Part shown: positions 1-64,000 of the stretch, in pieces | Layout: every line of letters begins with the position of its first letter | How positions within the stretch are numbered: the stretch's first letter is position 1 | Assembly (NCBI RefSeq): GCF_002251755.1 | Contig: NZ_NOXT01000125.1 | Coordinates: forward strand, 1-64,000 | DNA: 64,000 bases | Source: Sandarakinorhabdus cyanobacteriorum | Lineage (GTDB): Bacteria > Pseudomonadota > Alphaproteobacteria > Sphingomonadales > Sphingomonadaceae | Reading direction: 5' to 3' | Notes under the pieces: generated by a model | Told to the model about the DNA's origin: nothing | Seen by the model: the letters and a program-made list of their open reading frames with translations, nothing else | Database searches by the model: none | Program-made: the position numbers and the translations under genes

Positions 1-10
1 CAACCCGAAA

Positions 11-277
11 TCACCCGGCCGGTGAATAATCCGGGCTAGACCAATCATACATTGCACGTCGAGATGCAAGCGTTCTTGAAGCAAGTTCAGGATCGATTGA
101 CCTAGATTCTATTGCTGCAATACGAGAAATGGTTGACATTGCGAGATTGAGTGCTCGTAACACATTCGACTTTCCTTCGTTATTTGGCCCCACAAGAACC
201 GTATTATTAGAAAGAGATATCTTTCTAGATTGTGTGATGCTGCGGTAATTTTCAACTGAGAACGTTGCCAGAATCAT
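11..277 (-). pseudogene. Truncated AAA-family ATPase (N-terminal stub)
   Basis: This 88-residue reading frame resembles the N-terminus of an SMC/RecF/OLD-like AAA ATPase. It has a short beta strand plus 'ENYRS' lead-in, then a Walker A-like loop GPNNEGKSN at about residues 30-38. Family members usually run to several hundred residues with Walker B and signature motifs, and none of that is present before the TGA at the edge of the window. The ATG at 277 is preferred because AGGAG lies just upstream; a longer in-frame start at 316 lacks support. The DNA of about 40-310 is clearly more AT-rich than the rest of the window, suggesting an acquired, decayed gene. The rest may lie outside the window in another frame. 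Function is not assignable. Confidence 0.6.
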
Positions 278-319
278 TGAGTTACCTACTCCTGTCCACT
301 TTCCACTCCGGATCAATAG

Positions 320-2062
320 TCAAATCCGCTCCTTCACATAGGCCCCCGGTGCATCCTCAATAGCAGCATAGCCCCCCTGCCCCGGCGCCCGCGCCGGGAC
401 GTGCGCGCCGGAGCGCGGCCCCAGCCAAGAGATCCAGTCGGGCCACCAGCTGCCTTTGGTTTCCTTTGCGCCGGCGATGAAGGCGTCCAAGGTGTCGGCT
501 TTGGTGTCGTTGGTCCAATATTGGTATTTGCCGGAGGATGGGGGGTTGACGACGCCGGCGATGTGGCCGCTACCGGCGAGGACGAAGCGGGTTTCACCGG
601 TGAAGGCGTGGGTGAGTTTGAAGGCTGACCGGGCCGGGGCGATATGGTCTTCGCGGCCGCCCTGGATGTAGCTGGGGGTGGTGACGGTGGCGAGGTTTAC
701 GGGCGTGCCGGCGATGGTCATGCCGCCGGGCTTGGCCAGCAGGTTCTGGCGGTACATCTGATCGAGATAGTCCCGGTGCCAGCGGGCGGGGACGTTGGTG
801 GCATCCGAATTCCAGTAGAGCAGGTCGAAGCGGAAATAGTCTTTGCCCAGCATGTAGTTGTTGACGACATAGTTCCAGATCAGGTCGTTTGAGCGCAGCA
901 GGTTGAAGCTGGTGGCCATGTAGCGGCCGTCGAGCACGGGTTTGCCGCTGGTGAGTGTGTCGATGGTGTCGAGGCTGGCATCGTCGACGAAGAGTTTGAG
1001 TTCGCCGGCGTCGCTGAAATCGACCTGGGCGGTGAAGAAGGTGGCGGTGGCGACCTTTTCGGCCTGCCCGCGGGCGGTGAGCACGGCGAGTGCGGCGGCG
1101 AGCGTGGTGCCGGCGACGCAATAGCCGATCGTGTGGACGGAGGGCACGTCGCAGATCTGGCGGACCAGATCGATGGCGGTGAACATGCCTTCTTCGACAT
1201 AGGTGTCGATGGTGGCGTCGGCCAGGGTTTCGTCGGCATTTTTCCAGCTGACGACGAAGACGGTGAGCCCTTGCGCGACGGCCCAGCGGATGAAGCTTTT
1301 TTCGGCGGTGAGATCGAGGATGTAATATTTGTTGATCCACGGCGGGAAGATCAGCAGCGGGGTGGTGAACACCGTCTCGGTGCTGGGGGCATATTGGATC
1401 AGCTGGAACAGGCGGTTCTGGAAGACGATCTTGCCGGGTGTGATGGCGACGTTGCGGCCGACTTCGAAGGCGTTTTCATCGGTCATCCGCATGCGGCCGG
1501 CGGAAAGATCGGCGAGCAGATGTTCGAGGCCCTTGATGAGGTTGGCGCCGCCGGTTTCGGCGGTTTTGGCCAGCACTTCGGGATTGGTGGCGAGGAAGTT
1601 GGAGGGGCTCATCGCGTCGATGAACTGCTTGATGAGGAATTGCGCCTTGGCCTGTTCGGCGGCGTCGAGCCCATCCAACTGGCCGGCGGCCTGCATGATG
1701 TGGCTGGCGGTGAGCAGATAGGATTGGCGCAGGAAATCGAAGGCGGGGTTTTCGGCCCAGGCTTTCCCGGCGAAGCGCTTGTCCTTGATCTGGGCCGGTT
1801 CGGCATTGGGGGTGAGGACGCGCTGCCACAGATCGAGCGCATCGGTGAGATAGCGTTGCTGCTGCTCCATCAGGCGGGCGGGATCGGCGAGCATGGCGCT
1901 CCACGCCTTGGCCCAGGTGGACATGACGCCGAGCGGATCGGGCACCAGCGGGGGCGCGGCATGCTCCTTCGTCCAGAATTCCAGCATCATCTGCTGGCCC
2001 TTGCCCATCAGATCGGTGAGCTGCTGAAAGCTTTGCTGGGCCTGTTCGGCGGGATCGGACAT
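320..2062 (-). CDS. phaC: Class I poly(3-hydroxyalkanoate) synthase PhaC
   Basis: The enzyme polymerises (R)-3-hydroxyacyl-CoA into PHA on the surface of cytoplasmic storage granules. The 580-residue length fits class I synthases. An N-terminal helical region precedes the alpha/beta-hydrolase catalytic domain. The lipase-like box GYCVAG places the nucleophile at Cys315, with Asp472 (in GGREDHIAP) and His500 (in GSGHIAG) completing the triad. The ATG at 2062 (MSDPAEQAQQ) is chosen. The open frame continues upstream to 2389, but that extension is Ala/Arg-rich low-complexity sequence. No phasin, phaA/B or phaR is visible nearby. The gene is divergent from alaC. Confidence 0.95.
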   Translation of the reverse strand: MSDPAEQAQQSFQQLTDLMGKGQQMMLEFWTKEHAAPPLVPDPLGVMSTWAKAWSAMLADPARLMEQQQRYLTDALDLWQRVLTPNAEPAQIKDKRFAGKAWAENPAFDFLRQSYLLTASHIMQAAGQLDGLDAAEQAKAQFLIKQFIDAMSPSNFLATNPEVLAKTAETGGANLIKGLEHLLADLSAGRMRMTDENAFEVGRNVAITPGKIVFQNRLFQLIQYAPSTETVFTTPLLIFPPWINKYYILDLTAEKSFIRWAVAQGLTVFVVSWKNADETLADATIDTYVEEGMFTAIDLVRQICDVPSVHTIGYCVAGTTLAAALAVLTARGQAEKVATATFFTAQVDFSDAGELKLFVDDASLDTIDTLTSGKPVLDGRYMATSFNLLRSNDLIWNYVVNNYMLGKDYFRFDLLYWNSDATNVPARWHRDYLDQMYRQNLLAKPGGMTIAGTPVNLATVTTPSYIQGGREDHIAPARSAFKLTHAFTGETRFVLAGSGHIAGVVNPPSSGKYQYWTNDTKADTLDAFIAGAKETKGSWWPDWISWLGPRSGAHVPARAPGQGGYAAIEDAPGAYVKERI

Positions 2063-2107
2063 GGTTTCGCGCTCCTGATGGCCTGTTGTGCCCTTGAAGC
2101 GCGGGCT

Positions 2108-2136
2108 TTGCCAAGCCCGGGCTTTTGGGTTATGGC
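2108..2136 (+). promoter_or_regulatory. Candidate promoter for the alaC leader
   Basis: TTGCCA (2108-2113), a 17-nt spacer and TATGGC (2131-2136) form a weak -35/-10 pair pointing toward alaC. The predicted start near 2143 would lie just upstream of the GGAG at 2162-2165 that precedes the leader peptide start. The -10 is poor, so this is a suggestion only. Confidence 0.3.
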
Positions 2137-2171
2137 CGCGATGCCGGCGATGGGCCGGCGTGGAGAGACGC

Positions 2172-2267
2172 GTGCGCCAGCAGGCGACCATTGCAGCCAT
2201 CATGGCCGGCGCAGCAGCAGCTGCCGCCGCGATTGCCGCTGCCGCCGGCGCGCCGCCACCGACCTGA
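2172..2267 (+). CDS. Putative alanine-rich leader peptide upstream of alaC
   Basis: This 31-codon open frame starts at GTG 2172, preceded by GGAG at 2162-2165 with 6-nt spacing. An internal ATG at 2202 would give 21 residues. After a short lead it contains a run of seven Ala codons (2211-2231), Ile, four more Ala codons (2235-2246), Gly-Ala, Pro-Pro-Pro-Thr and TGA. In all, 16 of 31 residues are Ala, using all four Ala codons. It is followed by an intrinsic terminator and then by alaC, the alanine-forming aminotransferase. That arrangement is typical of amino-acid attenuator leaders. The peptide is inferred and not recognised from a known family; Ala-rich chance ORFs are common in GC-rich DNA. 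Confidence 0.45.
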   Translation: MRQQATIAAIMAGAAAAAAAIAAAAGAPPPT

Positions 2268-2339
2268 GGGATAGAGCAAGAATCAAACCCTCTCACCGGC
2301 GGCGGCGAAACAAAGATGTTTCTCCGCCGCTTTTCTTTT
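2251..2339 (+). promoter_or_regulatory. Candidate transcription attenuator of the alaC operon
   Basis: Two mutually exclusive structures can form. The antiterminator pairs 2251-2261 with 2297-2307: seven contiguous G-C pairs, then three or four more after one mismatch. The terminator uses the same 2299-2307 bases as its left arm. A ribosome stalled on the Ala codons would leave 2251-2261 free for antitermination. A ribosome at the stop codon (2265-2267) would mask it and allow the terminator. This is inference from base pairing and gene context. Confidence 0.4.
2299..2339 (+). terminator. Intrinsic terminator ahead of alaC
   Basis: A stem of 2299-2311 with 2318-2330 (12 of 13 positions paired, one C/T mismatch) and a 6-nt loop is followed directly by TTTTCTTTT. 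It points in the plus direction and ends about 50 bp before the alaC start codon. No plus-strand gene other than the leader ORF ends here. The 325-bp gap 2063-2387 otherwise holds only low-complexity GCC/GCG sequence. Confidence 0.75.
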
Positions 2340-2387
2340 GCCCGATCACTGCCTAAGGCAGCATCAACCAACCCAACGGAACTGGCC

Positions 2388-3599
2388 ATGCAGGACGAAT
2401 TTTACCGCATCAAACGCTTGCCGCCCTATGTGATTGCGGAAGTGAACGCCATGCGGGCCGCCGCACGGGCGCGCGGGGAGGACATTATCGACCTGGGCAT
2501 GGGCAATCCCGATCTGCCGCCGCCGCCGCACGTGATCGCCAAGCTGGCCGAGGTGGCCGCCAAGCCGGATGCGCATGGTTACAGCGCGTCGAAGGGGATT
2601 CCGGGGCTGCGGCGGGCGCAGGCGGCCTATTATGACCGGCGGTTCGGGGTTGATCTTGATCCCGATACGGAAGTGGTGGTGACGCTGGGTTCCAAGGAAG
2701 GCCTGGCCAATCTGGCGCAGGCGATCACCGCGCCGGGCGATGTGGTGCTGGTGCCCAACCCGTCTTATCCCATTCACACCTTTGGCTTCATCATTGCCGG
2801 CGCGACCATCCGCAGCGTGCCGACGACGCCTGACGAGCGTTATTTCGAAGCGCTGGAGCGGGCGGTGCGCTTTACAGTGCCGCGCCCCAGCGTGCTGGTG
2901 ATGGGATATCCGAGCAACCCGACCGCCGAGGTGGCCGATCTCGCCTTTTACGAGCGGGTGGTGGCGTTTGCGAAGAAGCACAATATCTGGGTGTTGTCGG
3001 ACCTCGCTTATTCCGAGATTTATTTTGATGGGCAGCCCACCCCGTCGATCCTGCAGGTGCCGGGGGCGAAGGATGTGGCGATCGAGTTCACCTCGCTGTC
3101 AAAATCCTATTCGATGGCGGGCTGGCGCATCGGCTTTGCGGTGGGCAACAAGACGCTGATTTCGGCGCTGACGCGGGTGAAATCCTATCTGGATTATGGC
3201 GCCTTCACGCCGATCCAGGCGGCGGCGGTGGCGGCGCTGAATGGCCCACAGGATATCGTGGCGCAGAACCGCGCGCTCTATCACCGGCGGCGCGATGTGC
3301 TGGTGGAAAGCTTTGGCCGCGCCGGGTGGGAGATTCCGGCACCGCGCGCCAGCATGTTTGCCTGGGCGCCGCTGCCGCCGGCGCTGGCGCATCTGGGGAG
3401 CCTCGAATTTTCCAAGCAGCTGCTCACCGAAGCCGGCGTGGCGGTGGCGCCGGGCGTTGGCTATGGCGAGGATGGCGAGGGCTTTGTGCGCATCGCGCTG
3501 GTGGAAAATGAGCAGCGGCTGCGCCAGGCGGCGCGCAACATCAGGAAATATCTGCAATCGATGGGCGTGAACACGCCATCGGTGAAGGCGGGGGGCTGA
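2388..3599 (+). CDS. alaC: Alanine/glutamate-pyruvate aminotransferase (AlaC-like)
   Basis: This cytosolic class I/II PLP aminotransferase probably interconverts glutamate plus pyruvate with 2-oxoglutarate plus alanine. It is 403 residues and aligns by eye along its whole length with E. coli AlaC: IKRLPPYV at the start, GMGNPD, PNPSYPIH, FPSNPTA-like YPSNPTA, and SLSKSYSMAGWRIGF with the PLP lysine at Lys239. Annotators often label this group LL-diaminopimelate aminotransferase, so substrate specificity is not certain. The ATG at 2388 is chosen over the upstream in-frame ATG at 2316, which lies inside the terminator. Three bases separate it from hom, so alaC and hom are almost surely cotranscribed. 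Confidence 0.88.
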   Translation: MQDEFYRIKRLPPYVIAEVNAMRAAARARGEDIIDLGMGNPDLPPPPHVIAKLAEVAAKPDAHGYSASKGIPGLRRAQAAYYDRRFGVDLDPDTEVVVTLGSKEGLANLAQAITAPGDVVLVPNPSYPIHTFGFIIAGATIRSVPTTPDERYFEALERAVRFTVPRPSVLVMGYPSNPTAEVADLAFYERVVAFAKKHNIWVLSDLAYSEIYFDGQPTPSILQVPGAKDVAIEFTSLSKSYSMAGWRIGFAVGNKTLISALTRVKSYLDYGAFTPIQAAAVAALNGPQDIVAQNRALYHRRRDVLVESFGRAGWEIPAPRASMFAWAPLPPALAHLGSLEFSKQLLTEAGVAVAPGVGYGEDGEGFVRIALVENEQRLRQAARNIRKYLQSMGVNTPSVKAGG

Positions 3600-3602
3600 G
3601 CC

Positions 3603-4895
3603 ATGGCAAGCGCACTTCACATCGGGATCGCCGGGTTGGGCAATGTGGGCGCCGGCGTGGTGAAGATATTGGCGCAGAACGCCGATCTGGTGGCGCGGCG
3701 GGCGGGGCGGCCGATCGTGGTGACGGCGGTGAGCGCGCGGGATCGCAACCGGGATCGCGGCATCAGCCTGGACGGCATCGCCTGGGTGGATGATGCCGCC
3801 GAACTCGCCACCCGCGATGATGTGGATGTGGTGGTGGAATTGATCGGCGGCAGCGATGGCCCGGCGTTGACGCTGGCCCGCCGGACGCTGGGCGCGGCCA
3901 AGCCGCTGGTGACGGCCAACAAGGCGATGCTGGCGCATCATGGCCTGGAACTGGCGCAGATGGCGGAGGCGGCCGACCTGCCGCTGAAGTATGAAGCGGC
4001 GGTGGCCGGCGGCATTCCGGTGATCAAGGGGATTTCGGAAGGCAGCGCCGCCAACCGGATCACCCGCGTTTATGGCCTGATGAACGGCACCTGCAATTAT
4101 ATCCTGTCACGCATGGAAGCCGAAGGCCTGGGCTTTGCCGAGGTGCTCGCCGATGCGCAGGCTTTGGGCTTTGCCGAGGCGGACCCGAGTTTCGACATTG
4201 ATGGCATCGACACGGCGCACAAATTGTCGATCCTGGCGGCGCTGGCCTTTGGCGCGGCGCTGGATTTTGCCGGCGTGGCCTGCACCGGCATCCGCGCCAT
4301 CGAAAGCGCCGATATCGCCCAGGCCGCCGCGCTGGGTTTCCGCATCAAGCTCGTGGGCCTGGCGGAAGCCGAGGATGGCAGATTGTTCCAGCGCGTGCAC
4401 CCGGCGCTGGTGCCGATGGCGCATCCGGTGGCAACCACGATGGGCAGTCTGAACGCCTTGGTGGTGGAAGGCGATTTCGTCGGCCGGCTGTTCTTCCAGG
4501 GGCGCGGTGCCGGCGAAGGGCCGACGGCGAGCGCGGTGGTGGCCGATCTGGTCGATATCGCGCGCGGTGATGTGCGGCCGCCCTTCGTGATGCCGGTGGC
4601 CGATCTGGCCGCCCTGCCCCGCGCCGATGCGGCCGGCCGGCGCGGGCGTTATTATCTGCGCCTGAACGTGGCCGATCGCGCCGGCGTGCTGGCGGAGCTG
4701 ACGGCGGCGCTGCGCGACTGCGGGGTTTCCATCGAAAGCCTGGTGCAGCGCGGCACGTCGAGCAGCGGCGATGCCATGGTGGTGATGGTCACCCACGAGG
4801 CCCGCGAAGCCGATGTGGTGGACAGTCTGGCCCGCATGGCCGCATCCCCATCGGTGGTGGGGCAGCCGGTGATGATGCACATACTGGATTTTTGA
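3603..4895 (+). CDS. hom: Homoserine dehydrogenase
   Basis: The enzyme reduces aspartate semialdehyde to homoserine with NAD(P)H, the branch point to threonine and methionine. At 430 residues it is a monofunctional homoserine dehydrogenase. It has an N-terminal Rossmann motif GLGNVGAGV, the conserved catalytic region with TANKAMLAHHG and a GLMNGTCNYIL segment, and a C-terminal ACT domain from about residue 350 (RAGVLAELTAAL) that normally senses threonine. It follows alaC by 3 bp. Confidence 0.95.
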   Translation: MASALHIGIAGLGNVGAGVVKILAQNADLVARRAGRPIVVTAVSARDRNRDRGISLDGIAWVDDAAELATRDDVDVVVELIGGSDGPALTLARRTLGAAKPLVTANKAMLAHHGLELAQMAEAADLPLKYEAAVAGGIPVIKGISEGSAANRITRVYGLMNGTCNYILSRMEAEGLGFAEVLADAQALGFAEADPSFDIDGIDTAHKLSILAALAFGAALDFAGVACTGIRAIESADIAQAAALGFRIKLVGLAEAEDGRLFQRVHPALVPMAHPVATTMGSLNALVVEGDFVGRLFFQGRGAGEGPTASAVVADLVDIARGDVRPPFVMPVADLAALPRADAAGRRGRYYLRLNVADRAGVLAELTAALRDCGVSIESLVQRGTSSSGDAMVVMVTHEAREADVVDSLARMAASPSVVGQPVMMHILDF

Positions 4896-4965
4896 CGCCT
4901 TTCGCCCATGGCGTGGCGGGCGTAAGGCTGTGCGCCATTGATTCGGATTACGGGGTGGACAGAAA

Positions 4966-5946
4966 ATGACGGCTCCCAGCCATGTGCTTGATCGCGTGCT
5001 TGTGCTCGAAATGGTGCGGGTCACCGAATATGCCGCCATCGGGGCATCAAAGCTGATCGGGCGCGGCAACGAGAAGGCCGCCGATGCCGCCGCCGTGGAA
5101 GCGATGCGCAACGCGCTGAATCAGCTGGATTTTGACGGCACGGTGGTGATCGGCGAAGGCGAGCGTGACGAGGCGCCGATGCTGTTCATCGGTGAAAAGG
5201 TGGGCAAGGCGATCGGCACCGGCCCGCGCATCGATATCGCGCTCGATCCGCTGGAAGGCACCACCATCACCGCCAAGGCCGGGCCCAACGCGCTGGCCGT
5301 GCTGGCCATCGCCGAAGAGGGCGGGCTGTTGAATGCGCCCGATGTCTATATGGACAAGCTGGCGGTTGGCCCCGGCTATCCCGAAGGCATCATCAGCCTG
5401 GACAAGACGCCGACCCAGAATGTCGAGGCGGTGGCAGCGGCCAAGGGTGTGCACCCGTCGGACACCATTGTCTGCGTGCTCGACCGGCCGCGCCACGAGA
5501 GCCTGATTGCCGAGTTGCGCGCGCTGGGCTGCGGCATCATGCTGATCCCCGATGGCGATGTGGCCGGCGTGATCGCCACCACCGATCCCGAGACCGGCAT
5601 TGATCTCTACATGGGTTCGGGCGGGGCGCCGGAAGGCGTGCTGGCGGCCGCCGCGCTGCGCTGCGTCGGCGGGCAGATGCAGGGCCGCCTGTTGTTCCGC
5701 AACGATGATGAACGCGGCCGTGCGCGCCGCTGGGGCATCACCGATCTTGATCGCATCTATGGCCTGGAAGACATGGCCAAGGGCGATTGCATCTTTGCCG
5801 CCACCGGCGTCACCGATGGCTCCCTGCTGAAGGGGGTGAAGCGGCGCAAGAATGGCGTGATCACCACCGAGACCATCGTGATGCGCGCCTCCACCGGCAC
5901 CGTGCGCCGGGTGAGCGGGGAGCATCGCGCCGTGCGGCATCCCTGA
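4966..5946 (+). CDS. glpX: Class II fructose-1,6-bisphosphatase
   Basis: The enzyme hydrolyses fructose-1,6-bisphosphate in gluconeogenesis. The 326-residue length fits GlpX. Visible motifs are VVIGEGERDEAPM, the metal-binding DPLEGTT, and a C-terminal half with GSGGAPEGVLAAAALRC typical of the family. It lies 70 bp after hom, in the alaC-hom-glpX-recJ order common in sphingomonads. An intergenic repeat follows the stop codon. Confidence 0.95.
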   Translation: MTAPSHVLDRVLVLEMVRVTEYAAIGASKLIGRGNEKAADAAAVEAMRNALNQLDFDGTVVIGEGERDEAPMLFIGEKVGKAIGTGPRIDIALDPLEGTTITAKAGPNALAVLAIAEEGGLLNAPDVYMDKLAVGPGYPEGIISLDKTPTQNVEAVAAAKGVHPSDTIVCVLDRPRHESLIAELRALGCGIMLIPDGDVAGVIATTDPETGIDLYMGSGGAPEGVLAAAALRCVGGQMQGRLLFRNDDERGRARRWGITDLDRIYGLEDMAKGDCIFAATGVTDGSLLKGVKRRKNGVITTETIVMRASTGTVRRVSGEHRAVRHP

Positions 5947-5955
5947 GTTTTATAT

Positions 5956-6060
5956 CCTCCCCCTCTGGGGGAGGTGCCCGCAGGGCGGAGGGGGCGGCGA
6001 GGGCCGCGCTCACAGGGCCCCCTCCGTCGCCTTCGGCGACACCTCCCCCAGAGGGGGAGG
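5956..6060. repeat. Palindrome-ended intergenic repeat (copy 1)
   Basis: This 105-bp element is bounded by inverted copies of CCTCCCCCTCTGGGGGAGG, each itself nearly palindromic. The inside carries paired GGAGGGGGC/GCCCCCTCC arms and a small TTCG-capped hairpin. It lies between glpX and recJ. Its layout matches the copies near 33.6, 39.6 and 60.3 kb, with different outer arms. Confidence 0.8.
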
Positions 6061-6087
6061 ATCCATTGTGGTGCGGGTGCCACCCCC

Positions 6088-6109
6088 CCAGACAAGTTTG
6101 GGCAGGATC
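6088..6109. repeat. Half-element related to the ACAAGTTTGGG repeat
   Basis: A short CCCAGACAAGTTTGGGCAGG-like stretch just after repeat copy 1 resembles one outer arm of the repeats at 33.6, 39.6 and 60.3 kb. No second arm is seen, so it may be a decayed copy. Confidence 0.5.
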
Positions 6110-6150
6110 AGGACTATTGCCCGAATCCGCTGCACTGCCCATGACAGGGC

Positions 6151-7926
6151 ATGGACTCCCCCCGCCCCGTCTTCGGCATCAGCACCTCCCTCACCGGCCA
6201 GCGTTGGGCCTGGCGGGGGGGCTTGCCGCCGGGGAATGGGCTGGATGGGCGGGGCGATGATGAGCTGCTGCACCATCTGTTCCGCACGCGCGGCGGCGAA
6301 CCGCCGGATTTTGCCCGGCTGAAGGCGCCGACACTCCGCGACTGGTTGCCCGACCCCTCCATCTTTGCCGACATGGACCGCGCCGCCGAACGGCTGGCCG
6401 AGGCGCTGGCGCGGGACGAGATGATCGTTGTTTACGGCGATTATGATGTGGATGGCGCCACATCGGCCGCCGTGCTCATCCGATACTTGCGCAGCTGTGG
6501 CGGCAAGGTCGGCCATTATATCCCCGACCGGCTGCTGGAAGGCTATGGCCCGTCGGCGGAGGCGCTGGTGGCATTGAAACAGGCCGGCGCCGACCTGGTG
6601 GTGACGGTGGATTGCGGCACGCAGGGGTTCGCCGCGCTGGAAGCCGCCAGGGCCGCCGGACTGGATGTGATCGTGGTGGATCACCACAAGGCCAGCACCG
6701 CCCTGCCCCCGGCCGTGGCGTTGGTGAACCCCAACCGGCTGGATGAAGCCGCCGATGCGGCGCAGTTTGGCCATCTGGCGGCCGTGGGCATGGCCTTTCT
6801 GCTTGCCGTTGCGCTGAACCGGCTGCTGCGCGCCAAGGGCTGGTTTGTCCACCGGGATGAACCCAATCTGATGGCGCTGATCGATCTGGTGGCGCTGGGC
6901 ACGGTGGCCGATGTGGCGGCGCTCCGGGGCCTCAACCGCGCCTTTGTCACCCAGGGGCTGAAGGTGATGGCGCGGCGGGAAAACATTGGCATGGCGGCGC
7001 TGGCCGATGCCGCCCGGCTCAATCGCGCGCCGGTGGCCCGCGATCTGGGCTTTGCGTTGGGGCCGCGGGTGAATGCCGGCGGGCGCGTGGGCCAGGCCGA
7101 TCTGGGCGTGCGGCTGCTCACCACCCATGATGCCGCCGAAGCCGCCGAGATCGCCGCCCGACTGGGCCAGTTGAACCAGGAACGCCGCGCCATCGAACAG
7201 GCGGTGACCGATGCGGCGCTGGCCACCGCCACACCGGCACCCGGCTGCACGCTGGTGGCGGGGCAAGGCTGGCACCCCGGCGTGATCGGCATTGTCGCCA
7301 GCCGGCTGAAGGAGCGGCTGGGCCGGCCGGCCATCGTGATCGCCATTCAGGAGGATGGCACCGCCAAGGGGTCCGGCCGGTCGATCACTGGCGTTGATCT
7401 GGGCGCGGCGGTGCTGGCGGCAGCCGATCATGGCCTGCTGATCGCCGGCGGCGGCCATGCCATGGCGGCGGGGCTGACGGTGGCGGCTGACCGGATTGGC
7501 GCGCTGGATGAATTTTTGAACGATCGCATGGCGGCCGCGGTGGCAGCAGCCACGGCGGAGCGCAGCCTGTCGATCGATGTCGCCGTGGCGCCGCGCGGGC
7601 TGAATGCCGGGCTGGTGGACGTGCTGGAAACGGCCGGGCCCTATGGCCAGGGCTGGCCGGCGCCGCGCGTTGCCGCCGGGCCGTTCCAGATCGTGGACAG
7701 CCGGATCGTGGGCGACAATCATCTGCGGCTGCAACTGGCCGGTGCCGATGGCGGGCGCATCAAGGCGATGGCCTGGCGGCAGGGCGACAGCGAGATGGGC
7801 GCCCTGTTGCAGGGCGCGCGTGGTCGGCCGATCCATGTCGCCGGCAGGGTGAAACGCGACGATTGGACCGGCGGCAACGCCGTGGAACTGGAGCTGGACG
7901 ACGCCGCCTTTGCCGATGGCCGTTGA
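6151..7926 (+). CDS. recJ: Single-stranded-DNA-specific exonuclease RecJ
   Basis: RecJ is a 5'-3' ssDNA exonuclease used in recombination and mismatch or base-excision repair in the cytoplasm. The 591-residue product has the DHH-superfamily motifs DYDVDGATS, VDCGT and DHHKAS in the first third, then GTVADV, the RVNAGGR loop and the DHHA1 motif GGGHAMAAGL, and ends with an OB-like domain. The ATG at 6151 is used. It is separated from glpX by repeat DNA and followed by tRNA-Glu. Confidence 0.95.
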   Translation: MDSPRPVFGISTSLTGQRWAWRGGLPPGNGLDGRGDDELLHHLFRTRGGEPPDFARLKAPTLRDWLPDPSIFADMDRAAERLAEALARDEMIVVYGDYDVDGATSAAVLIRYLRSCGGKVGHYIPDRLLEGYGPSAEALVALKQAGADLVVTVDCGTQGFAALEAARAAGLDVIVVDHHKASTALPPAVALVNPNRLDEAADAAQFGHLAAVGMAFLLAVALNRLLRAKGWFVHRDEPNLMALIDLVALGTVADVAALRGLNRAFVTQGLKVMARRENIGMAALADAARLNRAPVARDLGFALGPRVNAGGRVGQADLGVRLLTTHDAAEAAEIAARLGQLNQERRAIEQAVTDAALATATPAPGCTLVAGQGWHPGVIGIVASRLKERLGRPAIVIAIQEDGTAKGSGRSITGVDLGAAVLAAADHGLLIAGGGHAMAAGLTVAADRIGALDEFLNDRMAAAVAAATAERSLSIDVAVAPRGLNAGLVDVLETAGPYGQGWPAPRVAAGPFQIVDSRIVGDNHLRLQLAGADGGRIKAMAWRQGDSEMGALLQGARGRPIHVAGRVKRDDWTGGNAVELELDDAAFADGR

Positions 7927-7965
7927 GGCAGGACGATTTTTCCACAGTTTCCGGCAAAATGGCGG

Positions 7966-7994
7966 TTGACGCGGCGGCCCCATGCCAATAACAG
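7966..7994 (+). promoter_or_regulatory. Probable tRNA-Glu promoter
   Basis: TTGACG (7966-7971), 17 nt and TAACAG (7989-7994) give a predicted start near 8001, ten bases before the mature tRNA 5' end at 8011. The -35 is strong; the -10 is weak. Confidence 0.5.
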
Positions 7995-8010
7995 GCGGCC
8001 TCTCGCTGCT

Positions 8011-8086
8011 GGTCCCTTCGTCTAGCGGTCTAGGACGTCGCCCTTTCACGGCGAAAACACGGGTTCGAGTCCCGTAGGGATCACCA
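8011..8086 (+). tRNA. tRNA-Glu (anticodon TTC)
   Basis: A complete 76-nt cloverleaf can be drawn. The acceptor stem GGTCCCT pairs with AGGGATC (one G-T wobble). The anticodon stem TCGCC/GGCGA closes the loop CTTTCAC, giving anticodon TTC. The T arm contains GGTTCGAGTCC, and a genomically encoded CCA ends it at 8084-8086. It decodes GAA/GAG. Confidence 0.97.
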
Positions 8087-8097
8087 TCTTCAAAAGA

Positions 8098-8125
8098 GCC
8101 GGAACCTTCGGGTTCCGGCTTTTTT
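8098..8125 (+). terminator. Intrinsic terminator of tRNA-Glu
   Basis: A nine-pair stem GCCGGAACC/GGTTCCGGC with a TTCG tetraloop is followed by six T residues, 11 bp after the encoded CCA. Confidence 0.95.
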
Positions 8126-8205
8126 GTTACGGCATCGTTGGTTGCGTATTGGCTCGGCCGGGTGCAGGGTTCCCGCTATGTCCGCCGCCAGAAAGGCCGC
8201 ACATC

Positions 8206-8979
8206 ATGTCGACTGCCGCTGCCACCGCTCCTGCCGCCCGGCTTCGGGCCCCGTCCATGCTGCTCACCCTGTCGGAAGGCCGCGGCCTGATGGAGCTGGC
8301 GGCCGCCGTTGCCACACGGCCGCTGATGATGACCGCGCCCAAGGGCGATGGCCACCCGGTGCTGGTGCTGCCCGGTTTCATGGCGAGCGACACCTCCACC
8401 GCGCCCTTGCGCAAATATCTCCGCGATCTGGGCCATGATGCCCGGCCCTGGGGCAATGGCCGCAACCTGGGCCGATTTTACAAGATGCGCGATGTGATGC
8501 GCCAGCAGCTGGCCGATCTTCATGCCGAAACCGGCCGCAAGGTCTCGCTGGTCGGCTGGAGCCTGGGCGGGGTGTTTTCGCGCTATCTGGCGCTGACCAA
8601 TCCCGATGCGGTGCGCTGCGTGATCACGCTGGGCAGCCCGTTTTCCGGCGACATCAACGCCACCAACGCCAAGCGGCTTTATGAATATATGTCGAAGGAA
8701 GGCGATCCCGATCCCAATGATCTGACGCTGCTGGCCGGCGATCTGCCGGTGCCCAATTCGTCGATCTACACCAGGCTGGATGGCGTGGTGAACTGGCGCA
8801 CCTGCATCGCGAAGCCGGCGCCCAATGCCGAGAATATCGAGGTGCATCTGGCCAGCCATCTTGGCATCGGCGTCAACCCGGCGGCGCTGTGGGCCGTGGC
8901 GGACCGGCTGGCACAACCGGAAGGCCATTTCACCCCCTTCCGCCGCAATGGGCCGTTCGCCTTCGCATACGCCGGTTGA
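8206..8979 (+). CDS. Alpha/beta-hydrolase (lipase/esterase-like)
   Basis: This 257-residue product is an alpha/beta-hydrolase-fold protein. It has VLVLPGFMAS near the oxyanion strand and the nucleophile elbow GWSLGG (Ser in the middle), followed by a LGSPF segment. A late Asp or His such as SHLGIG could complete the triad. No clear signal peptide is seen. The ATG at 8206 is preferred to the in-frame one at 8149. It lies 55 bp upstream of a WS/DGAT acyltransferase, a pairing that suggests turnover or handling of neutral lipids. The exact substrate is unknown. Confidence 0.8.
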   Translation: MSTAAATAPAARLRAPSMLLTLSEGRGLMELAAAVATRPLMMTAPKGDGHPVLVLPGFMASDTSTAPLRKYLRDLGHDARPWGNGRNLGRFYKMRDVMRQQLADLHAETGRKVSLVGWSLGGVFSRYLALTNPDAVRCVITLGSPFSGDINATNAKRLYEYMSKEGDPDPNDLTLLAGDLPVPNSSIYTRLDGVVNWRTCIAKPAPNAENIEVHLASHLGIGVNPAALWAVADRLAQPEGHFTPFRRNGPFAFAYAG

Positions 8980-9034
8980 CTTTCGCTGGCGAAGGCCACC
9001 ACTCTGCCATTCGGGATGAATGGGGGATGGGCCA

Positions 9035-10567
9035 ATGGCTGATGCGGTGAAGCTTTCGACGCTGGATGCCGGGTTTCTTTACATGGAAACGCCGGAAATG
9101 CCGATGCATGTCGGCTCCCTGTCCATGTTCCAGCTGCCCGATGGCTATGAAGGCGATTTCTTCGAGGCGTTCAAGGCGCAGATTGCCGACCGGCTGGCCG
9201 ATGCGCCGATGCTGAAGCGCAAGCTGGCGCGCGCCGCGCTGGACATGGACCACCCGAGCTGGGTGGAGGATGAGCAGTTCGACATCAACCGCCAGATTTT
9301 CCGCGCCAGCCTGGCCGCGCCGAGCGACACGGCCGCGCTCCGCCGCACCGTGGGCTGGATGCATGCCAAGCTGCTGAACCGCGCCCGGCCGCTGTGGGAA
9401 TTTTATGTGTTTGAAAACATGCCGGGCAACCAGGTTGGCCTGTATGTGAAGATCCATCATGCGCTGATCGATGGCGGTGCCGGCGTGGCGCTGACCAAGA
9501 TCATCTATGACGTGGTGCCCAATGCCGGGCCACGGGTGCGCGCGCCGGCGGCGGAACCGGCCGAAGCCGAGGACAAACCGGGTCTGGCCGAAACCGCCAG
9601 CAACGCCATGCAATCCTATCTGCGCTTCTGGCAGGCGCCGTTTTCGCCCGAGGCGGTGGATTTCAAGCTGCCGCGCACCGGCAAGACCGATCTGGGATCG
9701 GTGCTGCTCGATCACATGGCCGGCCAGGTGGAGATGGGCGTGAAATTCGCTGCCGCGCTGCCGGCGATGGCGGGGGCGGCGACCCGCTCCATGGCCAGCT
9801 TCATCGATCCGGCGCGATTGTCTGATCTGCAGAATCTGGTGGCGCCCAAGACCGCGCTCAACAAATCGATCAGTTCGGAACGCGCCTTTGGCAGCATCAC
9901 CCTGTCGCTGCCGCGGGTGAAGGCGGTGGGCAAGGCCGCCGGCGGATCGCTGAACGATGCGGTGATGGCGATTTCGGCCGGCATCCTGCGGCGCTATCTG
10001 CGCGACACGGGCGGCGTGCCCGACAAGCCGCTGACCGCAGGCGTGCCGATCTCGCTGCGCGATGAAGGCAATGCCAACACAAACAACCAAGTGTTCGCGA
10101 TGATCTGCCCGCTGGCAACCAACATCGATGATCCCAGGCAGCGGCTGGAAACCATCGTTGCCGAAAGCGGCAAGGCCAAGGAAATGGTGAACCCGTTCAA
10201 GGCCTTTGTGCCGTTGATGACCAATGCCTCGGCGCTGGGCCTGCCGGTGGCGGCGCAGCTCCTGGCGCTGCTTTATTCCCGCTCGGGCCTGGCGGACGTG
10301 CTGCCGCCGGCCACCAATGTGTGCATTTCAAACGTGCCGGGCCCGCGCATGACGCTTTATGCCGCCGGGGCCGAGCTGCTGCATCTTTATCCGGTTTCCA
10401 TCGTCACCCACGGCATGGCGCTGAACATCACCGTGCAGGGCTATCGCGACCAGCTGGATTTCGGCCTGATCGCCGGGGCCAATATCCTGCCCGAGGTGCA
10501 GGGCCTGGCCGACCTGCTGGAAGAGGAACTGGTGGTGCTGGAACAGGCGTTCGGGCTGGCGGCCTGA
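9035..10567 (+). CDS. Wax ester synthase / diacylglycerol acyltransferase (WS/DGAT)
   Basis: The enzyme joins acyl-CoA to a fatty alcohol or diacylglycerol, making wax ester or triacylglycerol at the membrane or lipid droplets. The 510-residue length is usual. The N-terminus LSTLDAGFLYMETPEMPMHVG is typical, the catalytic HHxxxDG motif appears as HHALIDG at about residue 145, and the C-terminal half carries the conserved SNVPGPRMTLYAAGA region. The start at 9035 has a G-rich ribosome site in front; an in-frame ATG at 9020 is also possible. With phaC nearby, the organism may hold two kinds of carbon store. Confidence 0.93.
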   Translation: MADAVKLSTLDAGFLYMETPEMPMHVGSLSMFQLPDGYEGDFFEAFKAQIADRLADAPMLKRKLARAALDMDHPSWVEDEQFDINRQIFRASLAAPSDTAALRRTVGWMHAKLLNRARPLWEFYVFENMPGNQVGLYVKIHHALIDGGAGVALTKIIYDVVPNAGPRVRAPAAEPAEAEDKPGLAETASNAMQSYLRFWQAPFSPEAVDFKLPRTGKTDLGSVLLDHMAGQVEMGVKFAAALPAMAGAATRSMASFIDPARLSDLQNLVAPKTALNKSISSERAFGSITLSLPRVKAVGKAAGGSLNDAVMAISAGILRRYLRDTGGVPDKPLTAGVPISLRDEGNANTNNQVFAMICPLATNIDDPRQRLETIVAESGKAKEMVNPFKAFVPLMTNASALGLPVAAQLLALLYSRSGLADVLPPATNVCISNVPGPRMTLYAAGAELLHLYPVSIVTHGMALNITVQGYRDQLDFGLIAGANILPEVQGLADLLEEELVVLEQAFGLAA

Positions 10568-10640
10568 CGCCGGGCGTTTTTCCCAGCGCGGCAATCACCC
10601 GCACTGGCGGGGCCGGGCCTTTGACGGCAAGGGCTTGGCC

Positions 10641-11954
10641 ATGCTCCCGGTCCGCCCCCGCACTGTCCCCTCCTCCCGTCTGTCACGGCTGGCGGGCTTT
10701 GGCCGGCTGGCTGGCGGCATTGCCGGCAATGTGATCGGCGGCGGCGCGCGCGAGATGCTGAAGGGGCAGAAGCCCGATCTGCCCAGCCTGCTGCTCACCC
10801 CCGCCAACGCCAAACGGCTGGCCGATGAACTGGCGCGGCTGCGCGGTGCGGCGATGAAGCTGGGCCAGCTGATCAGCATGGATGGCGGCGAGGTGCTCCC
10901 GCGCGAGCTGGCCGACATATTGGCGCGGCTGCGGGCCGAGGCCGATCCGATGCCGGAAAAGCAGCTGAACGCCGCGCTGGAGGCCGGCTGGGGGCCGGGT
11001 TGGGAAGGCCAGTTCCAGCGCTTTGACCGCACGCCGATTGCCGCGGCCTCCATCGGCCAGGTGCACCGGGCGGTGGCGCTGGATGGCCGCGATCTGGCGA
11101 TCAAGGTGCAATATCCGGGCGTTGCGGCCAGCATCGATGCCGATGTCGACAATGTGGCGACGCTGGTGAAGCTGTCGGGCCTGTTGCCGGCCGGCTTTGC
11201 GCTGGATCCGCTGCTGGAAGAGGCCAAGCGCCAGCTGCATCAGGAGGCCGATTACGCCCGCGAAGGCGCCATGCTGGCGCGCTTTGGCGAACTGGCGGCG
11301 GATTGGCCCGATGTGGTGGTGCCGGCGCTGGCCGCCGATCTGTCGCGGCCGACGATATTGGCCATGGGCCATGTGAAGGGGGTCGCCATCGACAAGGCCG
11401 CCGCCCTGCCCCAGGCCGAGCGTGACCGGTTGATGACGCTGATGCTGCGCATCCTGATGGCGGAATTGTTCGATTGGCGGCTGATGCAGACCGATCCCAA
11501 TTTTGCCAATTACCGCTATGACCTCAACAGCGGCCGGCTGGTGCTGCTGGATTTTGGCGCGGCAAGGCCAGTGCCCGACCATATCAGCGATGGCTATCGC
11601 GCGCTGCTGGCATCGGGCCTGGCTGGGGACGATGCGGCGCTGCTGCGGGCGATGGCCGCTATCGGCATCTTGCCGCCCGCCGCCCCGGCCGCCATGGAAA
11701 ACACGATTTTGGCGATGGCCCGCGATGGCTTCGCGCCGCTGCGGCTGGATGGGCCGTTCGATTTCGGCGCTGGCGGGCTGGCCAGCAATCTGAAGGACCA
11801 ATCGCAGACGCTGATCGGCCAGCGCGACCATTTCACCGCGCCGCCGCCCGATGTGCTGTTCATCCAGCGCAAGATCGCCGGCATGTATCTGCTGGCGGCC
11901 CGGTTGAAGGCGCGGGTGGACGTGGCGGCGCTGGTGCGGCCCTACACCGGCTGA
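10641..11954 (+). CDS. ABC1/ADCK (UbiB-like) atypical kinase
   Basis: This 437-residue protein belongs to the ABC1 family of kinase-like ATPases linked to ubiquinone synthesis and lipid metabolism. It shows the KxGQ signature (AAMKLGQLISMD), AAASIGQVH, the VAIK-like lysine in LAIKVQYPG, the catalytic-loop variant QTDPNFANY, and the DFG-like LDFGAARPV. It lacks the C-terminal membrane helices of E. coli UbiB, so it fits the ADCK1/4-like branch. It follows the acyltransferase by 73 bp and overlaps the convergent ybaK-like gene by 13 bp. Confidence 0.88.
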   Translation: MLPVRPRTVPSSRLSRLAGFGRLAGGIAGNVIGGGAREMLKGQKPDLPSLLLTPANAKRLADELARLRGAAMKLGQLISMDGGEVLPRELADILARLRAEADPMPEKQLNAALEAGWGPGWEGQFQRFDRTPIAAASIGQVHRAVALDGRDLAIKVQYPGVAASIDADVDNVATLVKLSGLLPAGFALDPLLEEAKRQLHQEADYAREGAMLARFGELAADWPDVVVPALAADLSRPTILAMGHVKGVAIDKAAALPQAERDRLMTLMLRILMAELFDWRLMQTDPNFANYRYDLNSGRLVLLDFGAARPVPDHISDGYRALLASGLAGDDAALLRAMAAIGILPPAAPAAMENTILAMARDGFAPLRLDGPFDFGAGGLASNLKDQSQTLIGQRDHFTAPPPDVLFIQRKIAGMYLLAARLKARVDVAALVRPYTG

Positions 11955-12418
11955 TCCGGCAGTTTGCAGGCATCCACCCAGCCCTTGGCCAGGAGATCGG
12001 CCAGGCGCTGCGGCGCGATTTTGACCGAGCTTTCGCGGCTGCCGGCCGCAGGGAACACGGTGTCGAATGCCTGCAACGACACATCCAGCCACACCGGCAG
12101 CGGGGTCTTGAGGCCGAAGGGGCAGACGCCGCCCACGGCATGGCCGGTCAGCGCCAGGGTTTCCTCTGCGTCCAGCATGCGTGGCTTGCCGCCCAGCGCG
12201 GCGCGGCATTTGGCGTTGTCGAGCCGGGCGGTGCCGCTGGTGACGAGCAACAGCGCCTCGCCATTCACCCGCATGGCCAGTGACTTGGCGATGCGCGCCG
12301 GTTCGACGCCGAGGGCGGCGGCGGCTTCGGCCACGGTGGCGGTGGAGGCGCCGGGAATGATCACCGGCACATCGGGCGCATGCGCCGCCAGCCAGTCCAG
12401 AACCTGCTTGTGTCCCAT
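11942..12418 (-). CDS. YbaK/EbsC-family aminoacyl-tRNA deacylase
   Basis: This small (158-residue) cytosolic protein belongs to the YbaK/ProRS-INS family that hydrolyses mischarged tRNA such as Cys-tRNA-Pro or Ala-tRNA-Pro. Visible family features are an early AEAAAALGVEPARIAKSL segment with the conserved Lys, GHAVGGVCPFGL, and a late VFPAAGSRESSVKI segment. The two tail ends of this gene and the ABC1 kinase gene overlap by 13 bp. Confidence 0.88.
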   Translation of the reverse strand: MGHKQVLDWLAAHAPDVPVIIPGASTATVAEAAAALGVEPARIAKSLAMRVNGEALLLVTSGTARLDNAKCRAALGGKPRMLDAEETLALTGHAVGGVCPFGLKTPLPVWLDVSLQAFDTVFPAAGSRESSVKIAPQRLADLLAKGWVDACKLPDQPV

Positions 12419-12456
12419 GGGTCTTTGCTAGCCCGGCTTTGCCGCAATGCACAAGA

Positions 12457-12493
12457 GTATTGGATTGACAATACACCAAGGCTGCGGCAGAAA
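12457..12493 (+). promoter_or_regulatory. Candidate promoter with inverted repeat
   Basis: A perfect TTGACA (12465-12470) sits inside an inverted repeat GTATTG-6-CAATAC (12457-12474), in the gap between the divergent ybaK-like gene and the exported LolA-like gene. The matching -10 (around 12488) is weak. The repeat could be an operator; this is inference. Confidence 0.35.
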
Positions 12494-12528
12494 TTTGCCA
12501 TCAACCACCGATGATCCTTGGGGGATTT

Positions 12529-13269
12529 ATGCGAATCGCTTGCCTCGCGCTTGGCGTGCTTTTGCTGGCATCGGCCGCCGTGGCGCAGCCGGCGGCGCCT
12601 GCGCCCAGCGCCGATGAACTGGTGCAGAAAAATCTGGCGGCCCGTGGCGGCCAGGCCGCCATGGCCGGGCTGACCAGCCTGACGCTTGACGGCAAGCTGG
12701 TGTTTCCCGGCGGCTTCGAGCTGACCTATCACGAGGTGCGGTCAGGCGGCGCGGTGCGCGTGGAGGCGGCGCTGCAGGGCCTGACGCTGGTGCAGGCCTA
12801 TGACGGCAAGGGCGGCGGCTGGCGCATCAACCCGTTCGAGGGCCGCAAGGATGCCGAGGCGATGGGCGATGACGAGGCGCGCAGCCTGGCGGATGCCGCC
12901 GCCATCCAGGGCGTGTTGCTGAGCGCGAAGGCCGATGGCGCCACCATCACCTATCTGGGCCGCGAGGATTTTGACGGCACCGATTGTTACAAGCTGAAGG
13001 TGACCCAGAAGGATGGTGACGAGTTCGTCTATCTGATCGATCCCGATTCGATGCTGGAGGTGAAGATCACCGAAACGCGGCGGATCCGCGGCGCGGTGCA
13101 GGTGAGCGAGACCGAGCTGGGCGATTATGAGGCGGTGAACGGGGTGATGTTCCCGATGTCGGTGGAAAGCGGGCCGCAGGGCGCCAGCGAGCGCCAGCGC
13201 ACCATCATCACCAAGGCTGCGGCCAACGAAGCCGCACCGGCCACGCTGTTCGCGCAGCCGGGCAAGTGA
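12529..13269 (+). CDS. Exported LolA/LolB-like protein of unknown role
   Basis: This 246-residue protein starts with a clear signal peptide (MRIACLALGVLLLASAAVAQ, cleavage after AQ). The body has alternating beta-strand patterns and LTLVQAYDGKGGGWRINPF, resembling the outer-membrane lipoprotein-sorting (LolA-like) fold. A true LolA is shorter, so this is a relative only. The ATG at 12529 follows GGGGG. It ends 26 bp before the BNR protein start and probably shares its transcript, suggesting an envelope function. Confidence 0.65.
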   Translation: MRIACLALGVLLLASAAVAQPAAPAPSADELVQKNLAARGGQAAMAGLTSLTLDGKLVFPGGFELTYHEVRSGGAVRVEAALQGLTLVQAYDGKGGGWRINPFEGRKDAEAMGDDEARSLADAAAIQGVLLSAKADGATITYLGREDFDGTDCYKLKVTQKDGDEFVYLIDPDSMLEVKITETRRIRGAVQVSETELGDYEAVNGVMFPMSVESGPQGASERQRTIITKAAANEAAPATLFAQPGK

Positions 13270-13295
13270 ACCAGGGGATTTGGGGGAACATGACC

Positions 13296-16200
13296 ATGAC
13301 GCGTTTCGCGCTTCTCGCCGGCTCTGCGCTGGCGCTTGCTGTTGCCGGCCCGGTGCTGGCCGCCGACACGCCCACCGCCGGCATTTCGGGGTTGGGCATC
13401 CGCAACATCGGTTCGGCCGAAATGTCGGGCCGCATCGCCGCCATCGCCGCCCGGGCCGAGGATGACGGCAAGCTGACCATCTTTGTGGGCGCCGCCAGCG
13501 GTGGCGTGTGGAAATCCGAAGACGGCGGCACCAGCTTCACGCCGAAGTTTGACCGGCAGCCGGTGCAATCGATCGGTGCCATCGCGCTCGACCCTTCGAA
13601 CAAGCGCATCGTGTGGGTGGGCACCGGCGAAAGCTGGACTCGCAACAGCGTTTCGGTGGGCAACGGCATCTACAAATCCACAGACGGCGGCGACAACTGG
13701 ACCCTGATGGGCCTGCCCAATGTGGAGCGCATCACCAAGATCGTCGTGCACCCAACCAACAGCGACATCGTCTATGCCTGCGCCCCCGGCGCGCTGTGGA
13801 GCGACAGTGCCGACCGTGGCCTCTACAAGACGACCGACGGCGGCAAGACCTGGGTGCAGATCCTGAAGGGCGCCAATCTTTCGACCGGCTGTTCGGGCGT
13901 GAGCCTGGACCCGTCGAACCCGGATCGCATCCTTGCCGGCCTGTGGGATTTCCGGCGCAAGGGCTGGAGCTTCCGGTCGGGCGGCGATGGCCCGGATGCG
14001 CCGTCGGGCAGCGCCATGCTGGTATCGAACGATGGCGGCAAGACCTGGACCAACCTGGATGCCACCAGCGCCAAGGGCCTGCCCAAGGGCCCGTGGGGCC
14101 GCATCGAGGTGGTGCATGCCCCGTCCAAGCCGGAGCGCGTCTATGCCGTGATCGAGCATGCCAAGACCGCGCTCTACGTGTCCAATGACGGCGGCAAGAC
14201 CTGGGAAGAGCGCGACCGCAGCCGCAACATGGTCTGGCGCCCCTTCTATTTCCAGAAGCTGGTGGTGGACCCGACCAACGCTGACCGCCTGTTCAAGATG
14301 AACCTGCGTGTGATCGTTTCGGACAATGGCGGCAAGAGCTTCACCGACACCGCCGGCAACAGCCATGCCGACTGGCACGATGTGTGGGTGAACCCCAAGA
14401 ACCCCAGCCACCTGATCGGTGCCGACGATGGCGGCCTGTGGATCAGCTATGACGGCGGTTCGAAATGGTGGCACGGCATGAACCTGCCGATCAGCCAATT
14501 CTATCATGTCGCCATCGACGACAAGGACCCGTATCAGGTCTATGGCGGCCTGCAGGACAATTCGTCGTGGGTGGGTGACAGCGAATATCCGGGCGGCATC
14601 ACCAACAGCCGCTGGGAAAATCTTTATGGCGGCGATGGGTTCTGGGTGCTGCCCGATCCCGCCAGCCCCGATCATGTCTATGCCGAATATCAGGGCGGCA
14701 ACATCGCCTGGATCAACCGCAAGACGCTGGAGCAGAAGGCCATCCAGCCCAAGCCGGGTTACAAGGAAAAGCTGCGCTGGAACTGGAACACGCCGCTGGC
14801 GCTCAGCCCGCACGACAAGTCGGTGCTCTATATGGGCAGCCAGTATCTGCACCGCACGCGTGACCATGGCACGACGTGGGAGCGCATTTCGCCGGATCTG
14901 ACCACCAACAACCCGTTGAAACAGCAGCAGGAAAAATCGGGCGGCATCACGGTGGACAACAGCTCCGCCGAAATGCACACCACCATCTATTCGATCAGCG
15001 AAAGCCCGAAGGCGGCCGGCACCATCTGGGTCGGCACCGATGATGGCAATGTGCAGGTGACGACCAATGGCGGCACCAGCTGGACCAATGTCACCAAGGC
15101 GCTGAAGCTGGGGCCCGACAATTGGGTGAGCTGGGTGGAAGCCAGCGTGGCTGATGCCAACACCGCCTATGTGACGGTGGACCGGCACATGTGGGGCGAT
15201 TTCGCGCCGCATGTGTTTGTGACGCGCGATGGCGGCAAGGGCTTCACGCGGCTGGCCGGCCCGGCCACCGCGGGCGTGCGCGGCTATGCCCATGTCATCA
15301 AGGAGGATCGGGTTTCGCCCAACATCCTGTATCTGGGCACGGAGTTCGGCCTGTTCATCAGCCGCGACACCGGCGCCACCTGGGAAGAATTCCGCCCCGG
15401 CAATTTCCCGGCGGTGGCGGTGCGCGACATCGCGCAGTCGAAGAAGGGCGATGATCTGGTGCTGGCCACCCACGGCCGCGGCATCTGGGTGATCGACGAT
15501 GTGTCCCCGCTGCGCGCGCTGAAGGCCGAAACGCTGGCGGCCAATGCCGTGCTGATCGCCGGGCCACCGGTGGAACAGCGCATCCAGGGCAATGGCGGCT
15601 GGAGTGCCGGCGATGCCATGTATGTGGGCCAGAACCCGTCTGACGGGGCGGTGATCACCTATTACCAGAAGGCGCGCCATGTGATCGGCCGCATGAAGCT
15701 GGAAATCATCGGGCCGGATGGCAATGTGGTGGAAGAACTGCCGACCTCCAAGCGCAAGGGGCTGAACCGGGTGGTGTGGTCGATGCGGACCAAGCCGCCG
15801 GTGGTGCCGCCGGCGGCCAGCATCGCCGGCAACAGCATCGTGGGCCAGCGCGTGCTGCCCGGCACCTATACGGTGCGGCTGACCAAGGCCGGCCAAGTCA
15901 CCGATGTGCCCTTGACCATCACCACCGATGCCCGCGCCAACTTCACCCTCGACGACCGCAAGGCCCAATATGATGCGGCCGAGCGGGTGAAGGCGCTGTT
16001 CCGCCGCATGACCGGGCTGACCTTTGGCCTGGTGGCCATGAAGGCCGGTGCCGAAAGGGCCGCTGCCGATCCCGCTGCCACCCCGGCGGCGAAGAAGGCG
16101 GCGCTGGAACTGGCCGGCAAGGCCGATGCCCTGCGCAAGCAGGTGGTGGCCACCACCGAAGGCGGTGCCATCACCGGCGAGGAGCGGCTGCGCGAGAATA

Positions 16201-16508
16201 TGGACGCGGCCTATGGCCAGATCATCAGCACCGAAGGCCGGCCGCCGGCCTATGCCGTCGCCCGTGTTGATGCGCTGGAAAAGGAGCTGAAGGAGGTGGA
16301 GGACGCCTTCGCCGCCCTGAAGGCCAGCAAGGCCGCGGCGCTGAATGTCGAACTCAAGGCCGCGGGCCTGGCGCCGATCAGCCTGGCGGCGGTTGCCGTT
16401 GATCTGGTGCCCACCGGCGGCCAGATGACGGCGCTTGGCCGCGGCATGATCGGCGGGCGTTATTTCGGTGACTTCCGGCAGCTCGCCTTCCCGCGCAAGA
16501 AGCGGTGA
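13296..16508 (+). CDS. Secreted BNR/Asp-box (sortilin-like) beta-propeller protein
   Basis: This large exported protein (1070 residues) has a signal peptide ending LAAD. At least nine Asp-box motifs of the SxDGGxxW type are spread through the first 700 residues, for example KSTDGGDNW, KTTDGGKTW and SNDGGKTW, which predicts one or two beta-propellers like VPS10/sortilin or YCF48-type proteins. The C-terminal 300 residues include a beta-sandwich-like part and an Ala/Lys-rich helical stretch. The start at 13296 has GGGGGA at good spacing; 13290 and 13266 are alternatives. Its stop overlaps the TonB receptor start (GTGA). It may bind or process a polymer or protein for uptake; glycosidase activity should not be assumed. 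Confidence 0.8.
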   Translation: MTRFALLAGSALALAVAGPVLAADTPTAGISGLGIRNIGSAEMSGRIAAIAARAEDDGKLTIFVGAASGGVWKSEDGGTSFTPKFDRQPVQSIGAIALDPSNKRIVWVGTGESWTRNSVSVGNGIYKSTDGGDNWTLMGLPNVERITKIVVHPTNSDIVYACAPGALWSDSADRGLYKTTDGGKTWVQILKGANLSTGCSGVSLDPSNPDRILAGLWDFRRKGWSFRSGGDGPDAPSGSAMLVSNDGGKTWTNLDATSAKGLPKGPWGRIEVVHAPSKPERVYAVIEHAKTALYVSNDGGKTWEERDRSRNMVWRPFYFQKLVVDPTNADRLFKMNLRVIVSDNGGKSFTDTAGNSHADWHDVWVNPKNPSHLIGADDGGLWISYDGGSKWWHGMNLPISQFYHVAIDDKDPYQVYGGLQDNSSWVGDSEYPGGITNSRWENLYGGDGFWVLPDPASPDHVYAEYQGGNIAWINRKTLEQKAIQPKPGYKEKLRWNWNTPLALSPHDKSVLYMGSQYLHRTRDHGTTWERISPDLTTNNPLKQQQEKSGGITVDNSSAEMHTTIYSISESPKAAGTIWVGTDDGNVQVTTNGGTSWTNVTKALKLGPDNWVSWVEASVADANTAYVTVDRHMWGDFAPHVFVTRDGGKGFTRLAGPATAGVRGYAHVIKEDRVSPNILYLGTEFGLFISRDTGATWEEFRPGNFPAVAVRDIAQSKKGDDLVLATHGRGIWVIDDVSPLRALKAETLAANAVLIAGPPVEQRIQGNGGWSAGDAMYVGQNPSDGAVITYYQKARHVIGRMKLEIIGPDGNVVEELPTSKRKGLNRVVWSMRTKPPVVPPAASIAGNSIVGQRVLPGTYTVRLTKAGQVTDVPLTITTDARANFTLDDRKAQYDAAERVKALFRRMTGLTFGLVAMKAGAERAAADPAATPAAKKAALELAGKADALRKQVVATTEGGAITGEERLRENMDAAYGQIISTEGRPPAYAVARVDALEKELKEVEDAFAALKASKAAALNVELKAAGLAPISLAAVAVDLVPTGGQMTALGRGMIGGRYFGDFRQLAFPRKKR

Positions 16509-18454
16509 GAGCGCTTGTTCCGGCATTGATGCTGGCTGGCCCGGCGGTGGCAGGAGCCACCGCCGGGCCAGTTGCCTTTCCGGGCGAGACCCTGATCACC
16601 GTGACAGCGCCGGCCACCCCCGGCCGGGTGCTGAGCCCCGGCGTGGGCCTTTCGGCCGAAGCCCTGCTCGACCGGCAGCCGCGCAGTGTTGCCGATGCCC
16701 TGCGCGGCTTGCCCGGCGTGTCGATCCGGCCCAATTCGCGCGGCGAAAGCGTGGTCAGGGTGCGCGGCAGCGAGGAACGCCAGACCCAGGTGTTTCTGGA
16801 TGGCGCGCCGCTGGCGGTGCCATGGGATGGCCGCATCGATCTGGGGCTGGTGCCGGCCGGGCTGATCGGCCGGCTGGCCGTGCGCAAGGGGGCCGGTGCC
16901 ATCGAATATGGCGCCAATGCCGTGGCCGGCGTGCTGGATCTGACCACGCGGGACGAAGGCGCCGTGGGCCAGGCCCAGGCCGGCAGCTATGGCATCCGCA
17001 ACCTGTCGGCCGCCGGGGTGGTGCCGCTGGGCGGGTTGACGCTGGCAATCGGGGCAGCGCACCAGGCGCAATCGGCGGCTGTGGTTGCCCGGCAATCGGC
17101 CCTGCCCTTCAGCCAGGCGGCATCGGATCGGCGCACCAATAGCGATATCAACGCCACCAGCCTGTTTGCCGGCATCGGCGGCGCGGCCGGCGCGCTCGAC
17201 TGGCGCGCCAGCCTGCTGCACATCGATGCCGATCGCGGCATCGCGCCGGAATCCGATCGCGACCCGGCAGTGACCGCGCCGCGCTATTGGCGCTATCCGG
17301 ATTGGCGCCTGACCCAGGCGCAGGTGGCGCTGCAACTGGCGCTGGGCGATGCCACGGCGCGGGCCACCCTCTGGCGGCAATGGTTTGGCCAGGCCATCTT
17401 GTCGTATCGCGATGCCAGCTATTCCGCGCTGCGCGCCCGTGAGGGCAATGATGACGACACGCTGGGCGCGCGGCTGACCCTGGCGCACCCGATCGGCCCG
17501 GTCACCCTGCGCTGGAGCCTGTCGGGGCAGACGTCCGACCACCAGCAGACCGATGTGGCCTTCCCGCCCGCAACGGTGCCCGCCCCCCTTCTGTATCGCC
17601 AGACTCTGCTGTCGGGCGGGGTGGAGGCCGATGTGCCGCTGGCCGCCGGCACGGCGCTCACCCTGGGCCTGGGCTATGACCGCAGCGCCAACCCGCGCAC
17701 GGGGGACAAGCCGGCCCAGCCGGTCAATGGCGCCGCGACCTTTTCCGCCGCGCTGCGCACCAGCCCGGCCGCTGGCCTGACCATCACGGCATCTGCCGGG
17801 CGGCGCAACCGCTTCCCTTCCGCGCGCGAGTTGTTTGGCGAGGCACTGGGCCGCTTTCTGGCCAATCCCGATCTGAAGCCGGAACAGCTGTGGCTGACCG
17901 ATATCGAGCTGCAGTGGCAGACGGGCCCCCTCACCCTCACGCTCGACCCCTTCTGGCAGCGCGGGCTGGGCAGCATTGGCCAGCGCGTCGTGCGCGTGGG
18001 CCCGGCCAGCTTGCGCCAGCGCTTCAACCAGGTGGCCACCACCAGCTATGGCATCGATGCCGCCGTGCAATGGCGGGTGCAGGAACATCTGACCCTGGAA
18101 CTGACCGGCACCGCACTGGATGCCGGCAACAGTCTCGGCCAACCGTTGGTGCAGCGGCCGGCGCAGGAGCTGATGCTGGCGCTGGATTGGGCACCACGGG
18201 CCGCGTTCGATATGCGCGCCGAAATCCGCCACATCGGCCCGGCGCGCGATCTGGCGCCCGATGGCACGCTGGCCCGCCTGGCCCCGGGCGCCGAGGTGAA
18301 CCTGCGCGCCCGCCTGCCCGTGGCCCATATCGGCAAGGCACCGATCGCCCTGACCGCAGCGGCCGACAATCTGTTCAACGGCCTGATCACGCCGCAACTG
18401 GGGCTGCCGCTGCCGGGCCGAACCTTGCGGATTGGCCTGATGGTTGGGGGTTGA
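16505..18454 (+). CDS. TonB-dependent outer-membrane receptor
   Basis: This 649-residue receptor has a plug domain at about residues 30-150 (VADALRGLPGVSIRP, VRVRGSEERQTQVFLDG, RKGAGAIEYGANAVAGVLDLTTR) followed by a 22-strand type barrel. It takes up a ligand using TonB/ExbBD energy. The start is a GTG at 16505 that overlaps the preceding stop by 4 nt, implying translational coupling. The signal sequence is short, and the C-terminus ends in Gly rather than the usual aromatic residue. The ligand is unknown. An intrinsic terminator follows. Confidence 0.88.
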   Translation: MRALVPALMLAGPAVAGATAGPVAFPGETLITVTAPATPGRVLSPGVGLSAEALLDRQPRSVADALRGLPGVSIRPNSRGESVVRVRGSEERQTQVFLDGAPLAVPWDGRIDLGLVPAGLIGRLAVRKGAGAIEYGANAVAGVLDLTTRDEGAVGQAQAGSYGIRNLSAAGVVPLGGLTLAIGAAHQAQSAAVVARQSALPFSQAASDRRTNSDINATSLFAGIGGAAGALDWRASLLHIDADRGIAPESDRDPAVTAPRYWRYPDWRLTQAQVALQLALGDATARATLWRQWFGQAILSYRDASYSALRAREGNDDDTLGARLTLAHPIGPVTLRWSLSGQTSDHQQTDVAFPPATVPAPLLYRQTLLSGGVEADVPLAAGTALTLGLGYDRSANPRTGDKPAQPVNGAATFSAALRTSPAAGLTITASAGRRNRFPSARELFGEALGRFLANPDLKPEQLWLTDIELQWQTGPLTLTLDPFWQRGLGSIGQRVVRVGPASLRQRFNQVATTSYGIDAAVQWRVQEHLTLELTGTALDAGNSLGQPLVQRPAQELMLALDWAPRAAFDMRAEIRHIGPARDLAPDGTLARLAPGAEVNLRARLPVAHIGKAPIALTAAADNLFNGLITPQLGLPLPGRTLRIGLMVGG

Positions 18455-18485
18455 GAGCCGGCATCCAAGCCGCTATAGCCAAGCC

Positions 18486-18515
18486 AAAGGCGGCTGCCGT
18501 TTGGGCCGCCTTTTT
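18486..18515 (+). terminator. Intrinsic terminator after the TonB receptor gene
   Basis: A nine-pair stem AAAGGCGGC/GCCGCCTTT (18486-18494 with 18505-18513) and a 10-nt loop run into a T tract (18511-18515). It closes the 12.5-18.4 kb transcript. Confidence 0.85.
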
Positions 18516-18577
18516 GCGTTGCCAGTTATTGCGTGTTCGGCGTCCGCATCCAGACGCCCGGTACGGGAACGAAGACG

Positions 18578-19765
18578 ATGACGATCAGCCCGCTGATGCC
18601 TGTGTATGGCCGGTGCGAGGTCGCGCCGGTGCGAGGCGACGGCTGTTATCTCTATGATGCGCAAGGGCGCGAGTGGCTCGACATGGCGAGCGGCATTGCC
18701 GTCAACTGCCTGGGCCATGGCCACCCGCATCTGGTGCAGGCGATCCAGAAACAGGCCGCCACGCTGATGCACACATCCAATCTCTACAAGGCGCCGGCGC
18801 AGGAGCATCTGGCCCAGCGCCTGGTGGACCTGACCTTTGCCGACACGGTGTTCTTCACCAACTCCGGCGCCGAAGCCATTGAATGTTCGGTGAAAACCGT
18901 GTTCGCCTATCATTATGCGACCGGCAACCCGCACAAGCATCGCATCATCACCTTCTCCAACGCCTTCCACGGCCGCACGCTGGCGACCATTTCGGCGACC
19001 GATCAGGAAAAGCTGCGCAAGGGCTTCGAGCCGCTGCCGGACTGGTTCAAGGTGGTGCCGTTCGACGATCTCGCCGCCGCCGAAGCCGCCATCGACGACA
19101 CGGTGGGCGCCTTCATGGTGGAGCCGATCCAGGGCGAAGGCGGCATCCGCCCGGCCAGCCCGGAATTTCTGCAGGGCCTGCGTGCGCTGGCCGACAAGCA
19201 TGGCCTGCTGCTGATCCTTGATGAGGTGCAGTGCGGCGTCGCCCGCACCGGCCATCTGTTTGCCCACGAGATGTATGGCGTGACGCCCGACATCATGGCG
19301 ATTGCCAAGGGCATTGGCGGCGGCTTCCCGGTCGGCGCCTGCCTGGCCACCGAAAAGGCCGCCGCCGGCATGGTGGTTGGCACCCATGGCAGCACCTATG
19401 GCGGCAATCCGCTGGCGATGGCGGCCTGCGAAGCGGTGCTCGATATCGTGACCGAACCGGATTTTCTGCTGCAGGTGCGCGAGATGGGCGCCCGGTTGAC
19501 CCAGGCGCTGGAACAGATGATCCCCAATCACGATACGCTGTTCGAAAGCGTGCGGGGCCATGGCCTAATGCTGGGCCTGAAGCTGAAGAGCGACAGCCGC
19601 GCCTTTGTTGGCCACGCCCGCAGCCATGGCATATTGGCCGTGGCCGCCGGTGACAATGTGATGCGCCTGCTGCCACCGCTGACCATTGGCGAGAAGCAGA
19701 TCCGCGAATGCGTGGAGCGCCTGTCCGAAGCGGCGCGCAGCTATCAGCCGGCGGTGGCCGCCTGA
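18578..19765 (+). CDS. argD: Acetylornithine aminotransferase
   Basis: The enzyme converts N-acetylglutamate semialdehyde to N-acetylornithine with glutamate and PLP in arginine synthesis; it often also serves the lysine pathway. The 395-residue product has SGIAVNCLGHGHP, NSGAEAIECSVK, NAFHGRT, a DEVQCGVARTG motif and the PLP lysine at Lys244 (AIAKGIGGGF). The ATG at 18578 is chosen. It leads the argD-argF-hslO run, with a GC-rich repeat between argD and argF. Confidence 0.95.
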   Translation: MTISPLMPVYGRCEVAPVRGDGCYLYDAQGREWLDMASGIAVNCLGHGHPHLVQAIQKQAATLMHTSNLYKAPAQEHLAQRLVDLTFADTVFFTNSGAEAIECSVKTVFAYHYATGNPHKHRIITFSNAFHGRTLATISATDQEKLRKGFEPLPDWFKVVPFDDLAAAEAAIDDTVGAFMVEPIQGEGGIRPASPEFLQGLRALADKHGLLLILDEVQCGVARTGHLFAHEMYGVTPDIMAIAKGIGGGFPVGACLATEKAAAGMVVGTHGSTYGGNPLAMAACEAVLDIVTEPDFLLQVREMGARLTQALEQMIPNHDTLFESVRGHGLMLGLKLKSDSRAFVGHARSHGILAVAAGDNVMRLLPPLTIGEKQIRECVERLSEAARSYQPAVAA

Positions 19766-19775
19766 CCCAACTCGC

Positions 19776-19871
19776 TCCCCTCCCGCTCGCGGGAGGGGAT
19801 GGGGGTGGGCACCAGCCGCTTGCCCCGAATTTCCCACCCCCCCGGCCCCATCCGCCACGCGGAAGGGGAGG
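19776..19871. repeat. GC-rich intergenic inverted repeat between argD and argF
   Basis: TCCCCTCCCGCTCGCGGGAG near the left end and paired GGGGGTGGG / CCCACCCCC arms form a long hairpin ending at AGGGGAGG. The pattern is related in style to the repeat at 42.96 kb. No U-tract is present, so argF is probably still expressed by read-through. Confidence 0.7.
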
Positions 19872-19882
19872 AACTTTGAAAA

Positions 19883-20809
19883 ATGCCGCATTTCCTCGAT
19901 CTGGCCACTGCCACCCCCGCCGGCCTGCGGGCGATCCTTGATGAAGCGCACCGGCGCAAGGCGGCGCGCGCCGGCTGGCCCAAGGGCCGGGTGGACGACG
20001 ATGCGCCGCTGGCCGGGCATGTGCTGGGCATGATCTTTGAAAAACCCAGCACGCGCACCCGCTTTTCCTTCGACATGGCCGCCCGCCAGCTGGGCGCCAC
20101 CACCATCGTGTCGAGCGCCGGCGAGATGCAGCTGGGCCGCGGCGAGACCATCGCGGACACCGCCAGGGTGCTGAGCCGCATGGTCGATGCGCTGATGCTG
20201 CGCACCAACCGCCACGAGAAGCTGGAGCAGCTGGCCGAACATGCCGGCATTCCGGTGATCAATGGCCTCACCGATCTGTCGCACCCCTGCCAGGTGATGG
20301 CCGACATCATGACCTTTGAAGAGCGCGCCGGCCGCCCGGTGACGGGCTCCACCTGGGCTTATGTTGGCGATGGCAACAACATGACCAACTCGCTGATCGA
20401 GGCCAGCAGCCTGCTGAAATTCGATCTGAAGGTGGGTGTGCCGCACGGTCTGGAGCCGGATTCGGGCGTGATGGCCACCGCCTGCGCGCGCGGCGGCTGC
20501 ATCGATCTGGTGCACAATGCCGAAGCCGCGGTGGAAGATGCCGAGGTGGTGGTGACCGACACCTGGGTGTCGATGGGCCAGGCCGACAGCAAGGAAAAGA
20601 TGGCCGCCTGCAAGCCGTTCCAGGTGAATGATGCGCTGATGGCAAAGGCTGCCCCCGGCGCGATCTTCCTCCACTGCCTGCCCGCCCACCGCAATGACGA
20701 GGTGACGGACAGCGTGATGGACGGCGCGGCCTCTGCCGTGTGGGACGAGGCGGAAAACCGCCTGCACGTGCAAAAGGCCATCCTGCTCTGGTGTCTGGGC
20801 CGCATCTGA
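19883..20809 (+). CDS. argF: Ornithine carbamoyltransferase
   Basis: The enzyme makes citrulline from ornithine and carbamoyl phosphate. The 308-residue product has the carbamoyl-phosphate motif KPSTRTRFSF, the HPCQ motif (LSHPCQVMAD), DTWVSMGQ and the ornithine loop HCLPAHR. It lies 117 bp after argD across a repeat, and its TGA overlaps the hslO ATG by one base. Confidence 0.96.
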   Translation: MPHFLDLATATPAGLRAILDEAHRRKAARAGWPKGRVDDDAPLAGHVLGMIFEKPSTRTRFSFDMAARQLGATTIVSSAGEMQLGRGETIADTARVLSRMVDALMLRTNRHEKLEQLAEHAGIPVINGLTDLSHPCQVMADIMTFEERAGRPVTGSTWAYVGDGNNMTNSLIEASSLLKFDLKVGVPHGLEPDSGVMATACARGGCIDLVHNAEAAVEDAEVVVTDTWVSMGQADSKEKMAACKPFQVNDALMAKAAPGAIFLHCLPAHRNDEVTDSVMDGAASAVWDEAENRLHVQKAILLWCLGRI

Positions 20810-21699
20810 TGGTGACCGAAGGCCTTGCCCCCGCGGCCGATCGTTCGCTGGGCTTCATGGTGCCGGCGCGCAACGCGCGCGGCCAGGTGGTGCGGCTGGA
20901 TGCAACGCTGAACGCGATCCTGGCCGCCCATCCCTATCCGGAACCGCTGATTCGCCTGTTGGCCGAAGCCCTGACGCTCACCGCGCTGGTTGGCGCGGCG
21001 ATGAAGCAGGACGATGGCCAGGTGACGCTGCAGGCGCAGGCCAAGGGCGGGATTGTCGAGTTGCTGGCCTGTGACTGGCGGGCCGGCGAGCTGCGCGGCT
21101 ATGTGAAGCACGACCCGGAAGCCGTTGTAACCGAAGGCATGAGCCTGCCCAATCTGTTCGGCAGCGGCTATCTTGCCATCACGGTTGACCAGGCGGTGTC
21201 GGATGAACGCTGGCAGGGCATCGTGCCGCTGGAGGGCGCGACGCTGGGCGAGGCGCTGGAAACCTGGTTCAGCCAATCGGAGCAATTGCCCACCCTGATG
21301 CGCGTCGGCGTCGCCGGCAGTGCCGCGACTGGCTGGCTGGCCGGCGGCCTGATGGTGCAGCATCTCGCCCGCGCCGAGATCGGCGGCGAGCGGCTGGACG
21401 CTGGCGAACAGCATCCGGACTGGAGCCATATCGAGGCGCTGGCCGCCACCACATCAGTGGAGGAATTGACCGACGCCGAGCTTTCGGCCGAGGCACTGTT
21501 GTGGCGGCTGTTCCACGAAGAGCAGGTGCGCGTGGTGCCGGGCCCCACCCCGGTGAAGGGCTGCCGCTGTTCGGCGGCGCATATCCGCGACGTGCTGATG
21601 CGCTTTCCCGAAGCCGAACGCGCCGAGATGCGCGACGACAAGGGGCTGATCAGCGTCGACTGCCAATTCTGCAGCCGGGTGTTCGGTATCGCGGCCTGA
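20809..21699 (+). CDS. hslO: Redox-regulated chaperone Hsp33
   Basis: Hsp33 is a cytosolic holdase switched on by oxidative unfolding. The 296-residue product ends with the zinc-binding redox cysteines CRC and CQFC, spaced as in the family, and has the conserved GxxG-type linker before them. The ATG at 20809 overlaps the argF stop codon (TGATG), so translation is coupled. An in-frame ATG at 20740 lies inside argF and is rejected. Confidence 0.95.
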   Translation: MVTEGLAPAADRSLGFMVPARNARGQVVRLDATLNAILAAHPYPEPLIRLLAEALTLTALVGAAMKQDDGQVTLQAQAKGGIVELLACDWRAGELRGYVKHDPEAVVTEGMSLPNLFGSGYLAITVDQAVSDERWQGIVPLEGATLGEALETWFSQSEQLPTLMRVGVAGSAATGWLAGGLMVQHLARAEIGGERLDAGEQHPDWSHIEALAATTSVEELTDAELSAEALLWRLFHEEQVRVVPGPTPVKGCRCSAAHIRDVLMRFPEAERAEMRDDKGLISVDCQFCSRVFGIAA

Positions 21700-21704
21700 A
21701 CGTC

Positions 21705-21729
21705 TGCCGGGTGGAGGCCCCACCCGGCA
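21705..21729. terminator. Bidirectional hairpin between convergent genes
   Basis: A perfect ten-pair stem (21705-21714 with 21720-21729) and a 5-nt loop lie between the ends of hslO and the PEP-CTERM gene. There is no T tract on either side, so it may stabilise 3' ends rather than terminate by itself. Confidence 0.55.
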
Positions 21730-21738
21730 TGATGATGT

Positions 21739-22293
21739 TCAGCCCAACGCGGCGGCGCGCCGGCGCTGGACGGCGCCCACCAGGCCGAAGCCGGCAATCA
21801 GCATCGCCCAGCTGGCCGGTTCCGGCACTGCCGGGCCACCAACGGCGGTGAAGCTGGTCGGGATGGGCTCGAACGTGTCCAGATCCCGGCTTTCGGCATA
21901 TTCGAAGGTGACGTCGTCCTCAATCTGCGGGATCGAGAACGCGTTCTTGCTGATGGTGAAAGAGGTGGAGCCGCGGCGCCAATAGAAATCGGCCATGGTC
22001 ACGACACCACCCGTGACGATCAGCGCTACAGTGTCGTCACCAAAGGTGCCGAAATCGCTGTTGCCGGCGGTGTAACCGCCGCCAAGGGTGCCCGCGATTG
22101 GCGACGCCGTGACGGAAAACCCGATGTTGCTGCCAAGGTTGATGCCCTCGACCAGGCCGGTCAAAACGGCCGTGACCGGCGCGAAATTGCCGGTGTTGGT
22201 CATGGTCGGCGTGAAGCTGGCAATCACATCCAGTGCGGCAGCCGGCATGGCTGTCAACAAGGCCGCTACTGCACCCAACGTGCGAAGTTTCAT
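21739..22293 (-). CDS. PEPxxWA-CTERM sorting-domain protein
   Basis: This 184-residue exported protein has a signal peptide ending AAALD, a beta-rich body with no recognised domain, and the C-terminal sorting signal VPEPASWAMLIAGFGLVG followed by RRR. That tripartite tail (PEP motif, one membrane helix, basic cluster) is handled by an exosortase/PEP-CTERM system and is typical of Sphingomonadales. The ATG at 22293 is chosen; the longer frame to 22422 overlaps the promoter. The surface role is unknown. Confidence 0.85.
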   Translation of the reverse strand: MKLRTLGAVAALLTAMPAAALDVIASFTPTMTNTGNFAPVTAVLTGLVEGINLGSNIGFSVTASPIAGTLGGGYTAGNSDFGTFGDDTVALIVTGGVVTMADFYWRRGSTSFTISKNAFSIPQIEDDVTFEYAESRDLDTFEPIPTSFTAVGGPAVPEPASWAMLIAGFGLVGAVQRRRAAALG

Positions 22294-22342
22294 GTTTGCA
22301 GACCCCCGTTTGCATGCCCATCTCCGCAGGCACTGCAACAGT

Positions 22343-22370
22343 GTTATACTATCACAGGACAGTTCGTCAA
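22343..22370 (-). promoter_or_regulatory. Promoter of the PEP-CTERM gene
   Basis: Read on the minus strand, TTGACG (22370-22365), 16 nt and TATAAC (22348-22343) form a near-consensus sigma-70 type promoter. The start of transcription would be near 22336, giving about 43 nt of leader. This is the best -35/-10 pair noticed in the window. Confidence 0.65.
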
Positions 22371-22421
22371 GATTTGCCGGCTGGTTTGCGAACAGGGCAA
22401 GCTTGGCTATAGAGCGCCGCA

Positions 22422-23096
22422 ATGAACGCCTCCAACCGCCTTGCTGTCGTCCTGCTTTCGGGCGGGCTGGACTCCACCACGGTGGCCGCCATTACACGGG
22501 CGCAAGGCTGGCGAATCCTGGCGCTGACCATCGATTACAACCAGCGCCACCGCATCGAGCTGGAGCATGCCGCGCGCGTGGCGAAGGCGCTGGGCGCCGA
22601 GCGGCATATCGTGTTGCCGCTGGATCTCACCGGCTTTGGCGGATCGGCGCTGACCGCCGATATCGATGTGCCCAAAGGCGGCGTGGAGCCCGGCATCCCG
22701 GTCACTTATGTGCCGGCGCGCAACACCATCTTCCTGTCGGTCGCGCTGGGCTGGGCGGAAGCGGCGGGCGCGCGGGATCTGTTCATCGGGGTGAATGCGC
22801 TGGACTATTCCGGCTATCCCGATTGCCGGCCCGAATTCATCGCGGCGTTTGAAACCATGGCCAACAGCGCCACCAAGGCCGGGGTGGAGGGCGAACGCTT
22901 CCGAGTCCATACTCCGCTGATGACGCTGGACAAGGCCGGGATCATCGCGGCCGGTCAGACAGCCGGCGCGCCGCTCGAATTGACCTGGTCCTGCTATGAC
23001 CCGACGCCGGACGGCCGGCCCTGCGGCCTGTGTGACAGCTGCCGGCTGCGCGCCAAGGGCTTTGCCGAAGCCGGGATGGCGGACCCGGCGCTCTGA
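22422..23096 (+). CDS. queC: 7-cyano-7-deazaguanine synthase
   Basis: QueC makes preQ0 from 7-carboxy-7-deazaguanine, ammonia and ATP for queuosine synthesis. The 224-residue product has the PP-loop [10 protein letters not shown] near the start and the C-terminal zinc cysteines in [17 protein letters not shown]. Its stop overlaps the queE ATG by one base. queF lies about 2.4 kb away on the other strand; queD is not in the window. Confidence 0.96.
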
Positions 23097-23725
23097 TGTA
23101 CGCCGTGAAGGAATTGTTCCTCACCTTGCAGGGTGAAGGCGCGCAAACCGGCCGGCGGGCGGTGTTCCTGCGCTTTGCCGGCTGCAACCTGTGGTCCGGC
23201 CGCGAACAGGATCGCGCCACGGCCGTGTGCACCTTCTGCGACACGGATTTCGTTGGCACCGATGGGCCGGGTGGCGGCAAATTTGCCGCGCCTGAGGCGC
23301 TGGCCGATGCCGTGGCCGCCTGCTGGGGGGAGACAGCCGCGCACCGGCTGGTCGTGTGCACTGGCGGCGAACCGCTGTTGCAGCTGGATGCGCCGCTGGT
23401 GGCAGCCCTGCACGCACGCGGGTTCGAAATCGCCATCGAAACGAATGGCACACAAGTGCCGCCACCCGGCATTGACTGGATCTGCGTGTCGCCCAAGGCC
23501 GATGCGCCGCTGGTGCTGACCGCTGGCAGCGAGCTGAAGCTGGTGTTTCCGCAGGCCAAGGCGATGCCCGACCGCTTCGCGCACATGGATTTCCAGCATT
23601 TCTTCCTGCAGCCGATGGACGGCCCGGCCCAGGCCGAAAATATCCAGGCCGCCATTGCCTATTGCCTGGCCCACCCGCAATGGCGGCTGAGCCTGCAGAC
23701 GCACAAGCTGACGGGGATTCCCTAA
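23096..23725 (+). CDS. queE: 7-carboxy-7-deazaguanine synthase
   Basis: QueE is a radical-SAM enzyme that contracts 6-carboxy-tetrahydropterin to 7-carboxy-7-deazaguanine. The 209-residue product shows LTLQGEGAQTGR, the first cluster cysteine in FAGCNLWSG and the other two in CTFC. The 14-residue insert between the first two cysteines is characteristic of QueE. GGEPLLQ and ETNGT follow. It is translationally coupled to queC. Confidence 0.95.
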   Translation: MYAVKELFLTLQGEGAQTGRRAVFLRFAGCNLWSGREQDRATAVCTFCDTDFVGTDGPGGGKFAAPEALADAVAACWGETAAHRLVVCTGGEPLLQLDAPLVAALHARGFEIAIETNGTQVPPPGIDWICVSPKADAPLVLTAGSELKLVFPQAKAMPDRFAHMDFQHFFLQPMDGPAQAENIQAAIAYCLAHPQWRLSLQTHKLTGIP

Positions 23726-23729
23726 GCCA

Positions 23730-25448
23730 TCAGCGCCCGGCCCGGCTGCGCTCCGCCGCCACCCAGGCGCGCATTTCCGCCTCCATCACCGGCAGCGGCA
23801 CCGAGCCGAGGCCGAGCAGTGTGTCGTGGAAGCGGCGGATGTCAAAGCCGCTGCCCAGCGCCACCTCTGCCTCGCCGCGCAGCTTGCGGATGCTCATCTC
23901 GCCCAGCTTGTAGGCCAGCGCCTGGCCGGGCCAGCTGATGTAGCGGTCCACCTCGATCTCGATATCGTGGCGGGCCAGCGCGGTATGCTCTTCGAGATAG
24001 GCGATGGCCTGATCCCGGCTCCAGCCCATCAGGTGCAGGCCGGTATCGACCACCAGCCGGCTGGCGCGCCAGTTTTCAAAGCTGGCGCGGCCAAACTCCT
24101 CATAGGCATTGCGGTACATGCCGAGTTCCTTGCCCAGAAACTCGGTGTAGAGCCCCCAGCCCTCGCCATAGCCGGAAAAATAGGTCTGGCGGCGGAATGG
24201 CGGCGCCGCCGGCGCCTCCAGCGCCATGGCGCCCTGGTGGCTGTGGCCGGGCACACATTCATGCAGGGTGAGCGCGGTGAGCATGAACAGCGGCCGCGAT
24301 TTCAGATCATAGGTGTTCATGTAACAGGCATCGAGCCCGCCGCGCCCGGAGGTGTAGGTGGGGGCGATGGCATCGGGCACGGGGCGCAGGGTGAAGCGAT
24401 AGCGCGGCAGGGTGGTGAAAATCTGGTTCAGCTTGCCGTCCATCCGCTTGATGACATAGGCGGAAAAGCCAAGCAGCTCATCGGGCGTGCGGGCATAGAA
24501 TTGCGGATCGGTGCGAAGAAAGACCAGGAAATCCTTGTATTCGCCCTTGAACCCCGATTGCACCATGGCGGCGCGCAGATCGGCATCAATGCGTGCGACT
24601 TCCTTCAGGCCGATCTGGTGGATGGCTTCGGGCGTCAGATCGGTGGTGGTGAATTCCTTCACCTGATCGCGGTACCAGGCGGTGCCATCGGGCAGATCGC
24701 GCGCCGCCGTGGTGGTGCGGGCGCCGGGCAGATAGTCGCTGCGCAGGAAGGCCAGCATCTTCGTCTGCGCCGGGTTGACGATGCCATCAATGACCGTCTG
24801 GGCCTCGGCGCGCAGCTGCGCCTGTTCGGCAGCCGTTATGGTGGCCGGCATCAGTGCGAACGGCGCATAGAATGGGCTTTCGCTGCCTGGCTTGATCTGT
24901 TTTTCCAGCGTCTGGTCCCGGCCCTTCAGCGTGACGGCCGGCGGGGTGAAGCCGCGCTTCATGCCGGCGCGCATGTTGGCGATATTCTCGTCAAACCAGC
25001 GCGGGATGTCGCGCATGCGGCTGATATAGTCGCGATATTCCTGTGCCGTGCGGAACGGCGCCTGTGCGGGCAAATAATTCCACACGTTCACATCGCTGTT
25101 GATCGGCATTTCATAATTGCGCCACTTCAGGCCCACCACCTCGGCGCGCAGCGACTCCTGCAGGACGGCCTTGTTCAGCCGTTCGGCGCGCGAAAGATCG
25201 GCATCGGGAATGGCGGCCAGCTGATCGAGCACGCCCTGCCAATAGCGCAGCCGCCCCGCCTGGCAGGCCGGCGTCACACAGGGCAGGCGCGGGCCCTGCC
25301 TCGTGTCCAGCCCATCCTGCACCTGGCCGGTCTGCGCCAGGCGCCATTGCCATTCGGCATCATAAACCGCTTTCAGGCGTTGATCAGCGGATTGCGCCGC
25401 AGCGCTTCCGGCCAGCAACAGCGCGGCGGTGATGGTGCGAATCAGCAT
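23730..25448 (-). CDS. Exported DUF885 zinc-dependent hydrolase
   Basis: This 572-residue exported protein (signal peptide ending AAAQ) belongs to the DUF885 family of putative metallo-carboxypeptidases. It has the zinc motif HECVPGH near residue 395 and a downstream YGEGWGLY segment carrying a likely third ligand Glu. Some family members act on peptides, but no substrate is proven. The ATG at 25448 starts the signal peptide; the longer frame overlaps queF. It is convergent with queE, with 4 bp between them, and sits between queE and queF without an obvious link to queuosine. Confidence 0.85.
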   Translation of the reverse strand: MLIRTITAALLLAGSAAAQSADQRLKAVYDAEWQWRLAQTGQVQDGLDTRQGPRLPCVTPACQAGRLRYWQGVLDQLAAIPDADLSRAERLNKAVLQESLRAEVVGLKWRNYEMPINSDVNVWNYLPAQAPFRTAQEYRDYISRMRDIPRWFDENIANMRAGMKRGFTPPAVTLKGRDQTLEKQIKPGSESPFYAPFALMPATITAAEQAQLRAEAQTVIDGIVNPAQTKMLAFLRSDYLPGARTTTAARDLPDGTAWYRDQVKEFTTTDLTPEAIHQIGLKEVARIDADLRAAMVQSGFKGEYKDFLVFLRTDPQFYARTPDELLGFSAYVIKRMDGKLNQIFTTLPRYRFTLRPVPDAIAPTYTSGRGGLDACYMNTYDLKSRPLFMLTALTLHECVPGHSHQGAMALEAPAAPPFRRQTYFSGYGEGWGLYTEFLGKELGMYRNAYEEFGRASFENWRASRLVVDTGLHLMGWSRDQAIAYLEEHTALARHDIEIEVDRYISWPGQALAYKLGEMSIRKLRGEAEVALGSGFDIRRFHDTLLGLGSVPLPVMEAEMRAWVAAERSRAGR

Positions 25449-25470
25449 GATGGTCCCCCCTCTTCCCGTG

Positions 25471-25920
25471 TCAGCCGCGCCCGCGATAGGTCGGCACGCC
25501 CTGGTCCGGCAGCCACAAGCCATCGGGCACCGGGCCTGATTGCCAGAACACATCGATCGGAATGCCGCCGCGCGGATACCAATAGCCGCCGATGCGCAGC
25601 CATCGGGGCTGCATTTCGGCCACCAGCCGTTGGCCGATGCCCACGGTCACATCCTCGTGGAAGCCGGCATGGTTGCGGAACGATCCGAGGAACAGCTTCA
25701 ACGCCTTTGATTCAACAATGGTTTGATCGGGCACATAGTCAATCACGATGTGCGCGAAATCGGGCGCACCGGTGACCGGGCACAGCGACGTGAACTCCGG
25801 GCAGGTGAAGCGCACCAGGAACATCGCACCGGGCCGCGGGTTGGGCGGATAATCCAGCACCGCCGCTTCCGGGCTGGCCGGCAGGGCGCTTGTCTGGCCC
25901 AAATGCAACACGTCGACCAC
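25471..25920 (-). CDS. queF: NADPH-dependent preQ0 reductase
   Basis: QueF reduces the nitrile of preQ0 to the amine preQ1. The 149-residue product is the short (unimodular) form. The catalytic Cys47 lies in FTSLCPVTG, followed by the PDFAHI Asp and the family motif ESKALKLF. The start is a GTG at 25920 with GGAGAG upstream. With queC and queE it supplies most of the preQ1 branch. Confidence 0.94.
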
Positions 25921-25969
25921 TTAATCTCTCCAAGCTGTAACAAAGCCATGCCCGGGCCCGACATTGGGG

Positions 25970-26000
25970 GTGACATGCGCTGCCTGCGCAATTATGTCAC
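25970..26000. promoter_or_regulatory. Inverted repeat in the queF/sseA divergent region
   Basis: GTGACAT (25970-25976) and ATGTCAC (25994-26000) form outer arms, with inner GCGC/GCGC arms around TGCCT and a 4-nt AATT asymmetry. It lies between the divergent queF and sseA starts and could be an operator or RNA hairpin. No regulator is known for it. Confidence 0.45.
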
Positions 26001-26043
26001 GCCTCTATATCGGTCCGGACAATGATCCTCGGGGAGTAACCGC

Positions 26044-26883
26044 ATGAACCTTCTGGTGTCCACTGAATGGCTTGCCGCAGAGATGGTCAAGTCTGATCTG
26101 CGGATCATCGACGCCACCCTGTTCCTGCCGGCCCACGGCCGCAACGCCCGCGCCGAATTCGAAGCCGCCCATATTCCGGGCGCGGTGTTCTTCGATATCG
26201 AGGAGGTGTCGGACACGTCGAGCCCCCTGCCCACCATGCTGCCGCCGGCCGAGAAATTCGCCTCGCGCTGCCAGGCGCTGGGCTTGGGCGATGGCAGCCG
26301 CATCGTGGTGTATGACAACAGCCCGATCCGTTCGGCCGCGCGCGTGTGGTGGATGCTGCACCTGTTTGGCGCGCATGAGGTGGCGATCCTGGATGGCGGC
26401 TTTGGCAAGTGGCAGGCCGAAGGCCGGCCGGTGGAAAGCGGCAAGCCGATCGTGCGCCACCGCCATTTCACCGTGTGGGCCGACAAGAAGCTGGTGCGTG
26501 ATGCCGCGCAGATGACCGACAATCTGCGCACCAAGGCCGAGCAGGTGGTGGACGCCCGCTCCGCCGCGCGCTTCACCGGTGCCGAAGCCGATCCGCGCCC
26601 CGGCGTGCGCCCCGGCCATATCCCGGGCTCGAAGAACATCCCCTATGCCGCGCTGTTCAATGATGATGGCACCTACAAGCCCGCGGCCGAGATCAAGGCG
26701 CTGTTTGATGCCGCCGGCATCGACCTGGGCAAGCCGCTGGTGGCCACCTGCGGTTCGGGCATCACCGCCCCGGTGCTGGCCTTTGGCGCCGCGCTGAACG
26801 GCAAGACCGATGTGGCGGTGTATGACGGCAGTTGGAGCGAGTGGGGCACCAACCCGCACAACCCGGTCGTGATGGGCGCGTGA
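26044..26883 (+). CDS. sseA: 3-mercaptopyruvate sulfurtransferase
   Basis: This cytosolic double-rhodanese protein (279 residues) transfers sulfur from 3-mercaptopyruvate to thiols or cyanide. The N-terminal domain has DATLFLP and AHIPGAVFFD, the second repeats PGHIPGSKNIPY, and the catalytic loop CGSGITA places the active cysteine at Cys236. That loop points to mercaptopyruvate rather than thiosulfate. GGGGAG precedes the ATG. Its stop overlaps the metC GTG start by 4 nt, suggesting a joint role in sulfur amino acid breakdown. Confidence 0.93.
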   Translation: MNLLVSTEWLAAEMVKSDLRIIDATLFLPAHGRNARAEFEAAHIPGAVFFDIEEVSDTSSPLPTMLPPAEKFASRCQALGLGDGSRIVVYDNSPIRSAARVWWMLHLFGAHEVAILDGGFGKWQAEGRPVESGKPIVRHRHFTVWADKKLVRDAAQMTDNLRTKAEQVVDARSAARFTGAEADPRPGVRPGHIPGSKNIPYAALFNDDGTYKPAAEIKALFDAAGIDLGKPLVATCGSGITAPVLAFGAALNGKTDVAVYDGSWSEWGTNPHNPVVMGA

Positions 26884-28085
26884 CGCAGCGCCGGCCGCCG
26901 CGCGCTGACTTGTCGGGGCTGGGCATCGGCACGCAGCTGGCCCAGGCCGGGCGTGACCATGCCGTCGACATGGTCAACGTGCCGGTGGCGCGGGCATCGA
27001 CCATCCTGTTCGAAAATCTGGCTGATCTGGACCGCGCCATCCGCGATCCCGATGCTGGGCTTTATTATGGCCGGCGCGGCACCCAGAGCCATTGGGCGCT
27101 GGAAGACGCGCTGACCGGGCTGGAGCCCGGCGCGGCCGGCACCAAGCTGTTCCCATCGGGCGTCGCTGCCATCACCACCAGCCTGCTCGCCTGCCTGAAG
27201 GCTGGTGACGAGTTGTTGATCACCGACAGCGCCTATGAGCCGAGCCGGACCTTTGCCGATCATCTGCTCAGCCCCCTGGGCATCACCACCCGCTATTTCG
27301 ATCCGCGCTGCGGCGCGGGCATCGCTGAGATCGTCTCTGAACAGACGCGTGCCATCCTGCTGGAATCGCCCGGTTCCCTGAGTTTCGAGGTGCAGGACTT
27401 GCCGGCCATCACCCAGGTGGCAGGGGCGCGCGGCATCACCACGTTGATCGACAACACATGGGCCACGCCCTTGCGCCTGCAGCCGCTCAGCCTGGGGGTG
27501 GACATCAGCATCCAGGCGCTGACCAAATATGTTGGCGGGCACAGCGATGTGATGATGGGCAGCGCCACCGCCAATGCCGCGCTGTGGCCAAGGCTGAAGG
27601 CCGCCACCTACCGGCTGGGCCATTTCGTGTCCGCCGATGATTGCACGCTGGCGCTGCGCGGCCTGCGCACGCTCGCCCTGCGGCTGGAGCGGCACGAAGC
27701 CTCGGCACTGGCGGTGGCGCGCTGGCTGGAAGGCCATCCGGCGGTGGACCGAGTCTGGCACCCCGCCCTGCCCTCCCATCCCGATCATGCGCTGTTCAAA
27801 CGGGATTTTTCCGGCGCCACCGGTCTGTTCGCCATGGTGCTCAAACAGGGCAGCCGGCCGCACACCGCCGCGCTGATCGACGGACTGCAGCATTTCGGCA
27901 TTGGTTTTTCCTGGGGCGGCTATGAATCGCTGGTGCTCCCCGTGGAGCTGGACCGCATACGTACTGCGACGACCACACCCCTGCCCGGCCCCATCGTGCG
28001 GCTGTCGATCGGGCTTGAGGATCCGGCCGATCTGATCGCCGATCTCGACGCTGGCCTGTCGCGCTACATGGCGCAGTTCGCGTAA
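26880..28085 (+). CDS. metC: Cystathionine beta-lyase
   Basis: This PLP enzyme of the Cys/Met metabolism family is about 401 residues. It probably cleaves cystathionine to homocysteine, pyruvate and ammonia. Key features are LYYGRRGTQSHWALEDAL, PSGVAAI, DNTWATPL and the PLP lysine Lys216 in QALTKYVGGHSD. The SWGGYESL motif near the end is typical of MetC. The GTG at 26880, overlapping the sseA stop (GTGA), is the likely start; the in-frame ATG at 26832 lies well inside sseA. Confidence 0.92.
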   Translation: MTQRRPPRADLSGLGIGTQLAQAGRDHAVDMVNVPVARASTILFENLADLDRAIRDPDAGLYYGRRGTQSHWALEDALTGLEPGAAGTKLFPSGVAAITTSLLACLKAGDELLITDSAYEPSRTFADHLLSPLGITTRYFDPRCGAGIAEIVSEQTRAILLESPGSLSFEVQDLPAITQVAGARGITTLIDNTWATPLRLQPLSLGVDISIQALTKYVGGHSDVMMGSATANAALWPRLKAATYRLGHFVSADDCTLALRGLRTLALRLERHEASALAVARWLEGHPAVDRVWHPALPSHPDHALFKRDFSGATGLFAMVLKQGSRPHTAALIDGLQHFGIGFSWGGYESLVLPVELDRIRTATTTPLPGPIVRLSIGLEDPADLIADLDAGLSRYMAQFA

Positions 28086-28116
28086 CCACAGCGGCCGGGG
28101 CGGCGAATGACGGGCC

Positions 28117-28659
28117 ATGCAACAGCCCGCATCCCCCACGGTGTTCAGCGGCGGCGATCTCGGCGCCTGGTCCGTGCTGTCACACCAGACATTGAACGGC
28201 CCCGCCATTCCCAAATTTGCCCGGCTCGCGATCACGCCGGCCGCCACGGCGCCGGCCGGCGCCCGCTGGCAGGCGCGCGGCGTGAACAGCAACCTGCGCT
28301 ATACCAGCCAACAGGAGCAGCGGGAGCTGAGCGGTCACGCCGCCCCGTCGGACCGGGGCGACCGCTGCGCCGTGCTGATCCCCATGTCCAAATGCGCGGC
28401 CTGGTGGGGCATGGCGCAGGATCAACGGCTGGCCATCTATGCCCGGTCGCGCCACATGCGCATCGGCATGAGCGTTCTGCCCGAGGTGGCGCGCACGCTC
28501 TATCACGGCCGCGATCTGGGCGAGCCGTTCGATTTCATCACCTGGTTCGAGTTTGACGAAGTCGCCGAAGCGGCGTTCGACGTCATGCTGGCCCGGCTGC
28601 GCGCCAGCGAGGAATGGGATTATGTCTGCGCCGAAACCATGATCCGGTTGCGGTGCTGA
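28117..28659 (+). CDS. Chlorite-dismutase-family (Cld-like) protein
   Basis: This 180-residue protein matches the C-terminal part of the chlorite dismutase/dye peroxidase superfamily: an SRHMRIGMSV-like strand, then LYHGRDLGEPFDFITWFEF, where the His would be the proximal haem ligand. True chlorite dismutases and HemQ are longer or multimeric, and nothing here suggests perchlorate respiration. Haem binding is plausible but unproven. It stands alone, 31 bp after metC and 3 bp from the convergent prfB end. Confidence 0.75.
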   Translation: MQQPASPTVFSGGDLGAWSVLSHQTLNGPAIPKFARLAITPAATAPAGARWQARGVNSNLRYTSQQEQRELSGHAAPSDRGDRCAVLIPMSKCAAWWGMAQDQRLAIYARSRHMRIGMSVLPEVARTLYHGRDLGEPFDFITWFEFDEVAEAAFDVMLARLRASEEWDYVCAETMIRLRC

Positions 28660-28662
28660 CGA

Positions 28663-29791
28663 TCAGTCCACATCCTCCACGTCAACTGCTTCGCCCGTCA
28701 CACGCTGCGACAGCGCCGCGGCCATGAAGGGATCGACATCGCCATCCAGCACGTCGGACGGGCTGGTGGAGGTGACGCCGGTGCGCAGATCCTTCACCAG
28801 CTGATAGGGCTGCAGCACATAGGAGCGGATCTGGTGGCCCCAGCCGATATCGGTCTTGCTGGCCTCGGTCTTGGCGGCTTCGGCCTCGCGGATGGCGAGT
28901 TCGCGCTCGTAAAGCCGGGCCTTCAGCATCTTCATCGCGGTGGCGCGGTTCTTGTGCTGGCTGCGCTCGTTCTGGCAGGCGACGATCACGCCGGTGGGCA
29001 CATGGGTGATGCGGATGGCCGAATCGGTGGTGTTCACATGCTGGCCGCCGGCGCCCGAGGCGCGATAGGTGTCGATCTTCAGATCGGATTCCTTGATCTC
29101 GATCTCGATCTCGTCATCCACCTGGGGATAGACCCAGACGCTGGCAAAGCTGGTGTGCCGGCGCGCCGCGCTGTCATAGGGGCTGATGCGCACAAGCCGG
29201 TGCACGCCGCTTTCGGTCTTGGCCCAGCCATAGGCCTGGGTGCCCTTCACCAATATGGTGGCGTTCTTGATGCCGGCGGTTTCGCCCGAGTTGAAATCGA
29301 TCAGCTCGACCTTGTAGCCATGCTTTTCCGCCCAGCGCTGGTACATGCGCAGCAGCATGCTCGCCCAGTCCTGGCTTTCGGTGCCACCGGCGCCGCTGTT
29401 GATTTCGATATAGGTGTCGTTGTTGTCCGCCTCGCCCGACAACAGGGCGGCAACCTTGTCCTTCTCGGCCTTGCTCGCCAGCGCCTTCAGCGCCGCCACG
29501 CCGTCTTCGGCCATGGCCTCATCGCCTTCCATTTCGGCAAGTTCGATGAGCTCGCAGGTGTCAGCGAGGTCGCGTTCAATCTCACGCGTCGCGGTGATGG
29601 CCTCGTCCAGCCGGCGGCGCTCGGTCATCAGCGCCTGCGCAGCCTTGGGATTGTCCCACAGCTTTGGGTCTTCAACCCGCGCGTTCAGTTCATCGAGACG
29701 GCGTAGGGCGCGATCCCAGTCAAAGAGACCTCCTCAGCAGGTCCAGCGCCTGCTTGATTTGGAGGGCAGTGTTTTCGGCTTCGGCTCTCAT
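28663..29791 (-). CDS. prfB: Peptide chain release factor 2 with programmed +1 frameshift
   Basis: RF2 ends translation at UGA and UAA. Codons 1-23 run from ATG 29791 to CTT at 29725-29723. The in-frame TGA (29722-29720) is then bypassed by a +1 shift, and frame +1 continues as GAC TGG GAT from 29721 to the stop at 28663 (375 residues in all). The frameshift site has the classical parts: AGGAGG (29734-29729), a 3-nt spacer, CTT TGA C. The protein shows [12 protein letters not shown] (codon recognition) and the GGQ motif ([10 protein letters not shown]). Conceptual translation without the shift starts at an internal ATG (29628) and loses the N-terminus. Regulation is autogenous: low RF2 favours shifting. 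Confidence 0.95.
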
Positions 29792-29836
29792 GGCGGTGCG
29801 GATAGGGCCGGCCTGAGCCGCTGGCAAGATGCCGCG

Positions 29837-32275
29837 TCAGTAAATCCCGCCTTCGGCTTCCAGAAACTCCGCATCCGATCGCACGCGGCCGCCGCTGCGC
29901 CGTTCCAGCACATCCTGGGCGCGGTTGATGCGCCTGGGCTCGCTGTCGGGCTTGAAGGCTTCCCAGATCACAGCGGGGCGCGGGCCGGGATCAGGCCACA
30001 CGCCGAACACGCGCTTGCCCGAACGGCGGTCGATGCGGACCATGCGTACCCCGGCCGGAATCGCGAATGGCAGCGCAGGCCAATCCTTGAGCGCCACCTG
30101 CCCCCATTGCCGCCAGATCGGCGCTGCCGTGGTGCCACCTTGCGCATAGCTGCCAAGACTGCGTGGCTGGTCATAGCCAAGATAAAGCCCGGCCACGATG
30201 TCCGGCGTGCCCCCGACGAACCACACATCATTGGGGCCGTTGGTGGTGCCGGTCTTGCCCGCCAATGGACGATTGAGGCTGGCCAGCACGGTGCCGGTGC
30301 CGCGCTGGATCACACCTTCCATCACATGCACGATCTGATAGGCGGTGCGCGGGTCCATCACCTGGACGACCCGGCCCTGCGGGCGCGGCATCGGCCCGCC
30401 GTTCCAATCGGGTGCGTTGCAGCCGGGGCAGCCGCGATTGTCACGCCGCCAGATGACCTTGCCGCTGCGATCCTGGACATAGTCGATCAGGCCTGGTTCC
30501 AGCCGGCGGCCATCATTGAAAATCTGGGCATAGGCGTTGGTAAGCTTCATCACCGTGGTCTCGCCGGCGCCCAGCGCGATGGAGAGCACCGGCTGATACT
30601 CACCGATGCCCAGCGCCTTGGCCTGCGCCACGATCCGTTCCATGCCGGTCGCATCCGCGACGCGCACCGTCATCAGGTTGCGTGACTGTTCGAGGCCCCA
30701 GCGCAGCGTCTGCGGGCCGGCGCTGCGCAGATTGTTGAAATTCTTGAAGCATTTCGTGCCCAACAGCTTGGTCTGGAACACGCAATAGGGGCCATCGACG
30801 ACGATGCTGGCCGGGGTGAAGCCATTGTCCATCGCGGTGGCATAGACGATCGGCTTGAAGGTGGAGCCGGGCTGGCGGTTGGCCTGGGTGGCGCGGTTGA
30901 AGGCCTGGGCACGGGCATCAAAGCCGCCGACCATGGCGCGGATGCGGCCCGAGGCCACCTCCTCCGCCACGAAGCCGCCCGAAATTTCCGGCGGCTGCCG
31001 CAGCGCCCACCCGGCTGGGGTGCGGGCGACGGCAATCACATCGCCGGGGCGCAGCACCTGCGCGGCGGAGCGGCCCGATGCCTTGAATGGCCGCGCCGCC
31101 AGCCGGCCGGGCAGCGTGCCGCTGCTGCCGTCGGTGAAGCCGATCCGGGCGTCCAGCCCGGATTTGGCCAGCACCACGGCCTTGGCCCAGTTGGGATAGC
31201 CCAAGGGCACCAGCGTGCCCGACAAGCGGCCGGGCCAAGCCCCAGAGTCGATGGCGCCCAATTCAATCCGCGCGATGGGGCCACGCCATGGGCGGTTCGC
31301 CTCATAGCGGGTCATGCCGTCGCGCATCGCCTGTTCGGCCGCCGCCTGCATGACGGGATCGAGCGAGGTGCGGACCCACAGACCGCCGCCATAGACGCTG
31401 TTGGGGCCGTTCTCCTGCGCCTCGCCAAAGCGGGCGATCAGGGTCCGTCGCACCTCCTCGATGAAATAATCGTCGCGCGGGCGGGGCAGTGCGCGGTTGG
31501 GGATGGCCGCCAGCGGCATGGCGGCGGCGGCGGCGCGCTCAGCCTCGCTGATGTAGCCATTGGCCGCCATCTGGCGCAGCACATAATCGCGCCGGGCGAG
31601 CGCGCGGTCCCGCCGGCGGATGGGATCATAGGTGGAGGGTGCCTTGGGCAGGATGGCGAGATAGGCCATTTCCGCCAGATCAAGCCGGTCCACCGATTTG
31701 CCGAAATAGGCCTGGGCCGCGGCCTCCACCCCATAAGCGTTGCGGCCGAGGAAGATCTGGTTGAGGTAAATCTCGAGGATCTCCTGTTTCGTCAGCGCCG
31801 ATTCCAGCCGGCGGGCAAGGATCGCCTCCCTGATCTTGCGCCACAACGACACCTCGTTGCCAACCAGGCTTTTCGCCACCTGCTGGGTGATGGTGGAGGC
31901 GCCAACCGGCGGGCGATCGGTGAAGACCGATTCGATGTTGGTGACCACAGCCGAGGCAATGCCCAGCCAGTCGATGCCGCCATGTTCGAAGAAGGTCTTG
32001 TCCTCGGCCGAGATATAGGCCTGGACCAGGCGCGGCGGCAGTTCGGCATAGGGCACGAAGATGCGGCGCTCGCGGGTGTAGCTGGTGACGATCTCGCCAT
32101 TCACGTCGCGCACCATCGATGGCAGCGCCGGACTGAAGGCGGCCAAATCGCTTTCGGATGGCAGGCCCTTGGTTGCCTGCCAATAGAAGCCGCCGGCCAG
32201 CAGCAGCGGCAACAGGATCAGCAACAGAAGGCGGCGACGGCTCACGGCAAAAGCGATAGCGGGCCAGCGGCTCAT
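29837..32275 (-). CDS. mrcA: Penicillin-binding protein 1A
   Basis: This bifunctional peptidoglycan synthase has one N-terminal membrane helix (about residues 14-30) and a periplasmic body; the product is 812 residues. The glycosyltransferase domain shows EDKTFFEHGG and GASTITQQVAKSL. The transpeptidase domain has SxxK near residue 470 (GSTFKP), SRN, and KTGTTN near 670. The ATG overlaps the stop of the upstream amidase gene (ATGA), so synthase and amidase are translated together. Confidence 0.95.
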   Translation of the reverse strand: MSRWPAIAFAVSRRRLLLLILLPLLLAGGFYWQATKGLPSESDLAAFSPALPSMVRDVNGEIVTSYTRERRIFVPYAELPPRLVQAYISAEDKTFFEHGGIDWLGIASAVVTNIESVFTDRPPVGASTITQQVAKSLVGNEVSLWRKIREAILARRLESALTKQEILEIYLNQIFLGRNAYGVEAAAQAYFGKSVDRLDLAEMAYLAILPKAPSTYDPIRRRDRALARRDYVLRQMAANGYISEAERAAAAAMPLAAIPNRALPRPRDDYFIEEVRRTLIARFGEAQENGPNSVYGGGLWVRTSLDPVMQAAAEQAMRDGMTRYEANRPWRGPIARIELGAIDSGAWPGRLSGTLVPLGYPNWAKAVVLAKSGLDARIGFTDGSSGTLPGRLAARPFKASGRSAAQVLRPGDVIAVARTPAGWALRQPPEISGGFVAEEVASGRIRAMVGGFDARAQAFNRATQANRQPGSTFKPIVYATAMDNGFTPASIVVDGPYCVFQTKLLGTKCFKNFNNLRSAGPQTLRWGLEQSRNLMTVRVADATGMERIVAQAKALGIGEYQPVLSIALGAGETTVMKLTNAYAQIFNDGRRLEPGLIDYVQDRSGKVIWRRDNRGCPGCNAPDWNGGPMPRPQGRVVQVMDPRTAYQIVHVMEGVIQRGTGTVLASLNRPLAGKTGTTNGPNDVWFVGGTPDIVAGLYLGYDQPRSLGSYAQGGTTAAPIWRQWGQVALKDWPALPFAIPAGVRMVRIDRRSGKRVFGVWPDPGPRPAVIWEAFKPDSEPRRINRAQDVLERRSGGRVRSDAEFLEAEGGIY

Positions 32276-33552
32276 TTGCCAGTGAGGTGGCGTTCAATGG
32301 CGCGGGCAACGCCCCTGGCCACCTGGCGGCGCCCGGCATCGGAAAACAGCCGTTCGGCATCCTGCCGGTTGGTGACATAGCCGGTTTCCAGCAGAACCGA
32401 CGGCACATCGGGCGCCTTCAGCACGGCAAAGGCGGCGAAATGGTGGAATTCGCCGCGGAAATTGATGTCCTGCTCTTCCAGCGCGTCTTGCAGCGTGTCG
32501 GCAAATTGCACCGAGACATTGCCGGTGGCGCGGCGGACGAGATCGACCATGATTTCGCCGACCTCCGGCGCCTCCACCCCCAGGTTGACGCCGCCGATGA
32601 TGTCCGCCTTGTTTTCGCGCGCCGCCAGCCGTTCGGCGATGGCATCGCTGGCCACGGCCGAGAGGGTGTAGACAGATGCGCCCCTGGCCTGGTCGTTCGG
32701 CGCGCTGTCGGCATGGATGGAAATGAACAGATCGGCGCGGGCATCGCGGGCGATGCGCACCCGGCCGCCCAGCGGAATGAAGATGTCGGTGTCCCGCGTC
32801 AGCTTCACGCGCACCTTGCCGCTTTCGCGCAGGATGCGGGCGGTTTCGCGGGCGATGCTCAGCGTCACATCCTTCTCATAGCCGCCATCCACCGAAATGG
32901 CGCCAACATCCTTGCCACCGTGGCCGGCATCGATGACCACCAGCGGCTTGCCACCGGTGCGGGATTTGACGCCGCCGGGCCGAGCGATGATGGCAACCGC
33001 CTCGCGTTTGGGCGGCGGGGGTTTGGCGGCCTCGGCCGGCGGTGCTTCGGGCGCTGGCGGTTCAGCGGCGGTGGCCGGCTTGCCGAAATCGGATGGCAGC
33101 TGGAACCCGGCATCGGGCAAGGTCGGCGGCGGTGGCGGCCCGTCGCTGCGCAGCAGTGGCAAGGGCTTGCGGCCCCGCGCCACCATGGCGGCGAACAATT
33201 GGGGCGTGCTGCGATCAAGGATCAGCACCACTTGGTTGCCGGTGGCCCGCGCCTCCCGGATGATGACCGGCGCCTTCAGATCGATCACCAGCCGAGCGGT
33301 GCCGGGGGCGAACATGGCCATCCGCAGGCCGGCGACGCTGTTGGTGCCGGGCGCGGTGAGCGCTGGGTCAACCACGCCGACGAAATCCACCACAAGCCGA
33401 AACGGATCGGCGAGCGCAAAGGCCTGCGCCGCCGGCAGCGGGCCATCGGCGGTGATGGTCACCCGGCCGGGCTGGCTTTCAACGGCCGTGATCCGCGCCG
33501 CCCACAGGGGAGCGGCCCAGAACAGGCACAGGATCAACAGGATGCGGCGCAC
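32272..33552 (-). CDS. amiC: N-acetylmuramoyl-L-alanine amidase (AmiC type)
   Basis: The enzyme cleaves the peptide stem from septal peptidoglycan in the periplasm. It has a signal peptide (ILLILCLFWAAPLWA), an N-terminal AMIN domain for wall targeting (about residues 20-120), a Pro/Ala-rich linker with a PPPPP stretch, and the zinc Amidase_3 domain with VIDAGHGGKD, SIHADS and a late ETGYVTN. The true start is unclear. GTG 33552 or TTG 33558 would begin just before the signal peptide; the longer frame from TTG 33603 starts inside repeat DNA. Confidence 0.9.
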   Translation of the reverse strand: MRRILLILCLFWAAPLWAARITAVESQPGRVTITADGPLPAAQAFALADPFRLVVDFVGVVDPALTAPGTNSVAGLRMAMFAPGTARLVIDLKAPVIIREARATGNQVVLILDRSTPQLFAAMVARGRKPLPLLRSDGPPPPPTLPDAGFQLPSDFGKPATAAEPPAPEAPPAEAAKPPPPKREAVAIIARPGGVKSRTGGKPLVVIDAGHGGKDVGAISVDGGYEKDVTLSIARETARILRESGKVRVKLTRDTDIFIPLGGRVRIARDARADLFISIHADSAPNDQARGASVYTLSAVASDAIAERLAARENKADIIGGVNLGVEAPEVGEIMVDLVRRATGNVSVQFADTLQDALEEQDINFRGEFHHFAAFAVLKAPDVPSVLLETGYVTNRQDAERLFSDAGRRQVARGVARAIERHLTGK

Positions 33553-33594
33553 AGCCAAAGGGATAGAGGGGCTGGGCCGGCGGAGCAACCCGAT

Positions 33595-33707
33595 CCTCCC
33601 CAAACTTGTTTGGGGAGGTGCCGAGCAACGCGAGGCGGAGGGGCGTTTGTGGCACTAGCCCCTCCGTCAGCCTTCGGCTGCCAGCTCCCCAAACAAGTTT
33701 GGGGAGG
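33595..33707. repeat. Palindrome-ended intergenic repeat (copy 2)
   Basis: This 113-bp element between eno and amiC has outer arms CTCCCCAAACTTGTTTGGGG and AAACAAGTTTGGGGAGG. The inside holds GGAGGGGC/GCCCCTCC arms and an AGCCTTCGGCT hairpin. It is very similar to the copy at 39.55 kb. Confidence 0.85.
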
Positions 33708-33717
33708 GTCTTGGCGG

Positions 33718-35539
<1,822 letters not shown>

Positions 35540-35540
<1 letters not shown>

Positions 35541-35944
35541 TGGCGCGCGGCCAGCCCTCCATCGCGGCGCAGGCGCGGCACCTGGTGGCCGGGCTGCTGA
35601 CGCTGGTGCAGTCGTTGCTGAAGCTGACAGCGGCCGAGCTGAAGGCCAACGCCGGGCAGCTGCGCGGGCCGCTGCTGGCCCTGTTGGCGGCGTTGGCGCT
35701 GGGGTTGACGGCGCTGGTGCTGCTGCTGGTGGCCGCCGTGCTGGGCCTTGCCACCCTGCTGCCGCCCTGGGCCGCCGCGCTGGTGGTGGCGGCGCTGGCC
35801 GGTGTTGCGGCTCTGGCGCTTGCACAGGGCGCCTTGTCGCGACTGGACGGGGTTTCGCTTGCACCGACGCGCGCGATGACCACATTGCAGGCGCAGATTG
35901 ACCGCTTAGCTGCCAAACCGAAGGACAAGACCCATGCCGAGTGA
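35540..35944 (+). CDS. YqjE-like (phage_holin_3_6 family) membrane protein
   Basis: This 134-residue protein has two long hydrophobic helices (about residues 43-70 and 75-97) and amphipathic ends, as in the YqjE family. The phage-holin family name is only a domain label; no phage genes are nearby. The start codon overlaps the previous stop (TGATG). It probably acts with its neighbours in envelope stress. Confidence 0.75.
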
Positions 35945-36422
35945 CGCCACCATCGAGGATCTGGCCCGCGCCGCCGATGATGCCGGTGCCGCCCTGGCCG
36001 AAGAGGTGAACGAACTGACTGACCGTCTGGCGCCGCGCCAACTGGTCGACGAGGCGCTGGAAACGGTGAAGACGCGCGGGCTGGGCCTGGCCCGTGATGC
36101 CGGCGCCACCGTGAAGGCGCACCCCTATGTCACCGCCGCTGCAGTCGCCGCCGTCGGCCTGGCGCTCTATGCCGGGAACCGCATTTCCAAGGCCGAGCTC
36201 GACATCGACCGCGATATCGAAGGCTATACCGATTATGAGGACGAGGCGCTGGTGGCGGCCTCCTCGGCAGGCGTCGATGCCCGCGAACTGGTCAAGGAAA
36301 ATCCAGTGGTGGCGATCCTGGCCGGTGTCGCGGCCGGCGCGGCGCTGGCCATGCTCTTCCCCACCAGCACCGCCGAAAAGCGCAGCCTCGGCGCGCTCGC
36401 CCGCCGCATCACCAGCCGCTAA
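35934..36422 (+). CDS. DUF3618-like membrane protein
   Basis: This 162-residue protein has an N-terminal segment (IEDLARAADDAGAALAEEVNELTDRL) resembling the DUF3618 helical motif. A hydrophobic helix follows (about residues 65-80), then a second one near 125-142 (VVAILAGVAAGAALAMLF). It overlaps the YqjE-like gene by 11 nt. The set DUF883, YqjE and DUF3618 is a recurring alphaproteobacterial trio; its molecular role is not established. Confidence 0.7.
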   Translation: MPSDATIEDLARAADDAGAALAEEVNELTDRLAPRQLVDEALETVKTRGLGLARDAGATVKAHPYVTAAAVAAVGLALYAGNRISKAELDIDRDIEGYTDYEDEALVAASSAGVDARELVKENPVVAILAGVAAGAALAMLFPTSTAEKRSLGALARRITSR

Positions 36423-36458
36423 GCTGTTGTTCAGCCGCGCTCTGGCACTGCCCCGGTC

Positions 36459-37100
36459 ATGATCAAGCCTGCATTCACTCTGGCCGCCCTGCTGCTGGCC
36501 ACCGCCCTGCCCTTCACGCCAGCCACTGCCCAGGTCGGCGCGGCAACGGCCGCCAACCCCGGCGATCCGGCGGCGCGGCCGTTCATCGAAAATCTGGTGA
36601 ACAGCGGCTTTGCCGTGCTGCGCGACAAGTCGCTGAGCAAGCCGGCGGCCCGGGCGAAGTTCCGTGAGCTTCTCACCCAGAATGTCGCGCTGGATGATAT
36701 CGGCATGCGCCTGATCCGCCGCCAGCGCGCCACGGTGACGCCGGCCCAGCTGGAGGCCTATCGCGCTGCCTTCCCGGAATTCGTGCTCAACGCCTATGCC
36801 GACAGGCTGTATGATTATGCCGATGCCAAGGTGATGGTGCAGCGCACGGTGGGCCGCGGGCCCTACACCGAGGTTTATACCCGCGTCACCCGCCCCGGCG
36901 CCCAGCCGGTGGATACGATCTGGCAGGTGAAGAGCGACGGCGGCAAGCGACAGGTCAACAACCTGATCGTTGCGGGCGTCAACCTCGCGCTGACCCAGGA
37001 AGCCGATTTCACCGCCTATGTTGGCAAGAATGGCTTTGACGCGCTGGTGACGTTCATGAAGAGTGCCAACGCGAAATCACTGGCTGTGCAGAAACAATGA
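36459..37100 (+). CDS. mlaC: MlaC/Ttg2D-like phospholipid-binding periplasmic protein
   Basis: This 213-residue exported protein (signal peptide ending ATAQ) has the MlaC pattern: a FIENLVNSGFAVL helix, KFRELLTQNV, then YRAAFPEFVLNAYADRLYDYA and VDTIWQVK. MlaC shuttles phospholipids between the inner-membrane ABC complex MlaFEDB and the outer membrane. No other mla genes are adjacent. The stop overlaps the next ATG by 4 nt (ATGA). Confidence 0.88.
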   Translation: MIKPAFTLAALLLATALPFTPATAQVGAATAANPGDPAARPFIENLVNSGFAVLRDKSLSKPAARAKFRELLTQNVALDDIGMRLIRRQRATVTPAQLEAYRAAFPEFVLNAYADRLYDYADAKVMVQRTVGRGPYTEVYTRVTRPGAQPVDTIWQVKSDGGKRQVNNLIVAGVNLALTQEADFTAYVGKNGFDALVTFMKSANAKSLAVQKQ

Positions 37101-37669
37101 TCGATATCCACCCCACCGCCTTCGTCCATCCTTCGGCGCAGATTTATGGCAAGGTGACAGTGGGTCCGCGTGCCAGCATCTGGTGCAACGCGGTGATCCG
37201 GGCCGAGACCGCCCATGTCGACATCCACGCAGGCGCCAATATCCAGGATTTCGTGATGATCCACACCGATCCAGGCAAACCGGTGATCGTCGGCGCCTAT
37301 ACCAGCGTCACCCATCATGTGACGCTGCACGGCTGCCAGGTGGGGGATCATTGCCTGATCGGCATCAATGCCACCGTGTATAACGGGGCCAGGGTGGGCG
37401 CTGGCTCCATCGTTGGCCAGCACGCCTATTGCAAGGACCGGTTCGAAGCGCCCGACAACAGCATCATCGTCGGCAGCCCGGCCAAGGTGATCGCCACCCG
37501 CGACAATCGCCTGCCCAACCGCATCAACGCCGAATTCTACATGCGCAACGCCGAATGCTACGCGCAAGGCAACCACCGCGCCTGGGATGGCCCCGAATTC
37601 GAAGCCTGGTTTGCCGCGACCATGCAACGCCTGCAGGCCGAGTATGCGCAAAGCGCCACTGGCGCTTGA
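37097..37669 (+). CDS. Gamma-carbonic-anhydrase-like hexapeptide-repeat protein
   Basis: This left-handed beta-helix protein (190 residues) has repeating hexapeptides and the histidine set of the YrdA/PaaY group: MIHTD, then THHVTLHGCQVG. These His residues bind metal in gamma carbonic anhydrases. Some relatives are thioesterases (PaaY) or have no known activity, so carbonic anhydrase function is tentative. It is translationally coupled to mlaC. Confidence 0.83.
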   Translation: MIDIHPTAFVHPSAQIYGKVTVGPRASIWCNAVIRAETAHVDIHAGANIQDFVMIHTDPGKPVIVGAYTSVTHHVTLHGCQVGDHCLIGINATVYNGARVGAGSIVGQHAYCKDRFEAPDNSIIVGSPAKVIATRDNRLPNRINAEFYMRNAECYAQGNHRAWDGPEFEAWFAATMQRLQAEYAQSATGA

Positions 37670-37695
37670 GCCCAACTGCGGCTAGACGCCGCGCC

Positions 37696-37908
37696 ATGAG
37701 CAAGCTGCATCTCGTTTTCGGTGGCCGTGTGGCCGATCCCCAGGGGCTGGAGTTCACCAACCCCGATGATCTTCATGTTGTTGGCATCTTTCCCGATTAT
37801 GCCAAGGCCGAAGCCGCCTGGCGCGCCAATGCGCAACGCACGGTGGATGATGCGACGATGAAATATGTCGTCGTGCATCTGCACAAGCTGCTGCAGCCCG
37901 AAGGCTGA
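37696..37908 (+). CDS. DUF4170 family small protein
   Basis: This 70-residue cytosolic protein has the alphaproteobacterial DUF4170 pattern: LVFGGRV, LHVVGIFPDYAKAEAAWRAN, then KYVVVHLHKLL. Its role is unknown. It is 26 bp after the hexapeptide protein and probably on the same transcript. Confidence 0.75.
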   Translation: MSKLHLVFGGRVADPQGLEFTNPDDLHVVGIFPDYAKAEAAWRANAQRTVDDATMKYVVVHLHKLLQPEG

Positions 37909-37984
37909 ACCGGCCAACCCCCAACAAGTGCAGGCTTTCCAACCCCCGCTCCGGCCATAAAGTGGCGGCCGGGGAGATTGAGAC

Positions 37985-39550
<1,566 letters not shown>

Positions 39551-39551
39551 T

Positions 39552-39664
39552 CCTTCCCAAACAAGTTTGGGGAGGTGGCAGCCGAAGGCTGACGGAGGGG
39601 CGCTTGCCCCACCAGCCCCTCCGCCCCGCCTTGCTAGGCACCTCCCCAAACAAGTTTGGGGAGG
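39552..39664. repeat. Palindrome-ended intergenic repeat (copy 3)
   Basis: This 113-bp element, near copy 2 in sequence but inverted, has outer arms CCCAAACAAGTTTGGGGAGG (left) and CTCCCCAAACAAGTTTGGGG (right), and an inner AGCCGAAGGCT hairpin. It sits between the convergent acyl-CoA synthetase and rpmE genes. Confidence 0.85.
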
Positions 39665-39672
39665 ACCCAACG

Positions 39673-39700
39673 GAAAAGGGCGGCCCACAAGGACCGCCCT
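39673..39700 (-). terminator. Terminator of rpmE
   Basis: On the minus strand a stem AGGGCGG/CCGCCCT (39700-39694 with 39683-39677) is followed by TTTT, about 25 bp past the rpmE stop. Confidence 0.6.
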
Positions 39701-39725
39701 CACCGCTTCAGCCTGACAGCCAGGC

Positions 39726-39956
39726 TTATTTCTTGCCCAGACCAAAGCTGGCGAAACGCTTGTTGAAGCGCGCCACCTGGCCGCCGGCATCCATCAGGCG
39801 GCCGGTGCCGCCGGTCCACGCCGGGTGGCTGGTCGGATCGATTTCCAGGTTCATCACGTCGCCATCCTTGCCCCAGGTCGAACGGGTCTGATAGGTGGTG
39901 CCGTCCGTCATCTTGACGGTGATGGTGTGATAATCGGGATGAACGCCGGACTTCAT
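39726..39956 (-). CDS. rpmE: 50S ribosomal protein L31
   Basis: This small 76-residue protein joins the large and small ribosomal subunits. It starts [14 protein letters not shown] and contains [25 protein letters not shown], typical of alphaproteobacterial L31. No CxxC zinc ribbon is present, so this is the zinc-free (C-minus) form. It is divergent from the carboxylase gene. Confidence 0.95.
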
Positions 39957-40055
39957 GATGGGCTTCCTTCATTGCGGACCGGTTCCGACCGGCCCTTGGA
40001 AAACTGAACGCGCCGCATAGCGGCTTGTCCCCAGCTTTGCAACTGTTCCACGCAC

Positions 40056-40113
40056 CTGCGCCAGGTTCGCTTTGCGGTGGCTGCGCCAGGTTCGCTTTGG
40101 GGTGGCTGCGCCA
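40056..40113. repeat. 25-bp tandem repeat upstream of liuB
   Basis: Unit CTGCGCCAGGTTCGCTTTGC plus GGTGG (40056-40080) is followed at once by a copy with one mismatch (40081-40105), then an 8-bp partial third copy. It lies in the 193-bp rpmE/liuB divergent region, upstream of the chosen liuB start. Confidence 0.9.
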
Positions 40114-40149
40114 CTTGGCGACTGGCGCGGGGCCGCCTATACCGCAACA

Positions 40150-41724
40150 ATGCCCGCCATTGGTAAACCCCTGCCCCCCTCCGCCAAGTCCACCGCCAGC
40201 GCCATGGCGGATCTGCTCAGCGACCTGCGCGAAAAGGCCGCCCGCATCGCGCTGGGCGGGCCGCAGGCGGCGCGGGAAAAACATGTGGCACGCGGCAAGC
40301 TGCTGCCGCGCCAGCGGGTGGAGGCGCTGCTCGACCCCCACACTGCGTTCCTCGAGATCGGCCAGTTCGCCGCCCATGATGTCTATGGCGAGGATGTGCC
40401 CGCCGCCGGCCTGATCGCCGGGGTGGGCCAGGTCGAAGGCCGGCTGTGCGTGATCGTCGCCAATGATGCCACGGTGAAGGGCGGCAGCTATTATCCGCTC
40501 ACCGTGAAAAAACATCTGCGCGCCCAGGAAATCGCCGCGCAAAACGGCCTGCCCTGCCTCTATCTGGTCGATTCTGGCGGCGCCAATCTGCCCCGGCAGG
40601 ATGAGGTGTTCCCCGATCGCGACCATTTCGGCCGCATCTTCTTCAACCAGGCCACCATGAGCGCGGCCGGCATCCCGCAGGTGGCGGTGGTGATGGGCAG
40701 CTGCACCGCCGGCGGCGCCTATGTGCCGGCGATGGCGGATGAATCGATCATCGTGAAGAACCAGGGCACCATCTTCTTAGGCGGGCCGCCCCTGGTGAAG
40801 GCCGCCACCGGCGAGGAGGTGACCGCCGAGGAGCTGGGCGGCGGCGATGTGCACACGCGGCTTTCGGGCGTGGCCGATCATCTCGCCGAAAATGACCAGG
40901 ATGCCATTGCGATTGCCCGGCGCATCATCGCCACCGTGCCGGCCGCGCCCGCCGTGGTGCGCGGCCCCAGCCGGCCGCCGCTGTTCGACGCCGCCGAGCT
41001 GAACGCGCTCGCCCCCATCGACACGCGGGTGCCGGTGGACGTGCGCGAGATCATCGCCCGGCTGGTCGACGGATCGGAACTGCACGAATTCAAGCCGCGC
41101 TATGGCGAGACGCTGGTCACCGGCTTTGCCGATATCGAGGGCTATCCCGTCGGCATCATCGCCAACAACGGCATCCTGTTCAGCGAAAGCGCCCAGAAGG
41201 GCGCGCATTTCATCGAACTGGCCTGCCAGCGCCGCACGCCCCTCTTGTTCCTGCAGAATATCAGCGGCTTCATGGTTGGCCGCCGCTTTGAGAATGAAGG
41301 CATCGCCAAGCATGGCGCCAAGCTGGTGACGGCGGTTGCCTGTGCCGCCGTGCCCAAGATCACCGTGGTGACCGGCGGCAGCTTTGGCGCCGGCAATTAT
41401 GGCATGTGCGGCCGGGCCTATTCCCCACGCTTCCTGTGGATGTGGCCCAATGCGCGGATCAGCGTGATGGGCGGCGAACAGGCGGCGAGCGTGCTGGCCA
41501 CGGTGAAGGGCGGCGGCTTCAAGTCGGCCGCGGAGGAAGAGGCGTTCAAGGCGCCAATCCGCGCCCAATATGAGCGCCAGGGACATCCCTATTACGCCAG
41601 CGCCCGGCTGTGGGACGATGGCATCATCGCGCCGGAAGACACGCGCGCCGTGGTGGCGCTGTCCCTCGCGGCGTCGCTGCAGCAGCCGGTGCCGGAAACC
41701 CGCTTCGGCACCTTCCGGATGTGA
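40150..41724 (+). CDS. liuB: Methylcrotonyl-CoA carboxylase, carboxyltransferase (beta) subunit
   Basis: This subunit transfers CO2 from biotin to 3-methylcrotonyl-CoA in leucine catabolism. The 524-residue product has the carboxyl-transferase halves, [22 protein letters not shown], the acyl-CoA-binding [13 protein letters not shown] and [11 protein letters not shown], and the late [13 protein letters not shown]. Propionyl-CoA carboxylase beta is the main alternative, but the following hydratase and biotin subunit favour methylcrotonyl-CoA. The ATG at 40150 is chosen because the longer frame runs through the tandem repeat. Confidence 0.9.
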
Positions 41725-41732
41725 GGCGGCCC

Positions 41733-42512
41733 ATGCTTGACGAAAGCCTTGACGATTATGGCACCGCCCGCCTCACCCTCAACCGGCCGGAGCGGCATAA
41801 CGCCTTCAACGCCGATCTGATCGCCGCGCTCACGGAAGGCTTCACCCGGCTGGGCCAGGCGAATGAGGTGCGCGCCATCGTACTGAGCGGCGCCGGCAAG
41901 AGCTTCTCCGCCGGCGCCGATCTCGACTGGATGCGCGCGGCGGCCGGCTGGAGCGCTGCCGAGAATGAAGCCGACGCCACGCGGCTTTCGGACATGCTGG
42001 CCGCCATCAATGATTGCCCGAAGCCGGTGATCGTTGTCGCCCACGGCCATGTCACGGGCGGCGGCGTTGGGCTGGTTGCCTGTGCCGACATGGCGGTGGC
42101 GGTGGATGGCACCCAGTTCCGCCTGTCTGAAGTGCGGCTGGGCCTCACCCCGGCCACCATCTCGCCCTTCGTGATGGCGAAGATCGGCGCGCGCGCCCGG
42201 CGCTGGTTCCTCACCGCCGAGGCCTTTGATGCCGCAACCGCGCAATCACTTGGTTTGGTGGACGAAGTCGCCATCGATGCCGATGCCGCCGAGGCCGTGG
42301 TGGCGCACTGGCTCACCCACATCGGTCAGGCCGCCCCCGGGGCGGTTGCTGATGCCAAGCGGCTGGCGCTGGACTTTGCCGGCCAGGCCATCAGCGACGA
42401 ACTGCGCGCCGACACCGCCCGCCGCATCGCCGCCCGCCGCACTGTCGCTGAAGGCCGCGAGGGCATCAACGCCTTCTTGAGCAAGGGAAAACCATCATGG
42501 GTGATCGAATGA
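41733..42512 (+). CDS. liuC: Enoyl-CoA hydratase (methylglutaconyl-CoA hydratase)
   Basis: This crotonase-fold protein of 259 residues has SGAGKSFSAGADLDWMR (oxyanion hole) and HGHVTGGGVGLVACADM. The position between liuB and liuD suggests hydration of 3-methylglutaconyl-CoA to HMG-CoA. SD-like GAGG precedes ATG 41733. The end overlaps the next gene by 16 nt. Confidence 0.87.
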   Translation: MLDESLDDYGTARLTLNRPERHNAFNADLIAALTEGFTRLGQANEVRAIVLSGAGKSFSAGADLDWMRAAAGWSAAENEADATRLSDMLAAINDCPKPVIVVAHGHVTGGGVGLVACADMAVAVDGTQFRLSEVRLGLTPATISPFVMAKIGARARRWFLTAEAFDAATAQSLGLVDEVAIDADAAEAVVAHWLTHIGQAAPGAVADAKRLALDFAGQAISDELRADTARRIAARRTVAEGREGINAFLSKGKPSWVIE

Positions 42513-42958
42513 TGCGCGCCGGCCTGATCGCACTGCTGCTGGCAGCCCCCGCCGCCGCCAATCCCAAGGCCGAGGTGATGGCCGCCACCAACGCCTTCAT
42601 GGCCGCGCTCAACAAGGGCGATGCCAATGCGGCCGAGGCGATGACGCATCCGCAGCTTGTCATCCAGATCCTGCGCTTCCCGCCCGAAGGCGGCTCGAAA
42701 TACAGCGTGCTCACCCGCCAGGCCCTGTTCGACAATTTCCGCAACGCCCCGCCGCGCGTGTTTGACGAGCGGATCGTGAAGTCGAAAATCCTCGTCACCC
42801 GCGATTATGCCCATGTCTGGGCACCCTACACGCTGGATATCGATGGCAAGCGCATCCATTGCGGGGTGGACAGTTTTGGCTGGAGCAAGATCGACGGCAA
42901 ATGGCTGCTGACGACCTTCGGCTGGACCGCCGATCCCAAGGGCTGCCCGCCGAAATAA
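42497..42958 (+). CDS. Exported SnoaL/NTF2-like protein
   Basis: This 153-residue protein has a short signal peptide (LIALLLAAPAAANPKAE). A helix FMAALNKGDANAAEAM and later beta strands (ILVTRDYAHVWAPYTLDIDGKRIHCGVD, DGKWLLTTFGW) match the cone-shaped NTF2/SnoaL or DUF4440-like fold. No catalytic role is evident. It is inserted between liuC and liuD, overlapping liuC, so it is likely cotranscribed. Confidence 0.7.
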   Translation: MGDRMMRAGLIALLLAAPAAANPKAEVMAATNAFMAALNKGDANAAEAMTHPQLVIQILRFPPEGGSKYSVLTRQALFDNFRNAPPRVFDERIVKSKILVTRDYAHVWAPYTLDIDGKRIHCGVDSFGWSKIDGKWLLTTFGWTADPKGCPPK

Positions 42959-43018
42959 CCCCTCACCCTCCCACCGCTGTGCGGCGGGGCCCACCCTCTC
43001 CCCGAACGGGAGAGGGGC
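42959..43018. repeat. GC-rich intergenic repeat ahead of liuD
   Basis: CCCTCACCCTCCCACCGCTG leads into CCGC/GCGG arms and CCCTCTCCCC/GGGAGAGGGG arms. It is a small two-hairpin element like the argD-argF repeat. It lies in the 74-bp gap before the liuD start. Confidence 0.65.
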
Positions 43019-43032
43019 TGAAGAGTGAAACG

Positions 43033-44991
43033 ATGCACAAGATCCTGATCGCCAATCGCGGCGAAATTGCCTGCCGCATCATCCGCACCGCCCACCGCTT
43101 GGGGCTCGCCACCGTGGCCGTGCACAGCGCCGCCGATGCCGATGCGCCCTTCGTGCGCGAGGCCGGCCAGGCCGTGCCACTGGCCGGCGACCGGCCCTAT
43201 CTCGACATTGATGCCATCATCGCGGCGGCCAGGCGCACCGGCGCCGATGCCATCCACCCCGGCTATGGCTTCCTCAGCGAGAATGCCGAATTTGCCAAGG
43301 CATTGAAAAAGGCCGGCCTCATCTTCATCGGCCCGCCGGAAAGCGCCATGCGGGTGATGGCCCTGAAAGACACCGCCAAGGCCGCCATGAAGAAGGCCGG
43401 CGTGCCGATCACGCCAGGCTATCAGGGCACAGACCAGAGCCTGGTGCGGCTGCAGAAGGCGGCTGAGGGTGTGGGCTTCCCGCTGCTGATCAAGGCGGTG
43501 GCCGGCGGCGGCGGCAAGGGCATGCGCGCCGTCCATGCGCCGGAAGAATTCCAGGATGCGCTGATGGCTGCCCAGCGCGAGGGCGAAACCGCCTTTGGCA
43601 ATCCGGCGGTGATGCTGGAAAAGCTGATCCAGCGCCCGCGCCATGTCGAGGTGCAGCTGTTTGCCGATGCCCATGGCAATGCCGTCCACCTGTTTGAACG
43701 CGACTGCTCGCTGCAGCGCCGCCACCAGAAGGTGATCGAGGAAGCCCCCGCCCCCGGCCTGTCAGACCGGTTGCGCCACACGCTGGGCATCGCCGCCGTG
43801 ACCGCCGCCCATGCCATCGGCTATCAGGGTGCAGGCACGGTGGAATTCATCCTCGATCTCGACACGCTGGACGAAGCCGGCGATCCCGCCTTCTACTTCA
43901 TGGAGATGAACACCCGCCTGCAGGTGGAGCATCCCGTCACCGAATGCATCACCGGCGAGGACCTGGTGGAATGGCAGATCCGCGTCGCGCGCGGCGAACC
44001 GCTGCCCAAGCGCCAGGACGAGCTGAGCGTGACCGGCTGGGCGATGGAGGCCCGGCTTTATGCCGAGGATCCGGATGGCGGCTTCCTGCCATCGACCGGC
44101 ACCATCCACCGCCTGGCCTTTGGCGCCGGGGCCGGCGTCCGCATCGATACCGGCGTGGAACAGGGCAGCCGCATCGGCCTTGATTATGATCCGATGATCG
44201 CCAAGGTGATCGCCCATGGCGCCAGCCGCGGCGAGGCCATCGACCGGCTGGTCGGCGCGCTGGATGCGACCATCGTTGATGGCCTGAAATCCAATCGCGC
44301 CTTCCTCGCCCGGCTGGCCGACCATCCGGCCTTCCGCGCCGGCGAGGTGGATACCGGCTTCATCGCCCGCCACATGGCCAGCCTGTCGCCGCCCGCCGCC
44401 TGCCCGGCCCCGGCGCTGCTGGCCGCCGCGCTCGGCCTGGGCCTGCCCAGCGGCGCGGCGCCCGCCAGCCTGTTTGCTGCCCTGCCGATCCGCCTCAACC
44501 TGGCGCGGGAACAGACGGTGATGCTGTCGTGGCAAGGCGACGCCCACGCGGTCAGCCTGCGCAGCGTCGGCCAGGATCGCTGGCGCATCGGCGGCCTTCC
44601 CGGCGTTGGCGAAGTCAGCGCCCGCCGCACCGGGCCCAATGGCCTGATGATCGACATGGGCGGCACGTTGCTGCCCGCGACGATGGTCCCCCAGGCCGGC
44701 AGCGTGGAGGTGCGGTTGGCGGGCCAGAGCTGGAGCATCGCGACCATGCCGCCGAAAAAGGCCGAAGCCGGCGCCGGCCACGCCCAGTTGATGGCGCCAA
44801 TGCCCGGCCGTGTGCTCAGCGTTGACGTGACGCCGGGCCAGGCCGTGGCCGAAGGTGACCGGCTGCTGGTGCTGGAAGCGATGAAGATGGAGCATCGGCT
44901 GACGGCACGCACCGCCGGCACCATCAAGGCCGTGCACGTCGCCACCGGCGATCAGGTCGCCGATGGCATGATGCTGGTGGAGTTTGCGTGA
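43033..44991 (+). CDS. liuD: Methylcrotonyl-CoA carboxylase, biotin (alpha) subunit
   Basis: This 652-residue biotin carboxylase plus carrier has a biotin-carboxylase N-terminal domain (MHKILIANRGEIACRII), an ATP-grasp domain with KAVAGGGGKGMR and EMNTRLQVEHPVTE, and a C-terminal biotinyl domain with Lys618 in LEAMKMEH. It pairs with LiuB. The frame is open upstream to 42859 but overlaps the previous gene and the repeat, so ATG 43033 is used. Its stop overlaps the next GTG by 4 nt. Confidence 0.93.
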   Translation: MHKILIANRGEIACRIIRTAHRLGLATVAVHSAADADAPFVREAGQAVPLAGDRPYLDIDAIIAAARRTGADAIHPGYGFLSENAEFAKALKKAGLIFIGPPESAMRVMALKDTAKAAMKKAGVPITPGYQGTDQSLVRLQKAAEGVGFPLLIKAVAGGGGKGMRAVHAPEEFQDALMAAQREGETAFGNPAVMLEKLIQRPRHVEVQLFADAHGNAVHLFERDCSLQRRHQKVIEEAPAPGLSDRLRHTLGIAAVTAAHAIGYQGAGTVEFILDLDTLDEAGDPAFYFMEMNTRLQVEHPVTECITGEDLVEWQIRVARGEPLPKRQDELSVTGWAMEARLYAEDPDGGFLPSTGTIHRLAFGAGAGVRIDTGVEQGSRIGLDYDPMIAKVIAHGASRGEAIDRLVGALDATIVDGLKSNRAFLARLADHPAFRAGEVDTGFIARHMASLSPPAACPAPALLAAALGLGLPSGAAPASLFAALPIRLNLAREQTVMLSWQGDAHAVSLRSVGQDRWRIGGLPGVGEVSARRTGPNGLMIDMGGTLLPATMVPQAGSVEVRLAGQSWSIATMPPKKAEAGAGHAQLMAPMPGRVLSVDVTPGQAVAEGDRLLVLEAMKMEHRLTARTAGTIKAVHVATGDQVADGMMLVEFA

Positions 44992-45404
44992 CGCCTGACC
45001 GGCGCGGGCTGCTGACGGCGCTGGCGCTCGGCCTTGCCGCCCCGGCCATCGCCGTGCCGGCCGGCGTGGCGGTGGAGGAATGGACCTTCCTCAAGGCCAG
45101 CACCGCCGATCCGGCCCCGCTGCTGCGCTTTCTGGAGGCGAATTGGCTGGTGATGGACCGGCTGGCGGTGGCGCAGGGCCTGTTTGCCCATGCCCGGTTG
45201 TACCGCGCCGATCCGGCCGATGGCGCCAGCTGGGATGTGGTGATGATTGTCGGCTATCGCACGCCGGCCGGTTATGAGGGCGTGCGCGCCGCATTCGAGG
45301 CCATCCGCGCCGCCCACCGCCCGGTGCAACCCGATGGCCAGCCGCTCGCCGCCCTTGGCCGCATTGTCGAAAGCCGGCGCGTGCAGCTGGTGGCCAGCGC
45401 CTGA
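44988..45404 (+). CDS. Hypothetical exported protein
   Basis: This 138-residue product starts at a GTG overlapping the liuD stop (GTGA). It has a twin-arginine-like or simple signal sequence (DRRGLLTALALGLAAPAIA) and a small alpha/beta body with WTFLKA and VVMIVGYRTPAGYEGVR. No family was recognised. The tight coupling to liuD suggests coexpression with leucine catabolism. Confidence 0.65.
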   Translation: MTPDRRGLLTALALGLAAPAIAVPAGVAVEEWTFLKASTADPAPLLRFLEANWLVMDRLAVAQGLFAHARLYRADPADGASWDVVMIVGYRTPAGYEGVRAAFEAIRAAHRPVQPDGQPLAALGRIVESRRVQLVASA

Positions 45405-45463
45405 CACGGGTTGGCCCGAACCGGCGGGGCTCATGCCGGTCCGGGCCCTTCCGGCCAGGAAGC

Positions 45464-45597
45464 TCAGGGTTTGATCAGGCGCGGTGCCACGCCCAGCACC
45501 GCCAGCGCAAAGATCAGCATGGGGTTTCCGGTGTCTGGCTTGGCGACGCGGCCACCCCCAGCACCAGCATGGCCACCATCAGCATTATCTGGCTCAT
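45464..45597 (-). pseudogene. Tiny membrane-peptide ORFs at the end of the XRE operon
   Basis: ATG 45597 overlaps the previous stop (ATGA) and opens 27 codons, MSQIMLMVAMLVLGVAASPS and a few more, ending at 45514. A different frame then gives ATG 45520, MLIFALAVLGVAPRLIKP, ending at 45464. The two hydrophobic segments look like one two-helix protein broken by a single-base frame change. In the downstream frame the joining segment reads RVAKPDTGNP. It may also be two real micropeptides. The evidence is weak. Confidence 0.4.
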
Positions 45598-45836
45598 GCC
45601 TCATCCTCCGCATCGGCAGGCTGTTCGCGCCAGGCCAGGATGATGCCGGGCAGCGCCATCGCACTGATCGCGAACCCCGAGAGCAGATCGAGCGCCTGCC
45701 CCTGCCCCGGCATCCAGCCATCGACGAACTTTGCAATGATCGACCAGATGAGGAAGCCGAACAGGCCGGTCACCATGATCTGGTGGGTCGCCACATAGGC
45801 CTTGTCGCGCAACTGGCGTTCACGCTCGTCCAGCAT
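45594..45836 (-). CDS. Small two-helix membrane protein (LDERE half)
   Basis: This 80-residue protein starts MLDERERQLRDKAYVATHQ, then has two membrane helices and ends LPGIILAWREQPADAEDEA. This matches the second half of the 154-residue neighbour, which has [20 protein letters not shown] and ends [16 protein letters not shown]. It overlaps the previous gene by 17 nt in another frame. It may be the C-terminal half of a split paralogue. Function is unknown. Confidence 0.65.
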   Translation of the reverse strand: MLDERERQLRDKAYVATHQIMVTGLFGFLIWSIIAKFVDGWMPGQGQALDLLSGFAISAMALPGIILAWREQPADAEDEA

Positions 45837-46074
45837 GGCCGCTGGATTGGGTCAACTGCCCGCGCCCATCGATGAACAGCGCAACGGCACTGAACAGCCC
45901 GATCAGCCGCACGAACACGAACCCGATCGGGGTGGTGCCTTCGGCATCGGCGGTGATGGCACCGCCCAGATAGCCGATGCCGATGCCGCCCAGGACGGCG
46001 ACCGACAACAGGCGCGCGGTGCGCAGACTCAGTTTCAGCGGGGCCTTGGGGGCCATGGTCATCGTCCTTCCCAT
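45820..46074 (-). CDS. Small two-helix membrane protein (N-terminal half of paralogue)
   Basis: This 84-residue protein has two predicted helices (LLSVAVLGGIGIGYLGG and FVFVRLIGLFSAVALFI). Its RTARLLSVA matches RKARWFSIA in the 154-residue neighbour. AGAGGA lies 7 nt before ATG 46074. If the frame changed by one base near its end it would join the LDERE protein downstream, restoring a copy of the larger paralogue. Function is unknown. Confidence 0.6.
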   Translation of the reverse strand: MGRTMTMAPKAPLKLSLRTARLLSVAVLGGIGIGYLGGAITADAEGTTPIGFVFVRLIGLFSAVALFIDGRGQLTQSSGHAGRA

Positions 46075-46077
46075 CGC

Positions 46078-46542
46078 TCAATCCTCTTCATCAACGGGCG
46101 TGTTCCAGGCCAGAATCGCTGACGGCAAGATCAACTGCAGCCACAGCATGTTGATCAGCAACAGCACCACTAGCATCGTGCCGGGTTCGGGCAGGCCAAG
46201 GCTGTTGCCGCGCGTGGCCAGGCCATACCAAAGCGTGAAGGCCATCAGCAGCAGGCCCATGATGCGATAACTGAGCGACAGGGCTCTGGCCGTTTCGATG
46301 GCCTCGCGCTCATCAAGTGCGCCCTTGGCTTCCCGCCGCCAGCCGGGCGTGCCGATCATCACGGCAAGCCCCAACGCCATGGCAACGAGAAAGATCACTG
46401 CAAATGCCACTTCAGCCATCGGTGACAGCGGCCAGGGGCGGATGATCAGGCCGATCTGCGCAACCGGAAACAGCAGGGCGAGCGCGATGCTGAACCAGCG
46501 CGCCTTGCGCGTGGACAGTCGCGGCACTTGGGTTGTGGCCAT
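46078..46542 (-). CDS. Four-helix membrane protein with LDERE motif
   Basis: This 154-residue integral membrane protein has two N-terminal helices (about residues 16-33, 43-64), a cytoplasmic linker with [15 protein letters not shown], two further helices, and the end [16 protein letters not shown]. The pattern resembles DUF2178-type membrane proteins found next to small XRE regulators, but the family assignment is tentative. ATG 46542 overlaps the regulator stop by one base (TGATG). It is probably regulated by it. Confidence 0.65.
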
Positions 46543-46814
46543 CAGCGGCCTCCTTCCATGATACGCGGCGCGGCCAGGCTGGCCGCCAGCGGGGCAAAGG
46601 GTTCCAGGCTGAACAACATTTCCACCGGCACGCCGAACACGCGCGCCAGTTTCAGCCCCAGTTCCAGGCTGGGGCCATATTGGCCACGCTCCAGGAAACC
46701 GATGGTCTGCGGGTTCACGCCCACTTGGCTTGCCAGATCCTCGCGGCTCAGCCCGGCTTCGGCCCGGAACAGGGCGAGGCGGTTGTGCAGGCTCGAGGCG
46801 TCGTTGTTCGTCAT
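46542..46814 (-). CDS. XRE-family transcriptional regulator
   Basis: This small DNA-binding protein (90 residues from ATG 46814; GTG 46817 is also possible) has one helix-turn-helix domain: [31 protein letters not shown] short tail of unknown role follows. The first gene of a four- or five-gene operon, it lies directly downstream of a palindrome and promoter, so self-control is likely. Predicted transcript starts at 46817-46820 leave almost no 5' leader. Confidence 0.85.
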
Positions 46815-46817
46815 CAC

Positions 46818-46843
46818 GAATCGTTATGTATACGCAACGATTC
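46818..46843. promoter_or_regulatory. 26-bp palindrome: likely operator of the XRE operon
   Basis: GAATCGTT (46818-46825) and AACGATTC (46836-46843) are perfect inverted 8-mers around a GTATAC core (46828-46833). In total 22 of 26 positions are symmetric. It lies between the regulator start and liuA and overlaps the -10 region of the regulator promoter, so binding would block transcription. Confidence 0.7.
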
Positions 46844-46853
46844 ATGCTGTCAA
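46825..46853 (-). promoter_or_regulatory. Promoter of the XRE operon
   Basis: Consensus TTGACA (46853-46848) with 17 nt to TACATA (46830-46825), or 15 nt to TATACA (46832-46827), reads toward the regulator. The -10 lies inside the palindrome, and the start site would be at or within a few bases of the start codon. Confidence 0.6.
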
Positions 46854-46941
46854 CGCGCAGTTCCGGATTTTGGCAATACCCCCTTCCCGCTCCTGCCCAC
46901 CCGGCCTAGAACGGCAGCAAATCAGACAAGGAATCCTTGGG

Positions 46942-48105
46942 ATGCTCACCCAGCTTCGCTTCGACCACGGCGACACCATCGAAATGCTGCGCGACACGGT
47001 GCGCGCCTTTGCCGCCGCCGAAATCGCCCCGCGCGCGGCCGAAATCGATGCCAGCAACATGTTCCCGCGCGATCTGTGGCCCAAGCTGGGCGAACTGGGC
47101 CTGCACGGCATCACCGTGCCGGAAGCCGATGGCGGCGCCGGGCTGGGCTATCTCGCCCATGTGGTGGTGGTGGAGGAATTGTCGCGCGCCTCGGCCAGTG
47201 TCGGCTTGTCATACGGCGCCCACACCAATTTGTGCATCAACCAGATCGCCCGCTGGGGCACGGCCGAACAGAAGGCGCGTTATCTGCCCGGCCTGATCAG
47301 CGGCGAACATGTCGGCAGCCTTGCCATGTCCGAACCCGGCGCCGGCAGCGACGTCATTGGCATGAAGCTGCGCGCCGACCAGCAGGGCAATAGCGACTAT
47401 GTGCTCAACGGCAACAAGATGTGGATCACCAACGGCCCGCACGCCAAAACCCTGGTGGTCTATGCCAAGACCGATCCGGCCGCCGGCCCGCGCGGCGTCA
47501 CCGCCTTCCTGATCGAAAAGGGCATGAAGGGCTTTTCCACCGCGCAAAAGCTCGACAAGCTGGGCATGCGCGGGTCTGACACCTGCGAGCTGGTGTTCGA
47601 GGATTGCGCCGTGCCGGCCGAGAATGTGCTGGGCGGGGTGGGCAATGGCGCCCGCGTGCTGATGAGCGGCCTTGATTATGAACGGGTGGTGCTGAGCGGC
47701 GGCCCCCTCGGCATCATGCAGGCCTGCATGGATGTGGTGGTGCCTTATGTGCACGAGCGCCAGCAGTTCGGCCAGCCGATCGGCCAGTTCCAGCTGATGC
47801 AGGGCAAGCTGGCCGACATGTATGTCGCCCTCTCCACCGCACGCGCCTACAGCTATGCCGTCGCCCAGGCCTGCGACCGCGGCGAGACCACGCGCAAGGA
47901 TTCAGCCGGCTGCATCCTCTATTCGGCCGAAAAGGCGACCTGGATGGCGCTGGAGGCGATCCAGTGCCTCGGCGGCAACGGCTATATCAACGAATATCCC
48001 ACCGGCCGCCTGCTGCGCGATGCCAAGCTCTATGAAATCGGCGCCGGCACCAGCGAAATCCGCCGCTACCTGATCGGGCGGGAGCTATTCGAAGAGACGA
48101 AGTGA
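46942..48105 (+). CDS. liuA: Isovaleryl-CoA dehydrogenase
   Basis: This FAD enzyme oxidises isovaleryl-CoA to 3-methylcrotonyl-CoA, the step before LiuBD. The 387-residue product has acyl-CoA dehydrogenase motifs ([18 protein letters not shown]), the catalytic Glu in [16 protein letters not shown], and the tail [35 protein letters not shown] 46942 follows AAGGAAT. Its stop overlaps the mobA GTG by 4 nt. It sits apart from liuBCD, with the XRE operon between. Confidence 0.94.
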
Positions 48106-48617
48106 GCCGGCTCGGCGTTGTCCTCGCCGGCGGGCAGTCGCGCCGCTTTGGCAGCGACAAGGCGCTGGCAATGCTCGATGGCCGGCCGCTGATCGCCCAT
48201 GCGCTGGCGGCGCTGGCCGGCTGCGATGCGCTGGCCGTGGCGGGGCGGGATTGGCCCGGCCTGCCATCCCTGCCCGACCGACCGGGGCCTGATCTGGGCC
48301 CGCTGGCCGGCCTCAACGCCGCCCTGCACCATGCTGCCCTTCTTGGTTTCAGTGCGGTCGCCAGCCTGCCGGTCGATTGCCCCGGCCTGCCGGCGGACTG
48401 GCTTGACCGGCTGGGCCAGGCCCCGGCTCACGCGCAGGGCCAGCCGCTGATCGGCCTGTGGCCGGTCACGCTGGCTGCCGATCTTGACCAGTTTCTCGCC
48501 ACCGGCGGCCGCCGCGTGCAGCAATGGGTGGCCACAACCGGCGCCAGCGCCGTCGATCTCGGCCCGCTCCCCAACATCAACACGCAAGCCGATCTGTCGC
48601 AGCATTTCATGGGATGA
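48102..48617 (+). CDS. mobA: Molybdenum cofactor guanylyltransferase
   Basis: MobA joins GMP to molybdopterin to form the bis-MGD cofactor for DMSO-reductase-type enzymes. The 171-residue product has the nucleotidyltransferase signature [15 protein letters not shown] and a later [10 protein letters not shown] segment (metal Asp). The start is GTG 48102, coupled to liuA by GTGA. No molybdoenzyme gene is in view. Confidence 0.9.
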
Positions 48618-48659
48618 CATTCGCCCCAAGCCGGTTATCCTGCCTGTGGGGAGAAACGA

Positions 48660-49889
48660 ATGAAAAGAGCATTGGCGGCCCTTGCGGCCCTGATCGCCAC
48701 ATCAGCCTGGGCGGCACCGCCCAAGCCGGATGCCGCCCTGCTCAAGGCCGCGACGGCCGAAGCCCCTGCCCTCACCAAGACCTTGCAGCAGCTCGTCGAA
48801 ATCGAAACCGGCAGCGGCGATGCCGAAGGCCTGGCCGCCATGGGCACGTTGCTCGAAGCCCGGCTGGCGGCGCTGGGCGGCAAGACCGAGCGGGTCAAGC
48901 CGATGGGCGAGGCGCTGGGCGACATCATCGTCGCGCGCTGGCAGGGCAAGGGCCAGGGCAAGATCCTGCTGATCGCCCACATGGACACGGTGTATCAGCG
49001 CGGCGCGCTGGCCCGGGCCCCGTTCAAGCTGGTCGGCAGCCCGCAGGGGACGCTCGCCTATGGCCCCGGCGTGGCGGATGACAAGGGCGGCGTGGCGCTG
49101 ATCCTCCACACCCTCACGCTGCTCAGCCCCCGGGATTATGCCGAGCTGACCGTGGCCATCAACACGGATGAGGAACGCGGCTCGCTTGGTTCCGGCCCGA
49201 TCATCACCGAATTGTCCAAGGGAAAGTCGGCGGTGCTCAGCTTTGAACCCACCGGCTATCCCGAAGCCATGACCAACGGCACATCGGGCACCAACACGGT
49301 GATCGTCACCATCAAGGGCAAATCCGCCCATGCCGGCGCCGCGCCCGAAAGCGGCATCAACGCGCTGGCCGAAGCGGCGAACATCATCAACGCCACCCGT
49401 GATCTGGATCAGGGCCCCGGCAAGCTGCGCTTCAACTGGACGGTGGTGAACCAGGATCGCGGTGTGCGCAACATCATCCCCGACAGCGTGACGCTGATCG
49501 GTGATCTGCGCATCATCGACATGGCCGAATTCGAACCCTTCAAGCGGGCGCTGGGCCAGCGGCTGGCCGCGCCGTCCCAACCCGGTGCCGTGGTCAATTA
49601 CGAGGTGCGGCTGAACCGGCCGCCGTTCAACGTCACGCCGGCCAGCATGGCCCTGATCGAGGAAGCCCAGGCCACCTATGCCCGGCTGGGCCGCAAGCTG
49701 AAGCTGATGCCGCGCACCGGTGGCGGCACCGATGCCGCCTTTGCCGCCCTGGCCGGCGTGCCGGTGCTGGAGGCGCTGGGCCTGCCGGGTGCCGGCTATC
49801 ACACCACCGATGCCGAATATGTCTATCTCGAAGCGGTGCCGTCGCGCCTCTATCTCGCCGCCAGCCTGATCCGCCGCCTGGGACGGTAG
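48660..49889 (+). CDS. M20 family metallopeptidase (CPG2/glutamate carboxypeptidase-like)
   Basis: This 409-residue exported protein (signal peptide ending AWAAP) belongs to the M20 zinc family. It has HMDTVY and PGVADDKGG with the metal His and Asp, TDEERGS with the catalytic Glu, and a dimerisation domain around GTNTVIVTIKGKSAHAG. The closest named group is carboxypeptidase G2, which removes C-terminal glutamate. The true substrate is unknown. It follows mobA by 42 bp. Confidence 0.87.
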   Translation: MKRALAALAALIATSAWAAPPKPDAALLKAATAEAPALTKTLQQLVEIETGSGDAEGLAAMGTLLEARLAALGGKTERVKPMGEALGDIIVARWQGKGQGKILLIAHMDTVYQRGALARAPFKLVGSPQGTLAYGPGVADDKGGVALILHTLTLLSPRDYAELTVAINTDEERGSLGSGPIITELSKGKSAVLSFEPTGYPEAMTNGTSGTNTVIVTIKGKSAHAGAAPESGINALAEAANIINATRDLDQGPGKLRFNWTVVNQDRGVRNIIPDSVTLIGDLRIIDMAEFEPFKRALGQRLAAPSQPGAVVNYEVRLNRPPFNVTPASMALIEEAQATYARLGRKLKLMPRTGGGTDAAFAALAGVPVLEALGLPGAGYHTTDAEYVYLEAVPSRLYLAASLIRRLGR

Positions 49890-49923
49890 ACGGCCCCGCC
49901 AGCGGCCGGTAAGGCTGGCCGCC

Positions 49924-50832
49924 ATGTCTGGCCAGCCCCCTTCGCGCCTTTCGGCCATCATCCTCGTGCTGGCGGGGATTGGCGCGCTGTGCGTGCTGGA
50001 TGCGCTGATGAAATGGCTGGCCCTGCGCCATGGCGCGCCGCTCGCCACCTTCGGCCGCTATGCCAGTGGCAGCATCATCGCGCTCGCCGTGTGGCAATGG
50101 CAGGGCCGGCCCTGGGTGGCACCGGGCGGGCTGAAACCCAATGTGGTGCGCGGGTCCTTGCTGGCGGTGATGGCCCTGGCCTTCTTCTGGTCGATCACCC
50201 AGCTGCCGCTGGCGCTGGTGCTCACCCTCACCTTCGTCGGCCCGCTGGTGGGGCCGTTCATGGCACGGCTCTATCTGGGTGAACCGGTGCAGCCGCGCTA
50301 TGTCGCGGCCGGTGCCATGGGCTTTGCCGGGGTGCTGGTCACGGTGGGCGGCATGCCGCAATTGTCTGGCACGTCCTTGCTGGCCGCGCTGGCCGCCGTG
50401 GGCGCCGCCATCCTCTATGCCGCATCGGCGGTCATCATGCGGTCGCGCGCAGCGGCCGATGGTGCCACCGTCATCACCCTGATTGCCGCCGTGGTGCCAA
50501 TGCTGTGGCTGTCCCCCGTCGCGATCACCGCGGCCGCCGTGCCGGGGTGGACCGATCTGGCCTGGATGATGGCAACCGGCCTTGCCGGCAACATCGGCGT
50601 GCAGCTGATGGCACGCGGCTATGTCCACCTCGAAGTGCAGGTTTCGGCGGTGATGGAATATAGCGCCCTGCCCTGGGCGGCGCTGTTCGGCTGGCTGCTG
50701 TTTGACGAGGCGGTGGCCGCCAGCACATTGGCCGGCGCTGCCATCATCGCCGGCGCCTGCCTGTGGGCCGCCAAAGCCCCAAAGCCGGCGCCGAAAGCGC
50801 TCAGCGCGACGCCGCCTGCGCCAGTTCCTTGA
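49924..50832 (+). CDS. EamA-family (DMT) membrane transporter
   Basis: This 302-residue integral membrane protein has about ten helices in two EamA repeats, for example IILVLAGIGALCVLDALMKW, ALVLTLTFVGPLVGPFMARL, then AAILYAASAVIMRS. DMT proteins often export amino acids or metabolites. No substrate can be named. Its tail overlaps the convergent hypothetical gene by 32 bp. Confidence 0.85.
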   Translation: MSGQPPSRLSAIILVLAGIGALCVLDALMKWLALRHGAPLATFGRYASGSIIALAVWQWQGRPWVAPGGLKPNVVRGSLLAVMALAFFWSITQLPLALVLTLTFVGPLVGPFMARLYLGEPVQPRYVAAGAMGFAGVLVTVGGMPQLSGTSLLAALAAVGAAILYAASAVIMRSRAAADGATVITLIAAVVPMLWLSPVAITAAAVPGWTDLAWMMATGLAGNIGVQLMARGYVHLEVQVSAVMEYSALPWAALFGWLLFDEAVAASTLAGAAIIAGACLWAAKAPKPAPKALSATPPAPVP

Positions 50833-51238
50833 GGCACAGTGCCTTGGTCCGGCCCACCGCCGCCACATCGGGCAGCAGGTCCAGCGCCTCTCGCACATCG
50901 GCTGCCGCCGCCACCGCCGCCGGCGCACCGCACACGGCCTGAACCCCCAGCACCGGGCCACGGCGCACATCCACCACGGCCAGCACCTCGGCCGGCGCGC
51001 GTGGCAGGGCCCCGGCCAGCGCGGCGGTCAATTCCGCGCCATGGGCCGCATCGGCGCCAGCGGCAAGTTCGGGCGCCAGCGCGATCCAGTCGGCCGCACC
51101 GCCCCTGATCCCGGCCATCACGCGCGGCCAGTCACCACCGGCCACCAGCTGCTGCACGGCGGCACGCGGGCTATGCGCCGCCACGCTGGCTGCGAATTGG
51201 CTGGCCGACAGGATGGAGGCAACAACAAGCGCGATCAT
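50801..51238 (-). CDS. Hypothetical exported protein
   Basis: This 145-residue product starts with a hydrophobic leader (MIALVVASILSASQFAASVAA). The body is Ala-rich with GGDWPRVMAGIRGGAADWIALAPEL and one late Cys (TKALCLKEL). No family was recognised. ATG 51238 is chosen over the longer frame to 51289. It lies downstream of fabZ on the same strand, where lpxA would be in many Gram-negatives. Confidence 0.55.
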   Translation of the reverse strand: MIALVVASILSASQFAASVAAHSPRAAVQQLVAGGDWPRVMAGIRGGAADWIALAPELAAGADAAHGAELTAALAGALPRAPAEVLAVVDVRRGPVLGVQAVCGAPAAVAAAADVREALDLLPDVAAVGRTKALCLKELAQAASR

Positions 51239-51305
51239 CGGGTCCGGTCCTTTCCTCGCCAATGTGGGGAGCGCTGGCGCCCCCCGCAAGTGGCCGTCCG
51301 GCCCA

Positions 51306-51782
51306 TCAGGCCGGCGGATCGGCGATCATCGCGGTGAAGCTGGCTTCGGCCGCCAACTTGCCATCGATTTCGGCCCGGCCGCTGAACTTGGCAATGCGGC
51401 CACGGTCCTGCACCACCTCCACCTTCAAGTGCAGCAGGCAGCCCGGCTCCACGGGAGTGCGGAACTTGGCGTTCTCGATCGCCATGAAATAGACGAGCTT
51501 GTCCCCCGCATCCGGGTCTTTGGCCCGGGCGGTGTGGATGGCCAGCACGCCGGCGGTCTGCGCCAGCGCCTCCACGATCAGCACGCCCGGCATGATCGGG
51601 CGGGCCGGAAAATGGCCGGCGAAAAACGGTTCGTTGATCGTTACCGCCTTGATGCCCGTGGCCGATTGACCGGGGATCATGTCGATCACCCGGTCAACCA
51701 GCAGCATCGGGAACCGGTGCGGCAACAGCGACATCACCGCCAGAACGTCGGCGGTGCTGGCGGTGGCAGCTTCGGTGCCCAT
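51306..51782 (-). CDS. fabZ: (3R)-hydroxyacyl-ACP dehydratase FabZ
   Basis: FabZ dehydrates 3-hydroxyacyl-ACP in type II fatty acid synthesis. The 158-residue hotdog-fold protein has [13 protein letters not shown] and the catalytic helix region [26 protein letters not shown] with the active His and Glu. ATG 51782 overlaps the ompH stop (TGATG); GTG 51785 is an alternative. In E. coli lpxD lies between ompH and fabZ; here it is absent. Confidence 0.95.
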
Positions 51783-52384
51783 CACTTGCGCGGCGGGGCA
51801 GCCGCCGGGGCCGGGGCGGCGGGCGCAGCCGGCGCGGCCGGCGGGGTGATCGACACCTTGGGCAGTGCCTTGTCCAGGCGGGCCAGCACATCGGCGGTGA
51901 TGTCGACAGCCGGGGTGTGCTGGATGGTCACGCGCTCATCCAGGGCGATGGTGGCGCCGCGTTCGCGCATGATCTGGCCGATGATCGGCTGGGCGGCATC
52001 GATGATCTGCTTGACGATCCACTGGCGCGACGCTTCGATTTCCTGGTTGCGGCGCTGCACTTCCTGTTCGGCCTGCTGCTGGCGGTTCTGGAAATCCTGC
52101 ACCTTGGCCTGCCAGGCCTGGATGGTGGCCGGCGCGGCGCCCTGCTGCGGCTGGGTTTCACGCAGGGTCTTTTCCTCGGCGGTCAGGCTGGTGCGCAGCG
52201 TGTTCAGGCGGGCCTGCAGGGCATCGGCCTTGGGCTTCAGCTCGACAGCGGCGGCCTTGGCGGCGGCCGAGGTCTCGATCATCTCGTTCTGGTCCACCAG
52301 CACGATCACGGCGGCGGGCAGCTGCTGGGCGGCGGCCGGAACGGCAACACTGGCCAGCGCCAGCGCAATCAAGGTCTTCTTCAT
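51782..52384 (-). CDS. ompH: OmpH/Skp-like periplasmic chaperone
   Basis: This 200-residue exported protein (signal peptide ending AAAQ) has a long charged coiled-coil tentacle segment (about residues 55-140, [20 protein letters not shown]) and an unusual Ala/Pro-rich tail. Skp/OmpH prevents aggregation of outer-membrane proteins on the way to BamA. It overlaps both neighbours by 1 nt. Confidence 0.88.
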
Positions 52385-55002
52385 CAGAATGCGGTCCCTA
52401 CGTTGAATTGGAACAATTGCGGGTCGTCGCCCGGCTGGGTGACGAGTGCCTTGGCAAGGTCGAACCGGAACGGCCCGAACGGCGAATTCCAGTTGACCCC
52501 GATACCGACCGAAACGCGCGGCTTCGGCGTATTCCCCAGATATTCCTCGACAAAGCCCGAGGAGATGCCATCGGTGGCCAGACAGGGCGCCACCTGGCCG
52601 GCCACGCGCGGTGCCGCCACCGTGGGCCCGTTCTGGCAGGTGAGCGTCGGCGCGCGCAGGCTCCACAGCGCGCCAACATCAGCAAAGATCGACGGCCGCA
52701 GGCCGAGTTCCGATCCGGCCGAGCCGATGGGGATGCGGATTTCGGCGCGGGCCAGATAATAGGCGCGGCCACCCAGTGCATCGTCCAGCGCCTGGCGACG
52801 ATCCGCCACCACCGTGCCATCCAGGTTGAGCGGCCGGCGCAGCACGCGCGGGCCGACACCACGGATGTTGAAGCCACGGAACTGCGGCTGGCCCAGGAAG
52901 AAGCGGTTGGTCAGGATCACGTCCTGCCCGGAATAGCCGGTGACATAGCCGCCTTCCGCGCCCAGGTTCAGCACGAAGCCCGAGCCGAACAGCGGGGTGA
53001 AATAATCATAATTGGCGCGGGTCTGCAGGAACTTGATGCCCACCGGCACGCCCGACAGATCCTGGCTGAAGGTGAAGCGCTGGCCCTGGCTGGGCAGGCG
53101 GATGTTGTTCAGGCTGTTGAAAATCAGCGAGTAGCCGATGGTCGACACCGTGCGGTTGCCCAGCTGTTCGCACAGGAAGCGGCCGGCGCGCAGCGGATCG
53201 CAGACGCCGTTGGTGAAGAAGGTCGCCTGATCCAGGCCGATTTCCTCGCGGCTGAGGCCATAGCGCAGCGACGCCGCCCAGAATTCGGTGATCGAGAAGC
53301 CGGTGCGGACCTGGAAGCCGGTGGACACCTGGGTATAGGTGGTGTCTCGTGTGTTATTGCCGGTGAAGCGGAACGAGCGGAAATCGCGGCGGAACACGTC
53401 AAAGCCCAGCGCCAGGTTGCGCCCGGCCAGATAAGGCTCGGTGAAGCCGGCCTCCACCGATCGCGCGAAGCTGGAGATATTGCCCGACAGGCGGATTTCC
53501 TGGCCACGGCCACGGAAGTTGCGCTGGCGCACGCTGGCCGAGAAGATGAAGCGTTCGATGCTGGAAAAACCGGCCGACAGCTGCAGTTCGCCGGTCGGGC
53601 GTTCCTGCACGTTGGTTTCCAGGATGATCCGGTCAGGCGTGCTGCCGGGCTTCTGCTCGATGTCCAGCTTTTCCTGGAAATAGCCGAGGCCGAGCAGACG
53701 GTCCTTGGTGCGCTTCACCTTGATGGAGTTGAAGGCATCGCCTTCGACCAGGCGGAATTCGCGCCGGATCACATTGTCCTGCGTGATGGTGTTGCCGTTG
53801 ATGGCCACCCGCTCCACATAGACGCGGGGCACTTCCGCGATCTGGAAGGTGATGTTCATCTTCAGATCGTCTTTGTTGCGCTCGAACTGCGGGCGCACAT
53901 CGGCAAAGGCATAGCCCAGAAGACCGGCCGTTTCGGTCAGCGTCTCGACCGTGTTCTCGATCTTTTGCGCGTCATACCAATCACCCTCGTTGATGCGGAT
54001 GATCGACTTGAATTCGCTGGCCTTCACGTCGCGCAGCTGGCTGACCAGATCGACCTTGCCGAACTTGTAGCGCTCCCCCTCTTCCACGACATAGGTGACG
54101 ATGAAGTCCTTCTTGTCGGGCGTCAGCTCGGCGACCACCGACGACACGCGGAAATCGGCATAGCCCTGCGTCAGATAGAATTGCCGCAGCTTCTGCTGGT
54201 CATAGGCCAGGCGATCGGGATCATAGGTGTCGTTGGAGGTGAAGAAGCGCCAGGCCCGCGCCTGCTTCGACGCCATCTGCTTCCGGATCTCGCCTTCCTT
54301 GAACTTGCTGTTGCCCAGGATGTTGATCTGGCGGATCTTGGACTTGGCGCCCTCGTTGATCTCGAACACCACGTCGACGCGGTTCTGTTCGAGCTGGATG
54401 ATCTTGGGTTCGACACTGGCGGCAAAGCGGCCGCCACGGCGATACAGTTCCAGGATGCGCGCCAGATCGGCGCGCGCCTTGGAGCGGGTGAAGATCTGAC
54501 GCGGCGCGAGGCGGATTTCCTCGCGGATCTTCTCCTCCTTTACCCGCTTGGCGCCTTCGACGATGATCCGGTTGATCACCGGATTTTCCTTCACCTCGAC
54601 GATCAGGGCGCCATTGTCGTCGCGGATGGTGGCATCGGCAAAGAGTTCGGAGGCGTAAAGCGCCTTGAGCGCGGTATCGAGCGCATCACGGTCATAACGG
54701 TCGCCAATGGCGAGGTTGAGATAGGAACGCACCGTTTCCGGCTCCAGCCGTTCCGTGCCGCGCACCACAACCGAACGCACCACGCCGGCATTGGCGGCGG
54801 TGGCCGGCAGCGCGGTCACGTTGCGGCTTTCGGCGGCGCGGGCCTCGGCCTCGGCCGACGGGCGCGCCGGCTCGGCATCCGGGCGGCGCGGGCGCTGCTG
54901 CGACAGGGCCGGCGTGGCGAGCGCGGTGCCCACCAGCAACAGCGCCAGCGGCCGGACCAAATCAGCCCCGCCCCTGCCCCGCTTGTCCTGCGCTGTGTCC
55001 AT
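52384..55002 (-). CDS. bamA: Outer-membrane assembly factor BamA
   Basis: BamA inserts beta-barrel proteins into the outer membrane. The 872-residue product has a signal region ending ALSQ, an Arg/Pro/Ala-rich spacer, five POTRA domains (about residues 70-430) and a 16-strand barrel ending in Phe (FNVGTAF). The barrel contains the VRGFNIRGVG-like lid motif FRGFNIRGVGPR. ATG 55002 is chosen over an upstream extension into the rseP gap. Confidence 0.95.
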   Translation of the reverse strand: MDTAQDKRGRGGADLVRPLALLLVGTALATPALSQQRPRRPDAEPARPSAEAEARAAESRNVTALPATAANAGVVRSVVVRGTERLEPETVRSYLNLAIGDRYDRDALDTALKALYASELFADATIRDDNGALIVEVKENPVINRIIVEGAKRVKEEKIREEIRLAPRQIFTRSKARADLARILELYRRGGRFAASVEPKIIQLEQNRVDVVFEINEGAKSKIRQINILGNSKFKEGEIRKQMASKQARAWRFFTSNDTYDPDRLAYDQQKLRQFYLTQGYADFRVSSVVAELTPDKKDFIVTYVVEEGERYKFGKVDLVSQLRDVKASEFKSIIRINEGDWYDAQKIENTVETLTETAGLLGYAFADVRPQFERNKDDLKMNITFQIAEVPRVYVERVAINGNTITQDNVIRREFRLVEGDAFNSIKVKRTKDRLLGLGYFQEKLDIEQKPGSTPDRIILETNVQERPTGELQLSAGFSSIERFIFSASVRQRNFRGRGQEIRLSGNISSFARSVEAGFTEPYLAGRNLALGFDVFRRDFRSFRFTGNNTRDTTYTQVSTGFQVRTGFSITEFWAASLRYGLSREEIGLDQATFFTNGVCDPLRAGRFLCEQLGNRTVSTIGYSLIFNSLNNIRLPSQGQRFTFSQDLSGVPVGIKFLQTRANYDYFTPLFGSGFVLNLGAEGGYVTGYSGQDVILTNRFFLGQPQFRGFNIRGVGPRVLRRPLNLDGTVVADRRQALDDALGGRAYYLARAEIRIPIGSAGSELGLRPSIFADVGALWSLRAPTLTCQNGPTVAAPRVAGQVAPCLATDGISSGFVEEYLGNTPKPRVSVGIGVNWNSPFGPFRFDLAKALVTQPGDDPQLFQFNVGTAF

Positions 55003-55084
55003 CAACCCCACCAATCTTCGTCTCTTGCATCCCGTGCCCACCGGTTCGGCCGGCGGTGCGCTTGTTGGTCCTGCCGTCAGCCGC

Positions 55085-56233
55085 TCATCCCAGCAGGCCA
55101 GACAGGCGGGCCCACAGGCCCACCGATCCGAAATCATGCCAGGTCAGCACGGCCATCAACGACATCAAGGCGGCAAAGCCCGACATGAAGGCCCATTGCT
55201 GCACCTTTTCTGCCAAGGGCTGCCGGCGGACAGCCTCGATGCCGTAAAGCAGAAGATGGCCGCCGTCCAGCGTGGGGATGGGCAACAGGTTGATGAAGCC
55301 CAGGTTGATCGAAAAGAACGCCATGAAGGCAATCGCCGACACCAGGCCCAGGCTGGCCTGCTGGCCGGCGATCTGCGCCGTCTTGACCGGGCCGCCCATT
55401 TCGGCCAGCGAGCGTTCGCCCAGGATGACCTGGCGCAGCGTGCGGCCGATGGTGGCGATGATGCTGCCGGTATCGACTACTGCCAGGCGGAACGCATCGG
55501 CCACGCCAACATCCTCGATCACCTCGGCCGGGCGCACGATGCCCAGCTGGGGATGGCGGGTGACATTGCCGAACCGGTCCACCGTCTCGACCATCTTCGG
55601 CACCACCGTCACCTCACGCGGCACGCCGGCCCGCACGATGTCCAGCGTTACCGGCTTGCCCACGCCGGTCACCACCTCGGTCACGATATCCTCGAACCGG
55701 GCGATGCTGGTGCCATTCACGCTCAGGATGCGGTCGCCCGGCTGCAGGCCGGCGGCGGCGGCTGCACTGCCTTCCACCACCTTGTCCACCACCGGCGGCG
55801 AGGACGGGTGGCCCAGCGCGAGGTTGAACCCAGCCAGGATCAGGATGGCAAAGACGAAATTGATCAGCGGCCCGGCCGCGACGATGATCGCCCGCTGCCA
55901 CAGCGGCAGAAAGGCAAACAGCCCGCGCCGTTCCCGTTCCGGAAGCGCCATGATCGCCGGATCGATCTGGCTCACCTCGTTCATGTCGCCGACAAATTTC
56001 ACATAGCCGCCCAGCGGGATGGCATTCACCCGCCAGCGCACGCAGCGCTTGTCGGTCCAGCCGAACAACTCGCGGCCAAAGCCAACACCAAAGGCCTCGA
56101 TCCTGGTGTTGAACAGCCGGCCCGCCAGATAATGGCCGCCTTCGTGCACCACCACCAGAACGGCGATCATCGCCACAAAGCTGGCGAGGGTGAACAGCAG
56201 GCCCGGCTGCTGCTGCATCAGCAACGGGTTCAT
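55085..56233 (-). CDS. rseP: Site-2 protease RseP
   Basis: RseP is an inner-membrane zinc protease that cleaves anti-sigma factors and remnant signal peptides. The 382-residue product has the HExxH motif in VVHEGGHYLAG within the first helix, a PDZ domain at about residues 130-210 (LQPGDRILSVNG), and the second metal motif NLLPIPTLDGGHLLLY near the C-terminus. Its start overlaps the dxr stop by 4 nt. Confidence 0.95.
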   Translation of the reverse strand: MNPLLMQQQPGLLFTLASFVAMIAVLVVVHEGGHYLAGRLFNTRIEAFGVGFGRELFGWTDKRCVRWRVNAIPLGGYVKFVGDMNEVSQIDPAIMALPERERRGLFAFLPLWQRAIIVAAGPLINFVFAILILAGFNLALGHPSSPPVVDKVVEGSAAAAAGLQPGDRILSVNGTSIARFEDIVTEVVTGVGKPVTLDIVRAGVPREVTVVPKMVETVDRFGNVTRHPQLGIVRPAEVIEDVGVADAFRLAVVDTGSIIATIGRTLRQVILGERSLAEMGGPVKTAQIAGQQASLGLVSAIAFMAFFSINLGFINLLPIPTLDGGHLLLYGIEAVRRQPLAEKVQQWAFMSGFAALMSLMAVLTWHDFGSVGLWARLSGLLG

Positions 56234-57390
56234 GCCGCCCGCCTGCGCACGAGGCCGCGCGCCACGTCGCGGGCGGTGGCATCCACCGCCACAACCTCTT
56301 CCAGCGTTTCAACCCGGCCCGATGGCACCATCGCCAATGTCTCCGCCACAATGGCGTCGATATCAAGGAAGCCGGCTTGCCCTTCGATGAACGCCGCCAC
56401 GGCGATTTCGTTGGCGGCGTTCAGGATGCAGGGCGCGCTGCCGCCGGCCCGCATCGCAGCCCAGGCCAGCGCCAGGCAGGGAAAACGTTCGAGATCAGGC
56501 TTCTCGAAGCTCAGTTGCGCCACCGCGGCAAAATCCAGCCGCTGTGCCGGCGTGGCAATCCGCTCCGGCCAGCCCATGGCATAGGCGATGGGGATGCGCA
56601 TGTCCGGGCTGCCGAGCTGGGCCAGCACGCTGCCGTCGTTATACTCCACCATCGAATGAATCACCGATTGCGGGTGGATGATCACACCCAGCTGATCGAC
56701 CGACACCGGGAACAATTGCCCGGCCTCGATCAGCTCCAGCCCCTTGTTCATCAGGGTGGCGCTGTCGATGCTGATCTTGGCGCCCATGCTCCAGGTCGGG
56801 TGTTTGCAGGCATCGGCCACGCTCACCCCGCGCATCGCCTCGCGGCTGCGGCTGCGGAACGGGCCGCCGCTCGCGGTCAGGATCACCCGCTCCACCTGGG
56901 CCGGGTCATCGTGCGGAAACACCTGGAAGATCGCGTTGTGCTCGCTGTCCACCGGCAGCAGCGTGGCGCCATGGGCCTTGGCCGCCGCGGTCACCACCGG
57001 GCCAGCGCAAACAAGGGTCTCCTTGTTGGCAATGCCGATCTGCGCCCCGCGCCGCACGGCGGCCATGGTCGGCGGCAGGCCGGCGGCGCCCACAATGGCG
57101 GTGATCACGATCTCGGCATCACGGGCGGCGGCCTCCACCACCGCCTCCGGCCCGGCGCCGCTTTCGATCCCGCTGCCAGCCAGCGCCTCCTTCAGCGCCT
57201 GCCCCTTGCCGGCATCGGCCACGGCGGCAAAGCGCGCGCCACAGGCCCGGGCGGCCTCAGCCAGCCGCACCACGTCGCTGCCGGCGGTCAACGCCTCCAC
57301 CCGCCAGCGGCCGGGGTTGCGCGCCACCAGATCCAGCGCCTGGCTGCCCACCGAACCGGTGGCGCCCAAAATCGTCAGACTGCGCGTCAT
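56230..57390 (-). CDS. dxr: 1-deoxy-D-xylulose-5-phosphate reductoisomerase
   Basis: Dxr makes methylerythritol phosphate in the MEP isoprenoid pathway using NADPH. The 386-residue product begins MTRSLTILGATGSVGSQALD and has ANKETLVCAG, the metal-binding DSEHNAIFQ, and the substrate loop KHPTWSMGAKISIDSATLMNKGLE. ATG 57390 overlaps the cdsA stop by 4 nt. Confidence 0.96.
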   Translation of the reverse strand: MTRSLTILGATGSVGSQALDLVARNPGRWRVEALTAGSDVVRLAEAARACGARFAAVADAGKGQALKEALAGSGIESGAGPEAVVEAAARDAEIVITAIVGAAGLPPTMAAVRRGAQIGIANKETLVCAGPVVTAAAKAHGATLLPVDSEHNAIFQVFPHDDPAQVERVILTASGGPFRSRSREAMRGVSVADACKHPTWSMGAKISIDSATLMNKGLELIEAGQLFPVSVDQLGVIIHPQSVIHSMVEYNDGSVLAQLGSPDMRIPIAYAMGWPERIATPAQRLDFAAVAQLSFEKPDLERFPCLALAWAAMRAGGSAPCILNAANEIAVAAFIEGQAGFLDIDAIVAETLAMVPSGRVETLEEVVAVDATARDVARGLVRRRAA

Positions 57391-58184
57391 CCCGCCCACC
57401 CTGTCACAGCAAAAATTCCGGCACCGGCCACCGCCACCGGCACCAGGCCATCCAGCCGGTCCATCACCCCGCCATGGCCGGGCAGGATCGTGCCCGAGTC
57501 CTTCACGCCGCAACGGCGCTTCAGCCAGCTTTCATACAGATCACCCAGGATGGACAGGATGGCCAGGGGCACCGCCAGCATCGCCAGCCGCAGTGCACCG
57601 GCCGCCCCGGCATAGCCCGGCCACCACAGCATCAGCAGCAGCGACGCCGCCACCGCGCCCAGCAGGCCGCCGATTGCGCCGCTCCACGTCTTGTTCGGAC
57701 TGATCGCCGGGGCCAGCTTGGGGCCACCAATCGCCCGCCCGGTGAAATAGGCGACGATATCCGCCCCCCACACCACCAGCATCAACAACAAGGTGGCCCA
57801 AATGCCCCAGCCCTGCCCGCGCAGCCAAATGAGCGCGATGCCCGGCAGGCCGCAATACAACAGACCGATCGCCGCCGGCCGCCCGGCCCCACGCGCCAGC
57901 TTGCCAGCCAGGATCATCATCATGCCGGCCGCACCGCCCAGCAGCATCAGGCCTTCGTCCGGCTTTTGCAGCACGGCGGTGATCCACAGCATCAGCGCCA
58001 GCACGGCCAATCCAATGCGGCGCACGATCAGCGGCAGCCGGTGCATGGCTGCCCATTCCGCCCACATCAACAGCACCGCAACGGCCGCCAGCCCGGCAAA
58101 GGCGATGCCGCCGGCCCACAATGCCGCCACGGCGGCGGCCACCAGCGGGATGCCGGTGGCGATGCGTTTGCCCAGTTCGCCCAT
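57387..58184 (-). CDS. cdsA: Phosphatidate cytidylyltransferase
   Basis: CdsA makes CDP-diacylglycerol, the precursor of all phospholipids, in the inner membrane. The 265-residue product has about seven hydrophobic helices and the family signature near its end: GDLYESWLKRRCGVKDSG then PGHGGVMDRLDGL. It overlaps uppS by 1 nt and dxr by 4 nt. Confidence 0.93.
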   Translation of the reverse strand: MGELGKRIATGIPLVAAAVAALWAGGIAFAGLAAVAVLLMWAEWAAMHRLPLIVRRIGLAVLALMLWITAVLQKPDEGLMLLGGAAGMMMILAGKLARGAGRPAAIGLLYCGLPGIALIWLRGQGWGIWATLLLMLVVWGADIVAYFTGRAIGGPKLAPAISPNKTWSGAIGGLLGAVAASLLLMLWWPGYAGAAGALRLAMLAVPLAILSILGDLYESWLKRRCGVKDSGTILPGHGGVMDRLDGLVPVAVAGAGIFAVTGWAG

Positions 58185-58918
58185 CAACGCCCGCCGAACC
58201 GGCGTTCGCGCCGGGCAAATTCGGCCAGCGCCGCGCCCAGCGCCGCGGCATCGAAATCCGGCCACAGCGTCTCGGTCACCAGGAATTCGGCATAGGCCGA
58301 TTGCCAGAGCAGGAAGTTCGACAGGCGCAATTCGCCCGATGTGCGCAGCACGGCATCGGGCAGCGGCCATTGCGCCGTGTCCAGCCGCGCCTCCAGCGCT
58401 TCGGCCGTCACATCGTCGGCGTTCAGGCGGCCGGCGGCCACATCCGCGGCCAGCCCGCGCGCCGCGCGCACCAGTTCATCCTGCCCGCCATAGTTGAGCG
58501 CCATCACCAGCGACAAGCCCTGGTTGCCGGCCGTCCGTTCCCGCGCCCGCTCCAGCAGGGCCACCATATCCGGCTTCAGCGCCCGCCAGTTGCCGATGAA
58601 ATCCAGCCGCACGCCATTGCGGTGCAGATTGTCGATCTCGCTCTGCACATAATGTTTGAGCAACCCCATCAGGTCGCTCACCTCATCGGCCGGGCGCTTC
58701 CAGTTCTCGCTGGAAAAGGCATAGAGGGTGAGGACATCCAGCCCCAGCCCGGGTGCCGCCTCCACCACGCGGCGCACCGCCTCCACCCCGGCGCGATGGC
58801 CGGCGATGCGCGGCAGCCGGCGCGCCTTGGCCCAACGGCCATTGCCATCCATGATGATCGCCAGATGCCGGCAACCACCGGCGCCATCACCAGCCAACGG
58901 GGCGGCGGTAGCACTCAC
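58184..58918 (-). CDS. uppS: Isoprenyl (undecaprenyl diphosphate) synthase
   Basis: This cis-prenyltransferase builds the C55 lipid carrier for peptidoglycan. The 244-residue product has the first signature [10 protein letters not shown] with catalytic Asp24, [10 protein letters not shown], and a C-terminal [21 protein letters not shown]. The start is GTG 58918, overlapping the frr stop (GTGA). Confidence 0.95.
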
Positions 58919-59484
58919 TTGCCAAGGATTTCCTTTTCCTTGGCGGCGGTGGCGGCATCAATGTCCACCATCGCCTTGTCGGTGATCTTCTGCACCTCGG
59001 TTTCCAGGCGCTTCTGCTCGTCCTGGCTGATCTTGCCCTTCTTCTCGGCGGCCTTCAGCGCTTCCATGCCGTCGCGGCGCACGTTGCGGGCGGCGATCTT
59101 GGCCTTTTCGGCATAGCTGCCGGCCAGCTTCACCATCTCCTTGCGGCGCTCTTCCGTCATGTCCGGGATTGGCAGGCGCAGCGTCTGGCCATCGGTGATG
59201 GGGTTGAGGCCCAGGCCAGCCGAGCGGATCGCCTTTTCCACCGGCGTCACATTGGAACGGTCCCACACCTGCACGGCCAGCATGCGCGGTTCCGGCACCG
59301 TCACGTTCGCCACCTGGTTCAAGGGCATCATGGAGCCATAGACCTCCACCTGCACCGTATCCAACAGGCTGGTGTTGGCGCGGCCGGTGCGCAAACTGCC
59401 CAGATCATGCTTCAACGCTTCGATGGCGCCAGCGGTGCGGCGCTCCAGATCGGCCTTGAACGGGCCGGGCTCGAAATCAGCCAT
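58915..59484 (-). CDS. frr: Ribosome recycling factor
   Basis: RRF splits post-termination ribosomes together with EF-G. The 189-residue product has [35 protein letters not shown], and [33 protein letters not shown] 59484 is used; it overlaps the pyrH end by 8 nt. Longer frames into pyrH are rejected. Confidence 0.96.
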
Positions 59485-60211
59485 GTGCTTGTCCTTCCTC
59501 GATTGCGCCAACCGTGGTGGAAACACCCTCGCCGGCCAGCACGCGGGCCAGGTTGCCGGGTTCACGGATGTTGAACACCACGATCGGGATATTGTTGTCA
59601 CGGCACAGCGACACGGCGGCCGCGTCCATCACCTTCAGATTGTCGGCCAGCACCCGGTCATAACCGATGCGGTCAAAACGGGTGGCCGCCGGATTGGTCT
59701 TGGGGTCGCTGTCGTACACGCCGTCAACGCTGGTGCCCTTCAGCAGGGCATCGCACTTCATTTCCGAAGCGCGCAGCGCCGCCCCACTGTCGGTGGTGAA
59801 ATACGGATCACCCACGCCGGCGGCAAAGATCACCACCCGGCCCTTTTCCAGATGCCGTTCAGCCCGGCGCAGGATCACCGGCTCACACACCTTGTTCATT
59901 TCCACGGCCGATTGCACGCGGGTGGAAACGCCAATGGCTTCCAGCGCATCCTGCATGGCCAGCGCGTTCATCACCGTGGCCAGCATGCCCATATAATCGG
60001 CCGTGGTGCGATTCATGCCCTTGGCGGCGCCGGCCATCCCGCGAAAGATGTTGCCGCCGCCGATCACCAGGCAAATCTCGTGCCCGGCATCCTTGGCGGC
60101 CTTCACCTCGCCAGCCACGCGCGCCACGGTGGGCGGATCAATGCCGAACGATTGGTCGCCCATCGCGGCCTCGCCCGAAAGCTTCAACAGGATGCGTTTG
60201 AAACTGGCCAT
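59477..60211 (-). CDS. pyrH: UMP kinase
   Basis: This cytosolic amino-acid-kinase-fold enzyme phosphorylates UMP to UDP. The 244-residue product has [20 protein letters not shown], a [19 protein letters not shown] core, and [13 protein letters not shown]. It is separated from tsf by repeat copy 4 and a terminator, so it may have its own promoter. Confidence 0.96.
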
Positions 60212-60310
60212 GGTCCCCCGATAATCCTGCCGTCTTCTGCCGCTAGGTCACTAGCGGCGCTTGGCCGCGCTGCCAAGCGGCGCGCATAGGAAAATGCGTG
60301 CACAATTGGG

Positions 60311-60382
60311 CCCCTCCACCGCCTTCGGCGGTCCCCCTCCCCAAACTTGTTTGGGCAGGTGTCGCCGCAGGCGACGGAGGGG
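60311..60382. repeat. Palindrome-ended intergenic repeat (copy 4)
   Basis: This 72-bp shorter relative between pyrH and tsf keeps one outer arm (CCCCAAACTTGTTTGGGCAG), CCCCTCC/GGAGGGG arms and small GTCGCC/GGCGAC and CCGCCTTCGGCGG hairpins. It seems to lack the second long arm. Confidence 0.75.
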
Positions 60383-60396
60383 CGGGCCAACCGCGC

Positions 60397-60430
60397 AAAA
60401 AAGGCGGGCCAAGGTCACCCCCGGCCCGCC
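60397..60430 (-). terminator. Intrinsic terminator of the rpsB-tsf transcript
   Basis: On the minus strand GGCGGGCC (60430-60423) pairs with GGCCCGCC (60410-60403), followed by six T residues (60402-60397). It lies about 20 bp past the tsf stop. Confidence 0.9.
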
Positions 60431-60450
60431 CCGTTTGTTCAGCGCTGCGA

Positions 60451-61377
60451 TTACAGGCCGGCGGCGGCAGCCACTTCGGCAGCGAAGTCGCTCTGCTGCT
60501 TCTCGATGCCTTCGCCCAGCTGCATGCGCACAAAGCCCTTCAGCGCGATGGCGGTGCCGGCGGCCTTGGCGGCAGCGGCGACGACATCGGCAACCTTGGT
60601 CTTGCCGTCCATCACGAACAGCTGGTTCACCAGGGTCGATTCCTGGGCAAACTTGCGCACGCCGCCTTCGATCATCTTCTCGATGATTTCGGCCGGCTTG
60701 CCGCTGGTGGCAGCCTTTTCGCGGGCGATGGCGCGCTCACGCTCCACCAGGGCCGGGTCCAGGCCGGTTTCGTCCAGCGCCAGCGGGTTGGCGGCGGCGA
60801 CATGCATGGCCAGCTGCTTGGCCAGCGGCTCCAGCACATCAGCCGGCGCAGCCGATTCCAGGCCAACCAGCACGCCGATGCGGCCGATGCCCGGCGCCAC
60901 GGCGTTGTGGACATAGGCGGCAACCGTGCCCTGGCTCACTTCCAGGGTGGCGGTGCGGCGCAGGCTCTGCTGCTCACCGATGGTGGCGATGTTGGCGGTC
61001 AGCTTTTCCGCAACCGTGCCTTCGCCGCCCGGGAACGGCATGGCGGCCAGCGCTTCGGCATCGGCGCCGCTGTCCAGCGCCAGGCCGGTCACGGTGCGCA
61101 CGAACGCCTGGAAAATGTCGTTCTTGGCGACAAAGTCGGTTTCGCTGTTCACTTCGACAGCGGCGCCCTTCGTGCCATTCACGGCCACGCCCACCAAGCC
61201 TTCGGCGGCAGTGCGGCCGGCCTTCTTGGCGGCAGCGGCCAGGCCCTTGGCGCGCAGCCAATCGACGGCGGCTTCCATGTCGCCAGCGGTTTCGGCCAGC
61301 GCCTTCTTGCAATCCATCATGCCCGCGCCGGTCTTGTCGCGCAGGTCCTTCACCATGCTGGCGGTCACTTCAGCCAT
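60451..61377 (-). CDS. tsf: Elongation factor Ts
   Basis: EF-Ts recharges EF-Tu with GTP. The 308-residue product starts [21 protein letters not shown] and has the signature [14 protein letters not shown] lies before the ATG at 61377. It is cotranscribed with rpsB, with a hairpin between the two genes. Confidence 0.97.
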
Positions 61378-61441
61378 GGGATGCTCCTTTCAGGTTGAAC
61401 TGGCGGGCCCATGCCGCGCCAGTGTGTAATCAGTGTGACAA

Positions 61442-61469
61442 GAGGCCGGATGCGCCTGCACCCGGCCTC
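61442..61469 (-). promoter_or_regulatory. Hairpin between rpsB and tsf
   Basis: An eight-pair GAGGCCGG/CCGGCCTC stem with further TGC/GCA pairs inside the loop lies in the 115-bp gap. On the minus strand it is followed by TTGTCA, not a clear U-tract. It may be a weak terminator or an RNA processing site that sets the S2 to EF-Ts ratio. Confidence 0.45.
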
Positions 61470-61492
61470 CCGCGCATTGGGGGATGGAAGCC

Positions 61493-62284
61493 TCAGGCTT
61501 CCGGCTGGGCTTCTTCGGCCACCGGGGCGGCTTCTTCAGCCAGATATTCCACCGGGGCTTCGTCCATCGCGCCCAGGTCCACGCCCATGTCGGCGGCGCG
61601 GCCCTGCTTGGCATCGATCACGGCATCGGCAATGGCGTTGACATAGAGCTGGATGGCCCGGCTGGCGTCGTCATTGCCCGGCACCGGGAAGGCGATGCCG
61701 CTGGGATCGGTGTTGGAATCGAGGATGGCCACAACCGGAATGCCCAGCACATTGGCTTCCTTGACAGCCAGTTCTTCCTTGTTGACGTCGATGATGAAGA
61801 TCACGTCCGGCAGGCCGCCCATGTCGCGGATACCGCCCAGCGAGGCTTCGAACTTGTCGCGCTCGCGGGTCAGCTTCAGCACTTCCTTCTTGGTGAAGCC
61901 GGTGGTGTCGCCCGACAGGGTTTCTTCGAGGCTCTTGTACTTGCGGATCGAGCCCGAGATGGTCTTCCAGTTGGTGAGCATGCCGCCCAGCCAGCGATGG
62001 TTGACATAATGCTGGCCGCAACGACGGGCGGCTTCGGCGATCGGGTCCTGCGCCTGGCGCTTGGTGCCGACAAACAGCACCTTGCCGCCGTGCTGCACGG
62101 TGACGCGCACGAAATCCAGCGCGCGGGCAAACAGCGGCACGGTCTGCGACAGGTCGATGATGTGCACGCCATTGCGGTCACCAAAGATGTACGGCTTCAT
62201 CTTCGGGTTCCAGCGATGGGTCTGGTGACCAAAATGGGCGCCGGCTTCAAGCAGTTGCGCCATGGTGACGACGGGAGCCGCCAT
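61493..62284 (-). CDS. rpsB: 30S ribosomal protein S2
   Basis: The 263-residue S2 protein contains [19 protein letters not shown] and IIDLSQTV near the start and [17 protein letters not shown] later. An acidic tail rich in Glu/Ala/Pro follows the folded part. GGAGGT lies 5-10 nt ahead of ATG 62284. Confidence 0.97.
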
Positions 62285-62380
62285 AAGTATCTACCTCCGG
62301 TTGGGCCGCCGCGGGGGAGTGGTCGGGAACGGATCCCGGCACCGGATATGTCCCCCCGCGTGGGGTTTTTGGAAGGCGCG

Positions 62381-62409
62381 CCATTAGCGGAGCGCGCGCG
62401 TGGCGTCAA
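62381..62409 (-). promoter_or_regulatory. Candidate rpsB promoter and leader
   Basis: TTGACG (62409-62404), 17 nt and TAATGG (62386-62381) would start transcription near 62375, giving a leader of about 90 nt. That leader includes a CCCCACGCGGGG hairpin near 62352-62363. S2 leaders are often autoregulated, so this may be a control element. Confidence 0.4.
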
Positions 62410-62416
62410 GCCGGCC

Positions 62417-63583
62417 TCAACCCGCCGGCGTCACCTTCAGAAGCTTGCCGTCGGCATCGTCCGTCACCAGGTAAAGCTCGCCGGCCGGGCCTTCCACCAC
62501 GTCGCGGATGCGCTGCTTGCGGTCGGTGAGCAGCCGTTCCTCGCCCACCACCCGGTCATTCTTCAGCACCAGCCGCACCAGCGCCATGGAACGCAGGCCG
62601 CCCACCAGGATATTGCCCTTGTATTCCGGCATGGCCTTGCCGCTATAAAAGACCATGCCCGACGGCGCGATCACCGGATCCCAATAATAGACCGGCTGTT
62701 CCATCCCGGCCTTCTGGGTGGCGTTGTCGCTGATCGGCTTGCCCGAATATTCCTCGCCATAGGTGATGCTTGGCCAGCCATAATCCTTGCCCTTGGCGAT
62801 CAGGTTCAGCTCGTCGCCGCCGGCCGGCCCATGCTCCACCTCCCACACCCGCCCCTTCGCATCCAGCGCCGCGCCTTGCACATTGCGGTTGCCATAGGTC
62901 CAGATTTCCGGCCGGGCGCCGGCCATTTTCACGAACGGATTGTCCTTGGGGATGGATCCATCGCGGTTCAGCCGGACGATCTTGCCGAGCAGGCTGTCCA
63001 GCTTCTGGGCCTGCATGCGGCCCGGCAGGATGGAACGTTCGCCCAACGTGATGATGATGCTGCCATCCTTGGGAAACAGCATGGGGCCGCCATAATGCTG
63101 GGTGGCGTCAAGCGTCGGCATCTGGCGGAAGATCACCTGCACATCGCGCATTTCGGCGCCCACCAGATGCCCACGCGCCACCGCCGTGCCATTGCCGCCC
63201 TCACGCGGCTCGGCATAGCTCCAGTAAATCCAGCCATCGCCCGGATTGGCGAGGCCCAGCATGCCGCCCTGGTTGCGCGCGTCGGTCGCCGGCGTGCCCG
63301 TCACTGGAGTCTTGCTGCCATCGGCCGCCACGATGGTCAGCCGCCCGGCCGCCTTCTCGCTCACCAGGAAGCGCCCGCCCTCCAGCAGCGCGACCGCCCA
63401 AGGCCGGTTGAGCCCGCTGGCCAGTTCCGTCACCTGCAGCTTCGTCTTCGAAACCACCGCCTCGGCCCGGGTCTGGCCGGCAAAGGCCGGGGATTTTTCC
63501 GGCACGTTGGGCGGGCCCTGCGGCACCGGGGCAGCGATGGCGGGGGCCGCAATCAGGGCGGCAAGCAGCAGCGCACGGTTCAT
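62417..63583 (-). CDS. PQQ-dependent sugar dehydrogenase (aldose sugar dehydrogenase type)
   Basis: This 388-residue exported protein (signal peptide ending AIAAP) belongs to the soluble glucose/sorbosone dehydrogenase beta-propeller family. It has LNRPWAVALLEGG, GGMLGLA, a conserved YGNRNVQGAALDAKGRVWEVEHGPAGGDELN stretch with the active-site His analogue, then YYWDPVIAPSGMVFYSG. It needs PQQ in the periplasm; no pqq genes are visible here. Substrate is likely an aldose but unproven. Confidence 0.88.
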   Translation of the reverse strand: MNRALLLAALIAAPAIAAPVPQGPPNVPEKSPAFAGQTRAEAVVSKTKLQVTELASGLNRPWAVALLEGGRFLVSEKAAGRLTIVAADGSKTPVTGTPATDARNQGGMLGLANPGDGWIYWSYAEPREGGNGTAVARGHLVGAEMRDVQVIFRQMPTLDATQHYGGPMLFPKDGSIIITLGERSILPGRMQAQKLDSLLGKIVRLNRDGSIPKDNPFVKMAGARPEIWTYGNRNVQGAALDAKGRVWEVEHGPAGGDELNLIAKGKDYGWPSITYGEEYSGKPISDNATQKAGMEQPVYYWDPVIAPSGMVFYSGKAMPEYKGNILVGGLRSMALVRLVLKNDRVVGEERLLTDRKQRIRDVVEGPAGELYLVTDDADGKLLKVTPAG

Positions 63584-63669
63584 CGTGAATCTCCTTTTGC
63601 GCCGTCTATGCCGCCGCACGTGCGCGCGGGCAATGCCGCCCGCGTCGCAGCCGCCTCACACCGCCCGGG

Positions 63670-64000
63670 TCAAAGCGCCATCCGCGGCCGGCCCATATAA
63701 TCCATCTTGCCCAGCGCCACCCCAGCGTTGCGCAAGATGGCGTAGACCATGGAGGCATGGAAATAGAAATTGGGCTGGCTGAAGCTCAGCAGGAAATCCT
63801 CCGATTTGAAGGGCATCTTGCGCTCACCAAACACGAACAATGTCGTGCCGCCGATGAAACCTTCCATCTCGGCTTCGCTCACGCTGGCCAACGCCTCATC
63901 CGCTTCCCTGAGGGCCGCCGCGAAAGCCGCATAGCTCGCTTCCAGCGGCGCGCCACCGGGGCTGAACTGGCCCACCCGCACCGCCGCAATCGCCCCGGCG
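63670..64000 (-). CDS. DUF1993 family protein (5' end beyond the window)
   Basis: The visible 110 residues match the C-terminal part of DUF1993, including SQPNFYFHASMVYAILRNAGVALGKMDYMG. The family is usually about 170 residues, and the frame remains open to the window edge, so the start lies beyond 64000; an internal ATG/GTG at 63981 is probably not the start. The family is structurally related to DinB-like four-helix proteins; its role is unknown. Confidence 0.8.
   Translation of the reverse strand, partial: AGAIAAVRVGQFSPGGAPLEASYAAFAAALREADEALASVSEAEMEGFIGGTTLFVFGERKMPFKSEDFLLSFSQPNFYFHASMVYAILRNAGVALGKMDYMGRPRMAL

Follow-up and report, generated by a model that had tools for sequence, protein, structure and literature searches.

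Transcription attenuation is a textbook mechanism whose described cases cover few amino acids, and ribosome-mediated attenuators are known for the trp, his, leu, thr, ilv and phe operons. T-box leaders of Firmicutes bind tRNA directly and have no leader peptide. One earlier paper names attenuators for histidine, threonine and phenylalanine beside the classical trp and leuS ones (PMC1262725). For the cysS leader of Rhodobacterales, which carries the uORFC-8-2 motif, the authors liken the regulatory codons to ribosome-mediated attenuation (PMC8632094).

No description of an alanine leader-peptide attenuator was found in the open-access literature, a body of text which leaves most subscription journals outside and is not proof of absence. 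The best reading of the present locus is a ribosome-mediated attenuator, a known class, with alanine as the sensed amino acid. The locus described here was analyzed within a stretch of 64,000 nucleotides of Sandarakinorhabdus cyanobacteriorum DNA, termed the window, with a GC content of 66%. It contains a leader which is best explained, and in our judgement quite probably, as a classical ribosome-mediated transcription attenuator sensing alanyl-tRNA.

Gene organization of the locus

The divergent genes for phaC and an aminotransferase are separated by a gap of 325 nt, which contains a leader ORF and an intrinsic terminator. The start of phaC (class I PHA synthase, minus strand, divergent from the leader) was read at 2062. 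The presumed regulated gene on the plus strand (2388..3599; NCBIfam PRK09148) encodes a class I/II aminotransferase and was called alaC in the original prediction. The homoserine dehydrogenase gene hom (3603..4895, plus strand; NCBIfam PRK06349, 509.5 bits) lies 3 nt downstream and is probably co-transcribed with the aminotransferase gene; glpX comes next. At gathering score, the only Rfam family in the window was a tRNA (8011-8083), and none was matched at the leader. A short ORF on the minus strand (11-316), ending beside the phaC gene end, resembles a piece of an ATP-binding protein (GPNNEGKSN) and may be a fragment.

The aminotransferase gene was identified in 23 of 24 Sandarakinorhabdus genomes, and a unit of ORF and terminator precedes it in 11 of these 23 loci. 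A covariance model made from the 11 leaders found all of them again together with a twelfth (L148, genome G017), bringing the count to 12 of the 24 genomes; the 12 leaders scored 86-111 bits, against 32.8 bits for the next best match. The L148 contig ends within its aminotransferase gene, which keeps 188 codons and gave no match at the gene-search cut-off. All 12 leaders precede the aminotransferase gene, and a quick gene tree places the 11 whose gene is complete on the same side of a branch that has a support of 100. Absence of the Ala-rich ORF and terminator from close relatives, which the original prediction had named as counting against the idea, did not occur, both being conserved upstream of the gene in 12 genomes. 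The conservation it had looked for among Sphingomonadales was found in one Sandarakinorhabdus clade and not in Sphingomonadales at large.

A candidate promoter on the plus strand (2107..2135) consists of TTTGCC (2107-2112) and TTATGG (2130-2135) with 17 nt between them, and overlaps the element GGGCTTTGCCAAGCCC (2103-2118). This element is an inverted repeat; its possible roles are those of a promoter element and of an operator shared with the divergent phaC. Inspection by eye revealed CTTTGCCAA in 11 of the 12 leaders (L015 differs), while GCTTTGCCAA is present in 10. Scanning with a consensus of the E. coli type gave no promoter at the leader.

Leader ORF

The ORF claimed originally, preceded by a Shine-Dalgarno sequence and with 16 Ala in 31 codons, was found as described. 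It occupies positions 2172..2267 of the plus strand, with a GTG start at 2172 and a TGA stop at 2265-2267, and is translated as (M)RQQATIAAIMAGAAAAAAAIAAAAGAPPPT, a product of 31 aa ending APPPT-stop. The Shine-Dalgarno sequence GGAGAG (2162..2167, plus strand) lies 4 nt before the start codon, and a run of GGAG, AAGG or GGGA stands ahead of the leader start codon in all 12 leaders by eye. Across the clade the ORF encodes 25-33 aa with 12-17 Ala, about half of the residues being Ala in every member.

The AII-like start region and the Pro-Pro end of the ORF share one frame despite intervening indels. Codon columns were variable at positions 1, 2 and 3 in 19, 19 and 27 of 30 cases, respectively, and a pN/pS of 0.56 was obtained with ten sequences, L016 being excluded as a near copy of L013. 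Judged from this alignment, the leader ORF is a sequence that behaves like a coding one, selected for Ala.

Attenuator leaders tend towards codons whose tRNAs lose charge first. Of the 181 Ala codons in the 12 leaders, 77 (43%) are GCA or GCT, compared with 16 of 251 (6%) in four neighbouring genes, and the enrichment is apparent in the window leader alone (Fisher p = 0.0007). It may partly serve a hairpin inside the Ala run (2207..2229, plus strand; CGGCGCAGC ... GCTGC.CGCCG), a possible region 1, in which 94.9% of cells are paired. Two pairs of this hairpin are changed on both sides, with a covariation score reached in 1 of 500 shuffles, and an A-U to U-A exchange in it is synonymous on both sides.

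The original prediction carried the caveat that GC-rich DNA easily yields poly-Ala ORFs and GCC/GGC pairing by chance. The GC content of the window and the ordinary level of sequestration probability taken alone (see below) favour that explanation. The two strands of the window, however, hold 595 stop-delimited ORFs of 24-60 codons, of which only two have at least 40% Ala and only the leader ORF is above 50%; this count, the conservation in 12 genomes and the paired substitutions speak against chance, an explanation which the conservation already contradicts and which is hardly credible.

Terminator and putative antiterminator

An intrinsic terminator lies between the leader ORF and the first gene in all 12 leaders. 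In the window (2299..2339, plus strand) its stem is formed by 2299-2311, the left arm or region 3, and 2318-2330, the right arm or region 4. The terminator proposed originally is borne out in its details, with 12 of 13 positions paired, 31 nt from the stop codon of the leader ORF to 2299, and a T-tract TTTTCTTTT at 2331-2339. One pair is compensated: of 10 distinct rows, six have G-C and four have A-U. The T-tract is followed by the start codon of the aminotransferase gene after 48 nt in the window and after 27-48 nt across the clade; the 27 nt in L013, L014 and L016 leave little room for a separate promoter. A transcription start downstream of 2340, the other point that the original prediction had named as counting against the idea, is made unlikely by these short distances. 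A small hairpin, (C/U)UGCC-UAA-GGCA(G/A), lies between terminator and aminotransferase start (2349-2361) and is found, with a C-G/U-A exchange, in 8 of the 12 leaders, L010, L013, L014 and L016 having none.

The alternative pairing suggested at the outset, of 2251-2261 with 2297-2307, is complete but for A2258/C2300; positions 2251..2261 of the plus strand (region 2) are the 5' arm of the antiterminator's outer stem. Most of the covariation of the leader sits elsewhere, in a hairpin absent from the original prediction which joins GAGGG (2266-2270) to CCCTC (2288-2292) and constitutes the inner part of the antiterminator (2266..2292, plus strand). RNAalifold with 11 leaders gave the terminator and a hairpin with the stop codon in its 5' arm; with the longer alignment A2, which differs there, the stop-codon hairpin was not drawn. 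In this helix 84.3% of cells are paired and 13 cells are changed on both sides, a number matched in 0 of 500 shuffles, and the covariation score was 0.498 vs 0.254 when shuffled and 0.11-0.26 (maximum 0.263) when slid. Four pairs show a change on both sides, which is not above the shuffles (154 of 500 as high). A U-A to A-U flip in the stem separates L013 from L014, its close neighbour in the tree. In L012 and L148 the usual TGA is missing and the ORF runs on to a later stop, yet both retain a stem (by eye in a shifted register in L012); the stem is therefore more than a side effect of the stop codon.

The outer antiterminator behaves differently. Four of its 11 pairs are invariant, one varies on one side and six vary only by breaking; 80% of cells are paired and no pair covaries. 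Such absence of covariation is expected if region 3 has two partners, or if only coding holds these positions. The original prediction had proposed to align relatives and to see whether the Ala run, the stop position and both stems covary. In close relatives, conservation extends to the Ala run, to the surroundings of the stop and to the stems, with compensatory changes in the stop-codon stem and in one terminator pair; the 2251-2261/2297-2307 pairing is largely conserved and does not covary. Since the inner covarying stem fits both states, it is alone no proof of a switch.

The loop of the stop-codon hairpin reads CGCAACA in 8 of the 12 members. This would suit a trans-acting small RNA, released by termination and stabilised by the hairpin, and the trp leader peptide of Sinorhizobium meliloti is reported to act in trans (PMC7298713). 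Such an RNA, with a target that is only hypothetical, would leave the Ala codons unexplained, and we consider it very unlikely. A kissing interaction of the CGCAACA loop with GTTGC downstream was also considered and was dropped, being inconsistent across members by eye.

Calculated switch and proposed mechanism

In each of the 12 leaders, a single extended hairpin was calculated to span region 2 to region 3, with -23.7 to -34.1 kcal/mol, the terminators having -22.2 to -24.6 kcal/mol. The antiterminator was calculated to be more stable than the terminator in 12 of 12 leaders by whole-segment folding, and in 11 of 12 by an energy ratio for which 45 nt upstream were taken at every site, leaders and 105 control sites being treated alike. 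The controls are terminator-like sites, not proven terminators, taken by scan from both strands of the window (2), other loci (100) and the genus loci L017-L028 (3), all the loci lying outside the clade. Their ratios had a median of 0.65 and a 95th percentile of 1.01, compared with 0.97-1.29 for the leaders, which fall within the top 1-8% of controls. The lowest value belongs to L012 (0.97), where the antiterminator is not the stronger.

In models of the nascent RNA, the terminator left arm was sequestered with a probability of approximately 0.8-1.0 when the ribosome stood in the Ala run, until the last few Ala codons, and of 0.25-0.55 when it stood at the stop. Plain sequestration of the left arm is ordinary (0.59-0.73 in the leaders vs a median of 0.72 in the 105 controls) and was rejected as proof of a switch, the other sites being alike; the energy ratio does discriminate.

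At equilibrium, with the RNA finished, the terminator was favoured in all 12 leaders with the ribosome at the stop codon (0.87) and led in all 12 with a stall on the last Ala. A stall four codons before the last Ala placed the antiterminator side ahead in 9 of 12 leaders and the terminator in three. With a stall eight codons before, the terminator was favoured in nine and the antiterminator side in three, probably because the freed Ala codons compete for pairing. L009, L011 and L012 favoured the terminator at every stall position tried. These folding models are simple ones, in which the ribosome always covers about 12 nt beyond the A-site codon.

The mechanism proposed is as follows. Transcription would begin ahead of the leader ORF, whose Ala-rich peptide would be translated by a ribosome. 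When charged tRNA-Ala is plentiful, the ribosome would run on to the stop and mask both region 2 and the 5' side of the stop-codon hairpin. With its left arm thus left free, the terminator would form and the aminotransferase-hom operon would not be read. When charged tRNA-Ala is scarce, the ribosome would stall in the Ala run and the stop-codon hairpin would form, zip outward through the pairing of 2251-2261 with 2297-2307 and take the left arm of the terminator, so that the polymerase passes. The alanine-responsive attenuator of the original prediction gains support from the conserved ORF, terminator and stems and their compensatory changes, as far as alignments speak, and from a predicted switch. 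The ORF, its Ala content, the terminator and the stop-codon hairpin are borne out by comparison of relatives; the mutual exclusion of antiterminator and terminator is a calculated one; stalling on Ala codons, the start site and the effect on the operon are presumed.

An attenuator of this layout might respond to another signal, for example to isoleucine, through early Ile codons and with hom in the operon, or to slow translation of Pro-Pro. Each leader has 1-5 Ile codons, mostly near the start, and Pro-Pro is found near the stop in 12 of 12. Against these stands Ala, with about half of all leader codons; moreover, a ribosome at the Pro codons would cover region 2, and in models of the nascent RNA most of the left arm is then unsequestered. 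We regard a signal other than alanine as rather unlikely.

Distribution and possible origin of the leader

L017, the locus that adjoins the clade in the tree, has a short gap before the gene, with no ORF and no terminator. In 8 of the 23 genus loci the position of the leader is taken by a gene whose Ala-rich product begins like a signal peptide (six found by search; L020 and L022 by eye). A terminator was flagged after six of these eight genes; none was flagged in L020, L021 and L022. The product of L024:1131-1388 and its homologs (L135-L140, L144) make up a family of small proteins rich in Ala, which start in the manner of a signal peptide and share a conserved Cys/EARAMTG region; their genes are located between phaC and the aminotransferase gene in part of the genus. 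A comparison of the L024 protein with NCBIfam gave no match.

These genes bear upon the possibility that the leader ORF is itself a small independent gene for an Ala-rich membrane or secreted peptide, perhaps the shrunken remnant of a secreted protein, with a terminator that ends it and an aminotransferase gene that has its own promoter. Both the Ala-rich genes at the same position and the terminators behind them agree with this, as does the hydrophobic Ala/Ile core of the leader peptide. It is harder to reconcile with the 27 nt that three genomes offer for a promoter, with the enrichment of rare Ala codons, and with a covarying stop-codon hairpin which takes the left arm of the terminator, a structure unexpected at a gene end and of a strength rare among the 105 controls. 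We hold an independent gene to be unlikely, and prefer the alanyl-tRNA attenuator.

Short ORFs preceded by a Shine-Dalgarno sequence and followed by strong terminators were also identified at the same place, before the aminotransferase gene, in L025 (1311-1403) and L028. Their sequences are unrelated, with 15 Ala in 30 and 22 Ala in 37 codons, respectively, and in L025 the end of the ORF with its stop codon folds onto the left arm of the terminator. They are possible independent leaders; L021 is a weaker case, with no terminator flagged. The 105 control sites include two terminators that precede the aminotransferase gene in L066 and L068, which are copies of L025 and L028, and their energy ratios lie outside the ten highest of the controls; the energy-ratio test thus lends no support to these look-alike leaders.

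Outside the genus, the unit of ORF and terminator was not found in about 200 upstream regions. A scan of 106 loci, including at least nine copies of genus genomes and further duplicates, flagged eight, of which seven are genus copies and one (L041) has a terminator-like site without an Ala-rich ORF. Sandarakinorhabdus limnophila DSM 17366 (L056) has the leader. In the upstream regions of 109 of 125 gene matches other than the window (L264 shortened by a contig end), nine had a terminator-like site alone and one had an 18-codon ORF with 39% Ala alone. With its thresholds of 6 T in 8 and -12 kcal/mol, the terminator scan misses some sites. The covariance model was applied to 24 genus and 149 family genomes, also with a view to other genes behind such a leader; of the 14 weak matches inspected besides L148, most lie at gene ends, and by eye none has a short ORF with at least 40% Ala.

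The simplest history begins with an ancestor within the genus that carried a gene plus terminator; one clade, and perhaps two further lineages independently, then shortened this gene to a leader. It stays a suggestion because several deep forks of the aminotransferase tree are weakly supported. Tentatively, and with the balance of likelihood against so full a statement, this would be the first alanine-specific ribosome-mediated attenuator, of recent date within the genus, where an Ala-rich secreted-protein gene, placed with its terminator ahead of the aminotransferase gene, was reduced to a leader peptide and the ordinary gene end became an amino-acid sensor, L025 and L028 having Ala-rich versions of their own.

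Identity of the aminotransferase

The aminotransferase (2388-3599) matched NCBIfam PRK09148, 'LL-diaminopimelate aminotransferase', with 754.6 bits, passing the cut-off of 648, and PRK08175, alanine transaminase, with 592 bits, which is below the cut-off of 647. The genome encodes DapD of the succinylase route to lysine, above its cut-off, so that a diaminopimelate role of the aminotransferase is not needed; because of this, 'LL-diaminopimelate aminotransferase' may be a misnomer in this lineage. Alanine is the presumed product, and the Ala-rich leader is independent, circumstantial evidence for a role in alanine. If true, an alanine attenuator would provide independent evidence that an enzyme labelled LL-diaminopimelate aminotransferase serves alanine metabolism in these bacteria.

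Comparison with described systems

With T-box leaders the leader shares, as proposed, the sensing of tRNA aminoacylation; T-box leaders differ in binding tRNA directly without a leader peptide, and the Rfam search of the window gave only the tRNA named above. The cysS leader with the uORFC-8-2 motif resembles it in being an alphaproteobacterial, lineage-restricted upstream ORF with regulatory codons, and differs in having two cysteine codons and a tRNA synthetase gene (PMC8632094).

The trp, his, leu, thr, ilv and phe attenuators are also close to it. They differ from the present leader in that here alanine is the repeated amino acid, the operon is a different one and the distribution covers one clade of one genus; unlike the classical cases, there is also no clear region 1:2 protector hairpin which hides region 2 in all members. 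If true, the alanine attenuator would add a specificity and a recent case of attenuator birth, with relatives without it or with other arrangements in place. What the leader has in common with these attenuators is an ORF preceded by a Shine-Dalgarno sequence and rich in one amino acid, a terminator before the first gene, a predicted overlapping antiterminator and a gene of amino acid metabolism downstream.
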